Shown here: one piece after another, positions 1-64,000 of the stretch
How the letters are laid out: every line of letters starts with the position of its first letter
Numbering within the stretch: position 1 is the stretch's first letter
From: Rubrivivax gelatinosus IL144
GTDB lineage: Bacteria > Pseudomonadota > Gammaproteobacteria > Burkholderiales > Burkholderiaceae_C
Length of the DNA: 64,000 nucleotides
NCBI RefSeq assembly: GCF_000284255.1
Contig: NC_017075.1
Location: 1,798,001-1,862,000 of the forward strand
Direction: 5' to 3'
Program-made: the position numbers and the translations under genes
Notes under the pieces: generated by a model
Told to the model about the DNA's origin: nothing
The model's database searches: none
Seen by the model: only the letters and a program-made list of their open reading frames with translations

Positions 1-1896
1 GAGACCGAGCTCGTCGCCGGCGAACGCCGCGGCCAGCCGCTGTGGTATTCGCTGTCGGTGCACCGCGCCGAGTCGGCGCTGCCCGAGGCCGAGGCCGAGG
101 CGGTGGCGGTGCTCACCGACATCTCCTCGCTGAAGGCGCAGCAGGGCGAACTCGAGCGCCTGCTGCGCGAGCGCGACCTGATGTTCGACCTGTCCGACGT
201 CGGCATCGCGACGATGCGCGGCGCGGTCATCGAGCGCGCCAACCAGGCGATGTCGCGGCTCACCGGCTACAAGGCCGAGGAGCTGCTGCAGCTGCCGATG
301 TCGCGGCTGTGCCCCGACGGCGAATGGGAGACGCGCGAGCGCGAGGTGCGCGACGCGCTGGCCACCGACGGCCGCTTCAACGGCGAGCGCACGCTGCGCC
401 GCAAGGACGGCGAACTGCTCTGGGTGCAGGCCGCGGTGCGCCCGGTCGACCCCGAGGACGCCGGCGCCGGGCTGATCTGCTCCTTCGTCGACATCGACGC
501 CGCGATCCGCGCCCGCCGCTCGCTGCAGGTGCAGGCCGAGCGCACGCGCGCGATCCTGAACTCGGTGCTGGTCGGCATCGTCACCGTCGGCGACTCGGGC
601 ATCACCTGGATGAACCGCTCGGCGCAGCGCATGTTCGCCGGCGAGCTGGCCGACTTCATCGGCCGGCCGATCGCCACCGTCGCGACGCCCGAAGCCGAGC
701 ACCCGCTGCGCCGCGGCGACTGGAACGAACGCCTGGCCGCCGGCGAGACCGAGCCTTTCGAGTGCCAGCTGCAGGCGCGCGACGGGCGCGAGTTCTGGGT
801 CGTCGGCAGCGTCGTCGCCACCGCCAGCGAATCGAGCGGCCCGCAGCTGACCTTCGCGCTGCTGGACGTCGAGCGCCGCCGCCAGGCGCAGATCGCGATC
901 GAGCAGGCGCGCGAGTCGCTGCGCCGCATCATCGAGACCGCGCCGCTGGCGATCGCGCTGTTCGATGCCAGCGAACTGCGCGTGCAGGAATGCAACCACG
1001 TCGCCGCGACGCTGTTCGGCCGCCCGGTCGACGAGGCGCTGGGGCGCACGCCGGCCGAGCTGTGCACGCCGGCCACCGCCGCCGCCGTCGAGGACTGGCT
1101 GCGTGCCGCCGCCGCCGGCGCCGAGCTGCAGCGCCACGAGCTGCGCGAGGTCGGCGCGGCCGGCCAGACCACGGTCTGGGACACGCGCATCGCGCCGGTC
1201 GCAGGCCCCTTGGGCGCGCCGCTGCTGCTGCTGGTGGCCAGCGACGTCACCGAGGAGCGCGAGGCCGAGCAGGCGCGGCTGACCGCCGAGATCGCGCAGC
1301 GCGAGTCGCTGGTGCGCGAGGTGCACCACCGCATCAAGAACAACCTCCAGGGCGTCGCCGGCCTGCTGCGCCACAACGCCAAGCAGCACCCGGAGATGGG
1401 CTGGCTGCTGTTCGAGGCCGAGGCCCAGGTGCAGGCCATCGCCCAGGTCTTCGGCCTGCAGGTGCGCAGCGGCCCGCTGGGTGCTGCCGCCGTGGTCGGC
1501 GCGATCGCGCAGTCAGTGCGCCGGGCCTTCGGCCGGCCGGTGCTGTTCTCGGCGGCCGCCGGCGCCGAGCGCTACCTGCTGCCCGAGGCCGAGGCGATCC
1601 CGATCTCGCTGTGCGTCAACGAGCTGCTGGCCAACGCCGTCAAGCACGCGCCCGAAGGCGATCTGCAGTGCCTGATCGCGCCCGGCGACGTCGCCGGCGA
1701 GCTGGTCGTCGAGGTGCGCAACCCCGGCCGGCTGGCCGAAGGCTTCGACATCGAGCAGGTGCCGCGCGGCATGGGCGGGCTCGCCCTGGTGCGTTCGCTG
1801 CTGCCGCGCGGGGCCTCGCTCTCCCTCGAACAGGCGGGTGAGGAGGTGCGCGCGCGCATCCTGCTGCGTCCGCCGCGCGTTCTGCTGCAGCCGTAG
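1..1896 (+). CDS. PAS-domain sensor histidine kinase, HisKA_2 type (5' end outside window)
   Basis: The reading frame is open from base 1, so the N-terminus lies outside the window. It contains at least three PAS-like modules; one motif reads RLTGYKAEEL and another ends in a D-IDAAIRARR linker. A HisKA_2 dimerisation box (EVHHRIKNNLQ) follows, with the phospho-accepting His codon at about 1327-1329, then an HATPase domain with N box NELLANAVKHA and a GMGGLALV glycine stretch. No membrane segment is visible in this part, so it is probably cytosolic. The stop lies 38 bases before an ANTAR response regulator, its likely partner, as in EutW/EutV-type pairs. The signal sensed is unknown. Confidence 0.9.
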   Translation, partial: ETELVAGERRGQPLWYSLSVHRAESALPEAEAEAVAVLTDISSLKAQQGELERLLRERDLMFDLSDVGIATMRGAVIERANQAMSRLTGYKAEELLQLPMSRLCPDGEWETREREVRDALATDGRFNGERTLRRKDGELLWVQAAVRPVDPEDAGAGLICSFVDIDAAIRARRSLQVQAERTRAILNSVLVGIVTVGDSGITWMNRSAQRMFAGELADFIGRPIATVATPEAEHPLRRGDWNERLAAGETEPFECQLQARDGREFWVVGSVVATASESSGPQLTFALLDVERRRQAQIAIEQARESLRRIIETAPLAIALFDASELRVQECNHVAATLFGRPVDEALGRTPAELCTPATAAAVEDWLRAAAAGAELQRHELREVGAAGQTTVWDTRIAPVAGPLGAPLLLLVASDVTEEREAEQARLTAEIAQRESLVREVHHRIKNNLQGVAGLLRHNAKQHPEMGWLLFEAEAQVQAIAQVFGLQVRSGPLGAAAVVGAIAQSVRRAFGRPVLFSAAAGAERYLLPEAEAIPISLCVNELLANAVKHAPEGDLQCLIAPGDVAGELVVEVRNPGRLAEGFDIEQVPRGMGGLALVRSLLPRGASLSLEQAGEEVRARILLRPPRVLLQP

Positions 1897-1934
1897 GCGA
1901 GAATAGCGGCGGTCGCGCGGAGGGCGACGGTTCG

Positions 1935-2546
1935 ATGGCTTCGAAGGGCAGGATTCTGGTGGTGGACGACGACCGCCTCGTGCTCGCCGCCGTGACGCAC
2001 GGTCTGGCGCAGGCGGGGTACGAGGTCGTGGACGCCGACAACGGTGACGAGGCCATCCTCAAGGCGCGCCAGCTGCGCCCGGAGATCGCGCTGCTGGACA
2101 TCCGCATGGAAGGCAAGAGCGGCTTCGACGTCGCCGAATACCTGCGCGACGTCGCCCGCATCCCCTTCATGTTCCTGTCGGCCTTCGCCGACGAGGCGAC
2201 GATCGCCAAGGTGCACGAGCTCGGAGCCGTGGCCTACCTGATCAAGCCGCTGGACATCGACCAGATCCTGCCGACCGTCGACGAGGCCTTCGCGCGCCTG
2301 CGTGCCGGCGATCTGGCGCCGCAGCCGGCAGCGCAGCCGGCGTCGGCCCCGGTGGCCGCGCCGGTGGCCGAGCCGCTGTCCGACCCGCTGCCGCTGGCCG
2401 TCGGCGTGCTGATGCACCGCCATTCGCTGACCCGCGCGGCCGCGCGCCAGCGCCTGCAGCGCATGGCCGCCGAACAAGGCATCAGCGAAGCGGCGCAGGC
2501 CGAACGGCTGGTCGCCGCGGTCGAGGAGCTGGCGCGCAGCGCCTGA
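1935..2546 (+). CDS. ANTAR-domain response regulator (AmiR/NasT/EutV type)
   Basis: The 203-residue protein has an N-terminal receiver domain (about 1-120) with acidic pair D11/D12, phospho-acceptor D55 (LLDIRM), S82 and K104 (YLIKP). An Ala/Pro linker (about 125-150) leads to a C-terminal ANTAR helix bundle (about 150-203) of the form VLMHRHSLTRAAARQRL. ANTAR proteins bind tandem RNA hairpins and prevent transcription termination, so its output is expected on RNA rather than promoters. It follows the HisKA_2 kinase on the same strand and is probably its substrate. GGAGGG upstream supports the ATG. No target RNA was identified nearby. Confidence 0.9.
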   Translation: MASKGRILVVDDDRLVLAAVTHGLAQAGYEVVDADNGDEAILKARQLRPEIALLDIRMEGKSGFDVAEYLRDVARIPFMFLSAFADEATIAKVHELGAVAYLIKPLDIDQILPTVDEAFARLRAGDLAPQPAAQPASAPVAAPVAEPLSDPLPLAVGVLMHRHSLTRAAARQRLQRMAAEQGISEAAQAERLVAAVEELARSA

Positions 2547-2562
2547 GCCCCCGGGCGCCGCG

Positions 2563-4098
2563 CTACTCGCGCAGCGTGAAGTGGAAGGTGGCGCCGCGGC
2601 CGGGTTCGGCCTCGGCCCAGACCTCGCCGCCGTGGCGGCGCACGATGCGCCGCACCGAGGCCAGGCCGACGCCGCTGCCGGGGAACTCGCTGGCGCTGTG
2701 CAGGCGCTGGAACAGGCCGAACAGGCGGTCGGCCGAGCGCATGTCGAAACCGGCGCCGTTGTCGCGCACGTAGAACGCGCGCCGGCCTTCGTGCGGCTGG
2801 CTGCCGAAGACGATGCGCGCCTTGGGGTTGCGCGCGCTGTACTTCCAGGCGTTGCCGAGCAGGTTCTCCAGCACCAGGCGCAGCAGCGTCGGGTCGCCGC
2901 GGGTCTGCAGCTCGGGCTCGATGTCGACGTCGACGCGGCGCTCCGGCGGCGACTGCCGGCGCAGGTCGTCGACGATCCAGGTGGCGAGCTGCGACAGGTT
3001 GACCGGCTGGCGCGCCAGCGGCTGCTGCGACAGCTTGGCCAGCGCCAGCATCGAGTCGATCATGTGGTTCATGCGCGCCGCGGCGCCCAGCACCCGGTCC
3101 AGGTGCTCGTTGCCCAGGCGGTCGAGCTGGCGGCCGTAGTCCTCCTTGAGGATGCGGGTGAAGCCTTCGACGACGCGGATCGGCGCGCGCAGGTCGTGCG
3201 AGACGGTGAAGCTGAAGGCCGCGCCGTCGCCGTCGTCGCCGCCGCCGGCCCGCGTGGCCTGCATCACCAGCAGGCCGGCACCGGCCGCGGTCTCGTAGCG
3301 GCGCAGCACCCAGCCGTCGACCTCGGCGGCGCTGTCGGCCTCGGCACCGGCCAGCGCCTCGCGCACCGCCGCGGGCAGGTGCGAGACGACGTCTCCCCAG
3401 GCTGGGGCGTCGCGTTCGAGCCAGCGCCGCGCCGCGGGGTTGGCCTCGCGCAGCGCCCAGCCGCAGCCCTCGTCGGCGGCGAGCACGGCCGGCGCGTCGA
3501 TGCCGTGCAGCAGCGCCTGCAGCGCGGCGTGGTCGGCGGCCAGCGCGTCCTGCGCAGCCACCGGCTCGGCGCTGCCGCTGAAGCCGGCGAAGCGGCCCAG
3601 GTCGTCGAAACTCGGCGCGCCGCGCAGACGCCAGGGGCTGCCGTCGGCGCGCAGGCGCACGCGCAGCGCGTGGAAGGCGCGCTGCGAGGCCAGACGGGCG
3701 CCGAGTTCACCGTCCAGATCGGGCCGCGCGCTCTCGAACAGCTCGGCCAGCGGCGCGCCGACGGTCGGCGCCGGGCCGCCGGCCTGGCCTTCGGGCGGCT
3801 GCATCGCGACGACGCGCAGCGTGGCGTCGGTCTTCCAGATCCAGCCGTCCAGCAGCGAGGCGGCGTCGCGGCTCTCGGCGCGCGCGCTGCGCAGCGCGCT
3901 CTCGGCGGCATGGCGCTCGCGCAGGCTGCCGACGGCGTAACCCGCGGCGCCGACGGCCAGCAGCGCCAGGCCGCCGAAGAGGCCGCCGCGGGCGCTGCCG
4001 TCGGTGCAGCCGGCGAGCGAGGCCAGCCCCGCGAGGGCCGCCAGACGTGGCGCGAAAGCGCGGCCGACGGGACTCTGGCGAGGGCGGGTGACGGGCAT
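2563..4098 (-). CDS. Membrane-anchored PAS histidine kinase, phytochrome-kinase-like C-terminus
   Basis: The 511-residue protein has a hydrophobic N-terminus (about 20-60) that probably anchors it, a PAS-like region around 80-170, and a second sensor region. The HisKA box reads TVSHDLRAPIRVVEGF, and the HATPase has N box ENLLGNAWKYS, G1 DNGAGFD and G2 GSGVGLASV. The complete catalytic set suggests an active kinase. The frame stays open far upstream through the next genes on the opposite strand, but similarity begins only here, so I chose the ATG at 4098. It is divergent from the Hpt/GGDEF-EAL genes across a 271-bp gap and convergent with the ANTAR regulator. No dedicated receiver is adjacent; the Hpt and REC proteins opposite are plausible partners. 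Confidence 0.85.
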   Translation of the reverse strand: MPVTRPRQSPVGRAFAPRLAALAGLASLAGCTDGSARGGLFGGLALLAVGAAGYAVGSLRERHAAESALRSARAESRDAASLLDGWIWKTDATLRVVAMQPPEGQAGGPAPTVGAPLAELFESARPDLDGELGARLASQRAFHALRVRLRADGSPWRLRGAPSFDDLGRFAGFSGSAEPVAAQDALAADHAALQALLHGIDAPAVLAADEGCGWALREANPAARRWLERDAPAWGDVVSHLPAAVREALAGAEADSAAEVDGWVLRRYETAAGAGLLVMQATRAGGGDDGDGAAFSFTVSHDLRAPIRVVEGFTRILKEDYGRQLDRLGNEHLDRVLGAAARMNHMIDSMLALAKLSQQPLARQPVNLSQLATWIVDDLRRQSPPERRVDVDIEPELQTRGDPTLLRLVLENLLGNAWKYSARNPKARIVFGSQPHEGRRAFYVRDNGAGFDMRSADRLFGLFQRLHSASEFPGSGVGLASVRRIVRRHGGEVWAEAEPGRGATFHFTLRE

Positions 4099-4369
4099 GC
4101 AAACGATTGTACGGACCGGTGTGACATGTACGCGGACCTCGCGAACCCTGCGGCAGGACACGAAACAGGCGCCGGAAACGGTTAAGGTCACGTCCTCGCG
4201 CGTAACACCCGGCGCCCGCGCCGGGACCGACCTTGAGCGCTCCGGCAAGATTCCGCATCGCGACGTTTCCCGTTGTCCCGCCTGGCGTGACGGCGCTTGA
4301 CCGCTGCCTCGCCGGGCCGCATCCTCGCCGCCTGTCCGGCGGCATGGAGCTTGCCTCGAACGCCCGCTT

Positions 4370-4753
4370 ATGACCGGCCCGAACCACCCGTACGACTCCT
4401 CTGCCCCGATGCTCGACGACACCGCGCTCGCACGTCTGCGCGAACTGGACCCGGACGGAAGCCTGGGCGTCGTCGGTCGGGTGCTCGAGACCTTCCGCAT
4501 GGCCCTGGGCCGCGACCTCGACCGGCTGAAGCAGGCGCGTGACGCCGGCGACCTGAAGACCGTCGGCGAAGTCGCGCACAAGGTGAAGTCCTCGTCGGCC
4601 AGCGTCGGCGCGCTGGAGCTGTCGGCGCTGTGCGCCGACGTCGAGCGCCGCGTGCGCGTCGGCGACACCGCCGACATCGCGCCGCGCGTGCAGGCGCTGC
4701 TGGCCGAGGCGCAGCGGGCGCAGCTCGCGGTCGCCGCGGCGCTGGGAACGTGA
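4370..4753 (+). CDS. Hpt phosphotransfer protein
   Basis: The 127-residue protein is a single Hpt domain. The phospho-accepting histidine is H70 in VAHKVKSSSASVGA, and the surrounding helices match stand-alone phosphotransfer proteins. Its TGA overlaps the GTG start of the REC-GGDEF-EAL gene (GTGA), implying translational coupling. The likely role is to relay phosphate to the receiver domain encoded by the next gene, perhaps from the kinase divergently encoded at 2563-4098. A start at the internal ATG near 4409 is possible and would remove a non-conserved leader. Confidence 0.88.
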   Translation: MTGPNHPYDSSAPMLDDTALARLRELDPDGSLGVVGRVLETFRMALGRDLDRLKQARDAGDLKTVGEVAHKVKSSSASVGALELSALCADVERRVRVGDTADIAPRVQALLAEAQRAQLAVAAALGT

Positions 4754-6963
4754 GCGCGGCGCGAGCCATCTCCACGACCCCGCGTCCCGACGGCGCGGCG
4801 CTGCTGCCTCGCCCCGAGGTCCTGCTCGTCGACGACGACGAGGTGGGCCTGCTGACCACCGCCATCGCGCTGCGCGAGCGTGGCTTCTCGATCATCGAAG
4901 CCACGCGCGGCGACGAGGCGCTGGCCATCCTGCAGGAACGCAAGCCCGACCTGGTGGTGCTCGACGCCCAGATGCCGGGCCTCGACGGCTTCGAGACCTG
5001 CGCCCGCATCCGTGCGATGCCGGGCTTCGAACGCCTGCCGATCGTCATGCTCACCGGCCTGGACGACGAGGCCTCGATCAAGCACGCCTTCGACGTGCAC
5101 GCCACCGACTTCTACACGAAGGACAAGGACCGGGCGCTGAACTGGAGCCTGCTGGCGCGCCGGCTGGAATACGTGCTGCGCGCCGCGCGCACCACCGTCG
5201 AACTCGACCGCAGCCGCGAGAAGCTGGCCCGGGCGCAGCAGCTCGCGCGCATGGGCAGCTTCGAGTGGCGCCAGGGCAGCGGCCTGGCGCTGTCGCGCGA
5301 AGCGCTCGAGGTGCTGAAGGTCGAGGGCCGGCCGCCGGCCTTGCGCGCGCTGCTGCGCCGCATCCCCCGCGCCCAGCGCCTGCCCTCGCTGCGCCTGCTG
5401 CGCGACCGCGTCGCCCAGCGCCGCCCGCTCGACCAGGACCTGACGCTCGACGAGGGCCTGCTCGTCGTGCACGTCGCCGGCAAGGCCGAGGAGGACGAGC
5501 ACAAGCGTTTCGTCGGCTACGACGGCTTCCTGCAGGACATCACCGACCGCCACCGCGCGCAGAGCCAGTCGCGCTACCACGCCGCCTTCGACATGCTGAC
5601 CGAGCTGCCGAACCGGCGCGAGTTCATCCGCCGCGCCGACCTCGCGCTCGAAGCCAGCCGCCGCCACGGCCTGCGCCACAAGGTCGCGCTGCTGCAGATC
5701 GACCTCGACCGCTTCAAGCAGGTCAACGACACGCTGGGCCACCAGATCGGCGACGACGTGCTGCGCGAGGTCGCGACGCGGCTGCGCGGCTGCATCCGCT
5801 ACCACGCCGAGATCGATGACAGCGCGATCGAGGCCGCCGGCCCGCGGGCCCACCGCGACCTGGAGACCGTCGGCCGCGTCGGCGGCGACGAGTTCGTCGT
5901 GCTGCTGCCCGAGATCACCGACCCGGCGGACGCCGAGCGCGTCGCCCAGCGCATCGTGCTCGCGCTGCGCGAGCCGCTGCGCCTGGCCGGCGGCCACGAG
6001 CGCCTGGTCACCGGCAGCGTCGGCGTCGCCATCTTCCCCGAGGACGGCGAGACGGTGCAGGAGCTGCACCGCAACGCCGACCTGGCGATGTACGAGGCGA
6101 AGAAGGAACGCGACTCGAGCATGGTCTACGGGCCGGGGTTGCTGAAGCGCCCGATGCTGGAAGCCGCGCTGCCCGGCGCCGCCGAGCGCGGCGAGCTCGA
6201 GCTGCACTACCAGCCGCAGGTCGACGTCGCCAGCGGCCGCCTGGTCGGCGTCGAGGCGCTGATGCGCTGGCGCATCGACGGCCGCCTGGTGATGCCCGGC
6301 GACTTCATCCCGCTGGCCGAGGAGTCGGGCGACATCCTCGAGATGTCCAAGTGGGCCCTGCGCGAGGCCGCCCAGCAGGCGCGCCGCTGGCAGGCCGACT
6401 TCGGCTTCGACGGCACCATCGCCGTCAACCTGCCGCCCAAGCTGTTCCTGCGCAACGACCTGATCGACCTGATCGACCAGCTCACCGCCGAAGGCCGCAG
6501 CCGATTGCTGTCGCTGGAGATCACCGAGACCAGCCTGATGCGCGACGTCGTCGGCGTCGGCCCGGCGCTGTTCCGGCTGCACCAGATCGGCGTCGACGTC
6601 TCGATCGACGACTTCGGCACCGGCTACTCGAGCCTGTCGCACCTGTCGGGGCTGCACTGCGCGGAACTCAAGATCGACCGCAGCTTCGTCGCCAAGCTCG
6701 GCATCGAACCCACGGCCGTGCACATCGTGCGCACGATCATCGCGCTGGCGCGGCATCTGTCGCTGCGCGTCATCGCCGAGGGCGTCGAGACCGAGCATCA
6801 GGTGGAGCTGCTGCACAGCCTGGAGTGCACCCGCATGCAGGGGTACTACATCGGCCGGCCGGTGCCGGCCGCGCAGTTCGAACACTGGTTCGCGACCGTC
6901 GACCTGCCCGCCCCGCCGGGCAACGGCGGGCCGGCTCGCCTTCTCGCCGCAGGCACCCGCTGA
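4750..6963 (+). CDS. REC-GGDEF-EAL bifunctional c-di-GMP protein
   Basis: With the GTG start the protein has 737 residues. A receiver domain (about 15-140; LLVDDDE, VVLDAQMPGLDGFE, YTKDKD) is followed by a short PAS-like linker, a GGDEF domain with an intact GGDEF motif, and an EAL domain with VEALMRW, DDFGTGYSSL, KIDRSFV and AEGVET. Both catalytic motifs appear intact, so it could make or break c-di-GMP. About 25 residues are inserted just before GGDEF, and no RxxD inhibitory site is seen at the usual place. The GTG overlaps the Hpt stop and the TGA overlaps the next ATG, so three genes are translationally coupled. Phosphorylation of REC through the Hpt protein probably controls activity. 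Confidence 0.9.
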   Translation: MSAARAISTTPRPDGAALLPRPEVLLVDDDEVGLLTTAIALRERGFSIIEATRGDEALAILQERKPDLVVLDAQMPGLDGFETCARIRAMPGFERLPIVMLTGLDDEASIKHAFDVHATDFYTKDKDRALNWSLLARRLEYVLRAARTTVELDRSREKLARAQQLARMGSFEWRQGSGLALSREALEVLKVEGRPPALRALLRRIPRAQRLPSLRLLRDRVAQRRPLDQDLTLDEGLLVVHVAGKAEEDEHKRFVGYDGFLQDITDRHRAQSQSRYHAAFDMLTELPNRREFIRRADLALEASRRHGLRHKVALLQIDLDRFKQVNDTLGHQIGDDVLREVATRLRGCIRYHAEIDDSAIEAAGPRAHRDLETVGRVGGDEFVVLLPEITDPADAERVAQRIVLALREPLRLAGGHERLVTGSVGVAIFPEDGETVQELHRNADLAMYEAKKERDSSMVYGPGLLKRPMLEAALPGAAERGELELHYQPQVDVASGRLVGVEALMRWRIDGRLVMPGDFIPLAEESGDILEMSKWALREAAQQARRWQADFGFDGTIAVNLPPKLFLRNDLIDLIDQLTAEGRSRLLSLEITETSLMRDVVGVGPALFRLHQIGVDVSIDDFGTGYSSLSHLSGLHCAELKIDRSFVAKLGIEPTAVHIVRTIIALARHLSLRVIAEGVETEHQVELLHSLECTRMQGYYIGRPVPAAQFEHWFATVDLPAPPGNGGPARLLAAGTR

Positions 6964-8612
6964 TGAGCGCCGCGACCCCGGCGCAGATCGCCAAGGGCGC
7001 GCTGCGGCGCCTGGCCATGGCCAAGCTCGAGCCGACGCCCGAACACTATGCGCGCGCCTACGCCGAGGAGGCCGGCCTGCCGGTCTCGCCGCTGGCCGAC
7101 CCAAAGGCCCAGGGCCCGGCCTGGGCGGCGCTGATCGAGAAGCTCGTCAAGGGCGTCGAACGAGGCGGCCGGCAGTGGACCACGGCGCGCAAGAAGGAGA
7201 GCCTGCAGCGCGTGCTCGACGGCAGCCGCGGCGACCTGCAGCGGCTGCAGCAGCGGCTGCAGGCGCTGGCCAGCGCCTGGGACGGCGACCGGCATTTCGA
7301 GGATCCGGAGGCGCCGCCCGGCGCCGCCGACGACGCGCCGCCGCTGGAGATGCCGCCGACGATGCCGGCACCGCTGGACGAAGCGCCGGCCGCCGACCCG
7401 GTCGTCACGCCCGAGCCCTGGCGTCCGGTCGTCTCCAGCCTTGAAGGCGCGCTGCGCGCCGGCCTGCCGCCCGAGGAGCCGCGTGCCGCCGAGATCGCCG
7501 ACCGCCTGGCGGCGCTGGCCGACGCGATCGCCGCCGAAGGCGTGTCGGCCGAACGGGTCGCCGAGGTCGACGAGCTCTGCGCGCGCGCGCGCCGGCTCTT
7601 CGCCCACCGCCACCATCTCGTCGAGCAGCTCGGCACGCTGTGCCGCGAGCTGAGCCGCGGCCTGGTCGAGGTCGCCGAGGACGACAGCTGGGCGCGTGGC
7701 CAGTGCGAGAGCCTGGAGCAGCGCCTGGCCGACGGCGTCACCGCGCGCAGCGTGCGCGCCGCCACCGAGCTGCTGGCCGAGACCCGCACCCGCCAGCAGC
7801 GTGTGCGCGACGAGCGCAATGCCGCGCGCGACGCGCTGAAGTCGCTGATCCACCGCATGCTGGCCGAGGTCGGCGCCCTGGGCGAACACACCGGGCGCTT
7901 CCACGAGAGCGTCGGCCGCCACGCCGAGGCCGTGGCGCGTGCCGAGTCGCTGGAGAGCCTGGCCGGCGTGGTGCGCGAGATCGTCGACGAGAGCCGCGCC
8001 GTGCAGGAGCTGGTCGGCGCCGCGCAGCGGCGCATGGAAGACGAACACGCCAAGGCCAACGAGCTCGAGACCCGCGTGCGCGAGCTCGAGGGCGAGCTGC
8101 GCCGGCTGTCCGACGAGGTCTCGACCGACGCGCTGACCCAGGTCGCCAACCGCCGCGGCCTGGCCCAGGCCTTCGACGCCGAACGCGCGCGCGTCGACCG
8201 CGCCGGCCCCGAGGCGCCGCCGCTGGCGATCGGTCTGATCGACATCGACAACTTCAAGCGGCTCAACGACACGCTGGGCCACGCCGCCGGCGACCTGGCG
8301 CTGAAGTCGCTGGCCGGCGCGGTGCGCGAGCGCCTGCGCCCGGTGGACCACCTGGCGCGCTTCGGCGGCGAGGAGTTCGTCGTGCTGCTGCCAGCCACGC
8401 CGCTGGCCGAGGCCCAGCAGGCGCTGACGCGGCTGCAGCGCGGCCTGACCGAGGCCCTGTTCCTGCACGAGCAGCGCGAGGTCTTCGTCACCTTCTCTGC
8501 CGGCGTCACCGCCTGGCGCCCGGGCGAGGCGCTCGAAGCCGCGCTCGAACGCGCCGACGAAGCGCTCTACGAAGCCAAGCGCAGCGGGAAGAACCGCACC
8601 TGCACCGCCTGA
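6963..8612 (+). CDS. Diguanylate cyclase (GGEEF) with helical N-terminal domain
   Basis: The 549-residue protein starts at an ATG that overlaps the previous TGA (ATGA). The N-terminal half is helical (ARAYAEEAG region, then heptad-rich stretches) with no membrane segment. The C-terminal GGDEF domain (about 385-549) carries LTQVANRRG, DIDNFKRLND and a GGEEF active site. An RxxD inhibitory site (RPVD) lies exactly five residues before GGEEF, so product inhibition is expected. It is the third gene of the coupled Hpt cassette and most likely adds c-di-GMP synthesis to that pathway. Confidence 0.9.
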   Translation: MSAATPAQIAKGALRRLAMAKLEPTPEHYARAYAEEAGLPVSPLADPKAQGPAWAALIEKLVKGVERGGRQWTTARKKESLQRVLDGSRGDLQRLQQRLQALASAWDGDRHFEDPEAPPGAADDAPPLEMPPTMPAPLDEAPAADPVVTPEPWRPVVSSLEGALRAGLPPEEPRAAEIADRLAALADAIAAEGVSAERVAEVDELCARARRLFAHRHHLVEQLGTLCRELSRGLVEVAEDDSWARGQCESLEQRLADGVTARSVRAATELLAETRTRQQRVRDERNAARDALKSLIHRMLAEVGALGEHTGRFHESVGRHAEAVARAESLESLAGVVREIVDESRAVQELVGAAQRRMEDEHAKANELETRVRELEGELRRLSDEVSTDALTQVANRRGLAQAFDAERARVDRAGPEAPPLAIGLIDIDNFKRLNDTLGHAAGDLALKSLAGAVRERLRPVDHLARFGGEEFVVLLPATPLAEAQQALTRLQRGLTEALFLHEQREVFVTFSAGVTAWRPGEALEAALERADEALYEAKRSGKNRTCTA

Positions 8613-8686
8613 TCGGCGGGGTGGTTACGCGTTGTTGCGATCCGGCGCTCAAGCCGGACCCCGGGACGGCCGACTGATCGAAGACG

Positions 8687-9307
8687 ATGAGTTCCGCACG
8701 TTCCCCCTTCGCCATGCTGAAGGCGGCGTTCGACGCCGTCTTCCGTCAGGACGTCGCACTGCGCCGGGGTCCCGGCGGCGTGCGCGTCGTTCTCCAGCGC
8801 GCCGACGGCCGCAGCGAAGCGCCGCCCACACCCGAAGAACTGGAGCGCCGGCGCCGCGAGGCCGAGCTGCTGGCCGCACGCGAAGACCTCACCCGCTTGC
8901 TCGACGAGGACCACGCCAGCCGCGCGACGATGCGCCATCTGGCGGTGGTCGAGCACTCGCTGGGCCGCCTGGGCTGGCAGGCGCTGGAGCGTGTGCCGCT
9001 GGACGTGCTGCAGCGTGCGCTGGAGCAGCTGGAGCAACGCGTCAGCAACTGGTCGGCGCGTGGCTTGGCCTGCTTGCGCTCGCGCATGGCGGTGGCGGTC
9101 ACCGAACGGCTGCGTCGCGAGGGGCCGCCCACCGGCGAAGCCGCCGCCGCGCTGGACTCGCCGCCCGAAGCGGCGCGCAAGGCGATCGACCAGGCGCGTG
9201 CACGCGCCGCGGACGTCGAGGTCACCGAAGCCGCCGACGACGAGGACGCGCAGGCGCTGCTCGCCGCCTACGGCTCGCTGGTCGACGCGTCCAAGCCCGG
9301 CGCCTGA
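8687..9307 (+). CDS. Hypothetical helical protein
   Basis: The 206-residue protein is predicted mostly helical, with a charged stretch at about 48-70 (PTPEELERRRREAELL) and no signal peptide, membrane segment or recognised catalytic motif. The base composition and codon use match the neighbouring signalling genes, so it looks native rather than acquired. It follows the diguanylate cyclase by 74 bases on the same strand and may be co-transcribed. I do not recognise a family and assign no function. Confidence 0.7.
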   Translation: MSSARSPFAMLKAAFDAVFRQDVALRRGPGGVRVVLQRADGRSEAPPTPEELERRRREAELLAAREDLTRLLDEDHASRATMRHLAVVEHSLGRLGWQALERVPLDVLQRALEQLEQRVSNWSARGLACLRSRMAVAVTERLRREGPPTGEAAAALDSPPEAARKAIDQARARAADVEVTEAADDEDAQALLAAYGSLVDASKPGA

Positions 9308-9335
9308 ACCGCCGCGCACCGGGCGCGGTCCGGCC

Positions 9336-9692
9336 TCAGAAGGTGATGACCTTGTCGGCCCAGAGCGTCCACTGGGCGAGTTCGGGCAGCGTGCCGATGC
9401 GCGTGCCTTCGACCAGCGGCAGCTCGGCGACGCCGCGTGCCAGCGCGCAGGTGCGGCACAGGGCGATCGGCACCTCGCGCGCGGCGAGCTCCTGCACCAG
9501 CCCCAGCAGACCGTTGCCGCTGCCGTCGACCTGGTTCGGCAGGCCGAGCACGACGGCGTCGGACATCAGGAACAGGCGCAGCTCCGGCGGCGTGCCGTCG
9601 CTGCCGGCCAGCGCGTTGGCCAGCCGGAGGGCCGAGAGCACGCGTTCGCTGCCATAGGGCGGCGCGTGCACGATGATCAGGATCCGCTGCAT
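9336..9692 (-). CDS. DsrE/DsrF-like family protein
   Basis: The 118-residue protein matches DsrE-fold proteins in length and pattern: an N-terminal strand (MQRILIIVHAPPYGSERV), a central SDAVVLGL strand-loop, and a CRTCA motif with two cysteines near residues 79-82. Related proteins carry sulfur or act as small redox subunits; many genomic relatives are uncharacterised. It is convergent with the hypothetical gene upstream and lies 52 bases from the LysE-type exporter on the same strand. The specific substrate cannot be inferred. Confidence 0.8.
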   Translation of the reverse strand: MQRILIIVHAPPYGSERVLSALRLANALAGSDGTPPELRLFLMSDAVVLGLPNQVDGSGNGLLGLVQELAAREVPIALCRTCALARGVAELPLVEGTRIGTLPELAQWTLWADKVITF

Positions 9693-9744
9693 CGAAGTCT
9701 TTCGCTGCGGCGCGCGGCGCCGGGCGGCGACGATGATAGGCCGC

Positions 9745-10374
9745 TCAGGCCGCGCGCTTGAAGACCGACAGCAGCGCGCCGGCGGCGATGAACAGCGAGC
9801 CGAAGACGCGGTTGAGCACGCGCACGTGCGCCGCCGAGTGCAGCGAACCGAGCACGCGCGCGGCCAGCGCCGTGTAGCCGGCCATCACGACCAGGTCGGT
9901 GAAGCCCAGCGTCAGGCCGATCACCAGGTACTGCGGCGCCAGCGGTTCGTTCAGGTGCAGGAACTGCGGCACCACGGCGAGCAGGAACACCGTGCCCTTC
10001 GGATTGACGGCGTTGACCATCCAGCCGCGCAGCACCATGCGCCGGCGCGGCATCGCCGCGGCTTCGGCGCGCGCGGCAGCCAGCGGCCGCGCCGGTGCGC
10101 GCCACTGCTGGATGCCGAGCCAGACGAGGTAGGCCACGCCGCACCATTTGACGGTCTGGAAAGCCGTCGACGAGGCGGCGATCAGCGCGCCCAGGCCGAC
10201 GCCGACCACCAGCAGCTGGCTCCAGATGCCGGCCACCAGGCCGACCGTCGTCCAGTAGCCGCGGCGGAAACCGTGCTGCAGCCCCGAGTTCATCGCCGCC
10301 AGCGCGCCGGCACCGGGCGACAGGCTGATGGCCCAGGAAGCGGCGAAGAAGGCGAGCCAGGTGGCGAGGTCCAT
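9745..10374 (-). CDS. LysE/RhtB-family amino-acid exporter
   Basis: The 209-residue integral membrane protein has five to six hydrophobic segments and the family signature near the N-terminus (SLSPGAGALAAMNSGLQHG), as well as the conserved NAVNPKGTVFLLAV stretch. Members export amino acids or related metabolites using the proton gradient. The length is typical of RhtB/LysE proteins. The substrate cannot be read from the sequence, and neighbouring genes give no biosynthetic context. Confidence 0.88.
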   Translation of the reverse strand: MDLATWLAFFAASWAISLSPGAGALAAMNSGLQHGFRRGYWTTVGLVAGIWSQLLVVGVGLGALIAASSTAFQTVKWCGVAYLVWLGIQQWRAPARPLAAARAEAAAMPRRRMVLRGWMVNAVNPKGTVFLLAVVPQFLHLNEPLAPQYLVIGLTLGFTDLVVMAGYTALAARVLGSLHSAAHVRVLNRVFGSLFIAAGALLSVFKRAA

Positions 10375-10407
10375 CGGTGGTCGGGGCAGGGCGGCGGGGC
10401 GCCGAGT

Positions 10408-11658
10408 CTAGAGCAGCAGCAGCGCCGCGGCGGCCACCCCGGTCGGCCCCAGCGCGCCGAGCAGCAGGCCGCCGGCGCCGATGCTCTCGTCTGCGAAACC
10501 GCGGCGCAGCAGCGCGACGCCGGCCGGGTTGGGCGCGTTGGCGATCACCGTCAGCCCGCCGCCGGCCACCGCGCCGGCCATCAGCATGTACTGGGCTTGC
10601 GCGTCGATGCCGGGGATCAGCGAGCCGAGATAGGTCAGCGCCGCGTTGTCGGTCACCGCGGTCAGCGCCAGCGCGCCGAAGAAGAGTTGCAGCGGCTGCA
10701 GCGACTCGACGATCGGCCGCAGCCACCAGGCCTGCAGCCCGCCCAGCACCACCAGCCCGGCGAGGAAGAACGCGACCAGCAGCGCCTCGCGGATCAAAAG
10801 CGGGCTCTGGTGGCGCTCGTAGGCCTGGGTGAAGCCGAGGAACAGCAGGAACAGCGCCAGGAAGGCCACCGGGTGGTGCGCCAGCAGCACGATAGCCGCG
10901 AGCACGCCCAGGTGCACGAGCACGATGGCCAGCGGCGGGCGCGCCGGGGCCGGCGCGCCGGCGTCCTCGCGCAGCGTGCGCCGCATCAGCCAGGTGGAGA
11001 GGCTGGCGTTGAACATCACCGCCAGCGCGGCTTTCCAGCCGAAGGTCTGCAGCATGAAGGCGCTGTCCCAGTTCCAGGCTGCGGCCACCATCAGCACCGG
11101 CGGCGCGGCGTAGGACGTCAGCGTGCCGCCGATCGAGACGTTGACGAACAGCACGCCGAGCGCCAGGTACTTCATACGCTCTGGCATCTCCGGGCGGAAG
11201 ACCAGCGGCGCCAGCGTCAGCGCGGCGATCGTCATCGCCGCCGGCTCCGTGACCAGCGAGCCGGTCAGCGGCACCACGCCCAGGCCCAGCCAGGTGACGG
11301 CCAGCGCACGCCGCATCGGCAGCCGCGCCGCCAGCGCGTCCACGGCGTGGCGCACCGCGGCCAGCACCGGCCCGGAGCCGGCGACGACCATGACGACGAA
11401 GACGAACAGCGGCTCGGTGTAGTTGCGCGACTCGGCGTAGCCGAGCGCCTCGCCAGGGCCGGCGACGAAGGCCAGCAGCAGCACCAGCACGATGGCCCAG
11501 AAGCCGAACACGACCTCGACCTCGCCGAGCAGGTGCAGCAGCCCGGCGTGGCGAGGGAAACGGTGCGACAGGCGCTCGAACTGGCGCGCGGAGAAGGTGT
11601 GCAGCAGCGCGACGGCAAAGACGGTCGCGGCCACCGCGTCGACGGCAGGGTGGTTCAT
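10408..11658 (-). CDS. Putative Na+/H+ antiporter family membrane protein
   Basis: The 416-residue protein has about ten to twelve hydrophobic segments. Polar residues lie inside membrane stretches, including SLVTEPAAMT, ALTAVTDNAALTYLG and VIANAPNPAG, as seen in the putative Na+/H+ antiporter group related to ArsB/NhaD transporters. It would exchange cations across the inner membrane. I used the ATG at 11658; the frame extends upstream, but that part is not hydrophobic or conserved-looking. It is transcribed away from the CstA-family gene, with a 415-bp divergent region between them. Confidence 0.8.
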   Translation of the reverse strand: MNHPAVDAVAATVFAVALLHTFSARQFERLSHRFPRHAGLLHLLGEVEVVFGFWAIVLVLLLAFVAGPGEALGYAESRNYTEPLFVFVVMVVAGSGPVLAAVRHAVDALAARLPMRRALAVTWLGLGVVPLTGSLVTEPAAMTIAALTLAPLVFRPEMPERMKYLALGVLFVNVSIGGTLTSYAAPPVLMVAAAWNWDSAFMLQTFGWKAALAVMFNASLSTWLMRRTLREDAGAPAPARPPLAIVLVHLGVLAAIVLLAHHPVAFLALFLLFLGFTQAYERHQSPLLIREALLVAFFLAGLVVLGGLQAWWLRPIVESLQPLQLFFGALALTAVTDNAALTYLGSLIPGIDAQAQYMLMAGAVAGGGLTVIANAPNPAGVALLRRGFADESIGAGGLLLGALGPTGVAAAALLLL

Positions 11659-11831
11659 CGGCGGAAAGACGGCTTGAGGCCGCGCGGCGGCCCGACCTGC
11701 GCATGAACCTGCCGCGGCGGTCGCCACGGCACCCGGGCCGGACTGTAACCGCTGGCGCCTTGTGCCCGCCGGTGCGGGGGCTTGGCGGCCGTCGCCGTTC
11801 GCTCCCGGCCGGCGACCGTTCGCCGTGGAAA

Positions 11832-11849
11832 TTCTGCCGCTCGGCAGAA
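11832..11849. promoter_or_regulatory. 18-bp perfect palindrome upstream of the CstA gene
   Basis: TTCTGCCG and CGGCAGAA are separated by CT, giving a perfect dyad in the 415-bp region between the antiporter gene and the CstA gene. The size suits a dimeric DNA-binding protein. The binding protein is unknown. A weaker dyad (TGATT, 7 bases, AATCA) lies at 11874-11890, with half-sites too far apart for an FNR box. Confidence 0.45.
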
Positions 11850-11924
11850 ATATCGGCTGATCGGCGCCCGGTTTGATTCAGTCGAAATCATCGTCGGGGA
11901 ATCTCTGAAGGCGATTTTGGGGCC

Positions 11925-11974
11925 ACCACTGGCACCTGCGATTTCACCGTTCAGGGGGCGGAGCGTACCGCTGG
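11925..11974 (+). promoter_or_regulatory. Three 21-bp-phased ACC(A/G) direct repeats, candidate BtsR/LytTR binding sites
   Basis: ACCACTGG (11925), ACCGTTCA (11946) and ACCGCTGG (11967) recur at exactly 21-bp intervals, two helical turns, ending 99 bases before the CstA start codon. As I recall it, the E. coli BtsR (YehT) site is ACC(G/A)CT(C/T)A repeated with 13 bases between copies, which is also a 21-bp period. A BtsR-like LytTR regulator is encoded in this same window at 21818-22531. Assignment as its operator is inference from motif and context. Confidence 0.6.
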
Positions 11975-12073
11975 CGTGAAAGCCCCGCGGCCTTCCCGGC
12001 GACTCCTAGGATGCATCCCGTCAGACAAACGTTCCGACACTACGATCGATCAACCAACCGGATGGAAATAGAA

Positions 12074-13888
12074 ATGGACCAAGCCATCTATTTCGTCGTC
12101 ATGGCTGTTTGCGTCCTCGCCCTGGCATATCGCTTCTACGGGATATTCTTCGTGCGCAAGGTACTCGCGGCTGACGACAAGGAAATCACCCCCGCTCACC
12201 AACTCGAGGACGGCAAGAATTACGTCCCGACGAAGAAATGGGTCAACGCCGGCCAGCACTTCGCCGCCATCGCGGCTGCCGGCCCTCTCGTCGGCCCGGT
12301 TCTCGCGGCCCAGTTCGGTTATCTGCCAGGTTTTCTCTGGCTGCTCGTCGGTGCCGTCATCGGCGGCGCGGTGCACGACACGGTCGTGCTCTTCGCGTCG
12401 ATGAAGCACCAGGGCAAGTCGCTGTCGGAAGTCGCCAAGGCCGAACTCGGCCCGGTGGCCGGCTGGACGACGGGCCTGGCGATGCTGTTCATCATCACGA
12501 TCACGATGGCCGGTTTGTCCATCGTGGTCGTGCACGCGCTGGAACGCAACGCCTGGGGCACCTTCGCGGTGTTCATGACGGTGCCGATCGCCATCGCGCT
12601 GGGTCTGTATGAACGCTACGTCGGTTCGTCCAAGTGGGCGACCTACGTCGGTGTCGCCGCCGTCGCCGCCTCGGTGGCCGTCGGCCCGCACCTGCAAGGC
12701 ACGCTGCTCGGCGACTGGCTGACGCTGCACAAGACGACCGTCAGCTGGGCGCTGCCGATCTACGCCTTCTTCGCCACCGCGCTGCCGGTCTGGATGCTGC
12801 TCACCCCGCGCGGCTACCTCTCCAGCTTCATGAAGGTCGGCGTCTTCCTGGCGCTGGTCGTGGGCGTGATCTTCATCAACCCGACGATCCAGTTCCCGGC
12901 GGTGACCGACTTCATCCACGGCGGTGGCCCGATCCTGAAGGGTTCGGTCTGGCCGTTCATCTCGATCACGATCGCCTGCGGTGCCATCTCCGGCTTCCAC
13001 GCCTTCATCGGCTCGGGCACGACCCCGAAGCTGGTCGACAAGTGGACCGACATCCGTCCGGTGGCCTTCGGCGCGATGCTGGCCGAGTCCCTGGTCGGTG
13101 TCATGGCCCTGATCGCCGCGACCTCGCTGCACCCGGCCGACTACTTCGCGATCAACTCGACGCCTGAAGTCTTCAAGACCCTGGGCATGACGGTCGTCGA
13201 CCTGCCGCGCCTGAGCCAGGAAATGGGCATCGACCTCGTCGGCCGCACCGGTGGTGCCGTCACGCTGGCCGTCGGCATGACCTACATCTTCACCAAGATC
13301 TCCTGGTTCACCGAGCTGGCCGCGTACTTCTTCCAGTTCGTCATCATGTTCGAGGCGGTGTTCATCCTCACGGCCGTGGACTCCGGTACCCGCGTCTCGC
13401 GCTACCTGATCCAGGACCTGCTGGGCGACTTCTTCCCGGCCATGAAGAAGCTGGACTCGATGCCCGCCGCGATCATCGCCAGCGTCATCGCCTGCGTGCT
13501 CTGGGGCTACCTGCTGCTGTCCGGTGACATCGGCTCGGTCTGGGCGCTGTTCGGTGTCTCCAACCAGCTGATGGCTTCGATCGGTCTGATGATCGGCGCG
13601 ACCATCATCCTGCGCATGGCGTCCAAGCGCGCCTACATGCTGACCTGCCTTGTTCCGCTGGCGTACCTGTTCGTGACCGTCAACTATGCCGGTTACTGGA
13701 TGATTACCAACGTATACCTGAATAGCGCCTCGAAGGGCTACAACATCTTCAACGGCGTCATCGCGTCGATCATGCTGGTTCTCGGCATGATCATCATGGT
13801 GGCCTCGGTGAAGCGCTGGCTGGTTCTGTGGAAGGTTCGTGGCGAATCCAAGGCGATTCCCGCTGACCTCACCGTGGCACACGCCTGA
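12074..13888 (+). CDS. cstA: CstA-family transporter, probable pyruvate importer
   Basis: The 604-residue polytopic membrane protein has about sixteen hydrophobic segments and the CstA/BtsT signatures: NAGQHFAAIAAAGPLVGPVL near the start, GGAVHDTVVLFASMKH, and GCGAISGFHAFIGSGTTPK-type loops. E. coli CstA and BtsT import pyruvate. Here the gene heads a run of pyruvate formate-lyase and acetate genes and shares the window with a BtsS/BtsR-like system, so pyruvate is the likely substrate. The ATG at 12074 has GGAA upstream; an in-frame ATG at 12062 is possible. The upstream region holds phased repeats and a palindrome that probably regulate it. Confidence 0.9.
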   Translation: MDQAIYFVVMAVCVLALAYRFYGIFFVRKVLAADDKEITPAHQLEDGKNYVPTKKWVNAGQHFAAIAAAGPLVGPVLAAQFGYLPGFLWLLVGAVIGGAVHDTVVLFASMKHQGKSLSEVAKAELGPVAGWTTGLAMLFIITITMAGLSIVVVHALERNAWGTFAVFMTVPIAIALGLYERYVGSSKWATYVGVAAVAASVAVGPHLQGTLLGDWLTLHKTTVSWALPIYAFFATALPVWMLLTPRGYLSSFMKVGVFLALVVGVIFINPTIQFPAVTDFIHGGGPILKGSVWPFISITIACGAISGFHAFIGSGTTPKLVDKWTDIRPVAFGAMLAESLVGVMALIAATSLHPADYFAINSTPEVFKTLGMTVVDLPRLSQEMGIDLVGRTGGAVTLAVGMTYIFTKISWFTELAAYFFQFVIMFEAVFILTAVDSGTRVSRYLIQDLLGDFFPAMKKLDSMPAAIIASVIACVLWGYLLLSGDIGSVWALFGVSNQLMASIGLMIGATIILRMASKRAYMLTCLVPLAYLFVTVNYAGYWMITNVYLNSASKGYNIFNGVIASIMLVLGMIIMVASVKRWLVLWKVRGESKAIPADLTVAHA

Positions 13889-13926
13889 GTTCTCCCCACG
13901 ACGTTTTAGCGAATAACAACAACAAA

Positions 13927-13951
13927 GGCTCCGGCCGACCCGGCCGGAGCC
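13927..13951. terminator. 11-bp perfect hairpin between the CstA gene and pflB
   Basis: GGCTCCGGCCG pairs with CGGCCGGAGCC around a 3-base loop (ACC). No T-run follows on the plus strand, while A-rich sequence precedes it, so as an intrinsic terminator it would fit the minus strand better. On the plus strand it may be an attenuating or mRNA-stabilising hairpin that lets the transporter and pflB be expressed at different levels. Confidence 0.5.
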
Positions 13952-13994
13952 CTCACGAAACGCCAACAAGCAGTTTTCGTTTTAAGGAATCCAA

Positions 13995-16250
13995 ATGAAT
14001 ACCATGACCCTCGTCACCAGCCGCGCCAACGCCTGGGAAGGTTTCGCCGGCGGCCGCTGGGAAACCGCCGTCGACGTCCGCGACTTCATTCAGAAGAACT
14101 ACACGCCGCACCTCGGCGACGCCACCTTCCTGGAAGGCCCGACGACGCGCACGCTGGCGCTGTGGAAGAAGCTGGCCGAGCTGCTGAAGCAGGAGCAGGC
14201 CAAGGGCGTGCTGGACGTGTCGGCCGACCGTCCGTCGACCATCGTGGCGCACGACGCGGGTTACATCGACCAGGGTCTGGAGCTCATCGTCGGCCTGCAG
14301 ACCGACGCCCCGCTCAAGCGCGCGATCATGCCCAACGGCGGCCTGCGCATGGTGCAGTCGGGCCTGAAGGCCTACGGTTTCGAGAGCGACCCGACGGTCG
14401 ACGAGATCTGGACCAAGTACCGCAAGAGCCACAACCAGGGCGTCTTCGACGTCTACTCCACCGAGATCGCCAAGGCGCGCAAGTCGGCGGTGCTGACCGG
14501 CCTGCCCGACGCCTACGGCCGCGGCCGCATCATCGGCGACTACCGCCGTGTCGCGCTGTACGGCGTGGACGCGCTGCGCAAGTTCAAGCAGCAGGAATAC
14601 AAGGACCTGGACAGCCGCGACTTCAGCGAAGACGTGCTGCGCCTGCGCGAAGAGCTCTCCGAGCAGGGCCGCGCGCTGGAAGAACTCAAGGTCATGGGTG
14701 CCAAGTACGGCTTCGACCTGGGCCGCCCGGCGCAGAACGCGCGTGAAGCGGTGCAGTGGACGTATCTGGGCTACCTCGCCGCGGTGAAGGAGCAGAACGG
14801 TGCCGCGATGTCGCTGGGCCGCGTCTCGACCTTCCTGGACATCTACATCCAGCGCGACCTCGACGCCGGCCTCATCGACGAAGCGCGCGCCCAGGAGTTC
14901 ATCGACGACCTCGTCGTCAAGCTGCGCATCGTGCGTTTCCTGCGCACCCCCGAATACGACCAGCTGTTCTCCGGCGACCCGACCTGGGTGACCGAAGCCA
15001 TCGGCGGCATCGGCGAAGACGGCCGCCCGCTGGTCACCAAGAACAGCTTCCGCTTCCTGCAGACGCTCAACAACCTGGGCCCGGCGCCCGAGCCCAACCT
15101 CACCGTGCTGTGGTCGGAGAAGCTGCCGCAGGGCTTCAAGGACTTCTGCGCCAAGACCTCCATCGACACCTGCTCGGTGCAGTACGAGAACGACGACCTG
15201 ATGCGTCCGTACTGGGGCGACGACTACGGCATCGCCTGCTGCGTGTCTGCCATGCGCATCGGCAAGCAGATGCAGTTCTTCGGCGCGCGCGCCAACCTGG
15301 CCAAGGCGCTGCTGTACGCGATCAACGGCGGCCGTGACGAAGTCAGCGGCGAGCAGGTCGGCCCCGTCACCGAGCCGATCACCGGCGAAGTGCTGGACTA
15401 CGACGAAGTCATCGCCAAGTTCGTGCCGACGATGGAGTGGCTGTCGGGCGTCTACATGAAGTCGCTCAACGCGATCCACTTCATGCACGACAAGTACGCC
15501 TACGAGCGCATCGAGATGGCGCTGCACGACCGCGACATCCTGCGCACGATGGCCTGCGGCGTCGCCGGCCTGTCGGTGGTCGCGGACTCGCTGTCGGCGA
15601 TGCGTCACGCCAAGGTGCACGTCGTGCGCGACGAGCGCGGTCTGGCCACCGAGTTCCGCCTCGAAGGGCGCTACCCGGCCTTCGGCAACAACGACGAGCG
15701 CGTGGACACCATCGCCAGCTGGATCGTCGAGACCTTCATGGGCTTCCTGCGCAAGCAGAAGGCCTACCGCGGCGCCACGCCGACGATGTCGGTGCTGACG
15801 ATCACGTCCAACGTCGTGTACGGCAAGAAGACCGGCAACACGCCCGACGGCCGCAAGGCCGGCGAGCCCTTCGCGCCGGGGGCCAACCCGATGCACGGCC
15901 GCGACTACAAGGGCGCGGTGGCCTCGATGGCCTCGGTGGCCAAGCTGCCGTACAGCTGCTCGCAGGACGGCATCTCCTACACCTTCACGATCGTGCCCAG
16001 CGCCCTGGGCCCGGACGAAGGCCAGCGTGTGGCCAACCTGGTGAACCTGATGGACGGCTACTTCGGCTCCGGCGGGCACCACATCAACGTCAACGTCTTC
16101 GACCGTTCGACGCTGCTGCACGCGATGGAGCACCCGGAGCTGTACCCGCAGCTGACGATCCGGGTGTCGGGTTACGCGGTGAACTTCATCAAGCTGACGC
16201 GCGAGCAGCAGCTCGATGTCATCAGCCGTACCTTCCATGCCTGCCACTGA
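13995..16250 (+). CDS. pflB: Formate C-acetyltransferase (pyruvate formate-lyase)
   Basis: The 751-residue glycyl radical enzyme converts pyruvate and CoA to formate and acetyl-CoA without oxygen. The active-site cysteine pair is C415-C416 (GIACCVS), and the glycyl radical residue is G726 in RVSGYAV near the C-terminus; positions are close to those of E. coli PflB (418/419 and 734). AAGGAAT sits just before the ATG. The activase gene overlaps its 3' end, followed by the Pta and AckA genes and a formate channel, giving a full pyruvate-to-acetate-plus-formate route with substrate-level ATP. Confidence 0.97.
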
Positions 16251-17055
16251 CGTCAAAAGCGTCGCGGTCGCCGCCCCGTGCGGCGGCACGCGGCCGGTGT
16301 CCGCGCCCGGCGCGGCGCCGGCTGCCGCCGTCACCGAAGGCTGGGTCCACTCGACCGAGACCTGCGGGACGGTGGACGGCCCGGGGATCCGCTACGTGCT
16401 GTTCCTCTCGGGCTGTCCGCTGCGCTGCGCGTACTGCCACAACCCCGACACCTGGCACCGTCACGACGGCACGCTCACCAGCGTCGCCGAGATCCTGACG
16501 GACATCGGCCGCTACCGCGGCTTCATCCAGGCCAAGGGCGGCGTGACGCTCAGCGGTGGCGAGCCGCTGACGCAGCCGCGCTTCGTCAAGGCGCTGCTGC
16601 GCGGCTGCAAGGCGATGGGCCTGCACACCGCGCTGGACACCTCGGGCTACCTGGGCGCCAAGGTCGACGACGAGATGATGGCCGACCTGGACATGGTGCT
16701 GCTGGACATCAAGGCCTTCAGCGAGAAGACCTACCACCGGCTGACCGGCGCCGAGCTCAAACCCACGCTGGACTTCGCGCGCCGGTTGGCCGCGCTGGGC
16801 AAGCCGATCATCCTGCGCTACGTGCTGGTGCCCGGCTGGACCGACCACGACAACGAGATCCGCGCGCTGGCCGCTTTCGCCGCCAGGCTGGGCAACGTGC
16901 AGCGTGTGGACGTGCTGCCGTTCCACCAGATGGGCGAGCACAAGTGGCAGGAGCGTGAGCTGAACTACCGCCTGGCCGGCGTGAGCCCGCCGTCCGAAGA
17001 GCTCGTCGAGCACACGCGCTCGATCTTCCGCGACGCCGGGCTGCAGGCGACCTGA
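16237..17055 (+). CDS. pflA: Pyruvate formate-lyase activating enzyme (radical SAM)
   Basis: This radical SAM protein has the motif CPLRCAYC for the 4Fe-4S cluster, preceded by [10 protein letters not shown] and followed by LSGGEPL. It abstracts hydrogen from the catalytic glycine of PflB using S-adenosylmethionine. With this start it has 272 residues. An ATG at 16216 is also in frame; both starts lie inside the end of pflB and neither has a clear ribosome-binding site, so translation is probably coupled. About 35 N-terminal residues before VTEGWVHST are not conserved and are Ala/Pro-rich. Confidence 0.95.
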
Positions 17056-17079
17056 GCCACCGCCGAGCCCGCCCAACCC

Positions 17080-17113
17080 CCCGACCGAGACACCGGGCAA
17101 CACCCCGGTCGGG
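17080..17113 (+). other. Mutually exclusive hairpins between pflA and the Pta-fusion gene
   Basis: CCCGACCG (17080-17087) can pair with CGGTCGGG (17106-17113), while ACCGGG (17092-17097) can pair with CCCGGT (17104-17109). The right-hand arms overlap, so only one helix can form at a time. No T-run follows. The arrangement could influence readthrough or mRNA stability between pflA and the phosphotransacetylase gene; this is inference from pairing only. Confidence 0.35.
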
Positions 17114-17157
17114 CCTCCTATTGCCTGCGAACTGCCCGCGACACCGCACAGACCGCC

Positions 17158-18642
17158 ATGCTGACCGAAACCCGCCCCACCGCCGCGCTGCACGACGGCG
17201 CCCGTTTCCCGGCCGCCACCTCGACGTCGCGGCCGCCCGTGATCGACGCCGACGAAGACGTCAGCGAGAACCTGCCCTACGACGAGATCCTCGTCGGCCA
17301 GTCGGCCGTGCGAACGCGCGAGCTGACGATGGACGACGTGCGGCTGTTCGCCACGGTCTCGGAGAACCGCAACCCGGTGCACCTGGACCCGCGTTTCGCG
17401 GCCGGCACCGGCCACGGCAAGGTCATCGCGCACGGCATGTGGACCGGGGCGCTGGTCTCGGGCCTGATCGGCTCGCGCCTGCCGGGCCCGGGCACGGTCT
17501 ACCTGAGCCAGGACCTGCACTTTCTGCACACGATCAGCGTCGGCGACCGCATCACCGCGACGGTGACGGTGGTCGAGAAACGCGAAGCCGACCGCGTCGT
17601 CGTGCTCGACTGCGGCTGCGTCAACCAGGACGGCATCCTGGTGGCCGGCGGCGTCGCCGAGGTCGTGGCCCCGCTGACCAAGGTGCAGACCGCGCCGGTC
17701 GAGCTGCCCGAAGTGCAGCTGATCGGCCACCACCAGCACGACGCGCTGCTGAAGAAGTGCGAGCGCCTGGCGCCGGTGCCCACGGCCGTCGCCTATCCCT
17801 GCAACGAACCCGCGCTGCGTGCTGCCATCGACGCCGCCGAGGCCGGGCTGATCGCCCCGGTGCTGGTCGGCCCGGCGCGGCAGATGAAGGCCATCGCCGC
17901 CGAACACGGGCTGGACATCTCGGCCTGCCGCATCGTCGACGTCGAGCTGCCCAAGGACGCCGCCGAAACCGCCGCCCGCCTGGCGCGCGACGGCGAGGTC
18001 GGCGCGCTGATGAAGGGTTCGCTGCACACCGACGAGCTGATGGCCGCCGTCGTGCGCAAGGAGAACGCGCTGCGCACCGCGGCGCGCATCAGCCACGTCT
18101 TCGTGATGCACGTGCCGACCTACGAGCGCACGCTGCTGATCACCGACGCGGCGATCAACATCTCGCCGACGCTGGACGACAAGGTCCACATCATCCAGAA
18201 CGCGATCCACCTCGCGCAGGCGCTGGGCATCAAGAAGCCCAACGTCGCGATCCTGTCGGCGGTCGAGAACGTCAACCCGAAGATCCCGTCGACGATCGAA
18301 GCCGCGGTGCTGTGCAAGATGGCCGACCGCGGCCAGATTACCGGCGGCGTGCTCGACGGCCCGCTGGCCTTCGACAACGCGATCTCGGTCGAGGCCGCGC
18401 GCACCAAGGGCATCGACTCGCCGGTGGCCGGCAAGGCCGACATCCTGCTGGTGCCCGATCTCGTGGCCGGCAACATGCTCGCCAAGCAGCTCAGCTTCCT
18501 GGCCAACGCCGACGCCGCCGGCATCGTGCTCGGCGCCAAGGTGCCGGTGATCCTGACCAGCCGCGCCGACAACCAGCGTTCGCGCCTGGCGTCCTGCGCC
18601 ATCGCCGCGCTGCTGGCCGACGCCCGGCGCGCCACCGAGTGA
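17158..18642 (+). CDS. MaoC-like/phosphate acetyltransferase fusion (Pta)
   Basis: The 494-residue protein joins an N-terminal MaoC-like hot-dog domain (about 40-175; IAHGMWTGALVSGLIG) to a phosphotransacetylase domain (about 190-490; VENVNPKIPST, KADILLVPDLVAGN). The Pta part converts acetyl-CoA to acetyl phosphate for AckA. In the MaoC part the usual catalytic D-x-N-P-x-H reads N-R-N-P-V-H: N70 stands where hydratases have aspartate, while H75 is kept, so hydratase activity may be lost. The acetate kinase gene starts 7 bases downstream. The Pta function is well supported by context; the MaoC role is unknown. Confidence 0.92.
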   Translation: MLTETRPTAALHDGARFPAATSTSRPPVIDADEDVSENLPYDEILVGQSAVRTRELTMDDVRLFATVSENRNPVHLDPRFAAGTGHGKVIAHGMWTGALVSGLIGSRLPGPGTVYLSQDLHFLHTISVGDRITATVTVVEKREADRVVVLDCGCVNQDGILVAGGVAEVVAPLTKVQTAPVELPEVQLIGHHQHDALLKKCERLAPVPTAVAYPCNEPALRAAIDAAEAGLIAPVLVGPARQMKAIAAEHGLDISACRIVDVELPKDAAETAARLARDGEVGALMKGSLHTDELMAAVVRKENALRTAARISHVFVMHVPTYERTLLITDAAINISPTLDDKVHIIQNAIHLAQALGIKKPNVAILSAVENVNPKIPSTIEAAVLCKMADRGQITGGVLDGPLAFDNAISVEAARTKGIDSPVAGKADILLVPDLVAGNMLAKQLSFLANADAAGIVLGAKVPVILTSRADNQRSRLASCAIAALLADARRATE

Positions 18643-18649
18643 GGCCGCG

Positions 18650-19912
18650 ATGAGCCGATACGAATCCTGCCTCGTGCTCAACGCGGGCTCGTCGAGCCTG
18701 AAGTTCTCGGTGCTGCGCCGCGTCGAGGCCACCGACGACCTGCAGCAGGTGCTGTCCGGCCAGATCGCCGGCATCGGCACCGACGCGACTTTCGAAGCCA
18801 AGGACGCCAACCGCCGCGTCGTCGCCCAGCGTCGCTGGAACGCCGAGGACTCGCAGCGCCGCGGCGCGCTGCTCGAGTACCTGCTCGCCTGGCTGGGCCA
18901 GGCGCTGCCCGAGGACCGCATCGTCGCCGCCGGCCACCGCGTCGTTCACGGCGGCCGCGCCTTCAGCCGCCCGGTGCGCGTGACGCCGGCGGTGCTGTCG
19001 GCCCTCGAGGCCCTGGTGCCGCTGGCGCCGCTGCACCAGCCGCACAACCTGGCGCCGATGCGCGCGCTGGCCGCCAGCCACCCGGATCTGCCGCAGATCG
19101 CCTGCTTCGACACCGCCTTCCACGCCGACCTGCCCTGGGTCGCCAGCAGCTACGCGCTGCCGCAGGAACTGGCCGACGAGGGCGTGCAGCGCTACGGCTT
19201 CCACGGCCTGTCCTACGAGTACGTCTCGCAGCACCTGGCGGCGCTGCGGCCGGAGCTGGCCAACCAGCGCATCGTCATCTGCCACCTGGGCAACGGCTCC
19301 AGCCTGGCGGCGGTGCACGCCGGCCGCGGCGTCGACACGACGATGGGTTTCACCGCGCTGGACGGTGTGCCGATGGGCACGCGCTGCGGCGCGATCGACC
19401 CCGGCGTGCTGCTGTACCTGATGCGCGAGAAGGGCATGGGCGCGGCCGAGCTCGAGGACCTGCTGTACCGGCGTTCGGGCCTGCTCGGCGTCTCGGGCCT
19501 GTCCAACGACATGCGCGCGCTGCAGGAGTCCAGCGACCCGGCGGCGCAGCGCGCCGTCGAGCTGTTCTGCTTCCGCGTCGCCAAGGAAGTGGCGGCGCTG
19601 GCCGGCTCGATGGGCGGCATCGACGCGCTGGTGTTCACCGCCGGCATCGGCGAGAACTCGCCGGGCGTGCGCGCCGCGGTCTGCGAGCGCCTGCGCTGGA
19701 TGGGCGTGGCGATCGACGACTACGCCAACAGCCGCCGGGCGCTGGAGATCTCGGCCGACGACTCGATCCTGCCGGTGTTCGTGCTGCCGACGAACGAAGA
19801 AAAGATGATCGCGCTGCATACGCTGGCCGTGCTGGCCGCGGGCGCGCCGCACGGCCGTGAGGCCGACGAAGGACTGACATGCTCGACCGCACGAACCCCC
19901 GCTACCTGCTGA
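18650..19912 (+). CDS. ackA: Acetate kinase
   Basis: The 420-residue protein begins with LVLNAGSSSLKFSVL, the ASKHA-fold phosphate loop of acetate kinases, and contains AGHRVVHGG, CFDTAFHADLPW and RYGFHGLSYEYV, as well as HLGNGSSLAAV and TAGIGENSP. It turns acetyl phosphate and ADP into acetate and ATP, completing the pyruvate formate-lyase pathway. It lies 7 bases after the Pta fusion gene, and its last 34 bases overlap the formate channel gene. The length is slightly above the usual 400 residues because of a short C-terminal extension. Confidence 0.96.
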   Translation: MSRYESCLVLNAGSSSLKFSVLRRVEATDDLQQVLSGQIAGIGTDATFEAKDANRRVVAQRRWNAEDSQRRGALLEYLLAWLGQALPEDRIVAAGHRVVHGGRAFSRPVRVTPAVLSALEALVPLAPLHQPHNLAPMRALAASHPDLPQIACFDTAFHADLPWVASSYALPQELADEGVQRYGFHGLSYEYVSQHLAALRPELANQRIVICHLGNGSSLAAVHAGRGVDTTMGFTALDGVPMGTRCGAIDPGVLLYLMREKGMGAAELEDLLYRRSGLLGVSGLSNDMRALQESSDPAAQRAVELFCFRVAKEVAALAGSMGGIDALVFTAGIGENSPGVRAAVCERLRWMGVAIDDYANSRRALEISADDSILPVFVLPTNEEKMIALHTLAVLAAGAPHGREADEGLTCSTARTPATC

Positions 19913-20814
19913 ACGAGGAAGAGCCGTCGCCGGCCTATGGCGCGGCCGCGCCGCGTTCGCTGTTCGACCCGCTGGCGCCCGCCGCGGTGGCCTGCGCCGC
20001 CGAGGAGATGGGCGTCAAGAAGGCCAAGGCCTCGGCCGCCCAGCAGTTCGGCCTGGCCGTGCTCGGCGGCGCCTTCGTCGCGCTGGGCGCGATGTTCGCC
20101 ACCATCGCCATCGCCGGTGCCGACCATGTGCTGCCTTGGGGGCTGATGCGCCTGCTGATGGGCGCGGCGTTCTCGATGGGGCTGATGCTGGTCGTCGTCG
20201 CCGGCGCCCAGCTCTTCACCAGCGACGCGCTGATGGTCATGGCCTGGGCCAGCGGCCGGCTGGACACGCGGCGCATGCTGCGCGTCTGGACCATCGTCTG
20301 GTTCGGCAACCTCGTCGGTGCGCTGGGCACCGCGATCATCGTCTTCCTCGGCGGCCAGTACGGTTTCGGTCACGGCGAGGTCGGCGCCAGCGCGCTGTAC
20401 CTGGCCGCCAGCAAGGCCAGCCTGCCGCCGTTCAAGGCCTTCTCGCTGGCCATCCTGTGCAACGTGCTGGTGTGCCTGGCGACCTGGCTGTCGCTGGCCG
20501 CACGCAGCGTGACCGACAAGATCGTCGCGATGTTCCTGCCGATCACGGCCTTCGTGGCCGCCGGCTTCGAGCACTGCGTGGCCAACATGTACTTCGTGCC
20601 TTACGGCCTGATGGTGCGCTGGTTCGCGCCGGCCGCCTTCTGGGGCGAGCCCGCGGCGCAGGCCAAGGCGGCCACCGAGATCCCGGTGGCGCAGTACCTC
20701 GTCAACCTCGGCGTCGTGACGCTGGGCAACTGGGTCGGCGGCGCGCTGCTCGTCGCCGGCGCCTACTGGTGGCTGTTCCGCCGCGGCGCACGCGCCGCGG
20801 CCAAGGCCGCCTGA
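19879..20814 (+). CDS. focA: Formate/nitrite transporter family channel (FocA-like)
   Basis: The 311-residue protein has six hydrophobic segments and FNT-family features, including LFTSDALMVMAWASGR, GNLVGALGTAII, ILCNVLVCLATWLS and GFEHCVANMYFVPYG with the central FNT histidine in the last. It would move formate produced by PflB across the inner membrane. It overlaps the ackA end, so it is expected in the same operon. Nitrite or hydrosulfide transport is possible in this family, but context favours formate. Confidence 0.92.
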   Translation: MLDRTNPRYLLNEEEPSPAYGAAAPRSLFDPLAPAAVACAAEEMGVKKAKASAAQQFGLAVLGGAFVALGAMFATIAIAGADHVLPWGLMRLLMGAAFSMGLMLVVVAGAQLFTSDALMVMAWASGRLDTRRMLRVWTIVWFGNLVGALGTAIIVFLGGQYGFGHGEVGASALYLAASKASLPPFKAFSLAILCNVLVCLATWLSLAARSVTDKIVAMFLPITAFVAAGFEHCVANMYFVPYGLMVRWFAPAAFWGEPAAQAKAATEIPVAQYLVNLGVVTLGNWVGGALLVAGAYWWLFRRGARAAAKAA

Positions 20815-20826
20815 TCGGAGCACACG

Positions 20827-21159
20827 ATGTCCGGATTCATCGACTACACGGCGACGGCGCGCGAGACCGAACGGGCGCTGCTGCGCGCCGGCCTGGCGCT
20901 GGGCGTGGACTGGGACGACGCCGTCGCGGTGCAGGCGCTGGTGCGCGAGACGCTGGACCGCCGCCAGGGCATGCGCCGCGCCGCGGCGCGCGTGCCGCAC
21001 GGGCCCGAGCGCCAGCGCCTGAATCTGTGCGCGTTGGTCGTGCTGCGCCGGCGCATCGAGGTCGAGTACGACCTCGCCGGCCGCTGCGATGCCGGCCCCG
21101 CCTGGCGCGCGATCTCGTCGGCGCTGGACCGCGAACTCGACGGCCGGCTGGCCGGCTGA
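20827..21159 (+). CDS. Hypothetical protein at the end of the pfl operon
   Basis: The 110-residue soluble-looking protein lies 12 bases after the formate channel, with GGAG before its ATG, and is probably the last gene of the pfl transcript. It is rich in Arg and Ala (for example LDRRQGMRRAAARVPHG) and predicted helical. No metal-binding or catalytic motif is evident and I do not recognise a family. Its steady linkage to pfl genes in other genomes would need to be checked before any role is proposed. Confidence 0.65.
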   Translation: MSGFIDYTATARETERALLRAGLALGVDWDDAVAVQALVRETLDRRQGMRRAAARVPHGPERQRLNLCALVVLRRRIEVEYDLAGRCDAGPAWRAISSALDRELDGRLAG

Positions 21160-21195
21160 AGGCCCGCGCCGTGGCCGCCGCGAGACGCCGGCCGG

Positions 21196-21293
21196 ATTTT
21201 CCGGCGAACGGTCGCGAGGCGGCGCCGAACGGCGCCCCGGCGACCGTCAGCGGCATTTTCCCGGGGTTTCTTGCGGCGATTTTCCGGGGTTTC
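21196..21293 (+). repeat. Short ATTTTCCGG-type direct repeats
   Basis: ATTTTCC followed by GG-rich bases occurs three times at 21196, 21255 and 21279; the latter two are nearly identical over about 15 bases (ATTTTCC(C)GGGGTTTC). They lie in the 241-bp gap between the hypothetical gene and the YidB-like gene, roughly 110-205 bases upstream of the latter's start. Function is unknown; they could be regulator sites or decayed sequence. Confidence 0.4.
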
Positions 21294-21400
21294 CCGGCGG
21301 GCGCCCGCGGAATGTGCTGGACGATATCCCGGCGAGGGATTATGTTGGACTCAGAAGATTCTCCGGCGGGACACCGGGGGCGAAACCAGTCGAGGTTGTG

Positions 21401-21817
21401 ATGTGCTGTGAATTCGAAGAAATGGCGATCGGGCTCGCGCGCAAGGCGCGGCGTTGCGGCGGCGAGAACAGCAAGCTCGTGCAGTCGCTGATGCGCCTGC
21501 TGCGCCAGCACGACGGCGGCCTCACGGCGCTGGCGGCGCGTTTCGACGCCGAAGGCTGCGGCGAGGCGATGCGCGGCTGGATCACCCACGGTGCCGACAA
21601 CACGATGGACGGCAAGACGATGCGCCGCGCGCTCGGCGAGCGCCTGTACGACAAGCTGGTGCGCCGCCTGGACCTGGACCCGGTCGACGCCGCCCAGGTG
21701 CTGGCCGAGATCGTGCCGATGGCCGTGAACCGCCTGACGCCCGACGGCCGCATCGACGTCGAGCCGGAGCGCGCCGGCGTGCAGGGCTGGTTCGCGCGCG
21801 TCGTCGGCGCGGTCTGA
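21401..21817 (+). CDS. YidB-like (DUF937) protein
   Basis: The 138-residue protein resembles the YidB/DUF937 family: a helical core with GCGEAMRGWITHGADN, then ERLYDKLVRRLDLDP and a conserved end of the form IVPMAVNRLTPDGRI. Family members are small, helical and of unknown biochemical function. I chose the ATG at 21401, since upstream sequence in the frame does not resemble the family. Its stop abuts the stop of the BtsR-like regulator with no gap, so the two are convergent. Confidence 0.75.
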   Translation: MCCEFEEMAIGLARKARRCGGENSKLVQSLMRLLRQHDGGLTALAARFDAEGCGEAMRGWITHGADNTMDGKTMRRALGERLYDKLVRRLDLDPVDAAQVLAEIVPMAVNRLTPDGRIDVEPERAGVQGWFARVVGAV

Positions 21818-22531
21818 TCAGGCGAAGCCCAGCTTCTCCTTCAGCTCGCCGAGCAGGCGGCGGCTGACCGGCACGCGCCGGTCGCCGTGGGTCACGATCT
21901 CGGCGCCGCCGAGCTCCTGGAACACGATCTCTCGGATCTGTTCCGGGTTGACCAGGTACTGGCGGTGGCAGCGCAGCATCGGCGTGCGCTCCTCCAGCGT
22001 GCGCAGCGTCAGCTCGGTGAAGTGCTCGACGCCGTCGGTCGTCACCAGGAACACGCCGGTGCCGGTGGAGTTGGCGTACTCGACCTGTTCCACCTTGACG
22101 AGCTGCACGCGCTGGTGCCCCGGGCAGGGGATCTGGCGCAGCGGCGTCGCCAGCTTGGCCAGGTCGGCCACCGGCGCCGAGTCGCGGCGCAGGCGCTGCA
22201 GCGTGACGTCCAGCCGTGCCGGGTCCACGGGTTTGAGCAGGTAGTCGTAGGCGTCCTGCTCGAACGCCTTCAGCGCGTACTCGCTGTACGCGGTGAGGAA
22301 GACGACGCGCGGCATCTCCTCCGGGTCGAGCATGCCCAGCAGCTCCAGGCCGCTGATCTGCGGCATGTTGATGTCGAGGAAGACGACGTCGGGGTGCAGG
22401 TGGTTGATCGCCGACAGCGCCTCGACGGCGTTGGCGCACTGGCCGACGATGTTCACGTCGGCCACCCGGGACAGCAGGCGCGCGATCTCCTCGCGCGCCG
22501 GGGTTTCGTCGTCGACGATCAGGACGTTCAT
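21818..22531 (-). CDS. LytTR-family response regulator (BtsR/YehT-like)
   Basis: The 237-residue protein has a receiver domain (DDETPAREE; phospho-acceptor Asp in VVFLDINMPQISG; LLKPVD) and a C-terminal LytTR DNA-binding domain (about 135-237) ending in RRVPVSRRLLGELKEKLG. This is the BtsR/YpdB architecture. It is encoded 14 bases after the matching BtsS/LytS-type kinase. In E. coli, BtsS/BtsR respond to pyruvate and switch on the CstA-family transporter BtsT. The phased repeats at 11925-11974 upstream of the CstA gene here are the most plausible target. Confidence 0.9.
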   Translation of the reverse strand: MNVLIVDDETPAREEIARLLSRVADVNIVGQCANAVEALSAINHLHPDVVFLDINMPQISGLELLGMLDPEEMPRVVFLTAYSEYALKAFEQDAYDYLLKPVDPARLDVTLQRLRRDSAPVADLAKLATPLRQIPCPGHQRVQLVKVEQVEYANSTGTGVFLVTTDGVEHFTELTLRTLEERTPMLRCHRQYLVNPEQIREIVFQELGGAEIVTHGDRRVPVSRRLLGELKEKLGFA

Positions 22532-22545
22532 CGCTCGCTCGCAGG

Positions 22546-24243
22546 TCAGAGTTCGCTGGGGGAGAAGGGCAGGCGCAGGGTCACGCGCGTCATGACCTCG
22601 GGCTCGCACTCGATGTCCATGCCGTAGCCGGCACCGTAGCGGTTGGCGATGCGGCGGCGCACCAGGTTGACGCCCAGGCCGTCGTTGCCCTCGGCCGGGG
22701 GTTTGTACAGGCCGGCATTGTCTTCGACGCACAGCAGCAGGTCGTTGCCGTCCTGGCGCGCCGAGATCCTGACCCGGCCGATGCCCAGCAGCTGCGAGGT
22801 GCCGTGCTTGATCGCGTTCTCGACCACCGGCTGCAGCGAGAAGGCCGGCAGGCGCACGTGCTGCAGCCGGTCGGGCACGTCGAACTCCACCTGCAGCCGG
22901 TCGCCGAAACGCGCCTGCTCGATCTCGAGATAGGACGAGACGTGGGCCAGCTCCTCGATCAGCCGCGCGTCCTCGCTGGGGCGCTTGAGGTTGCTGCGGA
23001 AGAAGGTCGACAGGCTGAAGACCAGCGTGCAGGCGCGCTCCGGGTCGCGGCGGATCACCGAGATCAGCGTGTTCAGCGCGTTGAACAGGAAGTGCGGGTT
23101 GATCTGGGCCTGCAGCAGCTTGATCTCCGACTGCTGCAGCATCTCGCGCTGGCGCAGGTAGCGCCCGGCGAGGATCTGGTTGGACAGCAGCCGGCCGATG
23201 CCTTCGCCCAGCGTGCGGTTGATGTTGGAGAACAGCCGGCTGCGCGGCTCGTAGAGCTTGATCGTGCCGATGACCTGGTTCTCCTCGTCGGTCAGCGGGA
23301 TGATCAGGCACGAGGCCAGCGAGCACTTGGGGGGGATCGAGCAGCGGTAGGGCACCTCGTTGCCGTCGGCGTAGACGACCTCGTTGCGCTCGATCGCCTG
23401 CAGCGTCAGCGCCGACTCGATGACCGTGCCCGGCAGGTGGTGGTCGGCGCCGATGCCGGTGAAGGCGACGAGCTGGCGCGTGTCGGTCATCGCCACCGCG
23501 CCGACGCCGCTCTCCTCCTGGATGACCTTGACCAGCCGCGCGGCGCGCGCCGAGGCGTCGGGGTCGAAGCCCTCGCGCAGCAGGCCTTCGACGCGCGCGG
23601 CGATCGCCAGCGCCTTGGTCGAGAACACCGTCGACTGGCGCTCGAAGAGCTTGCGCCGGTCGACGAGGATGCGCATGAACATGCCCGCGCCCAGCGTGTT
23701 GGCCACGCCCATCGGGATCGCGATCTGCTCGACGAGGTGCCAGTTCGCCGGGGCCTTGAGCATCAGCAGCAGGATCGCCATCTCGACGACGATGGCCACC
23801 AGCGTCACCAGCGCCACCGGCACCGGACGGAAGACGGTGGCCGCCTTGCCGCGGCCGATCATGTAGCGGTGGTAGCCGCCGCCGATCAGGCCGCCGACGA
23901 CGGTGGCGATGGCGCAGGGCAGGGCCGAGCTGCCGCCCAGCGAGTAGCGGTGCAGGCCGCCGGTCAGGCCCACGGCCAGGCCGACGACCGGGCCGCCGAG
24001 CACGCCGCCGAGCACCGAGCCGATGGTGCGCGTGTGCGCGATCGAGTCGTCGATGTGCAGCCCGAGGTAGGTGCCCATGATGCAGAACAGCGAGCAGACG
24101 ACGTAGCAGGCCGTGCGCTGCGGCAGCCGGATCGTCACGTGCATCAGCGGAATGAATATCCGAGTGCCGGCCAGGAGATAGGCCACGACGAGATAGACGC
24201 AGGTTTGCTGCAGTAAGGTGAGGCTCAGCGCAACAGGATTCAT
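22546..24243 (-). CDS. LytS/BtsS-type sensor histidine kinase
   Basis: The 565-residue protein (E. coli BtsS is of similar length) has an N-terminal 5TM-LYT receptor region (about 1-200; VGLTGGLHRYSLGG typical), a GAF domain (about 215-355) and a His_kinase domain with QAQINPHFLFNALNTL carrying the phospho-accepting His. An HATPase domain with VENAIKHG and DGLGVNLVRRR follows. This family senses extracellular small molecules; BtsS binds pyruvate. Its operon with the LytTR regulator, and the pyruvate genes just upstream, suggest pyruvate sensing, though the ligand has not been read from the sequence. Confidence 0.92.
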   Translation of the reverse strand: MNPVALSLTLLQQTCVYLVVAYLLAGTRIFIPLMHVTIRLPQRTACYVVCSLFCIMGTYLGLHIDDSIAHTRTIGSVLGGVLGGPVVGLAVGLTGGLHRYSLGGSSALPCAIATVVGGLIGGGYHRYMIGRGKAATVFRPVPVALVTLVAIVVEMAILLLMLKAPANWHLVEQIAIPMGVANTLGAGMFMRILVDRRKLFERQSTVFSTKALAIAARVEGLLREGFDPDASARAARLVKVIQEESGVGAVAMTDTRQLVAFTGIGADHHLPGTVIESALTLQAIERNEVVYADGNEVPYRCSIPPKCSLASCLIIPLTDEENQVIGTIKLYEPRSRLFSNINRTLGEGIGRLLSNQILAGRYLRQREMLQQSEIKLLQAQINPHFLFNALNTLISVIRRDPERACTLVFSLSTFFRSNLKRPSEDARLIEELAHVSSYLEIEQARFGDRLQVEFDVPDRLQHVRLPAFSLQPVVENAIKHGTSQLLGIGRVRISARQDGNDLLLCVEDNAGLYKPPAEGNDGLGVNLVRRRIANRYGAGYGMDIECEPEVMTRVTLRLPFSPSEL

Positions 24244-24386
24244 GAATATCGGCCTCAGCCTCTGGAAACCGCCGTCGGGGCAGCGTGACAAGCCTCAGTT
24301 TGGCAGCCGCGGGGATTCCCGGCAACCATCTCCGGGTGCCGCCGGAAAAACTCGCCGGTGTTTGCTGAAACTCGCCGCCGCGGCCT

Positions 24387-26495
24387 TCAGGCCGGCGGTG
24401 GGCGGCGATCGAGCATCAGCGCCAGGAACGCCTCGGCGGTCATCGCGCGGCCGTACAGCCAGCCCTGGGCCGACTCGCAGCCGGCGGCCAGCAGCGCCTC
24501 GCGCTGCGCCGGCGTCTCCACGCCTTCGGCCACGGTGTGCATGCGCAGCGTGCGCGCCAGATTGACGATGGCCGCGACGACGCTGTTCTCGCTCACCCCG
24601 CTGGTGATGTTGGCGACCAGCGAACGGTCGATCTTCAGCGTGCCGGCCTGGAACAGGCTCAGGTGCGTGAACGAGGTGTAGCCGGCGCCGAAGTCGTCCA
24701 GCGCGATGCGCAGCCCCATCGCGCGCAGCCGCGCGACCTGGCGCGCCGAGCCTTCCGGGTCGTCCCAGGCCATGGTCTCGGTGAGCTCCAGCTCCAGCCA
24801 GGCCGGTTCGATGCCGTGGCGGCGCAGCAGCTCGCCCACCAGGTCGGCCAGCCCGGGCTGGCGCAGCTGCACCGCCGAGAGGTTGACCGCCATGCGCAGC
24901 GGCGGCAGGCCGGCATCGAGCCAGGCGCGCAGCTGGCGCAGCGCGGTGTCCAGCACCCAGCGGCCGATGACCGCGATCTGGCCGCTGGACTCGGCCAGCG
25001 GCACGAACTCCGCCGGGCCGATCCAGCCCAGCTCGGGGTGGTTCCAGCGCAGCAGCGCCTCGACGCCGACGACGTGGCCGTCGGCCACCGTGCACTGCGG
25101 CTGGTAGTGCAGCTGCATCTCGCCGCGGTCCAGCGCCCGCCGCAGCGCGTTCTCGACACGCAGCGTGCGCGCCATCTGCGCCTGCATCTCGGCGGTGTAG
25201 AAGCTGAAGGTCGCGCGGCCCGACATCTTGGCGCGGTACATCGCCGCGTCGGCGAAGGCGAACAGCGTGTCGAAGTCGGCGGCATCGGTCGGGAAGACCG
25301 CCACGCCGATCGACGGCGTCACCGTCAGCTCGTGGCCTTCGACCTGCAGCGGCTCCTGCACGATCTGCAGCAGCTTCTGCGCGACGTGCGTCGCGCCCGC
25401 GGCGTCGGTGGCGGGCAGCACGAGCACGAACTCGTCGCCGCCGACACGCGCCAGCGTGTCCTGGTCGCGCAGCACCGGGCGCATGCGCTGCGCCAGCGCG
25501 ACCAGCAGCCGGTCGCCCACCGGGTGGCCCAGCGTGTCGTTGACGTTCTTGAAGTGGTCCAGGTCCAGGAACATCAGCGCCACCGGCTCGCCGTGGCGCA
25601 CCGCGATCTGCAGCGCCTGCGAGGCGCGCTCGTGCAGCAGCGCGCGGTTGGGCAGGCCGGTCAGCGGGTCGTAGTACGCCAGGCGGCGCACGTTCTCCTC
25701 GGCGTGCTTGCGTTCGGTGATGTCGCTGAACGAGGCGACGTAGTTCACCGTCTGGCCGGCGTCGTCGACGACGCGGCCCACCGACAGCCATTCGGGGTAG
25801 ACCGAGCCGTCCTTGCGGCGGTTCCAGATCTCGCCTTCCCAGCGCCCGCGGGTCTGCAGCTCGTGCCAGAAGCGCTGGTAGAAGTTCTCGTCGTGCAGCC
25901 CCGACTTCAGCAGCCGCGGGTTCTGCCCCACGGCCTCGTGCTCGGCGTAGCCGGTGATGCGCGTGAACGCGTTGTTGACGGCGACGAAGCGGCCGTTGAG
26001 GTCGGCGATGGCCAGCGCCTCGTTGCTCTGCTCGAACACGCGCGCGGCCAGCGACAGCTTGTTCATCGCGTCGCGGCGTGCCGTGACGTCGCGCTGCACG
26101 CCGACGAACTGCGTGATGACGCCGTCGTCGTCGCGCACCGGGACGATCTTCAGCTCGTTCCAGAACGGCGTGCCGTCCTTGCGGTAGTTCAGCAGCTCGC
26201 CGTGGAAGGGCTCGCCGCGGTCCAGCGCCTCGCGCATCGCCTGCACGGTCTCGGCCGAGGTCGCGGCGCCCTGCAGCAGGGCGCAGGAGTTGCCGAGCAT
26301 CTCCTCGGCGGTGTAGCCGGTCAGCTCGACGAAGGCGGCGTTGACGTAGGTCGTGCGCCGGTTGGCGTCGGTGATCAGGACACCCTGGGAGATGGCGTCG
26401 AGCGCGTTCTGGTGCAGGCGCAGCAGCCGCAGCACGGCAGCATGCACCGCCTGCAACTCGGTCTCGGCGCCGATGTGGCGGCCGGTCTCGTCCAT
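24387..26495 (-). CDS. PAS-PAS-GGDEF-EAL protein
   Basis: The 702-residue cytosolic protein has two PAS/PAC modules (about 30-150 and 155-280), a GGDEF domain with intact RVGGDEF, and an EAL domain with GVEALLRW, ALDDFGAGYTSF, KIDRSLV and AEGVET. It could synthesise or degrade c-di-GMP under control of PAS-sensed cues such as oxygen or redox state. It lies 143 bases downstream of the BtsS start region, facing the same way, and just downstream of the chemoreceptor array, which suggests a motility or biofilm role. The ATG at 26495 was chosen because the upstream frame lacks PAS similarity. Confidence 0.9.
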   Translation of the reverse strand: MDETGRHIGAETELQAVHAAVLRLLRLHQNALDAISQGVLITDANRRTTYVNAAFVELTGYTAEEMLGNSCALLQGAATSAETVQAMREALDRGEPFHGELLNYRKDGTPFWNELKIVPVRDDDGVITQFVGVQRDVTARRDAMNKLSLAARVFEQSNEALAIADLNGRFVAVNNAFTRITGYAEHEAVGQNPRLLKSGLHDENFYQRFWHELQTRGRWEGEIWNRRKDGSVYPEWLSVGRVVDDAGQTVNYVASFSDITERKHAEENVRRLAYYDPLTGLPNRALLHERASQALQIAVRHGEPVALMFLDLDHFKNVNDTLGHPVGDRLLVALAQRMRPVLRDQDTLARVGGDEFVLVLPATDAAGATHVAQKLLQIVQEPLQVEGHELTVTPSIGVAVFPTDAADFDTLFAFADAAMYRAKMSGRATFSFYTAEMQAQMARTLRVENALRRALDRGEMQLHYQPQCTVADGHVVGVEALLRWNHPELGWIGPAEFVPLAESSGQIAVIGRWVLDTALRQLRAWLDAGLPPLRMAVNLSAVQLRQPGLADLVGELLRRHGIEPAWLELELTETMAWDDPEGSARQVARLRAMGLRIALDDFGAGYTSFTHLSLFQAGTLKIDRSLVANITSGVSENSVVAAIVNLARTLRMHTVAEGVETPAQREALLAAGCESAQGWLYGRAMTAEAFLALMLDRRPPPA

Positions 26496-26684
26496 GCCCG
26501 GTCGGGCGTGGTGGGGGGAAGGCACCGAAACAGTCTTTCGATTCGTGACGACGGCGGCGGCCCGTGACGCCGCCCGAAGCCTGGATTCTGGATCGCCCAC
26601 CCGATGGCCGGTTCGTTGAATCGATGAAAACGTGAGTTGCTGCCGCGAATCAGCCGATTCACGGCAGCGTGGCTGCCGGCACGA

Positions 26685-28460
26685 TCAGAAGCTCGTCCAG
26701 TCGTCTTCGCCGGCCGGCACCGCGACCCGGGCCGGGCGCTGACGCGGCGCCGGCTCGGCGGGGGAGGCCGCCGGCGCGGCGGGTGCAGTGCGGGCGGGCG
26801 GCACCGGCGCACGCGCGGCGGTCGCGCGTGGTGCCACGGCTGCCGGCGGTGTCGGCCTCGGCGTTTGCGCAGGCGTCGGTGTCGGCGTCGGCGTCGGTGC
26901 CGCGCCGGAGAGCTTGAACACGCCGACGAGCTCCGTCAGCCGCGCGGCCTGGATGCGCAGGCTCTCGGCGGCGGCGGCGCTTTCTTCGACCAGCGCGGCG
27001 TTCTGCTGCGTCACCTGGTCGAGCTGGCCGACGGCGTCGCCGACCTGGCTGATGCCCGAAGACTGCTCGACGGTCGCGTTGGTGATCTCGCCGATCAGCT
27101 GGCTGACGCGCTGGACCTCGGCGACGATGGCGGTCATCGATTCGCCCGCTTCGTCGACCTGGCGGGCGCCGGTCTCGACCTTCTCGACGCTGGCGCCGAT
27201 CAGGCTCTTGATCTCCTTGGCCGCTTCGGCCGAACGACTGGCCAGCGTGCGCACCTCGCCGGCCACGACCGCGAAGCCGCGGCCCTGCTCGCCGGCACGC
27301 GCAGCCTCGACGGCGGCGTTGAGCGCCAGGATGTTGGTCTGGAAGGCGATGCCGTCGATCGTGCCGATGATCTCGGCGATGCGCTTGGAGGAGCTGCTGA
27401 TCTCCTGCATCGTGTGCACGACGTTGCCGACCCTCTCGCCGCCACGCGCGGCAGCGGCCGCGGCCGACGACGCCATGCGGTTGGCTTCCTGCGCGGTCTC
27501 GGCGTTCTGCTTGACGGTGCTGGAGAGCTGCTCCATCGACGCGGCGGTCTGCTGCAGGTTGCTGGCCTGCTCCTCGGTGCGCTGGCTCAGGTCGGCGTTG
27601 CCGGTGGCGATCTGCGACGAGCCGGTGGCGATGCTGTCGCTGCTGGCGCGGACCTGGGCTACGATGCGGGCCAGGCTCTGCTGCATCGCGCCCAGCGATT
27701 CGAGCACGCTGTTGCGCGGTGCGCGTTCGACACCGTCGACCGGGCTCAGGTCGCCTTCGGCGACCCGCTGCGCGATGCGGCCGAGATCACCCGGTTCGGC
27801 GCCCAGAGCCGCCTTCAGACGGCGCACCATCAACCAGGTGACGCCCGCGCCGATGGCGGCCATCAGCGCCGCCAGACCGGCCAGGATCGTCGAGTCGGTG
27901 CCGGCACGGGCGACCGCCGTGCTGCCCAGTTCCCGTGCCAGCCGCTGCTGCATCGCCATCGAGTCGTCGACCGCCTGGAAGACGATGCGCTGCTTCTGCA
28001 GCGACTCGCCCATCAGCAGCGCGCCGGCGCCCTGCGCGTCGCCCTTGGCATCGAGCGCCAGGGCCTCGTCGACGAGGCGGTTGTATTCCGGCCGGGTGTC
28101 CTCGATCGTCTTCAGCAGCGCACGCCCTTCGGGCATCACGATCAGCTTGTCGAGCTCGGCCATCAGCTTGCCGCTGTCGGCGCGCATGGCGGCGATCTTC
28201 TCGCGCTCGGCCTTCTCGAAGGCCTCGTCGGCGACGATCACGATGTTGCGCGCGTAGCGCGCGACACCGTTCATGTTGTCCTTCAGGCGGGACAGCTTCT
28301 CCATCTTGACCATGCGGTCGGACGCGAGGGCGTCGATGTCGGCCGACAGGCCGCGCAGCTGCACCATGGCGTAGACGGCGATCGCGACACCGAGCATGGC
28401 GACGGCGCTGAATCCGACGACCAGCCGCATGCCGACCGTCATCTCTTTCTTCTCGGACAT
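26685..28460 (-). CDS. Methyl-accepting chemotaxis protein, type A
   Basis: The 591-residue chemoreceptor has TM1 near 10-33, a helical periplasmic domain to about 200, TM2, a HAMP-like region and a long signalling hairpin with the conserved tip region [21 protein letters not shown] Pro/Thr-rich linker containing a PT tandem leads to a C-terminal DWTSF pentapeptide, the xWxxF type that tethers CheR/CheB. AGGAGG lies just upstream of the ATG at 28460. The sensor domain closely resembles that of the gene at 32427-34157, indicating duplication. The ligand is unknown. Confidence 0.93.
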   Translation of the reverse strand: MSEKKEMTVGMRLVVGFSAVAMLGVAIAVYAMVQLRGLSADIDALASDRMVKMEKLSRLKDNMNGVARYARNIVIVADEAFEKAEREKIAAMRADSGKLMAELDKLIVMPEGRALLKTIEDTRPEYNRLVDEALALDAKGDAQGAGALLMGESLQKQRIVFQAVDDSMAMQQRLARELGSTAVARAGTDSTILAGLAALMAAIGAGVTWLMVRRLKAALGAEPGDLGRIAQRVAEGDLSPVDGVERAPRNSVLESLGAMQQSLARIVAQVRASSDSIATGSSQIATGNADLSQRTEEQASNLQQTAASMEQLSSTVKQNAETAQEANRMASSAAAAAARGGERVGNVVHTMQEISSSSKRIAEIIGTIDGIAFQTNILALNAAVEAARAGEQGRGFAVVAGEVRTLASRSAEAAKEIKSLIGASVEKVETGARQVDEAGESMTAIVAEVQRVSQLIGEITNATVEQSSGISQVGDAVGQLDQVTQQNAALVEESAAAAESLRIQAARLTELVGVFKLSGAAPTPTPTPTPAQTPRPTPPAAVAPRATAARAPVPPARTAPAAPAASPAEPAPRQRPARVAVPAGEDDWTSF

Positions 28461-28628
28461 CCTGGACCTCCTGTTGTCCTCGGGCGGGCGCGACCACGAC
28501 CGGCACGATCGAGTCACTGCTCTCCACGATGATCGGCGTCCGGGTCCGGGAACTTGAAAGCCGCCTCGGCGTTCGAGGCCCGCTTGAAACGTTCGGATAC
28601 AGGTCGCTTCAAGCGCTCCGGTCGGAAG

Positions 28629-30200
28629 TCACGCGGCCGCGCCGGCGAGCCGGAAGACGCCGACGAGTTCGGTCAGCCGTGCGGCCTGCAGCCGCAGGCT
28701 CTCGGCGGCGGCGGCGCTTTCTTCGACCAGCGCGGCGTTCTGCTGCGTCACCTGGTCGAGCTGGCTGACGGCGTCGCCGACCTGGCCGATGCCCGAGGAC
28801 TGCTCGACGGTGGCGGTGCTGATCTCGCCGATCAGCTGGCTGACGCGCTGGACCTCGGCGACGATGGCGGTCATCGACTCGCCGGCCGCGTCGACCTGGC
28901 GGGCGCCGGTCTCGACCTTCTCGACGCTGGCGCCGATCAGGCTCTTGATCTCCTTGGCCGCCTCGGCCGAGCGGCTGGCCAGCGTGCGCACCTCGCCGGC
29001 GACGACGGCGAAACCGCGGCCCTGTTCACCGGCCCGCGCGGCCTCGACGGCGGCATTGAGCGCCAGGATGTTGGTCTGGAAGGCGATGCCGTCGATGACC
29101 CCGATGATCTCGGCGATGCGCTTGGAGGAGCTGCTGATCTCCTGCATCGTGTGCACGACGTTGCCGACCATCTCGCCGCCTCGCGTGGCCGCGGCGGCGG
29201 CCGCGGACGCCATGCGATTCGCTTCCTGCGCGGTCTCGGCGTTCTGCTTGACGGTGCTGGAGAGCTGCTCCATCGAGGCCGCGGTCTGTTGCAGGTTGCT
29301 GGCCTGCTCCTCGGTGCGCTGGCTCAGGTCGGCGTTGCCGGTGGCGATCTCGGAGGAGCCGGTGGCGATGCTGTCGCTGCTGGCGCGCACCTGGCCGACG
29401 ATGCGGTTCAGGCTGTCGTTCATCCGGCCCAGCGAGCGCATCAGGTCGGCGATCTCGTCGCGGCCCTGGGCTTCGATGCGGGCGCTGAGGTCGCCTTCGG
29501 CGACGGCGGCAGCCACCTCGACGGCGCGGCGCACCGGCCGCACGATCGAACGCGTGATCAGCAGGGCCGCGACGACGCCCAGCACCAGCGCGACCAGCGT
29601 CATCGCGCCCAGCGCCAGCTTGGCGGTCGACGAGGTGTTCGCGGCCGTCGTGGCCTGCTCCTGCGCCAGCTTGACGTTGTAGTCCCACCACTGCGTGATG
29701 GCCGTCTGCACTGCGTCGTATTTGGGCGCCGAGGTGGCGACCAGGTAACGCGTGGCTTCGGCGGCTTTGGCCGGGTCGGTGAGCGTCGCTCGTGACAGCG
29801 GCTGCAGCGTCGCCCAGGTGGCGAGGTAGTCGTCCATCGTTTTGCGGGCCTGGCTCAGCAGCTGACGGTCACGGTCGTCGGACACCAGTTCGTGCTCGTA
29901 GCGATCCAGTTGTTCGGCGATGAGCTTGCGCTGCTGCGCCATGCGGCTCTCCACCGCGTCCATGTCGGCGGCGCTGTTCAGCAGGACGTGGCGGTTCTCC
30001 ATGCGGCGGATCTCGCCCAGCGCCAGCGCCACCGTGTGCTCGGCCTCGTACGAGGGCACGAGGTTCTCGGCGTAGTAGCTGGAGTTGTCGGCCAGCCGGG
30101 CCACCTGGACGGCCGCCACCCCCGCCATCGCGCACAGCAGCGCGAGCAGCAGGCCGAAGGCGAGCGCGAGCCGCTGGCCGATCTTGAGAGTGCTGAACAT
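28629..30200 (-). CDS. Methyl-accepting chemotaxis protein, type B, no tail pentapeptide
   Basis: The 523-residue chemoreceptor has TM1 near 8-30, a four-helix-bundle-like periplasmic domain ([14 protein letters not shown]), TM2 at about 190-215, HAMP and the standard signalling hairpin. It stops right after the hairpin ([11 protein letters not shown]) and lacks the Pro-rich linker and DWTSF tail found on its three neighbours, so adaptation enzymes would have to be supplied by other receptors in the array. A second ATG at 30209 adds three residues. It is most similar to the next gene at 30463-32208. Confidence 0.92.
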
Positions 30201-30383
30201 GGAAGTCATTTCGGGCTGCGCGGCGATCGGGCCGCAGGGGCTGAGGTGGCTCGTCGTCGCGGGTGGCACCGCCAGGCGTCGTCGAGGTCCGAGTTGTCTG
30301 TATTTGTATTAGAAATGATAGTTATGATTCCAGTGGCCGGCGTTTCGTGATGGCAGTCACGGCAGTGCGGCACCAGAACGAAC

Positions 30384-30414
30384 GCCCGGCGCGGTGCAAC
30401 TGCACCGGCCGGGC
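30384..30414 (-). terminator. GC-rich hairpin after the second type B chemoreceptor gene
   Basis: GCCCGGC and CGGTGCA on the left pair with TGCACCG and GCCGGGC on the right, with a single bulged G and a 2-base loop. It starts 49 bases after the minus-strand stop at 30463, and moderately T-rich sequence (GTTCGTTC) follows in the direction of transcription. It is a likely terminator separating this gene from the next receptor. Confidence 0.6.
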
Positions 30415-30462
30415 CTCACGGGGAGAAGGGCGCCGCCCGGTGACCCCGGGCGCGCGGATGCG

Positions 30463-32208
30463 TCAGAAGCTGGTCCAGTCGTCGGCGCCTGCGGGCGCCG
30501 GCACACGTTCGGCCGGCGCGGCGGCCGGCGCCGCCTTGCGGCGCGAAGCGGCAGGCACCACCGGCGGCGGCGTGCGCACCGGCGTCGCGCTGCGCGGGGC
30601 GGCGGTGGAGGTGGCGGTGGAGGCGGCCGAGGTCACGGCGGCGCTGCTCGCGTCGAGCCGGAAGACGCCGACGAGTTCGGTCAGCCGCGCCGCCTGCACG
30701 CGCAGGCTCTCGGCGGCGGCGGCGCTTTCTTCGACCAGCGCGGCGTTCTGCTGCGTGACCTGATCGAGCTGGCCGACGGCATCGCCGACCTGGCTGATGC
30801 CCGAAGACTGCTCGACGGTGGCGTTGGTGATCTCACCGATCAGCTGGCTGACACGCTTGACCTCGGCGACGATGGCGGTCATCGATTCGCCGGCTTCGTC
30901 GACCTGGCGGGCGCCGGTCTCGACCTTCTCGACGCTGGTGCCGATCAGGCTCTTGATCTCCTTGGCCGCTTCGGCCGAACGGCTGGCGAGGTTGCGCACC
31001 TCGCCGGCGACGACGGCGAAACCGCGGCCCTGTTCACCGGCACGCGCGGCCTCGACGGCGGCATTCAGCGCCAGGATGTTGGTCTGGAAGGCGATGCCGT
31101 CGATGACCCCGATGATCTCGGCGATGCGCTTGGACGAGTGGCTGATCTCCTGCATCGTGTGCACGACGTTGCCGACCATCTCGCCGCCTCGCGTGGCGGC
31201 GGCCGCGGCCGACGACGCCATGCGGTTGGCTTCCTGCGCGGTCTCGGCGTTCTGCTTGACGGTGCTGGAGAGCTGCTCCATCGAGGCCGCGGTCTGCTGC
31301 AGGTTGCTGGCCTGTTCTTCGGTGCGCTGGCTCAGGTCGGCGTTGCCGGTGGCGATCTGCGACGAGCCGGTGGCGATGCTGTCGCTGCTGGCGCGCACCT
31401 GGCCGACGATGCGGCAGAGGTTGTCGTTCATCTGGCCCAGCGAGCGCATCAGTTCGGCCATCTCGTCGCGGCCCTCGGCCTCGATGCGGCCGCTCAGATC
31501 GCCTTCGGCGACGGCGGCGGCGACTTCCACCGCACGGCGCACCGGCCGCACGATCGAGCGCGTGATCAGCACCGCCGCGGCGATGCCCAGCGCGAAGGCG
31601 GCCACCACCATCGCGATCAGCGCGATGCGGGCCTCGGAGTAGGTGCTCTTTGCCGTCTCGGCCTGCTGGTTGCTGAGCTTGAGGTTGTAGTCCCACCAGC
31701 GGCCGACGGCGGCGTGCGCGGCCTCGTAGGCCTTGGCCGAGGCGCCGGCGAGGTAGGCGGTGGCGTCTTTCTGCTTGCTCACGTCGCTGGCCGTCTTGCG
31801 CGACAGCGCCTGCAGCGTCTGCCAGCTCTCGAGGTAGGCAGCGACGGCCTTGCGCGTCTCGTTGAGCAGTTGCCGGTCCTGGTCGTCGGAGAGCAGCGAC
31901 TTCTCGTACAGGTCGATCTGGGCGAGCACGGTCTTCTGGCGCTCGGCGATCAGGCCTTCCATCTTGTCCATCTCGCCCGTCTCTTCGGCGAGGATGTGGC
32001 GCGCCTCGAAGCGGCGTGCATCGCCCAGCGCCAGCGCGATCGTGTGCTGGGCCTCGTAGGACGGCACCAGGTTCACCGCGTAATAGGTGGAGTTGTCCGC
32101 CAGACGCGACATCTGGAACGCGGCCAGTGCGGCCATCGCGCCGAGCAGCGCCAGCAGGAGTCCGAAGGCGAGCGACAGCCGCTGGCCGATCTTGAGTGAG
32201 CTGAGCAT
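30463..32208 (-). CDS. Methyl-accepting chemotaxis protein, type B, with tail pentapeptide
   Basis: The 581-residue chemoreceptor starts MLSSLKIGQRLSLAFG and shares the periplasmic pattern of its neighbour ([14 protein letters not shown]). TM2, HAMP and the signalling hairpin follow, then an Ala/Pro-rich linker and a terminal DWTSF for CheR/CheB tethering. The upstream frame has no similarity, so the ATG at 32208 was used; it lacks a good ribosome-binding site. A stem-loop lies 38-63 bases upstream in the leader. The signal sensed is unknown. Confidence 0.93.
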   Translation of the reverse strand: MLSSLKIGQRLSLAFGLLLALLGAMAALAAFQMSRLADNSTYYAVNLVPSYEAQHTIALALGDARRFEARHILAEETGEMDKMEGLIAERQKTVLAQIDLYEKSLLSDDQDRQLLNETRKAVAAYLESWQTLQALSRKTASDVSKQKDATAYLAGASAKAYEAAHAAVGRWWDYNLKLSNQQAETAKSTYSEARIALIAMVVAAFALGIAAAVLITRSIVRPVRRAVEVAAAVAEGDLSGRIEAEGRDEMAELMRSLGQMNDNLCRIVGQVRASSDSIATGSSQIATGNADLSQRTEEQASNLQQTAASMEQLSSTVKQNAETAQEANRMASSAAAAATRGGEMVGNVVHTMQEISHSSKRIAEIIGVIDGIAFQTNILALNAAVEAARAGEQGRGFAVVAGEVRNLASRSAEAAKEIKSLIGTSVEKVETGARQVDEAGESMTAIVAEVKRVSQLIGEITNATVEQSSGISQVGDAVGQLDQVTQQNAALVEESAAAAESLRVQAARLTELVGVFRLDASSAAVTSAASTATSTAAPRSATPVRTPPPVVPAASRRKAAPAAAPAERVPAPAGADDWTSF

Positions 32209-32245
32209 GGTGATGGTCTCGTCGTGGGTGGGCACAGCGTGCGTC

Positions 32246-32271
32246 ATGCGCCAGGGCAGGCTCTGGCGCAT
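32246..32271 (-). other. 9-bp stem-loop in the leader of the chemoreceptor gene at 30463-32208
   Basis: ATGCGCCAG (32246-32254) and CTGGCGCAT (32263-32271) are perfect inverted repeats around 8 bases. If transcription starts upstream, the mRNA leader forms a strong hairpin 38 bases before the start codon. Alternatively it is a dyad operator. Confidence 0.4.
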
Positions 32272-32426
32272 TCGCCCGTCTCCGGGGGGGCGGCCCGGTG
32301 TGGGTCTTGTCGTGTCGATCAGATCTTTCTGGTCATCGGCACGTCGTCCATCCAATTGATGAGGGAAGACCCGTCGATCGTGAACGGCGTCATGCCCGGC
32401 CCCGGCTTGGGGGGCCAGACCCTGGA

Positions 32427-34157
32427 TCAGAAGCTGGTCCAGTCGTCGGCCCCGGCCGGCGCCGGGATCCGCTCGGCCGGCACGGCGGCCGGCGCTGCCT
32501 TGCGACGCGAGGCCGCGGACACCACCGGCGGCGGCGTGCGCGGCGGAGCCGCGGGGCGCGGCGCGGCGACGGCGGTGGCCGCTGCGGCGCTGGCGGCTTC
32601 CAGCTTGAAGACGCCGACCAGTTCGGTCAGTCGCGCGGCCTGGATGCGCAGACTCTCGGCGGCGGCGGCGCTTTCTTCGACCAGCGCGGCGTTCTGCTGC
32701 GTCACCTGGTCGAGCTGGCCGACGGCGTCGCCGACCTGGCTGATGCCCGAGGACTGCTCGACGGTGGCGTTGGTGATCTCGCCGATCAGCTGGCTGACGC
32801 GCTGCACCTGCGACACGATGTGCGTCATCGATTCGCCGGCCTCGTCGACCTGGCGCGTGCCGATCTCGACCTTCTCGACGCTGGCGCCGATCAGGCTCTT
32901 GATCTCCTTGGCCGCCTCGGCCGAACGGCTGGCCAGCGTGCGCACCTCGCCGGCCACCACCGCGAAGCCGCGGCCCTGCTCGCCGGCACGGGCGGCTTCC
33001 ACCGCCGCGTTGAGCGCCAGGATGTTGGTCTGGAAGGCGATGCCGTCGATCGTGCCGATGATCTCGGCGATCTTGCGCGACGAGTGCGCGATGTCCTGCA
33101 TCGTCGTGACCACCGTGCCGACCAGCGCCCCGCCTTGCGAGGCGGCGTCGGCGGCGGCGCCGGCCATGCGGTTGGCTTCCTGCGCCGTCTCGGCGTTCTG
33201 CTTGACGGTGCTGGAGAGCTGTTCCATCGACGCCGCGGTCTGCTGCAGGTTGCTGGCCTGCTCCTCGGTGCGCTGGCTCAGGTCGGCGTTGCCGGTGGCG
33301 ATCTCGGAGGAGCCGGTGGCGATGCTGTCGCTGCTGGCGCGCACCTGGGTGACGATGCGTGTCAGGCTGTCCTGCATCGCGGCCAGCGACTCGAGCACGC
33401 TGTTGCGGGGCGCTTCGGCGGCACCAGCCACCGGGCTCAGGTCGCCCGAGGCCACGCGTTGGGCGATCTGCCCCAGTTCACCCGGCTCGGCGCCGAGCGA
33501 GCTGCGCAGGCTGCGCACCAGCGCCCAGGTGACGGCGGCGCCGATGACGGCCATCAGCACCGCCAGCGAGGCCAGCAGCAACGAACTGCGGCTCGAGGTC
33601 TCCAGGGCTGCCTGGGCGACCTCCTTGGCCTTGGACTGCTGCAGGCGCGTCGATGCATCCACCGCCTTGAACAGGATGCGCTGCTTCTCCAGCACCGGGC
33701 CCATCAATAGCTTGCCGGCGGCGTCGCTGTCGCCCTTGGCGTCCAGCGCCAGCGCCTCGTCGAGCAGGCCGTTGTAGACGGGCCGCGTCTCGCTGATCGT
33801 CTTCATCAGCGCCCGCCCCTCGGGCAGCACGACGATCTTGTCCAGTTCGTCCAGCAGCTTGGAGTTGTCGGCCCGGGCCTCGGCGATCTTCTTGCGTTCG
33901 CCGTCCTCGAAGGCCTTGTCGTTGCTGACGATGACGATGTTGCGCGCGTAGCGCGCGATCGCGTTCAGGTTGTCCTTGACCTGCGAAAACTTCTCGACCT
34001 TGACCATGCGGTCGCTGGCGACTTCGTCGATCTGCCCGGCCAGGCCGCGCAGCTGCACCGTCGCGACGACCGCGGCGATGACCCCGAGCATGGTGACCGC
34101 GGCGAAGCCCAGGGTCAGTTTGGTGGCGACCTTCATCGCCGGTTTCTGCAAGCTCAC
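32427..34157 (-). CDS. Methyl-accepting chemotaxis protein, type A (GTG start)
   Basis: With the GTG start the receptor has 576 residues; GGAGG six bases upstream decides for this codon over the ATG at 34136, which lacks a site. TM1 follows [14 protein letters not shown], the periplasmic helical domain shares [19 protein letters not shown] sequence with the type A receptor at 26685, then come TM2, HAMP and the signalling hairpin. An Ala/Pro linker ends in DWTSF. It is the first gene of the four-receptor array in transcription order. Confidence 0.92.
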
Positions 34158-34180
34158 TCGATACCTCCGCAAGGCCACGC

Positions 34181-34207
34181 GCCGTCAGAAAGATGAGATC
34201 TGACGGC
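34181..34207 (-). other. 9-bp stem-loop upstream of the chemoreceptor gene at 32427-34157
   Basis: GCCGTCAGA (34181-34189) and TCTGACGGC (34199-34207) are perfect inverted repeats with a 9-base loop, located 23 bases before the GTG start on the minus strand. An adjacent dyad CTGGAA-CGA-TTCCAG (34207-34221) lies further upstream. Either could be a regulator site; the first could also be a leader hairpin. Confidence 0.4.
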
Positions 34208-34359
34208 TGGAACGATTCCAGAAGTATCCTGTTAAAAATGGTAAAAATGAACCGGTGGCGACGATCGCTTATGTGATTTCGCTCACGGCGGGATGCAGGC
34301 ATCGCCGCTGCGAGAGCTGTCCTGCGGCCGCACCGAGGCCCGGTGCCGGCCCCGGGCTT

Positions 34360-34711
34360 CAATGCCGATGGCGGTCCGGATCGCGCGGCGTCTGCACCCT
34401 GACCTTCACCTCGACGCTGCGGCGTGCTCGAAACGCAGCGTCAGCGGGAAGCGCTCGCCGTCGCGCAGCGGCGCCGACAGGCCGAACAGCGGTCGGCTTC
34501 GTGGCCGCGGTTCGTGATCGCGCGGAAATAGACCGCGCCGGTCTTCAGCCCGGCGGCGTCGGCGTCGCGTAGGGGTGGTCGATCGCAAGGTCGCCGGCGT
34601 GTGCGCCGTGGGCCTGCGCGCGCTGGCGCCGATGGCGGCGAGTGCCAGGCAGAACTGGCGGCGGCCGAGGGACGACACGGGCCGCACGCGGTCGTCGAAT
34701 CGCGTCTTCAT
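34360..34711 (-). pseudogene. Broken PCu(A)C-type periplasmic copper chaperone
   Basis: The minus strand starts with an intact signal-type leader (MKTRFDD, then RRQFCLALAAIGASA). Homology then hops between frames: GDLAIDHPYATPTPPG in one, GLKTGAVYFRAITNRGHEAD in the next, SAPLRDGERFPLTLRFEHA in the first again, and SVEVKVRVQTPRDPDRH to a TGA at 34360-34362. These segments are in the right order for a PCu(A)C protein, but the central metal-binding part between HEAD and SAPL is deleted. At least four frame changes plus a deletion make it non-functional. Intact relatives deliver Cu(I) to cytochrome oxidase. Confidence 0.75.
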
Positions 34712-34891
34712 GGAGTTCTCCTGCGTCGCCCGGCCACGCGCGGCGGCTCGGCGCGTGCGTGGCGGGCAGGGCGGGTCGCTGCCGGGCAGCGACCGCATCA
34801 GAAAGCGCCGCGGTGGCCGCGGCGCTGCCCGTGCAGACGCGTGGAGTCGATGGGCCGCACGAGGCGGCGCGTCATCGGCGGCAGCGGCGGC

Positions 34892-36751
34892 TCAGTCGCC
34901 CAGCTTGGACAGGTCGCGCACCGCGCCCTTGTCGGCCGAGGTGGCCAGCAGCGCGTAAGCCTTCAGCGCCGCCGAGACCTTGCGCGGGCGCGGCTGCATC
35001 GGCTTCCAGCCGACGACGTCCTGCTCGGCGCGGCGCGCGGCCAGCGTCTTGTCGTCGACGAGCACGTCGATGCGGCGGTTCGGGATGTCGATGCGGATGC
35101 GGTCGCCTGTCTTCACCAGGCCGATCGTGCCGCCGGCCGCCGCCTCGGGCGAGCAGTGGCCGATCGACAGCCCCGAGGTGCCGCCGGAGAAGCGGCCGTC
35201 GGTCAGCAGCGCGCAGGCCTTGCCCAGGCCCTTGCTCTTGATGTAGCTCGTCGGGTAGAGCATCTCCTGCATGCCGGGGCCGCCCTTGGGGCCTTCGTAG
35301 CGCACGACGACGACGTCGCCGGCCTTCACCTGGTCACCGAGGATGTGCTCGACGGCCTCGTCCTGGCTCTCGACGACGTGCGCCGGGCCTTCGAAGACCA
35401 GCAGGCTGTCGTCGACGCCGGCGGTCTTCACGACGCAGCCGTCCTCGGCGAGGTTGCCGTACAGCACCGCCAGCCCGCCTTCGCGCGAGAAGGCGTGCTC
35501 GATGGCGCGGATGCAGCCTTCGGCGCGGTCCAGATCCAGGCTGGGCCAGCGGCTGGCCTGGCTGAAAGCGACCTGGCTGGGGATGCCGGCCGGGCCGGCG
35601 AGGTAGAAGTTCTTCACCGCCTCGCTGGGCGCACGCGCGATGTCCCATTCGTCCAGCGCGTGCTTGAGCGAGGGCGCGTGCACCGTCGGCACGTCGGTGT
35701 GCAGCTTGCCGGCGCGGTCGAGCTCGCCGAGGATGGCCATGATGCCGCCGGCGCGGTGCACGTCTTCGATGTGGTACTTCTGCGTGTTCGGCGCCACCTT
35801 GCACAGCTGCGGCACCGAGCGCGACAGGCGGTCGATGTCGGCCATCGTGAACTCGATGCCGGCTTCCTGGGCGATGGCCAGCAGGTGCAGGATGGTGTTG
35901 GTCGAGCCGCCCATCGCGATGTCCAGCGTCATCGCGTTCTCGAAGGCCTTGAAGCCCACCGCGCGCGGCAGCACCGACTCGTCGCCGCCTTCGTAATAGC
36001 GCTTGGCGAGTTCGACCACCAGATGGCCGGCGCGCTTGAAGAGCTGTTCGCGGTCGGCGTGCGTGGCCACCACCGTGCCGTTGCCCGGCAGCGAGAGGCC
36101 CAGCGCCTCGGTCAGGCAGTTCATCGAGTTGGCGGTGAACATGCCCGAGCAAGAACCGCAGGTCGGGCAGGCCGAACGTTCGACCTCGGCGACGGTCTCG
36201 TCGGAGACCTTGGGGTCGGCGGCCATGATCATCGCGTCGATCAGGTCGAGCTTGCGCAGCTCGATCGTCTGCGTCGCCGGGTTCGCCAGCCGCGTCTTGC
36301 CGGCTTCCATCGGGCCGCCGGAGACGAAGACCACCGGGATGTTCAGCCGCATCGCGGCCATCAGCATGCCTGGGGTGATCTTGTCGCAGTTGGAGATGCA
36401 CACCAGCGCGTCGGCGCAGTGCGCGTTGACCATGTACTCGACCGAGTCGGCGATGATGTCGCGGCTGGGCAGCGAATACAGCATGCCGTCGTGGCCCATC
36501 GCGATGCCGTCGTCGACGGCGATCGTGTTGAACTCCTTGGCGACGCCGCCGGCGGCCTCGATCTCGCGTGCGACGAGCTGACCCAGGTCCTTCAGGTGCA
36601 CGTGGCCGGGCACGAACTGGGTGAAGCTGTTGGCGATGGCGACGATCGGCTTGTCGAAGTCGCCGTCCTTCATGCCGGTGGCGCGCCACAGCGAGCGCGC
36701 GCCTGCCATGTTGCGGCCGGCGGTGGAGGTCTTGGAACGGTAGGCGGGCAT
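34892..36751 (-). CDS. ilvD: Dihydroxy-acid dehydratase
   Basis: The 619-residue protein (E. coli IlvD has 616) carries the Fe-S cysteine motifs [11 protein letters not shown] and [18 protein letters not shown] and the C-terminal [14 protein letters not shown] signature. It converts dihydroxy-isovalerate and dihydroxy-methylvalerate to the keto acids of valine and isoleucine. The ATG at 36751 gives the family N-terminus [19 protein letters not shown]; the much longer open frame upstream is spurious. No other branched-chain biosynthesis gene is adjacent. Confidence 0.97.
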
Positions 36752-36949
36752 GGGCGGCACTCGTGGCTGGGTTGTCCTGGCGGCGACGGCCCCGCAGCGC
36801 GGAGCGGGCCGGTCCGCGATTCTCGCGCAGGCGTGCGCGGGTGGCCGGGCCGACTTGTATACCGTTGACAGTTGGAGGGGGCAGCCGGCCGCGCACCGCC
36901 GCGTGCCCGTAGCATCCAGGGCCGCCCCAGGCCTTGCCGCGAGACCCGC

Positions 36950-37582
36950 ATGCACGTCGCCATCCTGACCTTCGAAGGTTTCAACGAACTGGACTCGCTC
37001 GTCGCGCTGGGCATCCTGAACCGCGTGAAGCGGCCCGACTGGCGGGTCTCCATTGCCTGCCCGACGCCGCAGGTGCGCTCGATGAACGGCGTCGTGCTGC
37101 AGCGCCAGGCGACGCTGGAGGAGGCCTGCCGTGCCGACGCCGTGCTGGTGGGCAGCGGCATGCAGACGCGCGAGGTGGTGGCCGACGCGGCGCTGATGGC
37201 GCAGCTGCAGCTGGACGCGCGGCGGCAGCTGATCGGTGCGCAGTGTTCGGGCACGCTGGTGCTGGCCAAACTGGGCTTGCTGGCGGGCGTGCCGGCCTGC
37301 ACCGACACGATCACCCGGCCCTGGGTGGAGGAAGCCGGCGTCGGCGTGCTGAACCAGGCCTTCTTCGCCCAGGGCAACGTCGCCACCTCGGGCGGCTGCC
37401 TGGCGTCGCAGTACCTGGCGACCTGGGTCATCGCGCGGCTGTTCGGCGTCGACGAGGCCCGCGCCGCGATGCACTACGTGGCGCCGGTCGGCGAGAAACA
37501 GGACTACGTCGAACGCGCGCTGGGCCACGTCGCGCCCTTCCTGCCGGCAGCGGACGGCGGCAGCGTGCATCCCGCCGCCTGA
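36950..37582 (+). CDS. DJ-1/PfpI family protein
   Basis: The 210-residue protein has the DJ-1/PfpI fold markers: an N-terminal strand [15 protein letters not shown] with an acidic residue near 13-15, and the nucleophile elbow GAQCSGT with C99. Members are glyoxalases, amidase-like proteins or isonitrile hydratases. The GATase-like length is standard. It is divergent from ilvD with 198 bases between. The catalytic specificity cannot be assigned from sequence alone. Confidence 0.85.
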
Positions 37583-37658
37583 GCCTGTTCGATCGGCTCG
37601 GCCTCGCGCCGCCCCGCTACGATGCGACACCGAGTGCCGATGGCTCCTGGGAGGTGGC

Positions 37659-38543
37659 TTGGCTCGCGATGTCGCCTGGGTGAAGGTCTTGCTGCTGGGC
37701 GGTGCCGTCGCCGCGCTGGCGCTGGTCTTGTGGCCAGGCGCCCAGGACACGCCTGTTGGGGGCGGTGTGGTGCTGGCGTCCGATTCGCCGTCCGTCGCAC
37801 CCGCGGCAGCCGCTGCGTCGATGACCGCGCCTCCCGCGGCGCTCCGGGTAACGGATGGCCCGTCGATGGCGAGGGAGGTCGCGCCCCCGAGCTTGGCCGC
37901 CGAGGTCCGCCGGCTCTCGGCCAGCGGTGATCCGCGGGAGTTGTTCCGCGCCTATCGGCTGGCCCGCGCCTGCCTCGATGCCATGTCTGCTGCCGTGCGG
38001 TCCCGTCCGAAGGGGGCGGCCCTGGCCGGCGAGGCCCTCTCGCAGGAGCTCAACCGGACCTGTGGCGATCTGACGGAAGCCGATCTGGAGTCGCGCCTTC
38101 GCCTGGTGGAGCGCGCGGCCGCCGAGGGTGTCCCGACGGCGGCGGTCTGGATGATCGCGGAAGGGCCGGACGGGGATCCGGATGCGCTGCAGACCCAAGG
38201 CTCGGACCCGCTGGTGCAGGCCTGGAGAAGTCGTGCGCTCGACTATCTCCGGCTCGCCGCGCTCAAGGGCGATGCGCTGGCCTTGCTGTCGATGGCGAAT
38301 CAGTACGAGAGCGGCGAAGGCATCGTCGCCGAGCAGAACCCCGCGCTGGCGATGCAGTACCAAGTCGCCTTCCAGCGCGTCGATGAAGCGAACACCGGCA
38401 GGAAGTCCTGGGGCGCTGACTGGGAGATCGCAGGTCTGAGGAGCAGCATGCCGCCGGCCCTGGCCGCTTCCGCGCAAGCTGCCGGCGAGGCCTTGGCGGC
38501 GCAGATCCTGGCGGCCAAGGCCGCTCCGGGTGGGACTCGGTAG
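37659..38543 (+). CDS. Membrane-anchored Sel1-like protein of unknown function
   Basis: The 294-residue protein starts at TTG with GGGAGG just upstream; a GTG at 37680 is an alternative. A single hydrophobic segment (about 8-25, [18 protein letters not shown]) is followed by a Pro/Ala linker and a soluble domain. One Sel1-like repeat is visible ([24 protein letters not shown]), with two cysteines outside it. It is probably periplasmic and anchored by the N-terminus. It converges with the ribose operon, ten bases from the rbsD stop. No function is assigned. Confidence 0.7.
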
Positions 38544-38553
38544 ACGGCACCCG

Positions 38554-38949
38554 TCAGAACGTCACGCCGGCCACCAGGATGACGTTGGCGTAGGGCGTGC
38601 ACTCGCCGGTGCGCACGACGACCCGGGCCTGCTGAGTGAGGCGCTTGAAGTCCTCGTGCGCCAGGGTGCGGGGCGTCAGCGCCAGGTGGCGCGAGTACCA
38701 GCCCGGGCAGGCGCCGCCGGCGCGGTCCAGCGACTCCTGGGCGAGCCAGGTCGACTCGACCTGCATCTCGCCCAGCACCGCGGCGAGCACGTCTTCCAGC
38801 CCCGGCAGGCCGGCGCGCACGGCGAGGTCGATGCGTTGCGGGCCGGGTGGCACCGGCAGGCCGGCGTCGGCGATCACGACCATGTCTCCGTGGCCGAGGG
38901 CGGCGATGCAGCGCGCCAGCTCGGGGTGCAGCAGGCCGTTCTTCTTCAT
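38554..38949 (-). CDS. rbsD: D-ribose pyranase
   Basis: The 131-residue protein matches RbsD: MKKNGLLHPELARCIAALGH at the start with the conserved histidine, IADAGLPVP in the middle and a C-terminal TGECTPYANVIL-type motif. It interconverts pyranose and furanose ribose so the kinase can use it. Its ATG overlaps the ribokinase stop by four bases, making it the last gene of the ribose operon. Confidence 0.95.
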   Translation of the reverse strand: MKKNGLLHPELARCIAALGHGDMVVIADAGLPVPPGPQRIDLAVRAGLPGLEDVLAAVLGEMQVESTWLAQESLDRAGGACPGWYSRHLALTPRTLAHEDFKRLTQQARVVVRTGECTPYANVILVAGVTF

Positions 38950-39956
38950 GCTTGGCTCCAGGTTGCGGGTGCGGCGCCGGCGGGCAGCGGCACGGCGGGC
39001 GGGGGTTCGGCGCAGGCCAGGGCGCTGTCGCGGTGCGGGATGCTGGGTTGCGCCCCGGCCGTCTGCACGCACAGCGACGCGGCGCGCAGGCCGGTGCGGG
39101 CCGCCGTGTCGAGGTCGCGGCCGGCCATCAGTTCGGCGACGACGGCGCCCAGGAAGGTGTCGCCGGCGCCGGTGGTGTCGACCACCTGCGCCACCGGCAC
39201 GGCCGGGTGCAGGCGTTCGCCGCGGGCGTCGCTGACGACCACGCCGTGTTCACCCAGCGTGACCAGCACCTCCGCGCAGCCGCGCTCGCGCAGCGTGCGC
39301 GCGGCGCGAGCGGCGGCCGCGGCGTCGGCCACCGCCGTGCCGGTGTAGGCCCCGGCCTCGCTCTCGTTGACGATCAGCAGCGACACGAGCGGCCACCAGC
39401 TCTCGTCCAGCGGCAGGCTGGGCGACGGGTTCAGCACCACGCGCAGGCCGCGCCGCTGTGCCGTCTCGGCCACCTGGCGGGCCGTGGCCAGCGGCGTTTC
39501 GAGCTGCATCACCACGGCGGCGCAGCCGTCCAGGGCCTGCTCGCAGGCGCTGTCGTTCTCGAAGGCCAGCGTGGCGTTGGCGCCCGGGTGCACGACGATG
39601 CGGTTCTGGCCGCTGGCCTCGACGACGACGACGGCGGTGCCGGTCGACGCCTGGGCGTCGCGGCGCAGCCAGCGCACGTCGATGCCTTCGGCGCGCAGGC
39701 CGTCGGCGAGCCGCTCGCCCGGCGCGTCGGCGCCGACGCAGCCGATCATGCGCACCGGCGCGCCCATGCGGGCGCAGGCGACCGCCTGGTTGGCGCCCTT
39801 GCCGCCGTTGACTTGCTGCAGGCCGTCGGCCTGCACCGTCTGCCCGGCTTCAGGCGCGTGCTGCACACGCAGCACGAGGTCGAGGTTCAGGCTGCCGACG
39901 ACGGCGACGGTGGGGCTGCCGGCGGACGGGCTGGGGGGCGGGGAGGAGGCTGGCAT
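38946..39956 (-). CDS. rbsK: Ribokinase
   Basis: The 336-residue PfkB-family kinase has the substrate motif VNGGKGANQAVACARMG and the ATP/anion-hole motif DTTGAGDTF with the catalytic Asp. It phosphorylates ribose to ribose 5-phosphate. The C-terminal ~25 residues are Pro/Ala-rich and outside the conserved fold. It lies 9 bases after the LacI-type regulator and overlaps rbsD by four bases. Confidence 0.95.
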   Translation of the reverse strand: MPASSPPPSPSAGSPTVAVVGSLNLDLVLRVQHAPEAGQTVQADGLQQVNGGKGANQAVACARMGAPVRMIGCVGADAPGERLADGLRAEGIDVRWLRRDAQASTGTAVVVVEASGQNRIVVHPGANATLAFENDSACEQALDGCAAVVMQLETPLATARQVAETAQRRGLRVVLNPSPSLPLDESWWPLVSLLIVNESEAGAYTGTAVADAAAAARAARTLRERGCAEVLVTLGEHGVVVSDARGERLHPAVPVAQVVDTTGAGDTFLGAVVAELMAGRDLDTAARTGLRAASLCVQTAGAQPSIPHRDSALACAEPPPAVPLPAGAAPATWSQA

Positions 39957-39965
39957 GGCGTTGTC

Positions 39966-41009
39966 CTAGAGGGCAGGTGCGGCGGCGGCCACGCGCGGGG
40001 CGGCGCTCGACGCGCGCACGACGAGGCTGGGCGCCAGCGCGCGGGTCTGCGCCTCGTGCCGCCGGCGCTCGATGCGTTCGATCAGCAGATCGACCGCCAG
40101 GCGGCTCATCTGCTGCTTGGGTTGGGCGACGGTGGTGAGCGCCGGATGCACCCAGTGCGCCAGGTCGACGTCGTCATAACCGACGATCGACACGTCCGCC
40201 GGCGCGGCCAGCCCGGCCTGGGCCAGCGCGCCGAGGGCGCCGATCGCCATCGCGTCGTTGCAGGCGAAGACCGCCGTCGGCGGCTGCGGCTGCTGCAGCA
40301 GGCGCTGCATGGCATCGAAGCCGCCTTGCGCGGTGAAGTGGCCGTACTGCACCTCGGGCGCTTCGCCGGCCAGCCCGGCTTCGGCCAGGACCTCGCGCCA
40401 GCCGGCTTCGCGTTCGCAGCTGACGGCCGTCGCCGGGCTGTCGCCGATGCAGCCGATGCGCCGGTGGCCCAGGCCGACCAGGTGCTGCACGGCCAGGCGC
40501 GCGCCGGCGCGGTTGTCGTTGCAGACGGCGTCGAAGCGCATGCCGGCCAGCGGCCGGTCCAGCAGCACCACCGGCATGCGCAGGCCGTCGAGCTGGGCCA
40601 GCACGGTGGCGTCGTCGCCGGTGGGCACCAGCACCAGGCCGTCGATGCGGCGCTCGGCCAGCACCTGCAGATAGGCGCTCTGGCGGCGCGGGTCGTCGTT
40701 GGAGTTGCACAGCACGACGTGGTAGCCGGCGCCGAAGCCATGGTCCTCGACGTACTGCACGATCTCGGCGAAGTACGGGTTCGACGAGTTCGGCGTCATC
40801 ATGCCGATGGTGTGCGTCTGCCGCTGCTTGAGGCTGCGCGCGATGGCGCTGGGCACGAAATCGAGCTCGCGCATGGCGGCCTCGACACGCGCGCGCAGCG
40901 CGTCGCTGACGTGGCGCGTGCCGTTGAGCACGTGCGAGACGGTGGCCACCGACACCCCGGCGCGTTCGGCCACGGTGCGGATGGTGCTGGGGGACGATTT
41001 CGAGGTCAC
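39966..41009 (-). CDS. rbsR: LacI-family transcriptional regulator of the ribose operon
   Basis: The 347-residue protein has an N-terminal LacI helix-turn-helix (TIRTVAERAGVSVATVSHVL), a hinge with the typical ARSLKQ spacing, and a periplasmic-binding-protein-like ligand domain. It is embedded between the permease and kinase genes, so it is very likely the ribose-responsive repressor RbsR. A LacI-type dyad upstream of rbsB at 44819-44840 is its probable operator. Confidence 0.92.
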   Translation of the reverse strand: MTSKSSPSTIRTVAERAGVSVATVSHVLNGTRHVSDALRARVEAAMRELDFVPSAIARSLKQRQTHTIGMMTPNSSNPYFAEIVQYVEDHGFGAGYHVVLCNSNDDPRRQSAYLQVLAERRIDGLVLVPTGDDATVLAQLDGLRMPVVLLDRPLAGMRFDAVCNDNRAGARLAVQHLVGLGHRRIGCIGDSPATAVSCEREAGWREVLAEAGLAGEAPEVQYGHFTAQGGFDAMQRLLQQPQPPTAVFACNDAMAIGALGALAQAGLAAPADVSIVGYDDVDLAHWVHPALTTVAQPKQQMSRLAVDLLIERIERRRHEAQTRALAPSLVVRASSAAPRVAAAAPAL

Positions 41010-41051
41010 GGCGAGCCGGGTTCCGGGTAACGCTGGTGCCGACCTGACGCC

Positions 41052-42062
41052 TCAATGGCGCGCCGCCTGGCTGCGCTGGCGCAGCGTGTCGGCAATGACG
41101 GCGGCGACGATGACGAAGCCGGTGATGATGCGCTTGCTCGGGTCCGACGCCCCGATCTGCGCCAGCCCGGCGTCGAGCACCGCGATGATCAGCACGCCGA
41201 ACAGCGTCGTCACGACCGAGCCGCGCCCGCCCATCAGGCTGGTGCCGCCGATGACCACCGCGGCGATCACCTGCAGCTCGATGCCGGTGCCGGTGTTCGG
41301 GTCGGCGGCTTCCAGCCGTGCCGACTGCATCAGCCCCGCCAGCCCGGCCAGCAGCCCGGTCACGGCGAAGACGGCGATGCGCACCGGCCGCGGGTCGATG
41401 CCGGCCAGGCGCATGGCTTCCTCGTTGGTGCCGATGCCGATGATGTAGCGGCCGTAGGTGGTGCGCGTCAGCACGAGCTGGCCGACGACGACCAGCGCCA
41501 GCGCGATCAGGAACGCGACCGACATGCCGCCCCACACCGGCGCGGCCAGCGCGGCCATGGACTGGCCGACGTACTGGGTGCGCGAGTCGGTCACGAGGTA
41601 GGCGCCGCCACGCAGCGCTTCGAGCATGCCGAGCGAGACGATGAACGACGGCAGCCGCCAGGCCACCGACACGGCGCCCGTCACGGCCCCGCAGGCCAAG
41701 CCCACGCCCAGCCCGAGCAGCGAGGCCAGCCAGGGCGCGGTGCTCCAGTTCAGCATCGCGCTGGCGGCCACTGCCGCCGACAGCGCCATCACCGAGCCCA
41801 CCGACAGGTCTATGCCGGCCAGGATCAGCACGAAGGTCATGCCGACGGCCATCACCGTCAGCGCCGGGATCTCGTTGACGATCGACAGCAGCGTGTCGCG
41901 GGTGAAGAAGTATTCGCTGAGGCTGGAGAACAGCAGCACCATGCCGACCAGCACCGCCGTCAGCGCCAGATAGGTGCCGGCCTGGCCGCGCAGGGCCGAC
42001 CAGGCGCTGCCGGGCGTTGCGCGGGTGTCGGGGGCTGCGTTCATCGTCGTTCTGTCCTGCAT
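41052..42062 (-). CDS. rbsC: Ribose ABC transporter permease
   Basis: The 336-residue inner-membrane protein has eight to ten hydrophobic segments and the sugar-permease signatures LILAGIDLSVGSVMAL and GTGIELQVIAAVVIGGTSLMGG. It pairs with the RbsA ATPase encoded 10 bases upstream. An alternative ATG at 42044 would remove six residues. RbsD and RbsK in the same operon point to ribose rather than other pentoses. Confidence 0.94.
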   Translation of the reverse strand: MQDRTTMNAAPDTRATPGSAWSALRGQAGTYLALTAVLVGMVLLFSSLSEYFFTRDTLLSIVNEIPALTVMAVGMTFVLILAGIDLSVGSVMALSAAVAASAMLNWSTAPWLASLLGLGVGLACGAVTGAVSVAWRLPSFIVSLGMLEALRGGAYLVTDSRTQYVGQSMAALAAPVWGGMSVAFLIALALVVVGQLVLTRTTYGRYIIGIGTNEEAMRLAGIDPRPVRIAVFAVTGLLAGLAGLMQSARLEAADPNTGTGIELQVIAAVVIGGTSLMGGRGSVVTTLFGVLIIAVLDAGLAQIGASDPSKRIITGFVIVAAVIADTLRQRSQAARH

Positions 42063-42072
42063 GGGGAGGTGT

Positions 42073-43626
42073 TCAGTGGGCGGCCACGGGCGCGGGCTTG
42101 GAGGCCGCGGCGCCGCCGGTTTCGCTGAAGGCGGCTTCGAGCAGGCCCTGCTGGGTCCATTCGCCGCGCTTGAAGATCGCCACCAGGCGGCCGCCGCTCA
42201 TGACGCCGATGCGGTCGCTCAGCGCCATCAGCTCGCGCAGGTCGCTGGAGACGACGAGCAGCGCCTTGCCGGCGGCGGCCATCGCGTCGAGCTGGGCGTA
42301 CAGATCGGCGCGTGCGCCGACGTCGACGCCGCGTGTCGGCTCGTCGAGCAGCAGCGCCTTGCAGTCGCGGCGCAGCCAGCGCGCGAACACCACCTTCTGC
42401 TGGTTGCCGCCCGACAGCGTGCCCACCGGCTGCTCGGGCCCGGTGCAGCGCACACGCAGCGTGTCGACCCAGCGGCCGGCTTCGCTGCGTTCGGCGCGCT
42501 GGCGCAGCCAGCCCAGCCCGGCGGTGAAGGCGCGCAGGTCGCCCAGCGTGGTGTTCACGCGCACCGACTGCGGCAACAGCAGGCCTTGCGACTTGCGGTC
42601 CTCGGTGACGAGGCCCAGCCCGGCGGCGATCGCCTGCTGCGGCGAGCGCCAGCCGCAGCCTTCGTAGGCCACACGTTCGCCGTCGTACAGCGTCAGCCGG
42701 CCGCGGTCGGCGCGGTCGGCGCCGAACAGCAGGCGCAGCGCCTCGGTGCGCCCCGAGCCGACGAGCCCGGCCAGGCCCAGCACCTCGCCGGCGTGCAGCG
42801 TGAAGTCCAGGTCGCGCACGGCCTGCCCGCGGCCCAGCCCCTGGGCGCGCAGCACGGCGGCGCCGGCCGGGCGCGCCGGGCGTTCGGCGTGGTCGTCGAC
42901 CTCGTGGCCGACCATGGCCTGCACGATGTCGGTTTCCGCCACGCCGCGCATCGGCCGCAGGCTGACCAGCGCACCGTCGCGCAGCACGGCCAGCGTGTCG
43001 GCGATGCGCAGCACCTCGTCGAGGCGGTGCGAGATGTAGATGACGGCCACGCCGCGGGCCTTCATCTGCTCGATCTCGCGGAACAGCTGCTCGATCTCGC
43101 GCGGCGTCAGCATCGCCGTCGGTTCGTCGAGGATCAGCACGCGCGTGCCGTCCTGCAGGTTGCGCGCGATCTCCACCATCTGCTGCTGGCCGATGCCCAG
43201 CGCGGCCACCGGCAGCATCGGGTCGATCTGCGTCAGACCGACGCGTGCCAGCTGCGCGCGCGCCTGCGCGGCCAGCGCGCCGCGGTCGACCCAGCTGGCG
43301 CGGTTGGGCAGGCGGTCGATCAGCAGGTTCTCGGCCACCGTCAGGGTGGGGATCAGGCCCAGCTCCTGCAGCACCATGCGCACGCCGGCGCGCTCGGCCT
43401 GCGTGCGGCTGCGCGGCGCATGCGCCACGCCGGCCAGAGACATGGCGCCGCCGCTGGGCTGCTCGAGCCCGCAGATGATCTTCGACAGCGTGCTCTTGCC
43501 GGCGCCGTTCTCGCCCGTCAGCGCCAGCACCTCGCCGGCGCGCAGCTCGAAGGACACGTCGGTCAGCACACGCGCCGCACCGAACGACTTGGCGATGCGG
43601 TCGACCCGCAGCACGACTTCGCTCAC
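42073..43626 (-). CDS. rbsA: Ribose ABC transporter ATP-binding protein (two ABC domains)
   Basis: The 517-residue protein contains two tandem ABC domains. The first has Walker A GENGAGKST, and a GIGQQQMVEIARNL signature and ILDEPTA Walker B. The second has a degenerate P-loop (LVGSGRTE) with LSGGNQQKVVFARWL and LLDEPTRGVD, the usual asymmetric pattern of RbsA/MglA ATPases. It powers ribose import with RbsB and RbsC. Confidence 0.95.
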   Translation of the reverse strand: MSEVVLRVDRIAKSFGAARVLTDVSFELRAGEVLALTGENGAGKSTLSKIICGLEQPSGGAMSLAGVAHAPRSRTQAERAGVRMVLQELGLIPTLTVAENLLIDRLPNRASWVDRGALAAQARAQLARVGLTQIDPMLPVAALGIGQQQMVEIARNLQDGTRVLILDEPTAMLTPREIEQLFREIEQMKARGVAVIYISHRLDEVLRIADTLAVLRDGALVSLRPMRGVAETDIVQAMVGHEVDDHAERPARPAGAAVLRAQGLGRGQAVRDLDFTLHAGEVLGLAGLVGSGRTEALRLLFGADRADRGRLTLYDGERVAYEGCGWRSPQQAIAAGLGLVTEDRKSQGLLLPQSVRVNTTLGDLRAFTAGLGWLRQRAERSEAGRWVDTLRVRCTGPEQPVGTLSGGNQQKVVFARWLRRDCKALLLDEPTRGVDVGARADLYAQLDAMAAAGKALLVVSSDLRELMALSDRIGVMSGGRLVAIFKRGEWTQQGLLEAAFSETGGAAASKPAPVAAH

Positions 43627-43705
43627 GTCGAAGGGACTCCGTTGAAACGTTGGCGGCCGGCGCGATGACGGGCGTCAGCCCATCCACCGCGCGGCCGGGG
43701 GGCGA

Positions 43706-44662
43706 TTACTTGCTGCCCTTGGTCACCAGGACGACGTCGGTCTTGACCTGCGCCGGCATGTCGGCCTGCTTCTGCTTGGCCTGCAGCGCCTTGAGCGCGG
43801 TCTCGATGCCGAACACGGCCTGCTTGGCGCCGTACTGGTCGGCGGTGGCCAGCATGCGGCCGTCGGCCAGCATCGGCTTGACGGCCGAGATGTTGTCGTA
43901 GCCGACGACCAGCACCTTGCCCGTCTTGTTGGCCGCCTTCACGGCCGCCACCGCGCCGATCGCCATGCTGTCGTTGCCGGCGAGCAGGGCGCGCAGATCG
44001 GGGTGCTCGCGCAGCATGCCGGCGGCGACGGTGTTGCCCTTGTCGATCTCCCAGTCGGCCGACTGCACGCCGACGACGGTGATGCCGGCGGCCTTCATCG
44101 CGTCCTGGAAGCCCAGCGTGCGCTGCTGGGCGTTGAAGGTCGTCGAGACGCCTTCGAGGATGCCGACCTTGTCGCCGGCCTTCAGCGACTTGGCGAGGTA
44201 GTCACCGACCAGGCGTGCGCCGGCGCGGTTGTCGGGGCCGACGAACGGCACCTTGAACTGCTTGTCGGCCAGCGCGGCGGCGTCGAGCTGGTTGTCGATG
44301 TTGACGACCAGCACGCCCTTGTCGGCGGCGGCCTTGAGCGCGGGCACCAGCGCCTTGGAGTCGGCCGGCGCGATGACGATGGCGTCGACGCGCTGCGCCA
44401 CCATCTGCTCGACCATCTTGATCTGCGCGGCGGTGTCGGTCTCGTTCTTGATGCCGTTGGCGATCAAGGTGTAGGTCTTGGCGTTGGCCTTCTGGTGCGC
44501 CTTGGCGCCGTCTTCCATCGTGCGGAAGAACTCGTTGGCGAGCGACTTCATCACCAGGCCGATCTTGGCCGGGGCGGGGTCGGCGGCGTAGGCCGGAAGG
44601 CTGACCAGGCCGCCGAGGGCCAAGGCGGCGGTGACGAGCGTCAAGCGACGAGTGGTGTCCAT
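43706..44662 (-). CDS. rbsB: Periplasmic ribose-binding protein
   Basis: The 318-residue protein has a Sec signal peptide (about 1-26, cleavage after PAYA) and a periplasmic-binding-protein type 1 fold: IGLVMKSLANEFF, AIVIAPADSKALVPAL and VNIDNQL. AAGGAGAT sits just before the ATG. It is the first gene of the minus-strand operon running rbsB-A-C-R-K-D. Xylose or other sugar binding is possible, but the operon content fits ribose. Confidence 0.94.
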   Translation of the reverse strand: MDTTRRLTLVTAALALGGLVSLPAYAADPAPAKIGLVMKSLANEFFRTMEDGAKAHQKANAKTYTLIANGIKNETDTAAQIKMVEQMVAQRVDAIVIAPADSKALVPALKAAADKGVLVVNIDNQLDAAALADKQFKVPFVGPDNRAGARLVGDYLAKSLKAGDKVGILEGVSTTFNAQQRTLGFQDAMKAAGITVVGVQSADWEIDKGNTVAAGMLREHPDLRALLAGNDSMAIGAVAAVKAANKTGKVLVVGYDNISAVKPMLADGRMLATADQYGAKQAVFGIETALKALQAKQKQADMPAQVKTDVVLVTKGSK

Positions 44663-44818
44663 CCAAGATCTCCTTCAGAACGAGTTGTAGCCGGCGGCCG
44701 CCGACGATTTGCTGTGAAGCGGGCCTCTGACGACGCCGCTCGGCGACCTGGCGATGACTCCATCGGCGGTGCCGAAGCGTTGGGCTTGAGACCTGCTGGG
44801 CGAGATTTGGACACCGAA

Positions 44819-44840
44819 AAAACGTTTACGCAATCGTTTT
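44819..44840 (-). promoter_or_regulatory. LacI-type operator upstream of rbsB
   Basis: The sequence holds AAACGTTT (44820-44827), the CG-centred core typical of LacI/RbsR operators, inside a wider imperfect dyad AAAACG (10 bases) CGTTTT. It lies about 160 bases upstream of rbsB, and an rbsR-like gene is in the operon. The promoter itself could not be pinned down. Confidence 0.5.
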
Positions 44841-44880
44841 TCTGAGCTCCGGATTCAGGGTTTTCCCTGGGGTGGGAGGG

Positions 44881-44929
44881 TGTATGGACCGGGGAGATGG
44901 GTAACACCCGTGCGAGGACATGGGTGACA
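44881..44929. repeat. Left terminal inverted repeat of the IS481-family element
   Basis: It begins TGTATGGACC and includes GTGCGAGGACATGGGTGACA-type sequence matching the right end in reverse complement with a handful of mismatches. The adjoining 44875-44880 GGAGGG is the target duplication. Confidence 0.88.
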
Positions 44930-44941
44930 AAGAGGACGTGG

Positions 44942-46054
44942 TCAGCCCACCGCGTCCAGCTCGATGGCATCGAGCTTGTGATGGCAAAAGTAGACATCGA
45001 AGGAGCCATCGCGATCAAGGCGAGGCCGCAAGGCGACGTGCTGACCGATCAACGCCTTGCCCACTCGCAGCTTGAGGCCCCGGATGCTGATGCGACCGCC
45101 GTCGCCGACGCGTCTGACGATGTCTTCGGGGCCGTACTCGACGTCAGGAAGCTTGCCGGGCATTGAGCGCATGCTGGCGCTGTAGCGACTGGCTGGCGTC
45201 TGCATACCCAGGGCTTCATGCGGGCGCTCGAAGTTGTAGACGTGACGCCAGGAGTTGAAGTGCTGCTGGACATCGGCCAGGTCGCGAAACTTGCGGCCCA
45301 GCAGCACTTCGGCGGCCAGCGTGCGGTGGAAGCGTTCGTCTTTGCCGTTGGTCTGCGGATGAGCGGGTCGACTGTGGCTCAGGCGCACTCCCAGGCGGAT
45401 CAGCCACACGCCCAAGCCCGTGAGCGCACCCACGGTCGGTGCGCCCCAGGGCGGGCCGTTGTCGGCATTGATGCGCTCGGGCAGGCCATAGCGCCGAAAA
45501 GCATCTTGCAGGGCCTGCCGCACCGGTTCGCGTCGTTCACCGGCCAGAGCCTGCAGCACGAGGTTGAAGCGCGAGTGATCGTCCAGCACGGTCAGCGAAT
45601 GGCAGCGCTGCGTGTCGGTGGCAAAGTGGCCCTTGAAGTCGATCTGCCACAGCGCATTGGGCGACTCGTGCTCGAAACGCTGCCACGCGGTTGCCGCTGC
45701 GCTCGCGCCGGGGCTGATCAAGCCGTGGCGCTTGAGCACCGAATTGACCGTACTCGCTGCGATGCACACGCCTGCGTCGCGAGCCAGTACATGGGCGATC
45801 TTGCGGCCACCCCACGCCGGGTGCTCGCTTCGAACGGCCAACACCTGGTCCTGCAGCTCCTGCGCTGTGCGAGATGGCGAATGGCATGGACGACGAGATC
45901 GGTCCTCCAAGTCCTCGCGGCTGAGCCACTTGTAGCCCGTCTTGCGGCTGATCCCGAACCGGCGAAACAGCTCACTGACGTTCGCATCCGCTTGGCGGGC
46001 CAGACCGACGAACTCCTGTCTTTGATCCTTCACGGTGACTGCGCTCCACGGCAA
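44942..46054 (-). CDS. IS481-family transposase
   Basis: The 370-residue protein starts at TTG and gives the family N-terminus MPW; GGAG precedes it. An N-terminal helix-turn-helix (SELFRRFGISRKTGYKWL) is followed by an integrase core with the acidic triad in QIDFKGHF, NADNGPPW and GKDERFHRTL. The frame is intact, so the element may still be active. Homology outside the IS is absent, consistent with a simple insertion. Confidence 0.93.
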   Translation of the reverse strand: MPWSAVTVKDQRQEFVGLARQADANVSELFRRFGISRKTGYKWLSREDLEDRSRRPCHSPSRTAQELQDQVLAVRSEHPAWGGRKIAHVLARDAGVCIAASTVNSVLKRHGLISPGASAAATAWQRFEHESPNALWQIDFKGHFATDTQRCHSLTVLDDHSRFNLVLQALAGERREPVRQALQDAFRRYGLPERINADNGPPWGAPTVGALTGLGVWLIRLGVRLSHSRPAHPQTNGKDERFHRTLAAEVLLGRKFRDLADVQQHFNSWRHVYNFERPHEALGMQTPASRYSASMRSMPGKLPDVEYGPEDIVRRVGDGGRISIRGLKLRVGKALIGQHVALRPRLDRDGSFDVYFCHHKLDAIELDAVG

Positions 46055-46085
46055 CTTCGTTCTCCGCTGGCTAGGCAGGAAAAAG

Positions 46086-46134
46086 TGTCACCTATGTCCT
46101 CGCACACCTGTCACCTATGTCCCCGGTCCATACA
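46086..46134. repeat. Right terminal inverted repeat of the IS481-family element
   Basis: It ends GGTCCATACA at 46134 and mirrors the left end. Copies of TGTCACCTATGTCC at 46087 and 46110 form an internal direct repeat, likely transposase-binding subsites. GGAGGG at 46135-46140 is the second target-duplication copy. Confidence 0.88.
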
Positions 46135-46680
46135 GGAGGGTGGTGGGGGCGGTGGTGGGGTCGGCGCCGAGTGCTTGGGGCGTGGCGTTGAGCGGCGGCG
46201 GGCGCACTGTCGAGGGCAGCAAGTCGTAGTGCCAGTTGGGCGCTGATCACCTCTTGCGGGGAGTGCTTGCAGGCGAGCGCGAGGGGATGCGTGCGCTCGT
46301 TCCGATGACGATGCTGTTCGAGCCTGACGTCTCGCGCTTGTCTTGCCAGCCTTGGCTTCCGATCTGGACGTCTGCACGCCGGGGAGCAGACAGTCGCAAG
46401 TGCGCGGGGGAGACTGCTGTACGGCGGGAGGCGTGCGCCAGCAATGCAACACGGGACGACTGCTGACGGCCATGACCAGTCCGTTGCCGACGACAGGTTG
46501 CGGTCGGATTTATCGCCCCCACTGAAGAATAATGTGTTGTGGCCAATCAGTTAATATTCTGTCCCCGCGGGACTCGTTGGGCCCGTGTCGGAGCTGGCAA
46601 AACGGAGCGACAAGGCCGGCGGCCTGGTTGCTGCGCTGTCGCTTGTCGCGGTGTGAATCAACTTATTTCAGGGTGTCGGT
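46135..46680. other. Gene-free region between the IS481 element and the sulfotransferase gene
   Basis: No convincing coding frame is seen in these 546 bases. The first ~100 bases are G-rich with short GGTGG runs; the last ~150 bases are noticeably AT-richer (around 46500-46560, including AATCAGTTAATATTCT) and probably contain the promoter of the downstream gene. A short dyad GTCCC-CGC-GGGAC lies at 46561-46573. Confidence 0.5.
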
Positions 46681-48216
46681 ATGCATCACATTCAGCGCAG
46701 AATCTACGGGCTAGTCGCTGCGTGGGTCGCGGTCGGTTTCATGCTGTCAGGATGTTTCGGTGGAGATGCCCTGTCGTATGCCGATCAGAGTAAATTGACC
46801 ATCAGCACATCGTCTGCGGGACCCAGCCCGTTCATCCAGAACGTCGAGTTCACTGGGCTACAATTGGGGCGCATTGCCTTGATCAGTTTCACGATCCGGC
46901 CCCACTCCGGATCGGCATCGAAGCCGGTTAACGTCACGCAGTACAAGTCCCACCTCGTTAGCAAAGGCTATCTGTCCAGTGACGCGAAAAGCATGCAAGT
47001 TCCCGTGTTTGGTTTGTACGCTGGCGGCACCAACACGGTTGACTTCTCGGTCGAATTTGAGGATGGGTCCCGCCTTGCATTTACCAAGGAACTGACGACT
47101 GCGGCATATGTCGATCCCCTGGCGATCTACGACCGGCTGCAAGTACTGAAGACCCGAGCTGCAGGCGATCAGATTGGATTCGACTACTTCGCGCTGCAGT
47201 CCGGTAGCGGTACGCCCGCGATCTACGACACGGATGGGCAGCTTCGCTGGGTCGGTGTACCGCCAGTGGTCAATGCGGCTCACTCGGTTTTCAAAGCCGG
47301 TGGATTCGTCATCGGTGGCAGTGATGGTATTTCTAGCATGATGCTTACCCGACTGGAGCTCGACGGCACATCGACCAGTAAGCTCTTGGTGGCTCCGCCA
47401 TATATCAACTTTCACCACAATCTAGATTTCGGAAAGTTCGGCTACCTCGCCGAATTCGATGCCCTTATCAATGGTGTGAACTATATTGAAACCAATCTGG
47501 CCGAAATCGCTGACGATGGCAGTGTCATAAGCAATTGGGATCTGGGAAAGATCATTGGTGACTTCATGACGCAGTACGGTGACGATGCGACGCAATTCGT
47601 TCGGCCTGGAGTCGACTGGTTCCATATGAACGCGGCGCTATACGATCCGCAGGACGACTCCGTCGTCGTGTCAAGCCGCGAGAACTTTCTGATCAAGTTG
47701 GGCTACAAGACTAAGGAGATCATCTGGATTTTCGGTGACCCGACCAAGTATTGGTACACCTTTCCGTCCCTGCGCAGCAAGGCCCTGGTCCTGACGGCGG
47801 GGGGGCTCTATCCTATTGGTCAGCACGGCATCAACATTTCCCCTGACAAGTATCTGCTGCTGTTCAACAATGGGCTACAGAGCGCGCAGCAGCCGGTCGG
47901 TGCGCCGGCGGGGGAATCGCGGAACTACAGTGCGGTCGTGTCGTACAAGATCGATAATGCGAACCGCACTGCCACTGAGAATTGGCGCTTCGACTACGAC
48001 AAGTCCATTCTGTCCGACATCTGCTCGAATTCTCAACAGGTACTCGATGGCAGTGTTTTCGTCAACTACGCTTCAGCCAGCAACCGCACGAAAAGCAGGC
48101 TGGTCGGGCTGAATCCGCAGCACCAAGTCGTGTTTGATTTCGAGTTGCCGACGACACTGTGTCAGACGAGTTACCACGGTACGGTTGTACCGCTCGAAGC
48201 GCTGACACTGAGGTAG
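46681..48216 (+). CDS. Aryl-sulfate sulfotransferase (AssT-like) lipoprotein
   Basis: The 511-residue protein has a lipoprotein signal with lipobox LSGC and lipidated C25. The body matches bacterial arylsulfotransferases: HHNLDF (H245-H246), DWFHMNAA (H315), SSRENFLIKL (R333) and GQHGIN (H382). H315 and R333 are 18 residues apart, as are H356 and R374 in E. coli AssT. It would move sulfuryl groups between phenolic compounds outside the cytoplasm. Lower GC and mixed codons than the chromosome around it suggest acquisition. No DsbA/DsbB-like partner genes adjoin it, unlike classic assT loci. Confidence 0.82.
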   Translation: MHHIQRRIYGLVAAWVAVGFMLSGCFGGDALSYADQSKLTISTSSAGPSPFIQNVEFTGLQLGRIALISFTIRPHSGSASKPVNVTQYKSHLVSKGYLSSDAKSMQVPVFGLYAGGTNTVDFSVEFEDGSRLAFTKELTTAAYVDPLAIYDRLQVLKTRAAGDQIGFDYFALQSGSGTPAIYDTDGQLRWVGVPPVVNAAHSVFKAGGFVIGGSDGISSMMLTRLELDGTSTSKLLVAPPYINFHHNLDFGKFGYLAEFDALINGVNYIETNLAEIADDGSVISNWDLGKIIGDFMTQYGDDATQFVRPGVDWFHMNAALYDPQDDSVVVSSRENFLIKLGYKTKEIIWIFGDPTKYWYTFPSLRSKALVLTAGGLYPIGQHGINISPDKYLLLFNNGLQSAQQPVGAPAGESRNYSAVVSYKIDNANRTATENWRFDYDKSILSDICSNSQQVLDGSVFVNYASASNRTKSRLVGLNPQHQVVFDFELPTTLCQTSYHGTVVPLEALTLR

Positions 48217-48350
48217 GTTAAGGCCTGCTGGCCAGGTGTTGAAGGGGCAGGAGCCAAAAGCAGTTGAGCGACCGCTTCAGCGTTGCGACGCAGGCCAAGC
48301 GGAAGTCTGCAACGGGTCGATAGCGGCAGGTGGCGCATCTGCGGGGCTAG

Positions 48351-48500
48351 CTGCCGCAGGTCGCTATCTTCGGCCGGACCAAGCCGCGCGACGTGCCGAA
48401 GTTCCGCTGGGTCAACTCCGTGCTCGGCAACCAAGCGAGCCCTCGACGGTGGTCACTTCAGCCTTAGGTGGCGCAAGTACGCCGACCCGCACCTCGCAGG
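48351..48500 (+). pseudogene. IS1595-type transposase relic, part 1
   Basis: The translation VAIFGRTKPRDVPKFRWVN-SVLGN followed, after a one-base frame change, by LDGGHFSLRWRKYADPHLA matches the C-terminal end of IS1595/ISXO2-like transposases (PRDLPEFxWVNTVLGN then YLA-FAYRFN). The relic is cut at 48500 by the IS21 element and continues at 50742. Upstream of 48351 only stop-rich sequence is seen back to the sulfotransferase stop. Confidence 0.7.
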
Positions 48501-48562
48501 TGTCAAGCGACATCGAGAACTGACCCCCCGGCGACATCCAGAAGTGACCCCCGGGTGGTGGT

Positions 48563-49363
48563 TCAGTTGGTTGTTGCGGGGTTCGCTCCGGCCTGGTTAA
48601 CCAGGCCGGAGCGGCGCTTGGTCCGCAGCCGGTAGCTGTCGCCGCGGATGGTGAGGACGTGGCTGTGGTGCAGCAGCCGGTCGAGGATGGCGGTGGCGAC
48701 GACGGCGTCGCCGAAGACGCCGCCCCACTCGGCCACCGAGCGGTTGCTGGTCACGAGCATCGAGCCGCGCTCGTAGCGGCGGCTTACGAGCTGGAAGAAC
48801 AGGTGTGCGGCGTTGGCCTCGAACGGCAGGTAGCCGAGTTCGTCGACGACCAGCAGCTTGGGCTTGGCGAAGTGCACGAGCTTCTCCTCCAGCCGGCCTT
48901 CGACGTGCGCCCGCACCAGCTGCGTCACCAGGCTCGTCGCTGGCACGAAGAGCGTGCTGTAGCCGCGCACGATGGCCTCGCGCCCGAGAGCGACAGCCAG
49001 GTGCGTCTTGCCGACGCCGGGCGGCCCGAGCAGCAGCACGCTGTCGCCGTTGGCAACCCAGCGCGAGGTGGCCAGCTCGCGGATCTGCTTGGGGTCCACC
49101 GACGGCTGCGCGTCGTACTCGAAGCCCTCCAGCGTGCGCACGCAGGGGAACTTGGCGATGGACATGCCCATCTGGATGCGCCGCTCGTCCTTGCGGGCGA
49201 CCTCGGCCGCGCACAGCATCGACAGCGCCTCGCGCAGGTTCAGCTCGGCCCGCGCGGCCTGGTCCAACAGCGTGTCGAGCTGGTCTCGGATGGCGGTGAG
49301 CTTGAGCCGCGTAAGCATGGGCTCGAGCGCGTCGAGTTCCTCGGTCTTCTTCGACGCGGCCAT
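48563..49363 (-). CDS. istB: IS21-family IstB ATPase
   Basis: The 266-residue AAA+ ATPase has Walker A GPPGVGKTHLAVALG, Walker B LLVVDELGYLPF and sensor TSNRSVAEW. IstB stimulates IstA and helps choose target DNA. Its ATG overlaps the istA stop by one base (TGATG). The frame continues open further upstream, but that part is the istA shadow. The gene is intact. Confidence 0.95.
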   Translation of the reverse strand: MAASKKTEELDALEPMLTRLKLTAIRDQLDTLLDQAARAELNLREALSMLCAAEVARKDERRIQMGMSIAKFPCVRTLEGFEYDAQPSVDPKQIRELATSRWVANGDSVLLLGPPGVGKTHLAVALGREAIVRGYSTLFVPATSLVTQLVRAHVEGRLEEKLVHFAKPKLLVVDELGYLPFEANAAHLFFQLVSRRYERGSMLVTSNRSVAEWGGVFGDAVVATAILDRLLHHSHVLTIRGDSYRLRTKRRSGLVNQAGANPATTN

Positions 49364-50667
49364 CACCAGCTTCCTCCGGCGACGGCCTCGTACTGATCGA
49401 GCGGGCGCTGCAACTCGCCAGGCACCGGGGCTATCGGCGGCGGCATCTTCGGTAGCCACGTCATCCCGGCCAACTGGCCGCCGACGATGCCCACCAGGTG
49501 GCTGCGCTCGATGACGCTGCAGCGCCGCAGCGCGCTCTGCGCGTGGCAGGCCACTTCCTGGCCGGCGTAGAGCACTCGCACCTGACGCTCGGCGACGACG
49601 ACGGTGACCGTCTCGCCGATGAGCCGCCACGGCACGCTGTAGCGGTTGGTGTCCAGCTCGATACAGGCGTCGGTGTGCACGCGCCGCGTGACCTCGCGCA
49701 CCTGCAGGAACGGCGCCTTGGACGGCAGCGGCCGCAACGCGGCGCGCTCGTGCCGCTCGAAGCGCTGCAGCGGCGGCTCGCCGGTGCTGCCGTGGATGCG
49801 CACGTCGGCGACTTCGCGCACCCAGCGCTCCAGGTGCGCCTGCAGTTCCTCGACGCTGGCGAAGCGGTGCCCGGCGATGGCGTTGCGCTTGACGTAGCCG
49901 ACGCCACGCTCGTCCTTGCCCTTGGTCCGCGCGCGATACGGCGCGCAGGCCCGCGGCGTGAAGTCCCAGTAACGGCAGAACGCGTGGAAGCGGTCGTTGA
50001 AGCGCACCTCGCGCGTCTGCGCGTTGTGCTCGGTGACCAGCGGCTTGGCGTTGTCCAGCAGGACTTCGTGCGGCACGCCGCCGAAGCGCCGGAAGGCGCC
50101 TTCCAGGCCGTGCAGCCACGACGACTGGCGCTCATGCAGGAAGACGGCGACGTGACAGCGCCGGCTGTAGCCGAGCGTGGCGACGAACAGGTGGATGCGC
50201 AGCGGCTCGCCGTCCACGATGACTGACGTGCTGCCGAAGTCGATTTGCAGTTGCTGGCCGGGCGCGGTCTCGTAGCGCACTGTGGCCACGCTCTCGGCCC
50301 GCAACTCCCGACGCAGCGGCTCGACGGCACGCTGGACGGTGCGCAGGCTCACGCGGATGCCCAGCTCTCGCTGCAGGTCCTGGCGCACGACGTCGGCGTT
50401 GCCGCGGTGCTGCCGCAGCCGCTCGGCCAGCCACTGCCGGTGCGGCTCCAGGACGCTCTCGCGGTGCGTCGTGCGCATCGGCCGCCAGCCGCCTTGCCGC
50501 AGGTACTCGCGCACCGTGTTGCGGCTGCAGCCCAGTTCCCGGCTGATGCGCTTGGCTCCCCATCCCAGCGCCTGCAGCGCCAGCATCTTCTGCACCTCCT
50601 GTGGCGCCAGCATCGTGTCGCTCCCCGGGCCTCGTTGGACCGGCTGAGCTTGGAACACTTCCTCCAT
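49363..50667 (-). CDS. istA: IS21-family IstA transposase
   Basis: The 434-residue protein has an N-terminal helix-turn-helix (AKRISRELGCSRNTVREYLR) and an rve core with acidic residues in LQIDFGSTSV, LLDNAKPLV and KGKDERGVGYVKR. It cuts and joins the element ends. GGAGAGG before the ATG at 50667 supports this start; a second ATG is at 50613. The frame is intact. Confidence 0.94.
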   Translation of the reverse strand: MEEVFQAQPVQRGPGSDTMLAPQEVQKMLALQALGWGAKRISRELGCSRNTVREYLRQGGWRPMRTTHRESVLEPHRQWLAERLRQHRGNADVVRQDLQRELGIRVSLRTVQRAVEPLRRELRAESVATVRYETAPGQQLQIDFGSTSVIVDGEPLRIHLFVATLGYSRRCHVAVFLHERQSSWLHGLEGAFRRFGGVPHEVLLDNAKPLVTEHNAQTREVRFNDRFHAFCRYWDFTPRACAPYRARTKGKDERGVGYVKRNAIAGHRFASVEELQAHLERWVREVADVRIHGSTGEPPLQRFERHERAALRPLPSKAPFLQVREVTRRVHTDACIELDTNRYSVPWRLIGETVTVVVAERQVRVLYAGQEVACHAQSALRRCSVIERSHLVGIVGGQLAGMTWLPKMPPPIAPVPGELQRPLDQYEAVAGGSW

Positions 50668-50741
50668 CGACCTCTCCTTCGTCAGCGAAGGGGGTCAGTT
50701 CTCAATGACGCCAGGGGGGCAGTTTTGCGTGTCGCCCAACA

Positions 50742-50850
50742 GCAGGCTTTGCCTACCGCTTCAATGGACACTCAGGCTGGCGTGGCATCGCTCTCTCGAC
50801 CGATCGTCCACGGCACTGTCCTGCGCCGCTCCGCCGCTCCGCCGCATCCG
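50742..50850 (+). pseudogene. IS1595-type transposase relic, part 2
   Basis: Starting with the duplicated GCAGG, the translation AGFAYRFNGHSG continues directly from KYADPHLA of part 1, matching the YLAxFAYRFN element of IS1595-type transposases. Beyond about 50785 the similarity fades, with a possible C-terminal segment in another frame (STALSCAAPPLRRIRAAEE). It is not functional. Confidence 0.6.
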
Positions 50851-51351
50851 GGCCGCTGAGGAGACGCGGGTTCGCGGGCCGCTTTCGGTACAGGCGGATA
50901 CCGCCAGACGGCCTGCGCCTGTCTAGCTTTCCGGAAACGGAAAATTTGGCCGATCGGCAGTTAACCCATAAAGCGGCAGACGGCCACCTCATGGTTGGCG
51001 GTATATGGCCTTGTGACGTTAAGTGATTGCTGGCCTCGAAATCAAGCAAAAGATGGCCGGTTGCCCCCGTTGGAACCGATGCTGGCGGTGCTCAAATAAA
51101 GAATATCCTGGCGAAGCGGAAGAAAATAAACCAATTAGTGGCAAAAAATATTTTGCCCTAGATGGCCGCCTTGCCACCTCGCGCCAAGAGGCTGGTTGGG
51201 CGGGTATATTGAGGGGTGCCTGCGTCGGTTGCTGGCGCCGCAGTTTAGCTGACTTGCTTCGAGCTTGCGTCCACTTGATCCGTCTGAAGGGGTAAGTTCC
51301 TGATCCTGAGAGATAAGGCCTTCGGTCGCCTCCGTGATCGCGGGAGAGCAT
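50851..51351. other. Gene-free AT-richer region
   Basis: No convincing gene is seen in these 501 bases. The stretch is AT-richer than the flanks and holds a perfect dyad GGCAAAA-AATA-TTTTGCC at 51140-51157, which could be an operator or a weak hairpin. No recognisable transposon end was found. Confidence 0.5.
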
Positions 51352-51816
51352 CTATTCAATAACAGTGGCTCGGATTATCTTGGGCAGGCGAGTGTTGAGA
51401 ATAGTGCAGCGCAGTCGCTGGCCTTCACGGAGTGATCGCACATCGACGCCGGGGGTCTCGGGGGTAATAACATACTGTCGGCCCGTGTCGTCGTTTGCGC
51501 GCGCCTGTTCGATTTCGTCGAAGAGGTTGGCGATGACAGTGACTTCGATTGTCAGGTGAGATTCTCTTGGGGTGGTTTCTATGGTCGAAGGAGTGCTTCT
51601 GTTGGTCTGATTCTCGATAATTACGGCAGGATATCCCAACTCTCCTTCTGGCAGTTCCTTGGCGTCGGGGTAGAGTCGTCGCATGTGGATCGCTGGGGCC
51701 TCGCACAGACGGCAATGAGTCAACTCGTACCGGCGTTCTTCGGACAAGGTGCTCATGTCTGGAGTCTTGACGAGTTCATGAATCACTCCGCATGCTCGGC
51801 AGACAACGAGCTTCAA
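51352..51816 (-). CDS. Small zinc-ribbon protein, unknown function
   Basis: The 154-residue protein starts with a probable zinc ribbon: C6-x2-C9 (CRACGV) and C35-x2-C38 (CRLCEA), followed by a Thr/Ser-rich linker and a beta-rich domain ending TRLPKIIRATVIE. Its ATG overlaps the stop of the HAD-type phosphatase gene by four bases (ATGA), so the two are translationally coupled and likely act together. I do not recognise the family. Codon use is less GC-biased than the chromosome. Confidence 0.75.
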   Translation of the reverse strand: MKLVVCRACGVIHELVKTPDMSTLSEERRYELTHCRLCEAPAIHMRRLYPDAKELPEGELGYPAVIIENQTNRSTPSTIETTPRESHLTIEVTVIANLFDEIEQARANDDTGRQYVITPETPGVDVRSLREGQRLRCTILNTRLPKIIRATVIE

Positions 51817-52382
51817 CTGTTTATCCCGAGGGGTTCGGTGTTGATCAGGCGCTGTTCAAGTTTCGCGGTCAGATCGCCCAGGCCGAGGTCACCGCTGTTT
51901 CTGGGGTCGAACGCTTCAACAGCTATCCACTGCTTCTCTTGTCCTTCGTGAACATAGCTAGCGAGATCGTCGATCAGCAGCACGTCTTCGACGTCGCAGC
52001 CGTCGATAAATCTTAGATCCTTCGTCGCCCCGGACCAGCTGATATATTCGACTTCGAGAAACCAGTCTGGCGCCACGCTTTCATTTGTTAGTGTTTTGGC
52101 GATCTCGCGAAACCGACCCTCGGGGACGGAAGTAAATATCACAATCCGCGGGAATAGCTCTTTGCATCGCTTAAGAAAAGAGAATAGTCCTGGGCGCGGG
52201 ATCTGGGAGACAGCAGAGCTGATGAGGGTGAACTCGAGGTCGAGCGCCAAAACGGTCGGGCGCCTGGGAGGTGCACTGTCCTGGGTCAACTTCTCCGTGC
52301 TGCTGGAGGTGATGTCTCCTGCCGTTCGCGGCGTCCGAGTTTGCGGGGTGGCGACTTGTCTCTCAGGCTTCGTTGGCTTCAT
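51813..52382 (-). CDS. HAD-superfamily protein related to NIF/FCP1-type phosphatases
   Basis: The 189-residue protein has a disordered N-terminus (about 1-42) then a HAD-like fold: motif I LALDLEFTL, with D48 and Glu at position 50 instead of the usual second Asp, then RPGLFSFLKRC, IFTSVP (motif II Thr/Ser) and DVLLIDDLASYV (motif IV acidic pair). This is the pattern of NLI-interacting-factor or FCP1-like phosphatases, which act on phosphoproteins. The Asp-to-Glu change in motif I may alter catalysis. It is the first gene of a pair with the zinc-ribbon protein. Confidence 0.75.
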   Translation of the reverse strand: MKPTKPERQVATPQTRTPRTAGDITSSSTEKLTQDSAPPRRPTVLALDLEFTLISSAVSQIPRPGLFSFLKRCKELFPRIVIFTSVPEGRFREIAKTLTNESVAPDWFLEVEYISWSGATKDLRFIDGCDVEDVLLIDDLASYVHEGQEKQWIAVEAFDPRNSGDLGLGDLTAKLEQRLINTEPLGINS

Positions 52383-52722
52383 GTCCGATCTCCGGTGGTC
52401 GCGAGGATTCTCGCGCGAGAGATCTCGGTTGGTGCCTTAACACTACTGCCAGTGTGTGACGCATGAGAACTGTGTGCACGTTTTCTTATATACGTTGTGT
52501 TAAGTGGCGAGCCTTCGAGTGATACCGGTTGTCAATCGCTCCGCGGGGTATTAGGCTTGCGGAATTCCCGCTGACTTTCGTCTCGATCGGGCCCCCTATT
52601 TATGAGGGGGGTGAGAGATGAGGGGGGCCGCGTATGGGAGTAGGGCGAGCTTCGGCCGGAGGCGCGGCGGCAGCTGTGCATGGGCCGATGGGAAGCTGCT
52701 GCGCATCTCAATGCGCCGCCGT
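52383..52722. other. Gene-free region with hairpin, upstream of the HAD/zinc-ribbon pair
   Basis: No coding frame is supported in these 340 bases. AT-rich sequence around 52480-52500 (TTCTTATATACG) may hold the minus-strand promoter of the HAD gene. A hairpin CCCCCT-ATTTATG-AGGGGG lies at 52592-52610, with an alternative partner AGGGGGGCC at 52621-52629. A Tn7-like end might be expected near here, but no repeated TnsB-type sites could be identified by eye. Confidence 0.5.
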
Positions 52723-53121
52723 TCAGAGCTCCGAGAGCGCGCCCGCTTTGGGGTTGAGGGGTCGGCGCCTGCGCGCTTCCCGGTCGGCGCGCGCGAACTG
52801 CTCCCGTGCCAAGCGCTGCCGTCTTCCGGCGGCAGAGACGTCCACGCCCGAGATATCGAGTGTCTCGACGTCCAGGGCCAGCAGGCAGGCTATGAAGAAG
52901 CTCGCCTGGAACTTTTTCCGGTTGACCTTGCGGTTCAACCGCGCCGGCGTCTCGACGAACCCCAGGGATGCCAGCCGTTCCGACAACTCGGCATAGCTCA
53001 GCTTGCGGCTGCGCATCTGCTCTTGGATCAGGCGCTTGGCCGCCGATTCCAGCTCTTCCTGCGCCGCGGACTGGGGCAGTGCTGCTGCCAAGGGAGGGGC
53101 GATTTGGGAGGGAGTACTCAT
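52723..53121 (-). CDS. DUF6471-like protein
   Basis: The 132-residue protein contains a helix-turn-helix-like segment typical of DUF6471 proteins: RKLSYAELSERLASLGFVET, then LNRKVNRKKFQASFFIACL, resembling small repressor folds. The C-terminus is Arg/Ala-rich. It is divergent from the TnsAB gene with 77 bases between and may regulate that operon or be a passenger of the element. The function is unproven. Confidence 0.7.
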   Translation of the reverse strand: MSTPSQIAPPLAAALPQSAAQEELESAAKRLIQEQMRSRKLSYAELSERLASLGFVETPARLNRKVNRKKFQASFFIACLLALDVETLDISGVDVSAAGRRQRLAREQFARADREARRRRPLNPKAGALSEL

Positions 53122-53198
53122 GACAGGTCGGCGGTGGACAGCGGTCGTTTGCGACCGATTTTCGCGCCATCGGGCATCGGGCTTCCTACATCCCCCGT

Positions 53199-55937
53199 AT
53201 GAGACCTTCCCTCAACCCGTCGGCGCTGACCAAAGAGCGCTTGACCGAGCTCTTCGATTGCCTTGGTGTGCCCCCGCAGGGGCGGCAGCTTGTCCAGCGC
53301 GCGATGGTCGAGGCACCCGTACGCGATGTGTACAGCAGTGGCCGCAACGTCGTTTCGCACTTCCACAGCCGCAAGAACGGCACCTGGATCGGCACCGAGA
53401 GCCGGCACGTTGAGTTTCCTGCAGCGGTCGTCTACGAGAACGACGCCAAGACGCTGGCCTACTTTCCCCAGCCCTTCACACGGGTCATCGAGCACGTCGA
53501 ACCCGATAGCGGCGAGGTTCATACCCTGCGCTACACGCCGGACTTCTTGGTGCTGCGCGACGACGGCATCACCGTCGTTGAGTGCAAGCCCCATGCGACG
53601 CTCCTCAAGGAGTCAGCGAAACGCCCCTTCAAGTACCGGCTGGCAGACGACGGGAGCTGGTACTCGCCACTTTTCGAGGCTGTGTTCGGCGAACTGGGGT
53701 TGCAGTATCGCGTCATCTCGGACTTGGCCTTCTCGAAGGTCTGGGTCGAGAACTGCCTGCACTTGGCCGACTACTTGGGCGAAGCGGCGGAGCCGTGTCC
53801 AGATGAGGTCTTGACGCAGGTGCGCGCGCTGCTTGCTCAAGAGGGACGGATGACGCTGCATGAGCTAGTCAATGCCCCGTACAGCTTCTCTGCTGACCAC
53901 TTGCTCAAGGCCGTCGCCGACGGTGCTCTCGTCGCAAACCTGCAAGAAGAGCCTCTGTACGAGCCGCGCTGCGCCTGGCTCTATCGCGACGAGGTCTATC
54001 GAGACTTCGTGCTCTCGCAGCGGGATGTTCGCCGTCCCGGCAAGCCGAGCTTTGTCGTCGACATCGGACCAGGGGCCTTGTTCAGGTACAGCGGCGAGAC
54101 CTTGACCGTTGCCCTCGTCTCCGATGACCGGGTGGTCTTGAACAGACCGACCGGCGGGACGTTCGACGTCAGTCGAGAGTGGTTGCTCCGCGCCCTAGAA
54201 GGAGGTCAGGTGGAGTCGGTCGCAGGTGCAGACGGCGGACAACTGCGCTTCCACGACTACTCGGATGCGCAATTGGCGACGGCACTACATCGCAGGCGCC
54301 AGTTGGAGGGGGGAACATTTGGAGCGCTCCCCAGTGCGCGAACCATGAGCCGGCTGCGTGCTAAGGAGGCTGCTGCACGTGCTTCGGGAGGCAACGAGGA
54401 TCTTGCCCTGGTCCCGATGACCCATCTGCGTGGCAATCGCACGCCCCGACTGGATCCAGCCTTGGTGGAGATGATGAGGCAGGTCCACCAGAGTGAATGG
54501 AGAGACGCCTCGGCAAAGAACTATCGCGCGTGCCACAACGCGCTGGTGGCGCTGTGCGCCAGCAAGGGCTTGAAGGCGCCCTCGTATCCGACCTTCATCG
54601 GCTTCATCAAACGCGCGGGCAGCGACGCCGACGTTCGCATCCGGCAAAGCTCTCGGTATGCGTACCAGCAGCAAGCCTTTGTCGACTCGATCGAGTACGA
54701 GGCCCCGGTTCACGGTAGCCGGCCGCTGCAGTACGTCCACATCGACCACACGCAGGTCGACCTGGAGTGCCTCTCCTCGCGCACGGGCCGGCCTCTCGGC
54801 CGGCCTTGGTTGACCTTGGCTGTCTGCGCGACGACTCGCGAGATCGTCGGCCTGTACTTGACCTTCGAGCCGCCATCGTACCGCTCGGTAATGATGGTCA
54901 TTCGCGACATGGTCCGACGTCACGGGCGGATGCCCGAGTTCGTCGTTGTCGACAACGGGTCCGATCTGCGCAGCATGGCGTTCGCCGCGTTCCTGCAGAT
55001 GATGGGCACGCATCTGCGTGCGAGGCCAAAGGGCTCGCCGCGCCATGGCGCCGTGATGGAACGGCTCTTCGGCAAGGCCAACACCGAGTTCATTCACAAC
55101 CTGGCTGGCAACACCAAGGCGACGAGGCACGTCCGCATGGTCACCGGGAAGTCCTTGCCAGTCAACAACGCTGAGTGGACCCTGGAGAGTCTCTACTACG
55201 GACTCTGCTACTGGGCGTTCACGCACTACGCCGAAGCCGATCATCCCGCGCTGGCCGCGTCTCCGAAGCACACCTTCGAGCGTCTGCAGCGCGAGTGCGG
55301 GAGCCGCCCGCAGCGGCGGGTGCTGTTCAACCGCGACTTTCTGATCGCGACATGTCCGCCCGCGGATCGCGGTGGTGTCCGCATGGTCAACCGCCAGACC
55401 GGTGTGAAGGTGTTTGACCGGTTCTACTGGCACCAGGCTTTCCGCGATGCCGCTGTGGCGGACACCCAAGTGGATGTGCGGTACGACCCCTTCGACGCCA
55501 GCTCGGTGTACGTGCGTGTCAAGCAGCAGTGGGTTCAAGCACGCCATCGCGCACTGGCTCAGCTGCCGTCCATGTCTGAGGCGGCGTTCAAGACTGTCAG
55601 CGAAGAATACCGTCGTCGCTTCAAACCTTCGGTCAACCAAGAACACGATCTCCAGCGACTAGTCGAGTTCCTCTCGACGTTTACACCGGAGGGCGCCACC
55701 GCGGCGCACATGGAGCGACTTGCTCAGAGTGAGTCCTTGGTGGCGCAGTTCGGGGATGGCCCGATTACGCCGCCTGAGCGCGCGACTGGACCGCAGTACC
55801 TCGCCAGAGGGGCGGTGTCTGAGCCTTCGCTGAAGGCGCCCAAGTTCGCCGATCTCGGTACCAAGTCCGCCGACTCACAGCCTGATGCGGCCTCCGGGCA
55901 ATCTGAACCGCTTCTCGACGACTTTGACAGCTTTTGA
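53199..55937 (+). CDS. Tn7-like TnsA-TnsB fusion transposase
   Basis: The 912-residue protein joins two transposase activities. Residues about 60-200 form a TnsA-like nuclease: E72, D115 in YTPDF and E128-C-K130 (VVECKP), the PD-(D/E)xK set that cuts the 5' ends. Residues about 400-850 form a TnsB/Mu-type integrase: D516 (YVHIDHTQ), D585 (VVVDNGSDL) and E621 (HGAVMERLFG), with D-35-E spacing, followed by a Mu C-terminal beta-barrel. The tail DDFDSF resembles a TnsC-contacting end. TnsC and TniQ genes follow at once. Fusions of TnsA and TnsB are known in some Tn7-like groups. Both catalytic sets look complete, predicting cut-and-paste transposition. Confidence 0.9.
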   Translation: MRPSLNPSALTKERLTELFDCLGVPPQGRQLVQRAMVEAPVRDVYSSGRNVVSHFHSRKNGTWIGTESRHVEFPAAVVYENDAKTLAYFPQPFTRVIEHVEPDSGEVHTLRYTPDFLVLRDDGITVVECKPHATLLKESAKRPFKYRLADDGSWYSPLFEAVFGELGLQYRVISDLAFSKVWVENCLHLADYLGEAAEPCPDEVLTQVRALLAQEGRMTLHELVNAPYSFSADHLLKAVADGALVANLQEEPLYEPRCAWLYRDEVYRDFVLSQRDVRRPGKPSFVVDIGPGALFRYSGETLTVALVSDDRVVLNRPTGGTFDVSREWLLRALEGGQVESVAGADGGQLRFHDYSDAQLATALHRRRQLEGGTFGALPSARTMSRLRAKEAAARASGGNEDLALVPMTHLRGNRTPRLDPALVEMMRQVHQSEWRDASAKNYRACHNALVALCASKGLKAPSYPTFIGFIKRAGSDADVRIRQSSRYAYQQQAFVDSIEYEAPVHGSRPLQYVHIDHTQVDLECLSSRTGRPLGRPWLTLAVCATTREIVGLYLTFEPPSYRSVMMVIRDMVRRHGRMPEFVVVDNGSDLRSMAFAAFLQMMGTHLRARPKGSPRHGAVMERLFGKANTEFIHNLAGNTKATRHVRMVTGKSLPVNNAEWTLESLYYGLCYWAFTHYAEADHPALAASPKHTFERLQRECGSRPQRRVLFNRDFLIATCPPADRGGVRMVNRQTGVKVFDRFYWHQAFRDAAVADTQVDVRYDPFDASSVYVRVKQQWVQARHRALAQLPSMSEAAFKTVSEEYRRRFKPSVNQEHDLQRLVEFLSTFTPEGATAAHMERLAQSESLVAQFGDGPITPPERATGPQYLARGAVSEPSLKAPKFADLGTKSADSQPDAASGQSEPLLDDFDSF

Positions 55938-55954
55938 CTTTGAAGACCCGCGCT

Positions 55955-57010
55955 ATGCAAGTTTCCACTGATACCCCTACGCAGTCTCCTGGGATGCCTC
56001 ACGCAGAGCGCCGCGTGACGGCAGACCACGCCGTGACGGCGCTCTCGGCACATCGGGTTCGCCATCCGCGCATCACTGAACGCCTCAACGACTTGTCCGC
56101 CCTGATGTACCCGGTGAGCACTGACGACATCATCCTCGTTTGCGGGCCTTCCGGAGTCGGCAAATCGACGCTGTCCAGGTTCTTGGTCGAGGACGCGGTC
56201 AGAGGCTCCCAGGCGGCGATGAACCGGGATGCAGGTCTCGTTCCAGCCATCTACGTCGAGGCACCCAGCTCGGGGGAACGCGAGTTCAGTTGGGCGCTGC
56301 TGTACCAGAACATCCTCAGCCAACTCGAAGGTGAGTTGCCGATGCGCCGGCATGCCTACAGCGTAGATCCGGCAACGAACCGCCTGTCGATTCTTCCGGG
56401 CTTGAGCCCCAACAGCCTGGCGGCGCTTCGCACCGCTGTCGAGCGCGCGCTCCGCGATCGGGGCACCACCCATGTCGTCATCGACGAGGCTGCACACATC
56501 ATGCAGCACCAGAACACTCGGCGGCTGACGGCGAACATGAACACGCTGAAGTCCTTGTCCAACCGTTCCGGCGCGCAGTTCGTGCTGAGCAGTTCGTACG
56601 ACCTCTTCCAGATGATGAGCTTGTCCGGGCAGCTTGCGCGTCGAACCCAGGTCCTTCACTTCGATCGCTACCGCCAGGACAACGATTCGGACGTGCGCGC
56701 GTTCCGAAGCTGCGTCCAGTGGTTCGAGAAGCAGCTGCCCGAGCTGTTCGCCGGTCGGCTCTTGCCCTACAGCGAGGTCCTGCACGACAACGCCCTGGGC
56801 TGCATCGGGACGCTGCGAGACGTGCTCACTCGTGCTGCGCGCTTCATGGCCGCGAAGGGTGGCTGGTCGCCAGAGCTGCTCCGGCGGTGCTTGCTCACAG
56901 ACGCACAACACAAGCGGATCTTGGAGGAGATCCTCGAGGGCGAAGAAGCCATCAACCCCGGCATCTCTCATACCGCGATCCGGCCGCGCAGTCCGAAGAA
57001 GGCCGCTTGA
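55955..57010 (+). CDS. Tn7-like TnsC/TniB AAA+ ATPase
   Basis: The 351-residue ATPase has Walker A GPSGVGKST (64-72) and Walker B VVIDEAAH (174-181), plus the TniB-like stretch YVEAPSSGEREFSW. TnsC assembles on target DNA and couples the target selector to TnsAB. It starts 17 bases after the TnsAB stop (an upstream TTG is also in frame) and ends immediately before the TniQ ATG, so the three genes form one operon. Confidence 0.92.
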   Translation: MQVSTDTPTQSPGMPHAERRVTADHAVTALSAHRVRHPRITERLNDLSALMYPVSTDDIILVCGPSGVGKSTLSRFLVEDAVRGSQAAMNRDAGLVPAIYVEAPSSGEREFSWALLYQNILSQLEGELPMRRHAYSVDPATNRLSILPGLSPNSLAALRTAVERALRDRGTTHVVIDEAAHIMQHQNTRRLTANMNTLKSLSNRSGAQFVLSSSYDLFQMMSLSGQLARRTQVLHFDRYRQDNDSDVRAFRSCVQWFEKQLPELFAGRLLPYSEVLHDNALGCIGTLRDVLTRAARFMAAKGGWSPELLRRCLLTDAQHKRILEEILEGEEAINPGISHTAIRPRSPKKAA

Positions 57011-58357
57011 ATGATCACCCCGCTTCAAGTCTCGCCTCTACGCTCGAGCCTCCACGCGCTGGCGCCCATGGGGCTCGGCACCCCGGATGTCGAGAGCCTC
57101 GTGAGCTACTACTGCCGCCTGGCTGTCTCGCATGCCACGACGACCGATGAACTCGGGCGCTTCGTCGCCCAGGCAATGCGTCTCGAGTTGGCGCCCGAGT
57201 TTGACTGGCACGCTCGCCAGCTCTCCGGTCTGCGTGATGCGGCGATGAGCTGGTCGTCGGCCTTGTCGGCGCTAACCGGCGTCGCAGGTCTAGACGGACT
57301 GACGTTCTTGCCTTGGCGCGAGGTCATTGCGCAGAACGGACGCTCGCTTGTCGCGTCTGGGCAGTACTGCCCGCTGTGCTTTGCCGAGGACCTCCAGCAG
57401 GCTCGCAAACCGTACTTCCGCCTCGCGTGGGAGTCTTCGCAGTCGACTGTCTGTCACCGCCACGGTACGCAGTTGCGGCAGCAATGCCCGTCCTGTGCAA
57501 GGACGAACATTCGACATGCCGCTGCGGTGGTCGTGCCCGGCTGGTGTACGAAGTGCGGCGAGTTCCTGGGGCGCGCGATTGAAGATCCGATTCCGCAGGC
57601 AGACGTTGGCGCACTTTGGAAGGCTCGGCAGATCGCGCAGTTGGTGGCCGCACAGCATTCGCTGACGACGCAGCCTTGCCGAGCCTCGATGCTCCGAGCC
57701 GTAGAGCAGATCATGGCGGCTATGGACGGCGGCCAGGCCGCAGCGTTCGCGCGCCGCCATGGCTTGGGGAAGAGCACTGTGCACCACTGGCTCAAAGGCC
57801 CAGGTACACCGAAGCTCGACGTCAGTTTGAGCATCGCGCTCCACAGCGGATTGAGCCTGGTTCACTTGCTTACCGGAGACTTGAGCAACTGGACACCGCC
57901 AACGTGCAACGCCCAGCTTGCCCTGCCGCTCGAGCTGCCGGCCCGGCCGGATCGGGCACCGGCTCGGCAGCTGGATTGGGGTGACATCGAACAGCAGCTT
58001 CAAGCGATTCTTCAGCTGCCCGAGCCCATCCCAGTCCTGGAGGTGGCGCGTCGCCTGGATGTCGAAGCGCGCCAGTTGTACTTGCGCGCCAACCGCTTGA
58101 CTCGAGAGCTGGGCGCGCGCTGGGTCTCGTATGCGCGCTCCCGCCGGGACCTGCGCTTGGCCGTTATAGGTCCGCACCTGGAGGCCATTGCTCGCGATGT
58201 GCTGGCCGAAGGCAAGTCGCTGAATCGGCGCGAGGTAGCGAAGCGCATCTCGCCTGAGATGCTGGCCAGCGTCCCGAGACTTGACGCAGTCTTGAAGGAC
58301 GTGCAAGTGCGGATGCTGGCCGAGCAGGGGGCCTGCGGGTCGGGAACCGCCCATTGA
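57011..58357 (+). CDS. TniQ-family target-selection protein
   Basis: The 448-residue protein has a TniQ N-terminal region (about 10-185) with paired zinc ligands C120-x2-C123, C148/H151, C159-x2-C162 and C179-x2-C182. Helix-turn-helix-like segments follow (AFARRHGLGKSTVHHWLKG; EVARRLDVEARQLYLRANR). TniQ/TnsD proteins recognise the target or, in CRISPR-associated transposons, link to Cascade or Cas12k. Its length and DNA-binding-like C-terminus favour direct DNA recognition. Its ATG follows the TnsC stop with no gap. No second TniQ or TnsD is visible. Confidence 0.9.
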   Translation: MITPLQVSPLRSSLHALAPMGLGTPDVESLVSYYCRLAVSHATTTDELGRFVAQAMRLELAPEFDWHARQLSGLRDAAMSWSSALSALTGVAGLDGLTFLPWREVIAQNGRSLVASGQYCPLCFAEDLQQARKPYFRLAWESSQSTVCHRHGTQLRQQCPSCARTNIRHAAAVVVPGWCTKCGEFLGRAIEDPIPQADVGALWKARQIAQLVAAQHSLTTQPCRASMLRAVEQIMAAMDGGQAAAFARRHGLGKSTVHHWLKGPGTPKLDVSLSIALHSGLSLVHLLTGDLSNWTPPTCNAQLALPLELPARPDRAPARQLDWGDIEQQLQAILQLPEPIPVLEVARRLDVEARQLYLRANRLTRELGARWVSYARSRRDLRLAVIGPHLEAIARDVLAEGKSLNRREVAKRISPEMLASVPRLDAVLKDVQVRMLAEQGACGSGTAH

Positions 58358-59108
58358 CGCGGCCCGGTGCCGCCATGTCGCGTCATGGGGCTGTCGCGTG
58401 TCTATACGGTGAGTACCTCTGCGACTTACGACATCCTGCAACGCGAGAAGCTGCAGCGTCCTGGCAAGGCGTCCTCGGCGAGGGCGATGTCGACCTCCGG
58501 CGCGGCGCGCCGGAGGTCAGTGTAGGCAGCGAGAAATCTGTCCTTGGCGATCGCCTTCGGCGATGCTCCCTGGACATGTCCAACGACGCTGTGGGCTTGC
58601 CGCCCCGGTACCGTGCGCTCGGTCTCTGGCAATCTGGCAGCGAGCGGCACGTTCAAGCGAGCTACTGTGGAGAGCAGCTTTAACAGCTCGGCGGTTGTCC
58701 TTGATGAACCGCGCTGCATGAAGATCAAGGGGGCCAACCGTTGCGCTCTGCGGCAGCTACGTAGGTACCAGCACTTCGCCCGTCCCGGCGGAGAGGCTGG
58801 GCCTACCCGCAACGCGGCGCCGAGCAGCAACCAGGCCGGAGGCTACGGCCTCCGGCAAAGCGCCACGCTTCAACAGATGCTCCGGGTAGGCCATACAGCT
58901 CTAGATGCCCGAGGATGGATCTACAGGCGAGGCTGCTGTCGACGACTCGATCTCGAATCGTCCCGTGCCCTCGTTGCCCAGGCGCTACGCGCCTTTACGC
59001 GGGAATGTGCACGTTGCCAACCGGGCCCAAGCCGTGGGTTGACCCTTGGCCGGTCAGGAAGAAGACTGGCCTCGTCGAGGGAGGCGCTGCCTCTCAAGGA
59101 GGTGTCGG
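58358..59108. other. Gene-free region after tniQ
   Basis: I find no convincing gene in these 751 bases. A 27-bp perfect palindrome lies at 58492-58518 (separate entry). A minus-strand frame at 58426-58830 has one protein-like stretch (KDRFLAAYTDLRRAAPEVDI) but no recognisable family or start. The right-hand part may hold decayed genes and the promoter of the HAD gene. Confidence 0.5.
58492..58518. promoter_or_regulatory. 27-bp perfect palindrome downstream of tniQ
   Basis: GACCTCCGGCGCG is followed by a single G and its exact reverse complement CGCGCCGGAGGTC. Thirteen paired bases with a one-base centre make chance unlikely. It could be a dimer or tetramer binding site, a recombination-related site, or a short hairpin. 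No link to a protein is established. Confidence 0.45.
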
Positions 59109-59648
59109 TTGTCACAGGTGAAGCTCGTCAAGGGGGCAGATGAGCGTCTGCTCTACCTCGACTTCGATGGCGTTCTACATCACGAAGCGGTGATCTGTAC
59201 GCGCAAGCGGGGCATACACGTCTCTCCGAGCGAAGCTCCCGGCCGGGTGCTGTTTGAGTGGCTTCCGCTGCTCGAGGAGGCGATAGAGCCGTACCCCGCT
59301 CTGAGGCTTGTTCTGAGCACGAGTTGGTGTGTGCGTCCTGGGTACGGCAAGGCTCTGAAGCGCCTGCCGGCAGCGCTGAGGCCGCGCTTCCTCGGTGGAA
59401 CGTTCCACCGTCGTGTCCACGGCCTCGCGCAGGCGGACTTCCGCGCGACACCGCGCTGGGCTCAAATCTTTAACGACGTACAGCGTCGCCAGCCGGCCGG
59501 ATGGCTAGCGGTTGACGATGACGTCGCGGACTGGCCAGCGAGACTGCGCCGGCATCTCGTGGCTTGCGAAGGGGACACCGGGCTCTCGGCGCCGGCTGCT
59601 CTAGAAGAACTGAGAAGCAGGCTGAGTGGGTTGTTCGATTCCAGCTGA
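59109..59648 (+). CDS. HAD-domain protein
   Basis: The 179-residue protein starts at TTG with AAGGAGG six bases upstream, which decides the start. Motif I is LYLDFDGVLHH, and LVLSTSW (motif II) and WLAVDDDVADWP (motif IV) follow, so the phosphatase active site looks complete. Proteins of this HAD subgroup are frequent in genomic islands of beta- and gammaproteobacteria and are uncharacterised. It lies between the transposition genes and the AbrB-type gene, as possible element cargo. Confidence 0.85.
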   Translation: MSQVKLVKGADERLLYLDFDGVLHHEAVICTRKRGIHVSPSEAPGRVLFEWLPLLEEAIEPYPALRLVLSTSWCVRPGYGKALKRLPAALRPRFLGGTFHRRVHGLAQADFRATPRWAQIFNDVQRRQPAGWLAVDDDVADWPARLRRHLVACEGDTGLSAPAALEELRSRLSGLFDSS

Positions 59649-59770
59649 CCGCCGATCTCGAAGGAGGCTCGAGCGCGATGCATCTGGGCTTGGCACGCCA
59701 TCTTCTGCCAAGCACTACCTCTCTCGGGGGCGCAGTCCCGATGGCAGCGAGCGTATGTCTGGAGGGCAAG

Positions 59771-59998
59771 TTGTCAAAGATCACCACGGTTTCTACAAAG
59801 GGCCGCGTCAAAATTCCGCGGAAGGTGAGGAAGCGCCTCGGCTTGCGGCCGGGAGACAAAGTCTCGTGGGTTCTGCTTAGCGACGGGACACTAGTCGTCA
59901 GGCCGAAGACGCGGCGCCTGAGCGAGCTATCGGGTTTACTAAGAGGTGCACATCCAAGAGATGGGGCTCTCGCAGTCGAGGACATGAAGGTCCGATGA
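59771..59998 (+). CDS. AbrB/SpoVT-type DNA-binding protein (antitoxin-like)
   Basis: With the TTG start (GGAGG five bases upstream) the protein has 75 residues and begins with the swapped-hairpin AbrB motif: ITTVSTKGRVKIPRKVRKRLGLRPGDKV in segments. An acidic C-terminal tail (DGALAVEDMKVR) resembles toxin-binding tails of MazE/VapB antitoxins. No toxin gene follows; the next bases look like an IS3 orfA fragment, so a PIN-type toxin may have been lost. It may autoregulate. Confidence 0.75.
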   Translation: MSKITTVSTKGRVKIPRKVRKRLGLRPGDKVSWVLLSDGTLVVRPKTRRLSELSGLLRGAHPRDGALAVEDMKVR

Positions 59999-60068
59999 TG
60001 AAGATCGGATGCACTTCCGAGATGCTGCGGCGCTGGGTGCACCGCAGAGCCAGGCCATTTGGGAGGGC
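59998..60068 (+). pseudogene. Fragment resembling IS3-family OrfA
   Basis: The short frame MKIGCTSEMLRRWVHRRARP resembles the helix-turn-helix of IS3-family OrfA proteins (KIGCTPETLRxWVRQAERD). It starts at an ATG overlapping the AbrB-like stop and loses similarity after about 22 residues. It is probably the scar of an insertion that removed the gene following the antitoxin. Confidence 0.35.
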
Positions 60069-60077
60069 GTCACAGGT

Positions 60078-60968
60078 TCAGTCGGATGCCATAGAGGTCT
60101 TCGGAAGGTAAGGCAACACTTCCGGCCTGTTGAGCAGCGCAATCTGCTGGGCCTCCGGAGGTGCCTCTTGTCCAGCAAGCAGTCCCAGCCGTTTGAGCGT
60201 GTAGAACAGCAGCGCTTGTCTGCAGTCGAGGGTGACTCGTCCGTTCGTCATACCGTAGTCCAACTCGATGACGCGCTGGGCCGCAACGGACAAAGCTGGG
60301 TTGGGGCCGAGCAGCAAGCTGACCTTGCGATGCCACGCCTCGTCCTTGTCGCCGGCGACAGCAGTCTCATCGGTAGCTCGTGCTTCGATGATGCGTGCAA
60401 TTACGAAGTCGAGGTACTGCTCTCGACGGTGGCAGTGGGCCCGGACGTGCCAGCGAAAGCCGTCGAACGCAATCGCATGCGGAGACAGGTGTCGTTCCAC
60501 GGGCTCCATTGATGACATTGACTGGTAGCTGACTTGAACCTGCTTTCCCTCACGTATGGCCGCCAGCAGCGGGAGCAGAACCTCGGCGGGGACTTGACGA
60601 CCAGGGCTGGCTGTCAAGCCTGTCGAGGGGGTCCAACCGATAAACGTCAGCTCGGGCTGGAGTACCCCGGCAGCCTGAGCCAGCAGTTCGTTGAGGAACC
60701 GCTGAGGGGTGTTGCTTGGGTAGAGGGGCTTGAACCGCTCCCCCGCCAGGTAGACCCGCGCGCTGCGGTCGTACACGGCATTGTCCGGAGCGAGTTCCAC
60801 ATATCTGGCGATGTCGAGCGACGCCTGTGGCACCGAGATGCCGAAGAACGTGGTTAGGTCGCTACGGTTGATGCGACCATCCCAGCGCAAGCGGACGTCG
60901 ATGAACTCCAGCCGACGTTCCTGCCCCCACCGACTGGTGGTCTTGGGCTGCTTGGGCGATTGAGTCAT
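60078..60968 (-). CDS. WYL-domain transcriptional regulator, BrxR/CapW-like
   Basis: The 296-residue protein has an N-terminal winged helix (about 15-60) with the pattern of BrxR/CapW repressors: GRINRSDLTTFFGISVPQAS then LDIARYVELAPDNAVYD. A WYL-type ligand domain follows (about 125-215; VSYQSM, RWHVRAHCHRREQYLDFVIARI) and a C-terminal extension. Such regulators repress phage-defence operons and are relieved by ligand binding to the WYL domain. It is divergent from the giant ATPase gene, with an inverted-repeat operator between them. The ATG at 60968 was chosen; the upstream ATG at 61037 would put the operator inside the gene. Confidence 0.88.
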   Translation of the reverse strand: MTQSPKQPKTTSRWGQERRLEFIDVRLRWDGRINRSDLTTFFGISVPQASLDIARYVELAPDNAVYDRSARVYLAGERFKPLYPSNTPQRFLNELLAQAAGVLQPELTFIGWTPSTGLTASPGRQVPAEVLLPLLAAIREGKQVQVSYQSMSSMEPVERHLSPHAIAFDGFRWHVRAHCHRREQYLDFVIARIIEARATDETAVAGDKDEAWHRKVSLLLGPNPALSVAAQRVIELDYGMTNGRVTLDCRQALLFYTLKRLGLLAGQEAPPEAQQIALLNRPEVLPYLPKTSMASD

Positions 60969-61008
60969 CTTGTGCGTGCTCGGCCGGGCGGGGCTGTCCG
61001 AACAGCCA

Positions 61009-61035
61009 GTATGCGTATAGAAAAAATACCCATAC
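61009..61035. promoter_or_regulatory. Inverted-repeat operator between the WYL regulator and the ATPase gene
   Basis: GTATGCGTAT (61009-61018) and ATACCCATAC (61026-61035) are inverted repeats with one mismatch and a 7-base AT-rich spacer. A further half-site GCATAC is at 61041-61046. TACAAT (61033-61038) resembles a -10 box for the ATPase gene, so binding here would block that promoter and probably autoregulate the WYL gene. Confidence 0.65.
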
Positions 61036-61082
61036 AATAAGCATACGGTCTCTCAAACAAGAAGGCAAGTCAAAGGGTGGCG

Positions 61083-64000
61083 ATGCAGGGACGAGCAACC
61101 AAGTACCAGCTTTGTCGAATGGTGCTCATTAACGCTGGGACGAACATGCATGTTCCCAGTGGGCGCATCACGGCGATCGACCCTCGAGGCGGGGCCGCAG
61201 TGCTTGGGGACAACGGGGTTGGCAAGACCACCACTTTGCGCATCCTCCCGCTCTTCTTCGGGCACCTTCCCAGTCAAATCGTTGCCGCTGGCCACGGCCA
61301 GGAGGCCATGGTTCGATTCGTCTTGCCGACCGACGCCAGCGCCATCGCCTTCGAGTACCAGCGTGGCTCGGACGCTGAGCATGACCTGCGCTTGGCTGTC
61401 ATCCGGCGGCGCGCCGATGACCCCGATGTGCCGTTCTACCGCCTGTACCGGTGCGGCTTCCGCAAGGAACTCTTCGTCGATGAAGGGCGGTTCCTGAGCG
61501 ATGACGAAACGCAGCTCAAGGCGACCGAGCTCAACATCCCGACCACCGGCAAGTTGACAACATCCGAGTACCGCTCGGTCATCTTGCGAACGCCGGCCGT
61601 CTCCAAGGAGCGAGAGAAGCTTCGCCGCTTCGCCATCGAGTGGTCATTCGGCCCCAAGCAGCTGGACAACCTGGACCGTGTCGTCGCGGCCATGGTGAAG
61701 AAGCACATCAACTTCGCCGACATTGTCCAGGTCGCGGTTAGCCTGGTTCAGCACGACCTGGGGCAGGGTGCCGAACGCGCCAAGCTGACGTTCAAGCAGG
61801 GGAAAGCGCCCATCGAGCGCTGGCTGCGTAACCGCGAGGCCTGCGCAGAGGCCTTCCGACTCGCGCCTGAGTTCGCCGAGCTGGATGACGACCTTCGCGA
61901 CCTCCGCGCTGCCGAAGCGCGTTACCGGGCATGCCGTGCTGACGTCGCCGCCCTGACGATGGCGCGCGTGCAAGAGGCCGACGGGCTGAAGAAGACGCTG
62001 GAGCACTTGGCGGCAAATCGGGCGGTAGCGCTTGAAGCCGAAGGGGTGAAGAGAACTGAGCTGGCGCGCGCCGCGTCAGCCGCCGCGAGTGAGTCGGCCA
62101 CTGCGAAGGCTGAGTTCGATGAGGCACACCTCCAGGCGCGACGCTTCGAGACGGGTAGGGCGGCCGATTGGGAGAAGCTCGTAGAGGAACTCCCGAGCCT
62201 GAAGGCTCGCGTCCAGACGCTCGAGTCCCAAGTTGGCGCGGCAGAGGCTGTGCAATCCGAGGCGACCGCCAAGTACGCAAGGCTGCAGGAAGAGGCCAAG
62301 ACCCGAACCAGCGAGCAGTGCCTTGCTCTGGAGCGCACCAAGGGTCCCCACCGCGAGCGATTGGCGGAAGCGCTCCGTCAGATTGCCGCCGCAGAGACGG
62401 GTGCTCTGACGCTATGCGACGAGGTGGCTGTCGCCCGACGGCAAGAGCTGGACGACCAGATGGAGCCCCTGCAGGGGCAGCGCGGCACCTGGGAGACGCG
62501 TCAGTCCAACCCCGCGGCCTCTGACGAAGCGCTTCGGGAGGTGCAGGAGGCTGAGACCCGGCTTGAGCGGCATCTGGGAGATGTCAATCAGGTCCAGCAG
62601 GTGGCTGGCACAGCCCAGACCGAGCTTCAGGCAGCAAGTCACGCGTTCGAGCGCCAAGAGGCAGAGCTGCGCAAAGCGCGCTCTGACTTGGCTTCGGCCA
62701 AAGCCCAGCATGCCGAAGCACTGGCGAGGCTCAACCCTCCAGAAGGGACGTTCCTGGCAGCCCTTCGGGCGCATCCAAGTGACGACTGGAAGCGCAATCT
62801 CGCGAAGGTTGTCAACCCGGAGCTTCTCAGCCGAGATGACCTGGACGTCGCCGCGGTCGAAGATGCGGCGAACACTCTCTACGGCTGGAGGCTCAACACG
62901 GGCGTTATCGGTGCGCCGGACTGGGCTGATGATGCGCTGGCGCGCCAGTCAGTCGAGACCGCCAGGGCAAGGGTGACCACGGCAGAAGCCAGGGTGGCGG
63001 AGCAAGAGGCTGAGCTTGCCAAGCGTGGCCGCAACCGTGACGACGCGACACTCAAGGTGCAGACGTCGCAGGCCCGGCTGGCCGTGCTTAAGAACCAGAC
63101 GGAAGAGCGCCGAAGTCAGCGCGACGCTGCCCGTCAGCGAGTCGATACGGAGAAGCGGAACGCCCGCGAGAGGGCTGCGGCCGAGCTGGCGAAGGTGCGG
63201 ACCGCCATTGACGAGTTCAAGAAGCAACTCAAGACGCTCGGCGTCGAACACGCCACCTCTCGCGCTGCCGTCAGGGCAGCACATGACAAACAGCGCGTCG
63301 ACGCCCAGCGGCTGTGCGACGAGGCCGTGGCCGCCATCGACGCCCAAGCGGCTCGACTCCAGCAAGAGCTTGAGGCGACGCTTCGCAGCCTCGCGGAGCA
63401 GCTGAACGAGCACCTCAACAGAGCGGGTGTTGATGTTCAGCGCCTCGACGGGCTGCGAACCGAGGTGAAGGGGCTGCGCAAGGGCATCCGCGAGCGGGAA
63501 GACAACCAGGCACTGGTGGAAGCCTGGAGGGTTTGGCTCAAAGCGGGCGGCGCAACGCGCGTTGAGACCCTTAAGGCGGCAGCAGCCAGGTCAGCTGAAG
63601 CTTCCCGGGTAGCGGCCGCAAAGGTCACCGAGTTCGAGCAAGCAGCCGAGAAGTTGGGCCGTGAGTACAACGCTACCGTGGCCTTGCATGAGCGTCGGCT
63701 GGGCGACGTCGCTGACGAAATCAAGGTCCTGCAGGAGATGGATGAGTCGTTCGGCGACTACCTGGCAAGCGGAACTTCCGTCATCGACCCGAACACCTCG
63801 GCTCGCGACCTGCGGTCTAAGGTGCGCACCGTCCGTACGGAAATTGACAAGCTCGAAGAGGCCATCAATCGACGGACCTCGACTCTGCGGCAGACCTTGA
63901 CCGCCAAGAACAGCCTGGTCAAGGAGTTGGTCGACACCAGCCTGGAACAGGCCAGCGGGGACGGCATCATCAGTCGCGCGACGGCGCTCTCCATTTGCTA
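61083..64000 (+). CDS. Giant SMC-like coiled-coil ATPase (3' end outside window)
   Basis: At least 972 codons are open from the ATG at 61083 to the window edge, with AAAGGGTGG before the start. The N-terminus is an SMC/RecN-type ATP-binding head: a strand (CRMVLINAGT), Walker A GDNGVGKTT at 42-50, and about 200 residues of globular head. Long heptad-rich helical stretches rich in Ala, Glu and Arg follow (about 260-860), interrupted by a small globular segment around 560-620. The signature and Walker B motifs must lie past the window. I do not recognise the family; it is not an obvious JetC, MukB or LmuB. The divergent BrxR/CapW-like regulator suggests a defence role. Confidence 0.85.
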   Translation, partial: MQGRATKYQLCRMVLINAGTNMHVPSGRITAIDPRGGAAVLGDNGVGKTTTLRILPLFFGHLPSQIVAAGHGQEAMVRFVLPTDASAIAFEYQRGSDAEHDLRLAVIRRRADDPDVPFYRLYRCGFRKELFVDEGRFLSDDETQLKATELNIPTTGKLTTSEYRSVILRTPAVSKEREKLRRFAIEWSFGPKQLDNLDRVVAAMVKKHINFADIVQVAVSLVQHDLGQGAERAKLTFKQGKAPIERWLRNREACAEAFRLAPEFAELDDDLRDLRAAEARYRACRADVAALTMARVQEADGLKKTLEHLAANRAVALEAEGVKRTELARAASAAASESATAKAEFDEAHLQARRFETGRAADWEKLVEELPSLKARVQTLESQVGAAEAVQSEATAKYARLQEEAKTRTSEQCLALERTKGPHRERLAEALRQIAAAETGALTLCDEVAVARRQELDDQMEPLQGQRGTWETRQSNPAASDEALREVQEAETRLERHLGDVNQVQQVAGTAQTELQAASHAFERQEAELRKARSDLASAKAQHAEALARLNPPEGTFLAALRAHPSDDWKRNLAKVVNPELLSRDDLDVAAVEDAANTLYGWRLNTGVIGAPDWADDALARQSVETARARVTTAEARVAEQEAELAKRGRNRDDATLKVQTSQARLAVLKNQTEERRSQRDAARQRVDTEKRNARERAAAELAKVRTAIDEFKKQLKTLGVEHATSRAAVRAAHDKQRVDAQRLCDEAVAAIDAQAARLQQELEATLRSLAEQLNEHLNRAGVDVQRLDGLRTEVKGLRKGIREREDNQALVEAWRVWLKAGGATRVETLKAAAARSAEASRVAAAKVTEFEQAAEKLGREYNATVALHERRLGDVADEIKVLQEMDESFGDYLASGTSVIDPNTSARDLRSKVRTVRTEIDKLEEAINRRTSTLRQTLTAKNSLVKELVDTSLEQASGDGIISRATALSIC

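Follow-up and report, generated by a model that had tools for sequence, protein, structure and literature searches.

A four-gene SMC operon with a toprim nuclease between Tn7-like and defence genes of Rubrivivax gelatinosus IL144: a candidate Wadjet-like system

To which kind of machine does a giant SMC-like ATPase belong, when its gene is divergent from that of a WYL repressor and runs off the end of the window (the whole 64,000-nucleotide stretch of the Rubrivivax gelatinosus IL144 genome that was analysed)? The first-pass annotation had proposed the first gene of an undescribed defence operon and had called for reading past position 64000. This extension yielded a KITE subunit, a kleisin, a toprim nuclease, Shango, a TerB protein and Zorya. 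Positions beyond the window are given in the coordinates of the adjoining pieces, where L003 position x is window position x + 60000. The regulator and the SMC module are laid out as follows.

60078..61037, minus strand: BrxR/CapW-family WYL regulator, complete ORF of 319 aa from TTG, divergent from the SMC operon
61004..61051, no strand: candidate operator, an imperfect inverted repeat with arms 61004-61018 and 61037-61051
61077..64000, on to L003:4781, plus strand: SMC ATPase of 1234 aa (Pfam DUF3584), the first 974 aa inside the window
L003:4778-5443, beyond the window, downstream of the SMC gene: KITE (MksE-like)
L003:5440-6675, beyond the window, downstream of the KITE gene: kleisin (MukF-like by fold search)
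L003:6675-7520, beyond the window: toprim nuclease, 281 aa, DUF7281

The ATPase gene starts with GTG at 61077 and stays open for 974 codons up to the window end, in line with the more than 970 residues originally claimed, and the complete protein has 1234 aa. Its N-terminal head had been said to match no family; this did not hold, as the protein aligns to DUF3584 over its full length (E 4e-137) and its head aligns by profile to type I JetC. The SMC, KITE, kleisin and toprim genes overlap in one operon, of which the ATPase gene is the first, so that the view of the ATPase as heading an SMC-type complex was upheld, with partner genes that carry no PADLOC or NCBIfam names. The KITE protein matches the MksE model PF21980 (32.5 bits against a cut-off of 27), and the fourth product is a JetD/MksG-like toprim with conserved acidic residues, the predicted model of which aligns best with MksG and JetD. 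The kleisin is recognised by predicted fold only: it has no Pfam match, its predicted model is only fair (pLDDT 77), the fold search favours MukF but with low TM-scores (0.14-0.21), and in VIA-align unrelated helical proteins score above MukF. None of the operon subunits matched PDB sequences.

The divergent gene is indeed complete and encodes a WYL regulator related to BrxR/CapW, as first annotated: its product matches Pfam WYL (4.5e-14) and, over most of its length, solved CapW/BrxR regulators (E from 3e-78 to 1e-28), among them the CapW structure 7tb6 (E 3e-78, residues 34-310) and the BrxR structure 7t8k (E 2e-42, residues 42-286). The inverted-repeat operator was described with 10-bp arms; one repeat is present, but its arms are longer and looser (15 nt, 80% complementary, with an 18-nt spacer). 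It overlaps the first WYL codons if TTG is the start; an in-frame ATG lies 69 bases downstream of the TTG, at 60968, and with this start the operator would be intergenic. The repeat is not due to chance, with a small margin over shuffles: it scored 9 in a simple script, whereas no sequence among 100 mononucleotide shuffles of a 121-bp stretch exceeded 8, and its arms are nearly identical in the close relative L019. Divergent placement with an inverted repeat is a further likeness to BrxR/CapW regulators, whereas the spacer differs from the 5 nt between the arms reported for BrxR (PMC9122601).

The surroundings of the module comprise Tn7-like genes on one side and known defence systems on the other.

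53199..55937, plus strand: Tn7-like TnsA-TnsB fusion transposase (PADLOC TnsB 1e-12; Mu-transpos_C 5e-9; below their Pfam cut-offs, Tn7_TnsA-like_N 1e-4 and rve 7e-7)
55934..57010, plus strand: TnsC/TniB-like AAA ATPase (AAA_22 2e-19, TniB 9e-15)
57011..58357, plus strand: TniQ/TnsD-like target selector (TniQ 4e-18)
L003:7551-10001, beyond the window: SngA (PADLOC E 4e-109)
L003:9998-11302, beyond the window: SngB (PADLOC E 2e-181)
L003:11326-13533, beyond the window: SngC (PADLOC E 2e-270)
L003:13590-15533, beyond the window, after SngC: second TerB_N/TerB_C protein
L003:15936-17939, beyond the window: ZorA (PADLOC E 2e-261)
L003:17941-18645, beyond the window: ZorB (PADLOC E 9e-96)
to L004:5199, beyond the window: ZorC, then ZorD (PADLOC E 2e-221 and 0)

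The Tn7-like set includes TnsA/TnsB, TnsC and TniQ, with the TnsA part detected only below the Pfam cut-off; two scans for terminal repeats or a target duplication flanking the cargo gave no convincing end pair. The expectation that defence genes adjoin the Tn7-like genes was correct: Shango (SngA, SngB and SngC) and type I Zorya (ZorA to ZorD) are both complete and lie near the TnsAB/TnsC/TniQ genes. The claim of an undescribed operon holds for the SMC partners in that PADLOC and NCBIfam do not name them, and fails for the remaining stretch, which is known Shango and type I Zorya.

We consider it probable that the module is an MksBEFG/Wadjet-like cutter of circular DNA, with the ATPase as the motor of a four-subunit complex, and that its condensin core also serves in a nuclease-free role. 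SMC, KITE, MukF-like kleisin and JetD/MksG-like toprim would be made as one translationally coupled unit; a dimer-of-dimers SMC would load onto DNA and extrude a loop, and a toprim dimer would make a double-strand cut once the SMC has run round a small circle, presumably acting against plasmids. In the window genome the operon is probably controlled by the CapW/BrxR-type repressor. All four genes are present in 44 of 52 loci, with the order C-B-A-D in 44/44 complete loci; the toprim catalytic residues are invariant across 71 distinct toprims, and the diversity of the nuclease is correlated with that of the SMC (r = 0.93).

A different function, that of a chromosome-organising MksBEF-type condensin whose toprim has no part in defence but helps to process the chromosome (e.g. 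by freeing entangled DNA), draws its evidence mostly from a sample of 60 genomes of inferred genus Shewanella. SMC, KITE and kleisin occur in 60/60 of these genomes, mostly at one core locus, so that the housekeeping SMC with conserved synteny, which the first-pass annotation had named as the contrary outcome, is partly what was found. The same symporter-like gene stands beside the SMC set in 26/26 nuclease-positive and 28/34 nuclease-negative genomes, selection on the SMC without the nuclease resembles selection on this neighbour, MukB exceeds the cut-off in only 1/60 genomes, and in family f13 nuclease-less SMC sets sit among housekeeping genes. Because the Shewanella locus looks housekeeping, a pure defence reading misfits the family as a whole; because the SMC-KITE-kleisin core is elsewhere a chromosomal gene set with or without the nuclease, the core would have to have a nuclease-independent (condensin) role too. 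However, the nuclease can be dispensed with and evolves fast (median identity 42% vs 83% for the SMC). Only 26/60 Shewanella genomes have it; it switched between presence and absence at least 5-6 times, and one decaying copy can still be seen. The Rubrivivax genome also encodes a separate canonical SMC, and its copy of the module, probably acquired horizontally, lies in low-GC DNA with Shango, Zorya and a CapW-type regulator. We regard an exclusively chromosomal function as unlikely.

The 30-bp gap between the toprim gene and SngA, on the same strand, suggests that the SMC module and Shango likely form one operon, with Zorya adjoining. Together with the single regulator, and with L021 and L026, where SngA and/or SngB stand beside the module in other arrangements, this would suit an anti-phage composite machine of the SMC complex and Shango (TerB, BrxD-like ATPase, helicase). 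Such a composite is nevertheless quite improbable, given that SngA or SngB adjoins the module in only 3/52 loci and that L019 has no Sng match within its 20.8 kb; L031 and L066, beyond those three, have only a strong SngC-like helicase nearby. Shango and Zorya are neighbours of the SMC module, not regular parts of it. A Lamassu-type SMC-like system, already disfavoured, could claim a weak match of the SMC to PADLOC LmuB (4.9e-6), confined to 24 residues around the P-loop, and one of the KITE to LmuC (0.009), but no LmuA match was found in PADLOC among ten operon proteins scanned, so that the combination of an LmuB-type SMC with an LmuA effector was rejected; KITE, kleisin and toprim fit condensin/Wadjet, and we give Lamassu hardly any credence.

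The novel part of the finding is outside the window. On balance, and by a narrow preference, we see here a lineage of DUF3584 condensins that falls outside the Wadjet types defined by PADLOC and has the toprim as a facultative subunit: in Shewanella, several losses would have occurred at one fixed core locus with the core under normal selection, making the cutter/condensin switch visible in one genus, and in betaproteobacteria the nuclease-bearing form would have moved into a WYL-controlled defence island. Machines with and without a cutter may show housekeeping and plasmid-destroying forms interconverting, and with the condensin universal in the Shewanella sample and the nuclease variable at one site, the transition is testable in close relatives. 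At the window's locus, an SMC nuclease would be linked to both Shango and a CapW-type switch.

Compared with known systems, the locus departs from Shango in the additional TerB_N/TerB_C protein after SngC. MukBEF resembles the module in the kleisin fold matches and in a weak SMC-head profile match to one MukB (prob 84); PF12128 had no match in the E. coli control, a difference from MukBEF, which is not known to include a nuclease gene. The likeness to MksBEF of the Pseudomonas type lies in the MksE Pfam match, the MukF-like kleisin found by fold search and the existence of nuclease-free versions; MksB is shorter, at about 940 aa, than the window's SMC (1234 aa), and many members of the window-type family have a toprim gene.

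For Wadjet, PADLOC Jet models of types I-III matched no subunit at E<=0.1, under conditions in which canonical JetC, JetD and JetA were detected and the putative L108 JetC ORF was not; NCBIfam returned no Jet name for the operon proteins; and type III was compared through the PADLOC models only. The profile relation to type II is weak or absent, and hhalign of the kleisin with JetA gave prob 0.9, the level of mismatched controls. The window's operon has DUF3584, MksE, DUF7281 and a kleisin without Pfam match, whereas Wadjet (five JetC, and one JetD, one JetB and one JetA from L105) has PF13558, usually with PF13555, DUF4194, DUF3322+JetD_C and the kleisin DUF3375. Gene order is C-B-A-D in window-type loci and A-B-C-D in L105 and L110, the operon's nuclease is ~100-130 residues shorter than most JetD compared, and the window-type family has core copies without nuclease. 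Type I Wadjet nonetheless likewise encodes an SMC, a KITE, a kleisin and a TopoVI-A-like toprim nuclease in a single operon, with a profile-level relation for 3/4 subunits and a common nuclease fold, and the module stands as a candidate fourth Wadjet-like type, missed by the detection models tested.

Continuing the sequence past position 64000 revealed partner genes of the kind that the first-pass annotation had anticipated for its ATPase, in an SMC-type module; Shango and Zorya come after it. Positions in this continuation, L003, are window positions minus 60000.

Genes from the WYL regulator to Zorya, in map order
Window 60078-61037 (-): WYL regulator
Window 61077 onward (+): SMC, 1234 aa, first gene of the module
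Next: KITE, 221 aa, second gene of the module
Next: kleisin candidate, 411 aa, third gene of the module
Next: toprim protein, 281 aa, fourth gene of the module
After the toprim gene: SngA, 816 aa (Pfam and PADLOC)
After SngA: SngB, 434 aa (Pfam and PADLOC)
After SngB: SngC, 735 aa (Pfam and PADLOC)
L003:13590-15533, after SngC and ahead of ZorA: second TerB_N/TerB_C protein, 647 aa
After the second TerB protein: ZorA, ZorB, ZorC and ZorD, in that order (Pfam and PADLOC)

Over its whole length, the SMC matches Pfam DUF3584 (E = 4e-137), the KITE matches MksE (E = 1.4e-7) and the 281-aa protein matches DUF7281 (E = 1e-21); the 411-aa protein has no match in Pfam. The predicted model of the latter (pLDDT 77) combines a helical part at the N terminus with a bundle of long helices and a domain at the C terminus, a kleisin-like layout. 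Its best 11 Foldseek matches are chains from MukF-containing entries with low TM-scores (0.14-0.21), perhaps owing to differing or uncertain relative placement of the predicted domains; in VIA-align, unrelated helical proteins rank above MukF.

Relatives were gathered by toprim alignment (38 named loci), together with 12 further genomes among 398 of the phylum, as 13 stretches (13 of the 398 when the own genome is counted), giving, with L003, 52 mutually non-independent loci in which the subunits were recognised by iterative profiles built in this analysis. All four occur together in 44 of the 52, and in every one of these 44 the order is SMC-KITE-kleisin-toprim. Among the remainder, L035, L036, L039 and L050 are truncated or lone toprim loci, L055 (Bacteroidota) has no recognised kleisin, and L067, L068 and L069 have differing layouts, their complexes being the same in kind as the module, arranged differently. 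In L069 (9635-15385), a toprim gene comes first, followed by an SMC of about 980 aa, with a CapW-like WYL gene divergent; this toprim matches JetD_C and, weakly, DUF7281. L068 (4865-10735) has a similar order, and L067 (4966-10486) reads 424-aa protein, MksE, 923-aa SMC, toprim.

The nuclease appears to be an optional part. Of 299 genomes of the phylum, 13 have PF12128 above its cut-off, and in five of these 13 (L164-L168) SMC, KITE and kleisin are present with no recognisable toprim adjoining. Four of the five, L164-L167, belong to family f13 and have flanks that we take to include glutaminyl-tRNA synthetase, Ffh or RND pumps. A small TerB-domain protein adjoins the nuclease-free set in three loci (L165:12009-12401, L166:7209-7781 and L167:11722-12141; one of the three above the Pfam cut-off). 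In the window, the nuclease-bearing module adjoins the TerB proteins of Shango; a TerB-SMC association possibly recurs. The fifth locus, L168, belongs to the genus of G216. G412, also of this genus, shares 12,567 bp without a mismatch with the Shewanella morhuae record from which L044 derives, so we infer that the genus is Shewanella.

Sixty Shewanella genomes, an even sample of a larger group, all have the SMC (above cut-off), KITE and kleisin; a genome-wide search finds DUF7281 in only 26 of the 60, and MukB is above cut-off in one. In 54 of these genomes, the module is followed by one symporter-like gene, presumably for a sodium:dicarboxylate symporter (3 of 136 flank proteins, left unnamed in the scan, match that Pfam family); the 54 comprise all 26 nuclease-positive and 28 of the 34 nuclease-negative genomes. 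In these 28, kleisin and symporter lie on the same contig, 302-865 bp apart, so these absences are not explained by assembly gaps.

A quick tree built from 74 SMCs (59 from Shewanella, 15 others) requires at least seven changes of nuclease state, and branches with strong support already demand seven by themselves; the Shewanella rows alone (n = 59) give six changes, or five without three replaced rows, these parsimony counts carrying no direction. Direction is given by one case in which loss is demonstrated: in L210 (genome G421), separated toprim pieces (41 aa, 95% identity, E = 6e-19) lie between the kleisin and symporter-like genes, with SMC, KITE and kleisin all intact: a decay in progress. 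Across 22 nuclease-positive genomes, toprim distances track SMC distances (r = 0.93; none of 1000 permutations as high; kleisin, r = 0.96), at median identities of 42% for toprim vs. 83% for SMC, a pattern more in keeping with vertical co-inheritance and repeated loss than with free shuffling. In G410, G426 and G431 (L242, L247 and L250), a distant SMC lineage that groups with Ferrimonas L052 sits beside the same symporter family, an apparent replacement of the module in place. In L262 (G462), the SMC gene is split into two frames and the toprim gene is present. Because the ATPase residues are intact in all 38 nuclease-free SMCs, and the SMC, measured against the symporter-like gene, is under similar selection with the nuclease present or absent (ratios 1.06, 28 pairs, and 1.18, 17), the SMC-KITE-kleisin trio seems to retain function without the nuclease.

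In the own genome (one contig, 5.04 Mb; window at 1798001-1862000), ORF reading confirmed the complete WYL gene and open ATPase frame at the positions claimed. The intergenic stretch contains one inverted repeat, with a score of 9 vs. at most 8 among shuffles (none of 100 reaching 9), and both arms are almost identical in the close relative L019. The BrxR/CapW-like assignment is likewise borne out: residues 34-310 match Stenotrophomonas maltophilia CapW (E = 3e-78) and residues 42-286 match BrxR (E = 2e-42). By analogy with BrxR, for which repression is reported as demonstrated (PMC9122601), this regulator would keep the island silent until a signal arrives.

Spacings are small up to the second TerB gene (SMC-KITE -4, KITE-kleisin -4, kleisin-toprim -1, toprim-SngA 30, SngA-SngB -4, SngB-SngC 23 and SngC-second TerB 56 bases), so SMC through the second TerB gene could be a single transcription unit; ZorA lies 402 bases further on. 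Shango and type I Zorya were named by Pfam and PADLOC with strong scores, and anti-phage activity of Shango is reported as shown (PMC10250203). The sole PADLOC match of the second TerB protein is SngA (E = 1e-35); Shango here is possibly a four-gene variant including it. Shango genes also adjoin the SMC module in L021 (1-4307), on the other side of the WYL gene, and in L026 (135-3647), upstream on the same strand; in L019 (10860-16893), a 439-aa gene, a 665-aa gene and a ZorD-like helicase follow the module in place of Shango.

Genes for a TnsA-TnsB fusion, TnsC and TniQ lie upstream of the module, and the stretch that runs from the transposase genes to Zorya inclusive has a GC content of 0.62-0.64 vs. 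0.709 in window 1-46000. The module is likely cargo of a Tn7-like element, whose ends did not turn up in two scans. Between TniQ and the WYL gene, window 59046-59648 (+) encodes a HAD_SAK_2 protein (RNA-repair-type HAD, E = 7e-27) without a PADLOC match; two overlapping ORFs at 48563-50667 (-) presumably encode an IS21-type transposase and helper ATPase.

Searches of open-licence literature did not find DUF7281, MksB with Shewanella and condensin, or, in some of the papers that mention both Shewanella and Wadjet, a nuclease-optional condensin; DUF3584, 'Wadjet type IV', 'Wadjet-like' and similar gave only unrelated mentions. An earlier description elsewhere is thus conceivable. Among the relatives listed (120 of the 189 for the kleisin, 120 of the 229 for the toprim), the names, where given, are 'hypothetical protein' or 'DUF7281 domain-containing protein'.

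The ATPase head had been described as unmatched to SMC-like families such as Wadjet or Lamassu. This stands for the curated Jet models, no PADLOC Jet model matching any module protein at E ≤ 0.1 (NCBIfam, which may or may not hold Jet models, assigned no Jet name), but not for profile alignment, in which the head aligns to type I JetC (residues 10-325, probability 98.7) and weakly to one MukB (84); with one type II JetC the match is poor (35). The KITE aligns to JetB (87); two deliberately mismatched pairs gave 0.1 and 0.8. The 411-aa protein reached only 0.9 with type I JetA and 0.3 with one type II JetA; thus, JetA kinship is unsupported by sequence.

Canonical JetC proteins (n = 5) match PF13558, four also PF13555, whereas the module SMC is DUF3584. 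In the canonical Wadjet locus L105, JetD matches PF11795 and PF09983, JetB PF13835 and JetA PF11855, whereas the corresponding module proteins are DUF7281, MksE and without a Pfam match. All six canonical JetD proteins scanned were called type I by PADLOC; the own genome has no JetD_C family member and carries a canonical SMC elsewhere (1251-aa frame). In Cupriavidus necator, deletion of a putative type III Wadjet is reported to have had no plasmid effect (PMC12645576), a warning that annotation by itself is no proof of plasmid defence; as labelled and ordered there, that operon is not the module. The module differs from Wadjet in matching no curated Jet model and in gene order, and shares its four parts, being Wadjet-like in architecture. 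We infer functions here by analogy with Wadjet, BrxR and Shango, and, because the same four parts are present, a Wadjet-like mode of action is our best guess. In the established Wadjet mechanism, JetABC is believed to detect small DNA circles through loop extrusion, and JetD cuts them (PMC10586767; PMC10123090); here the condensin core would act as the sensor and the toprim protein as its optional cutter.
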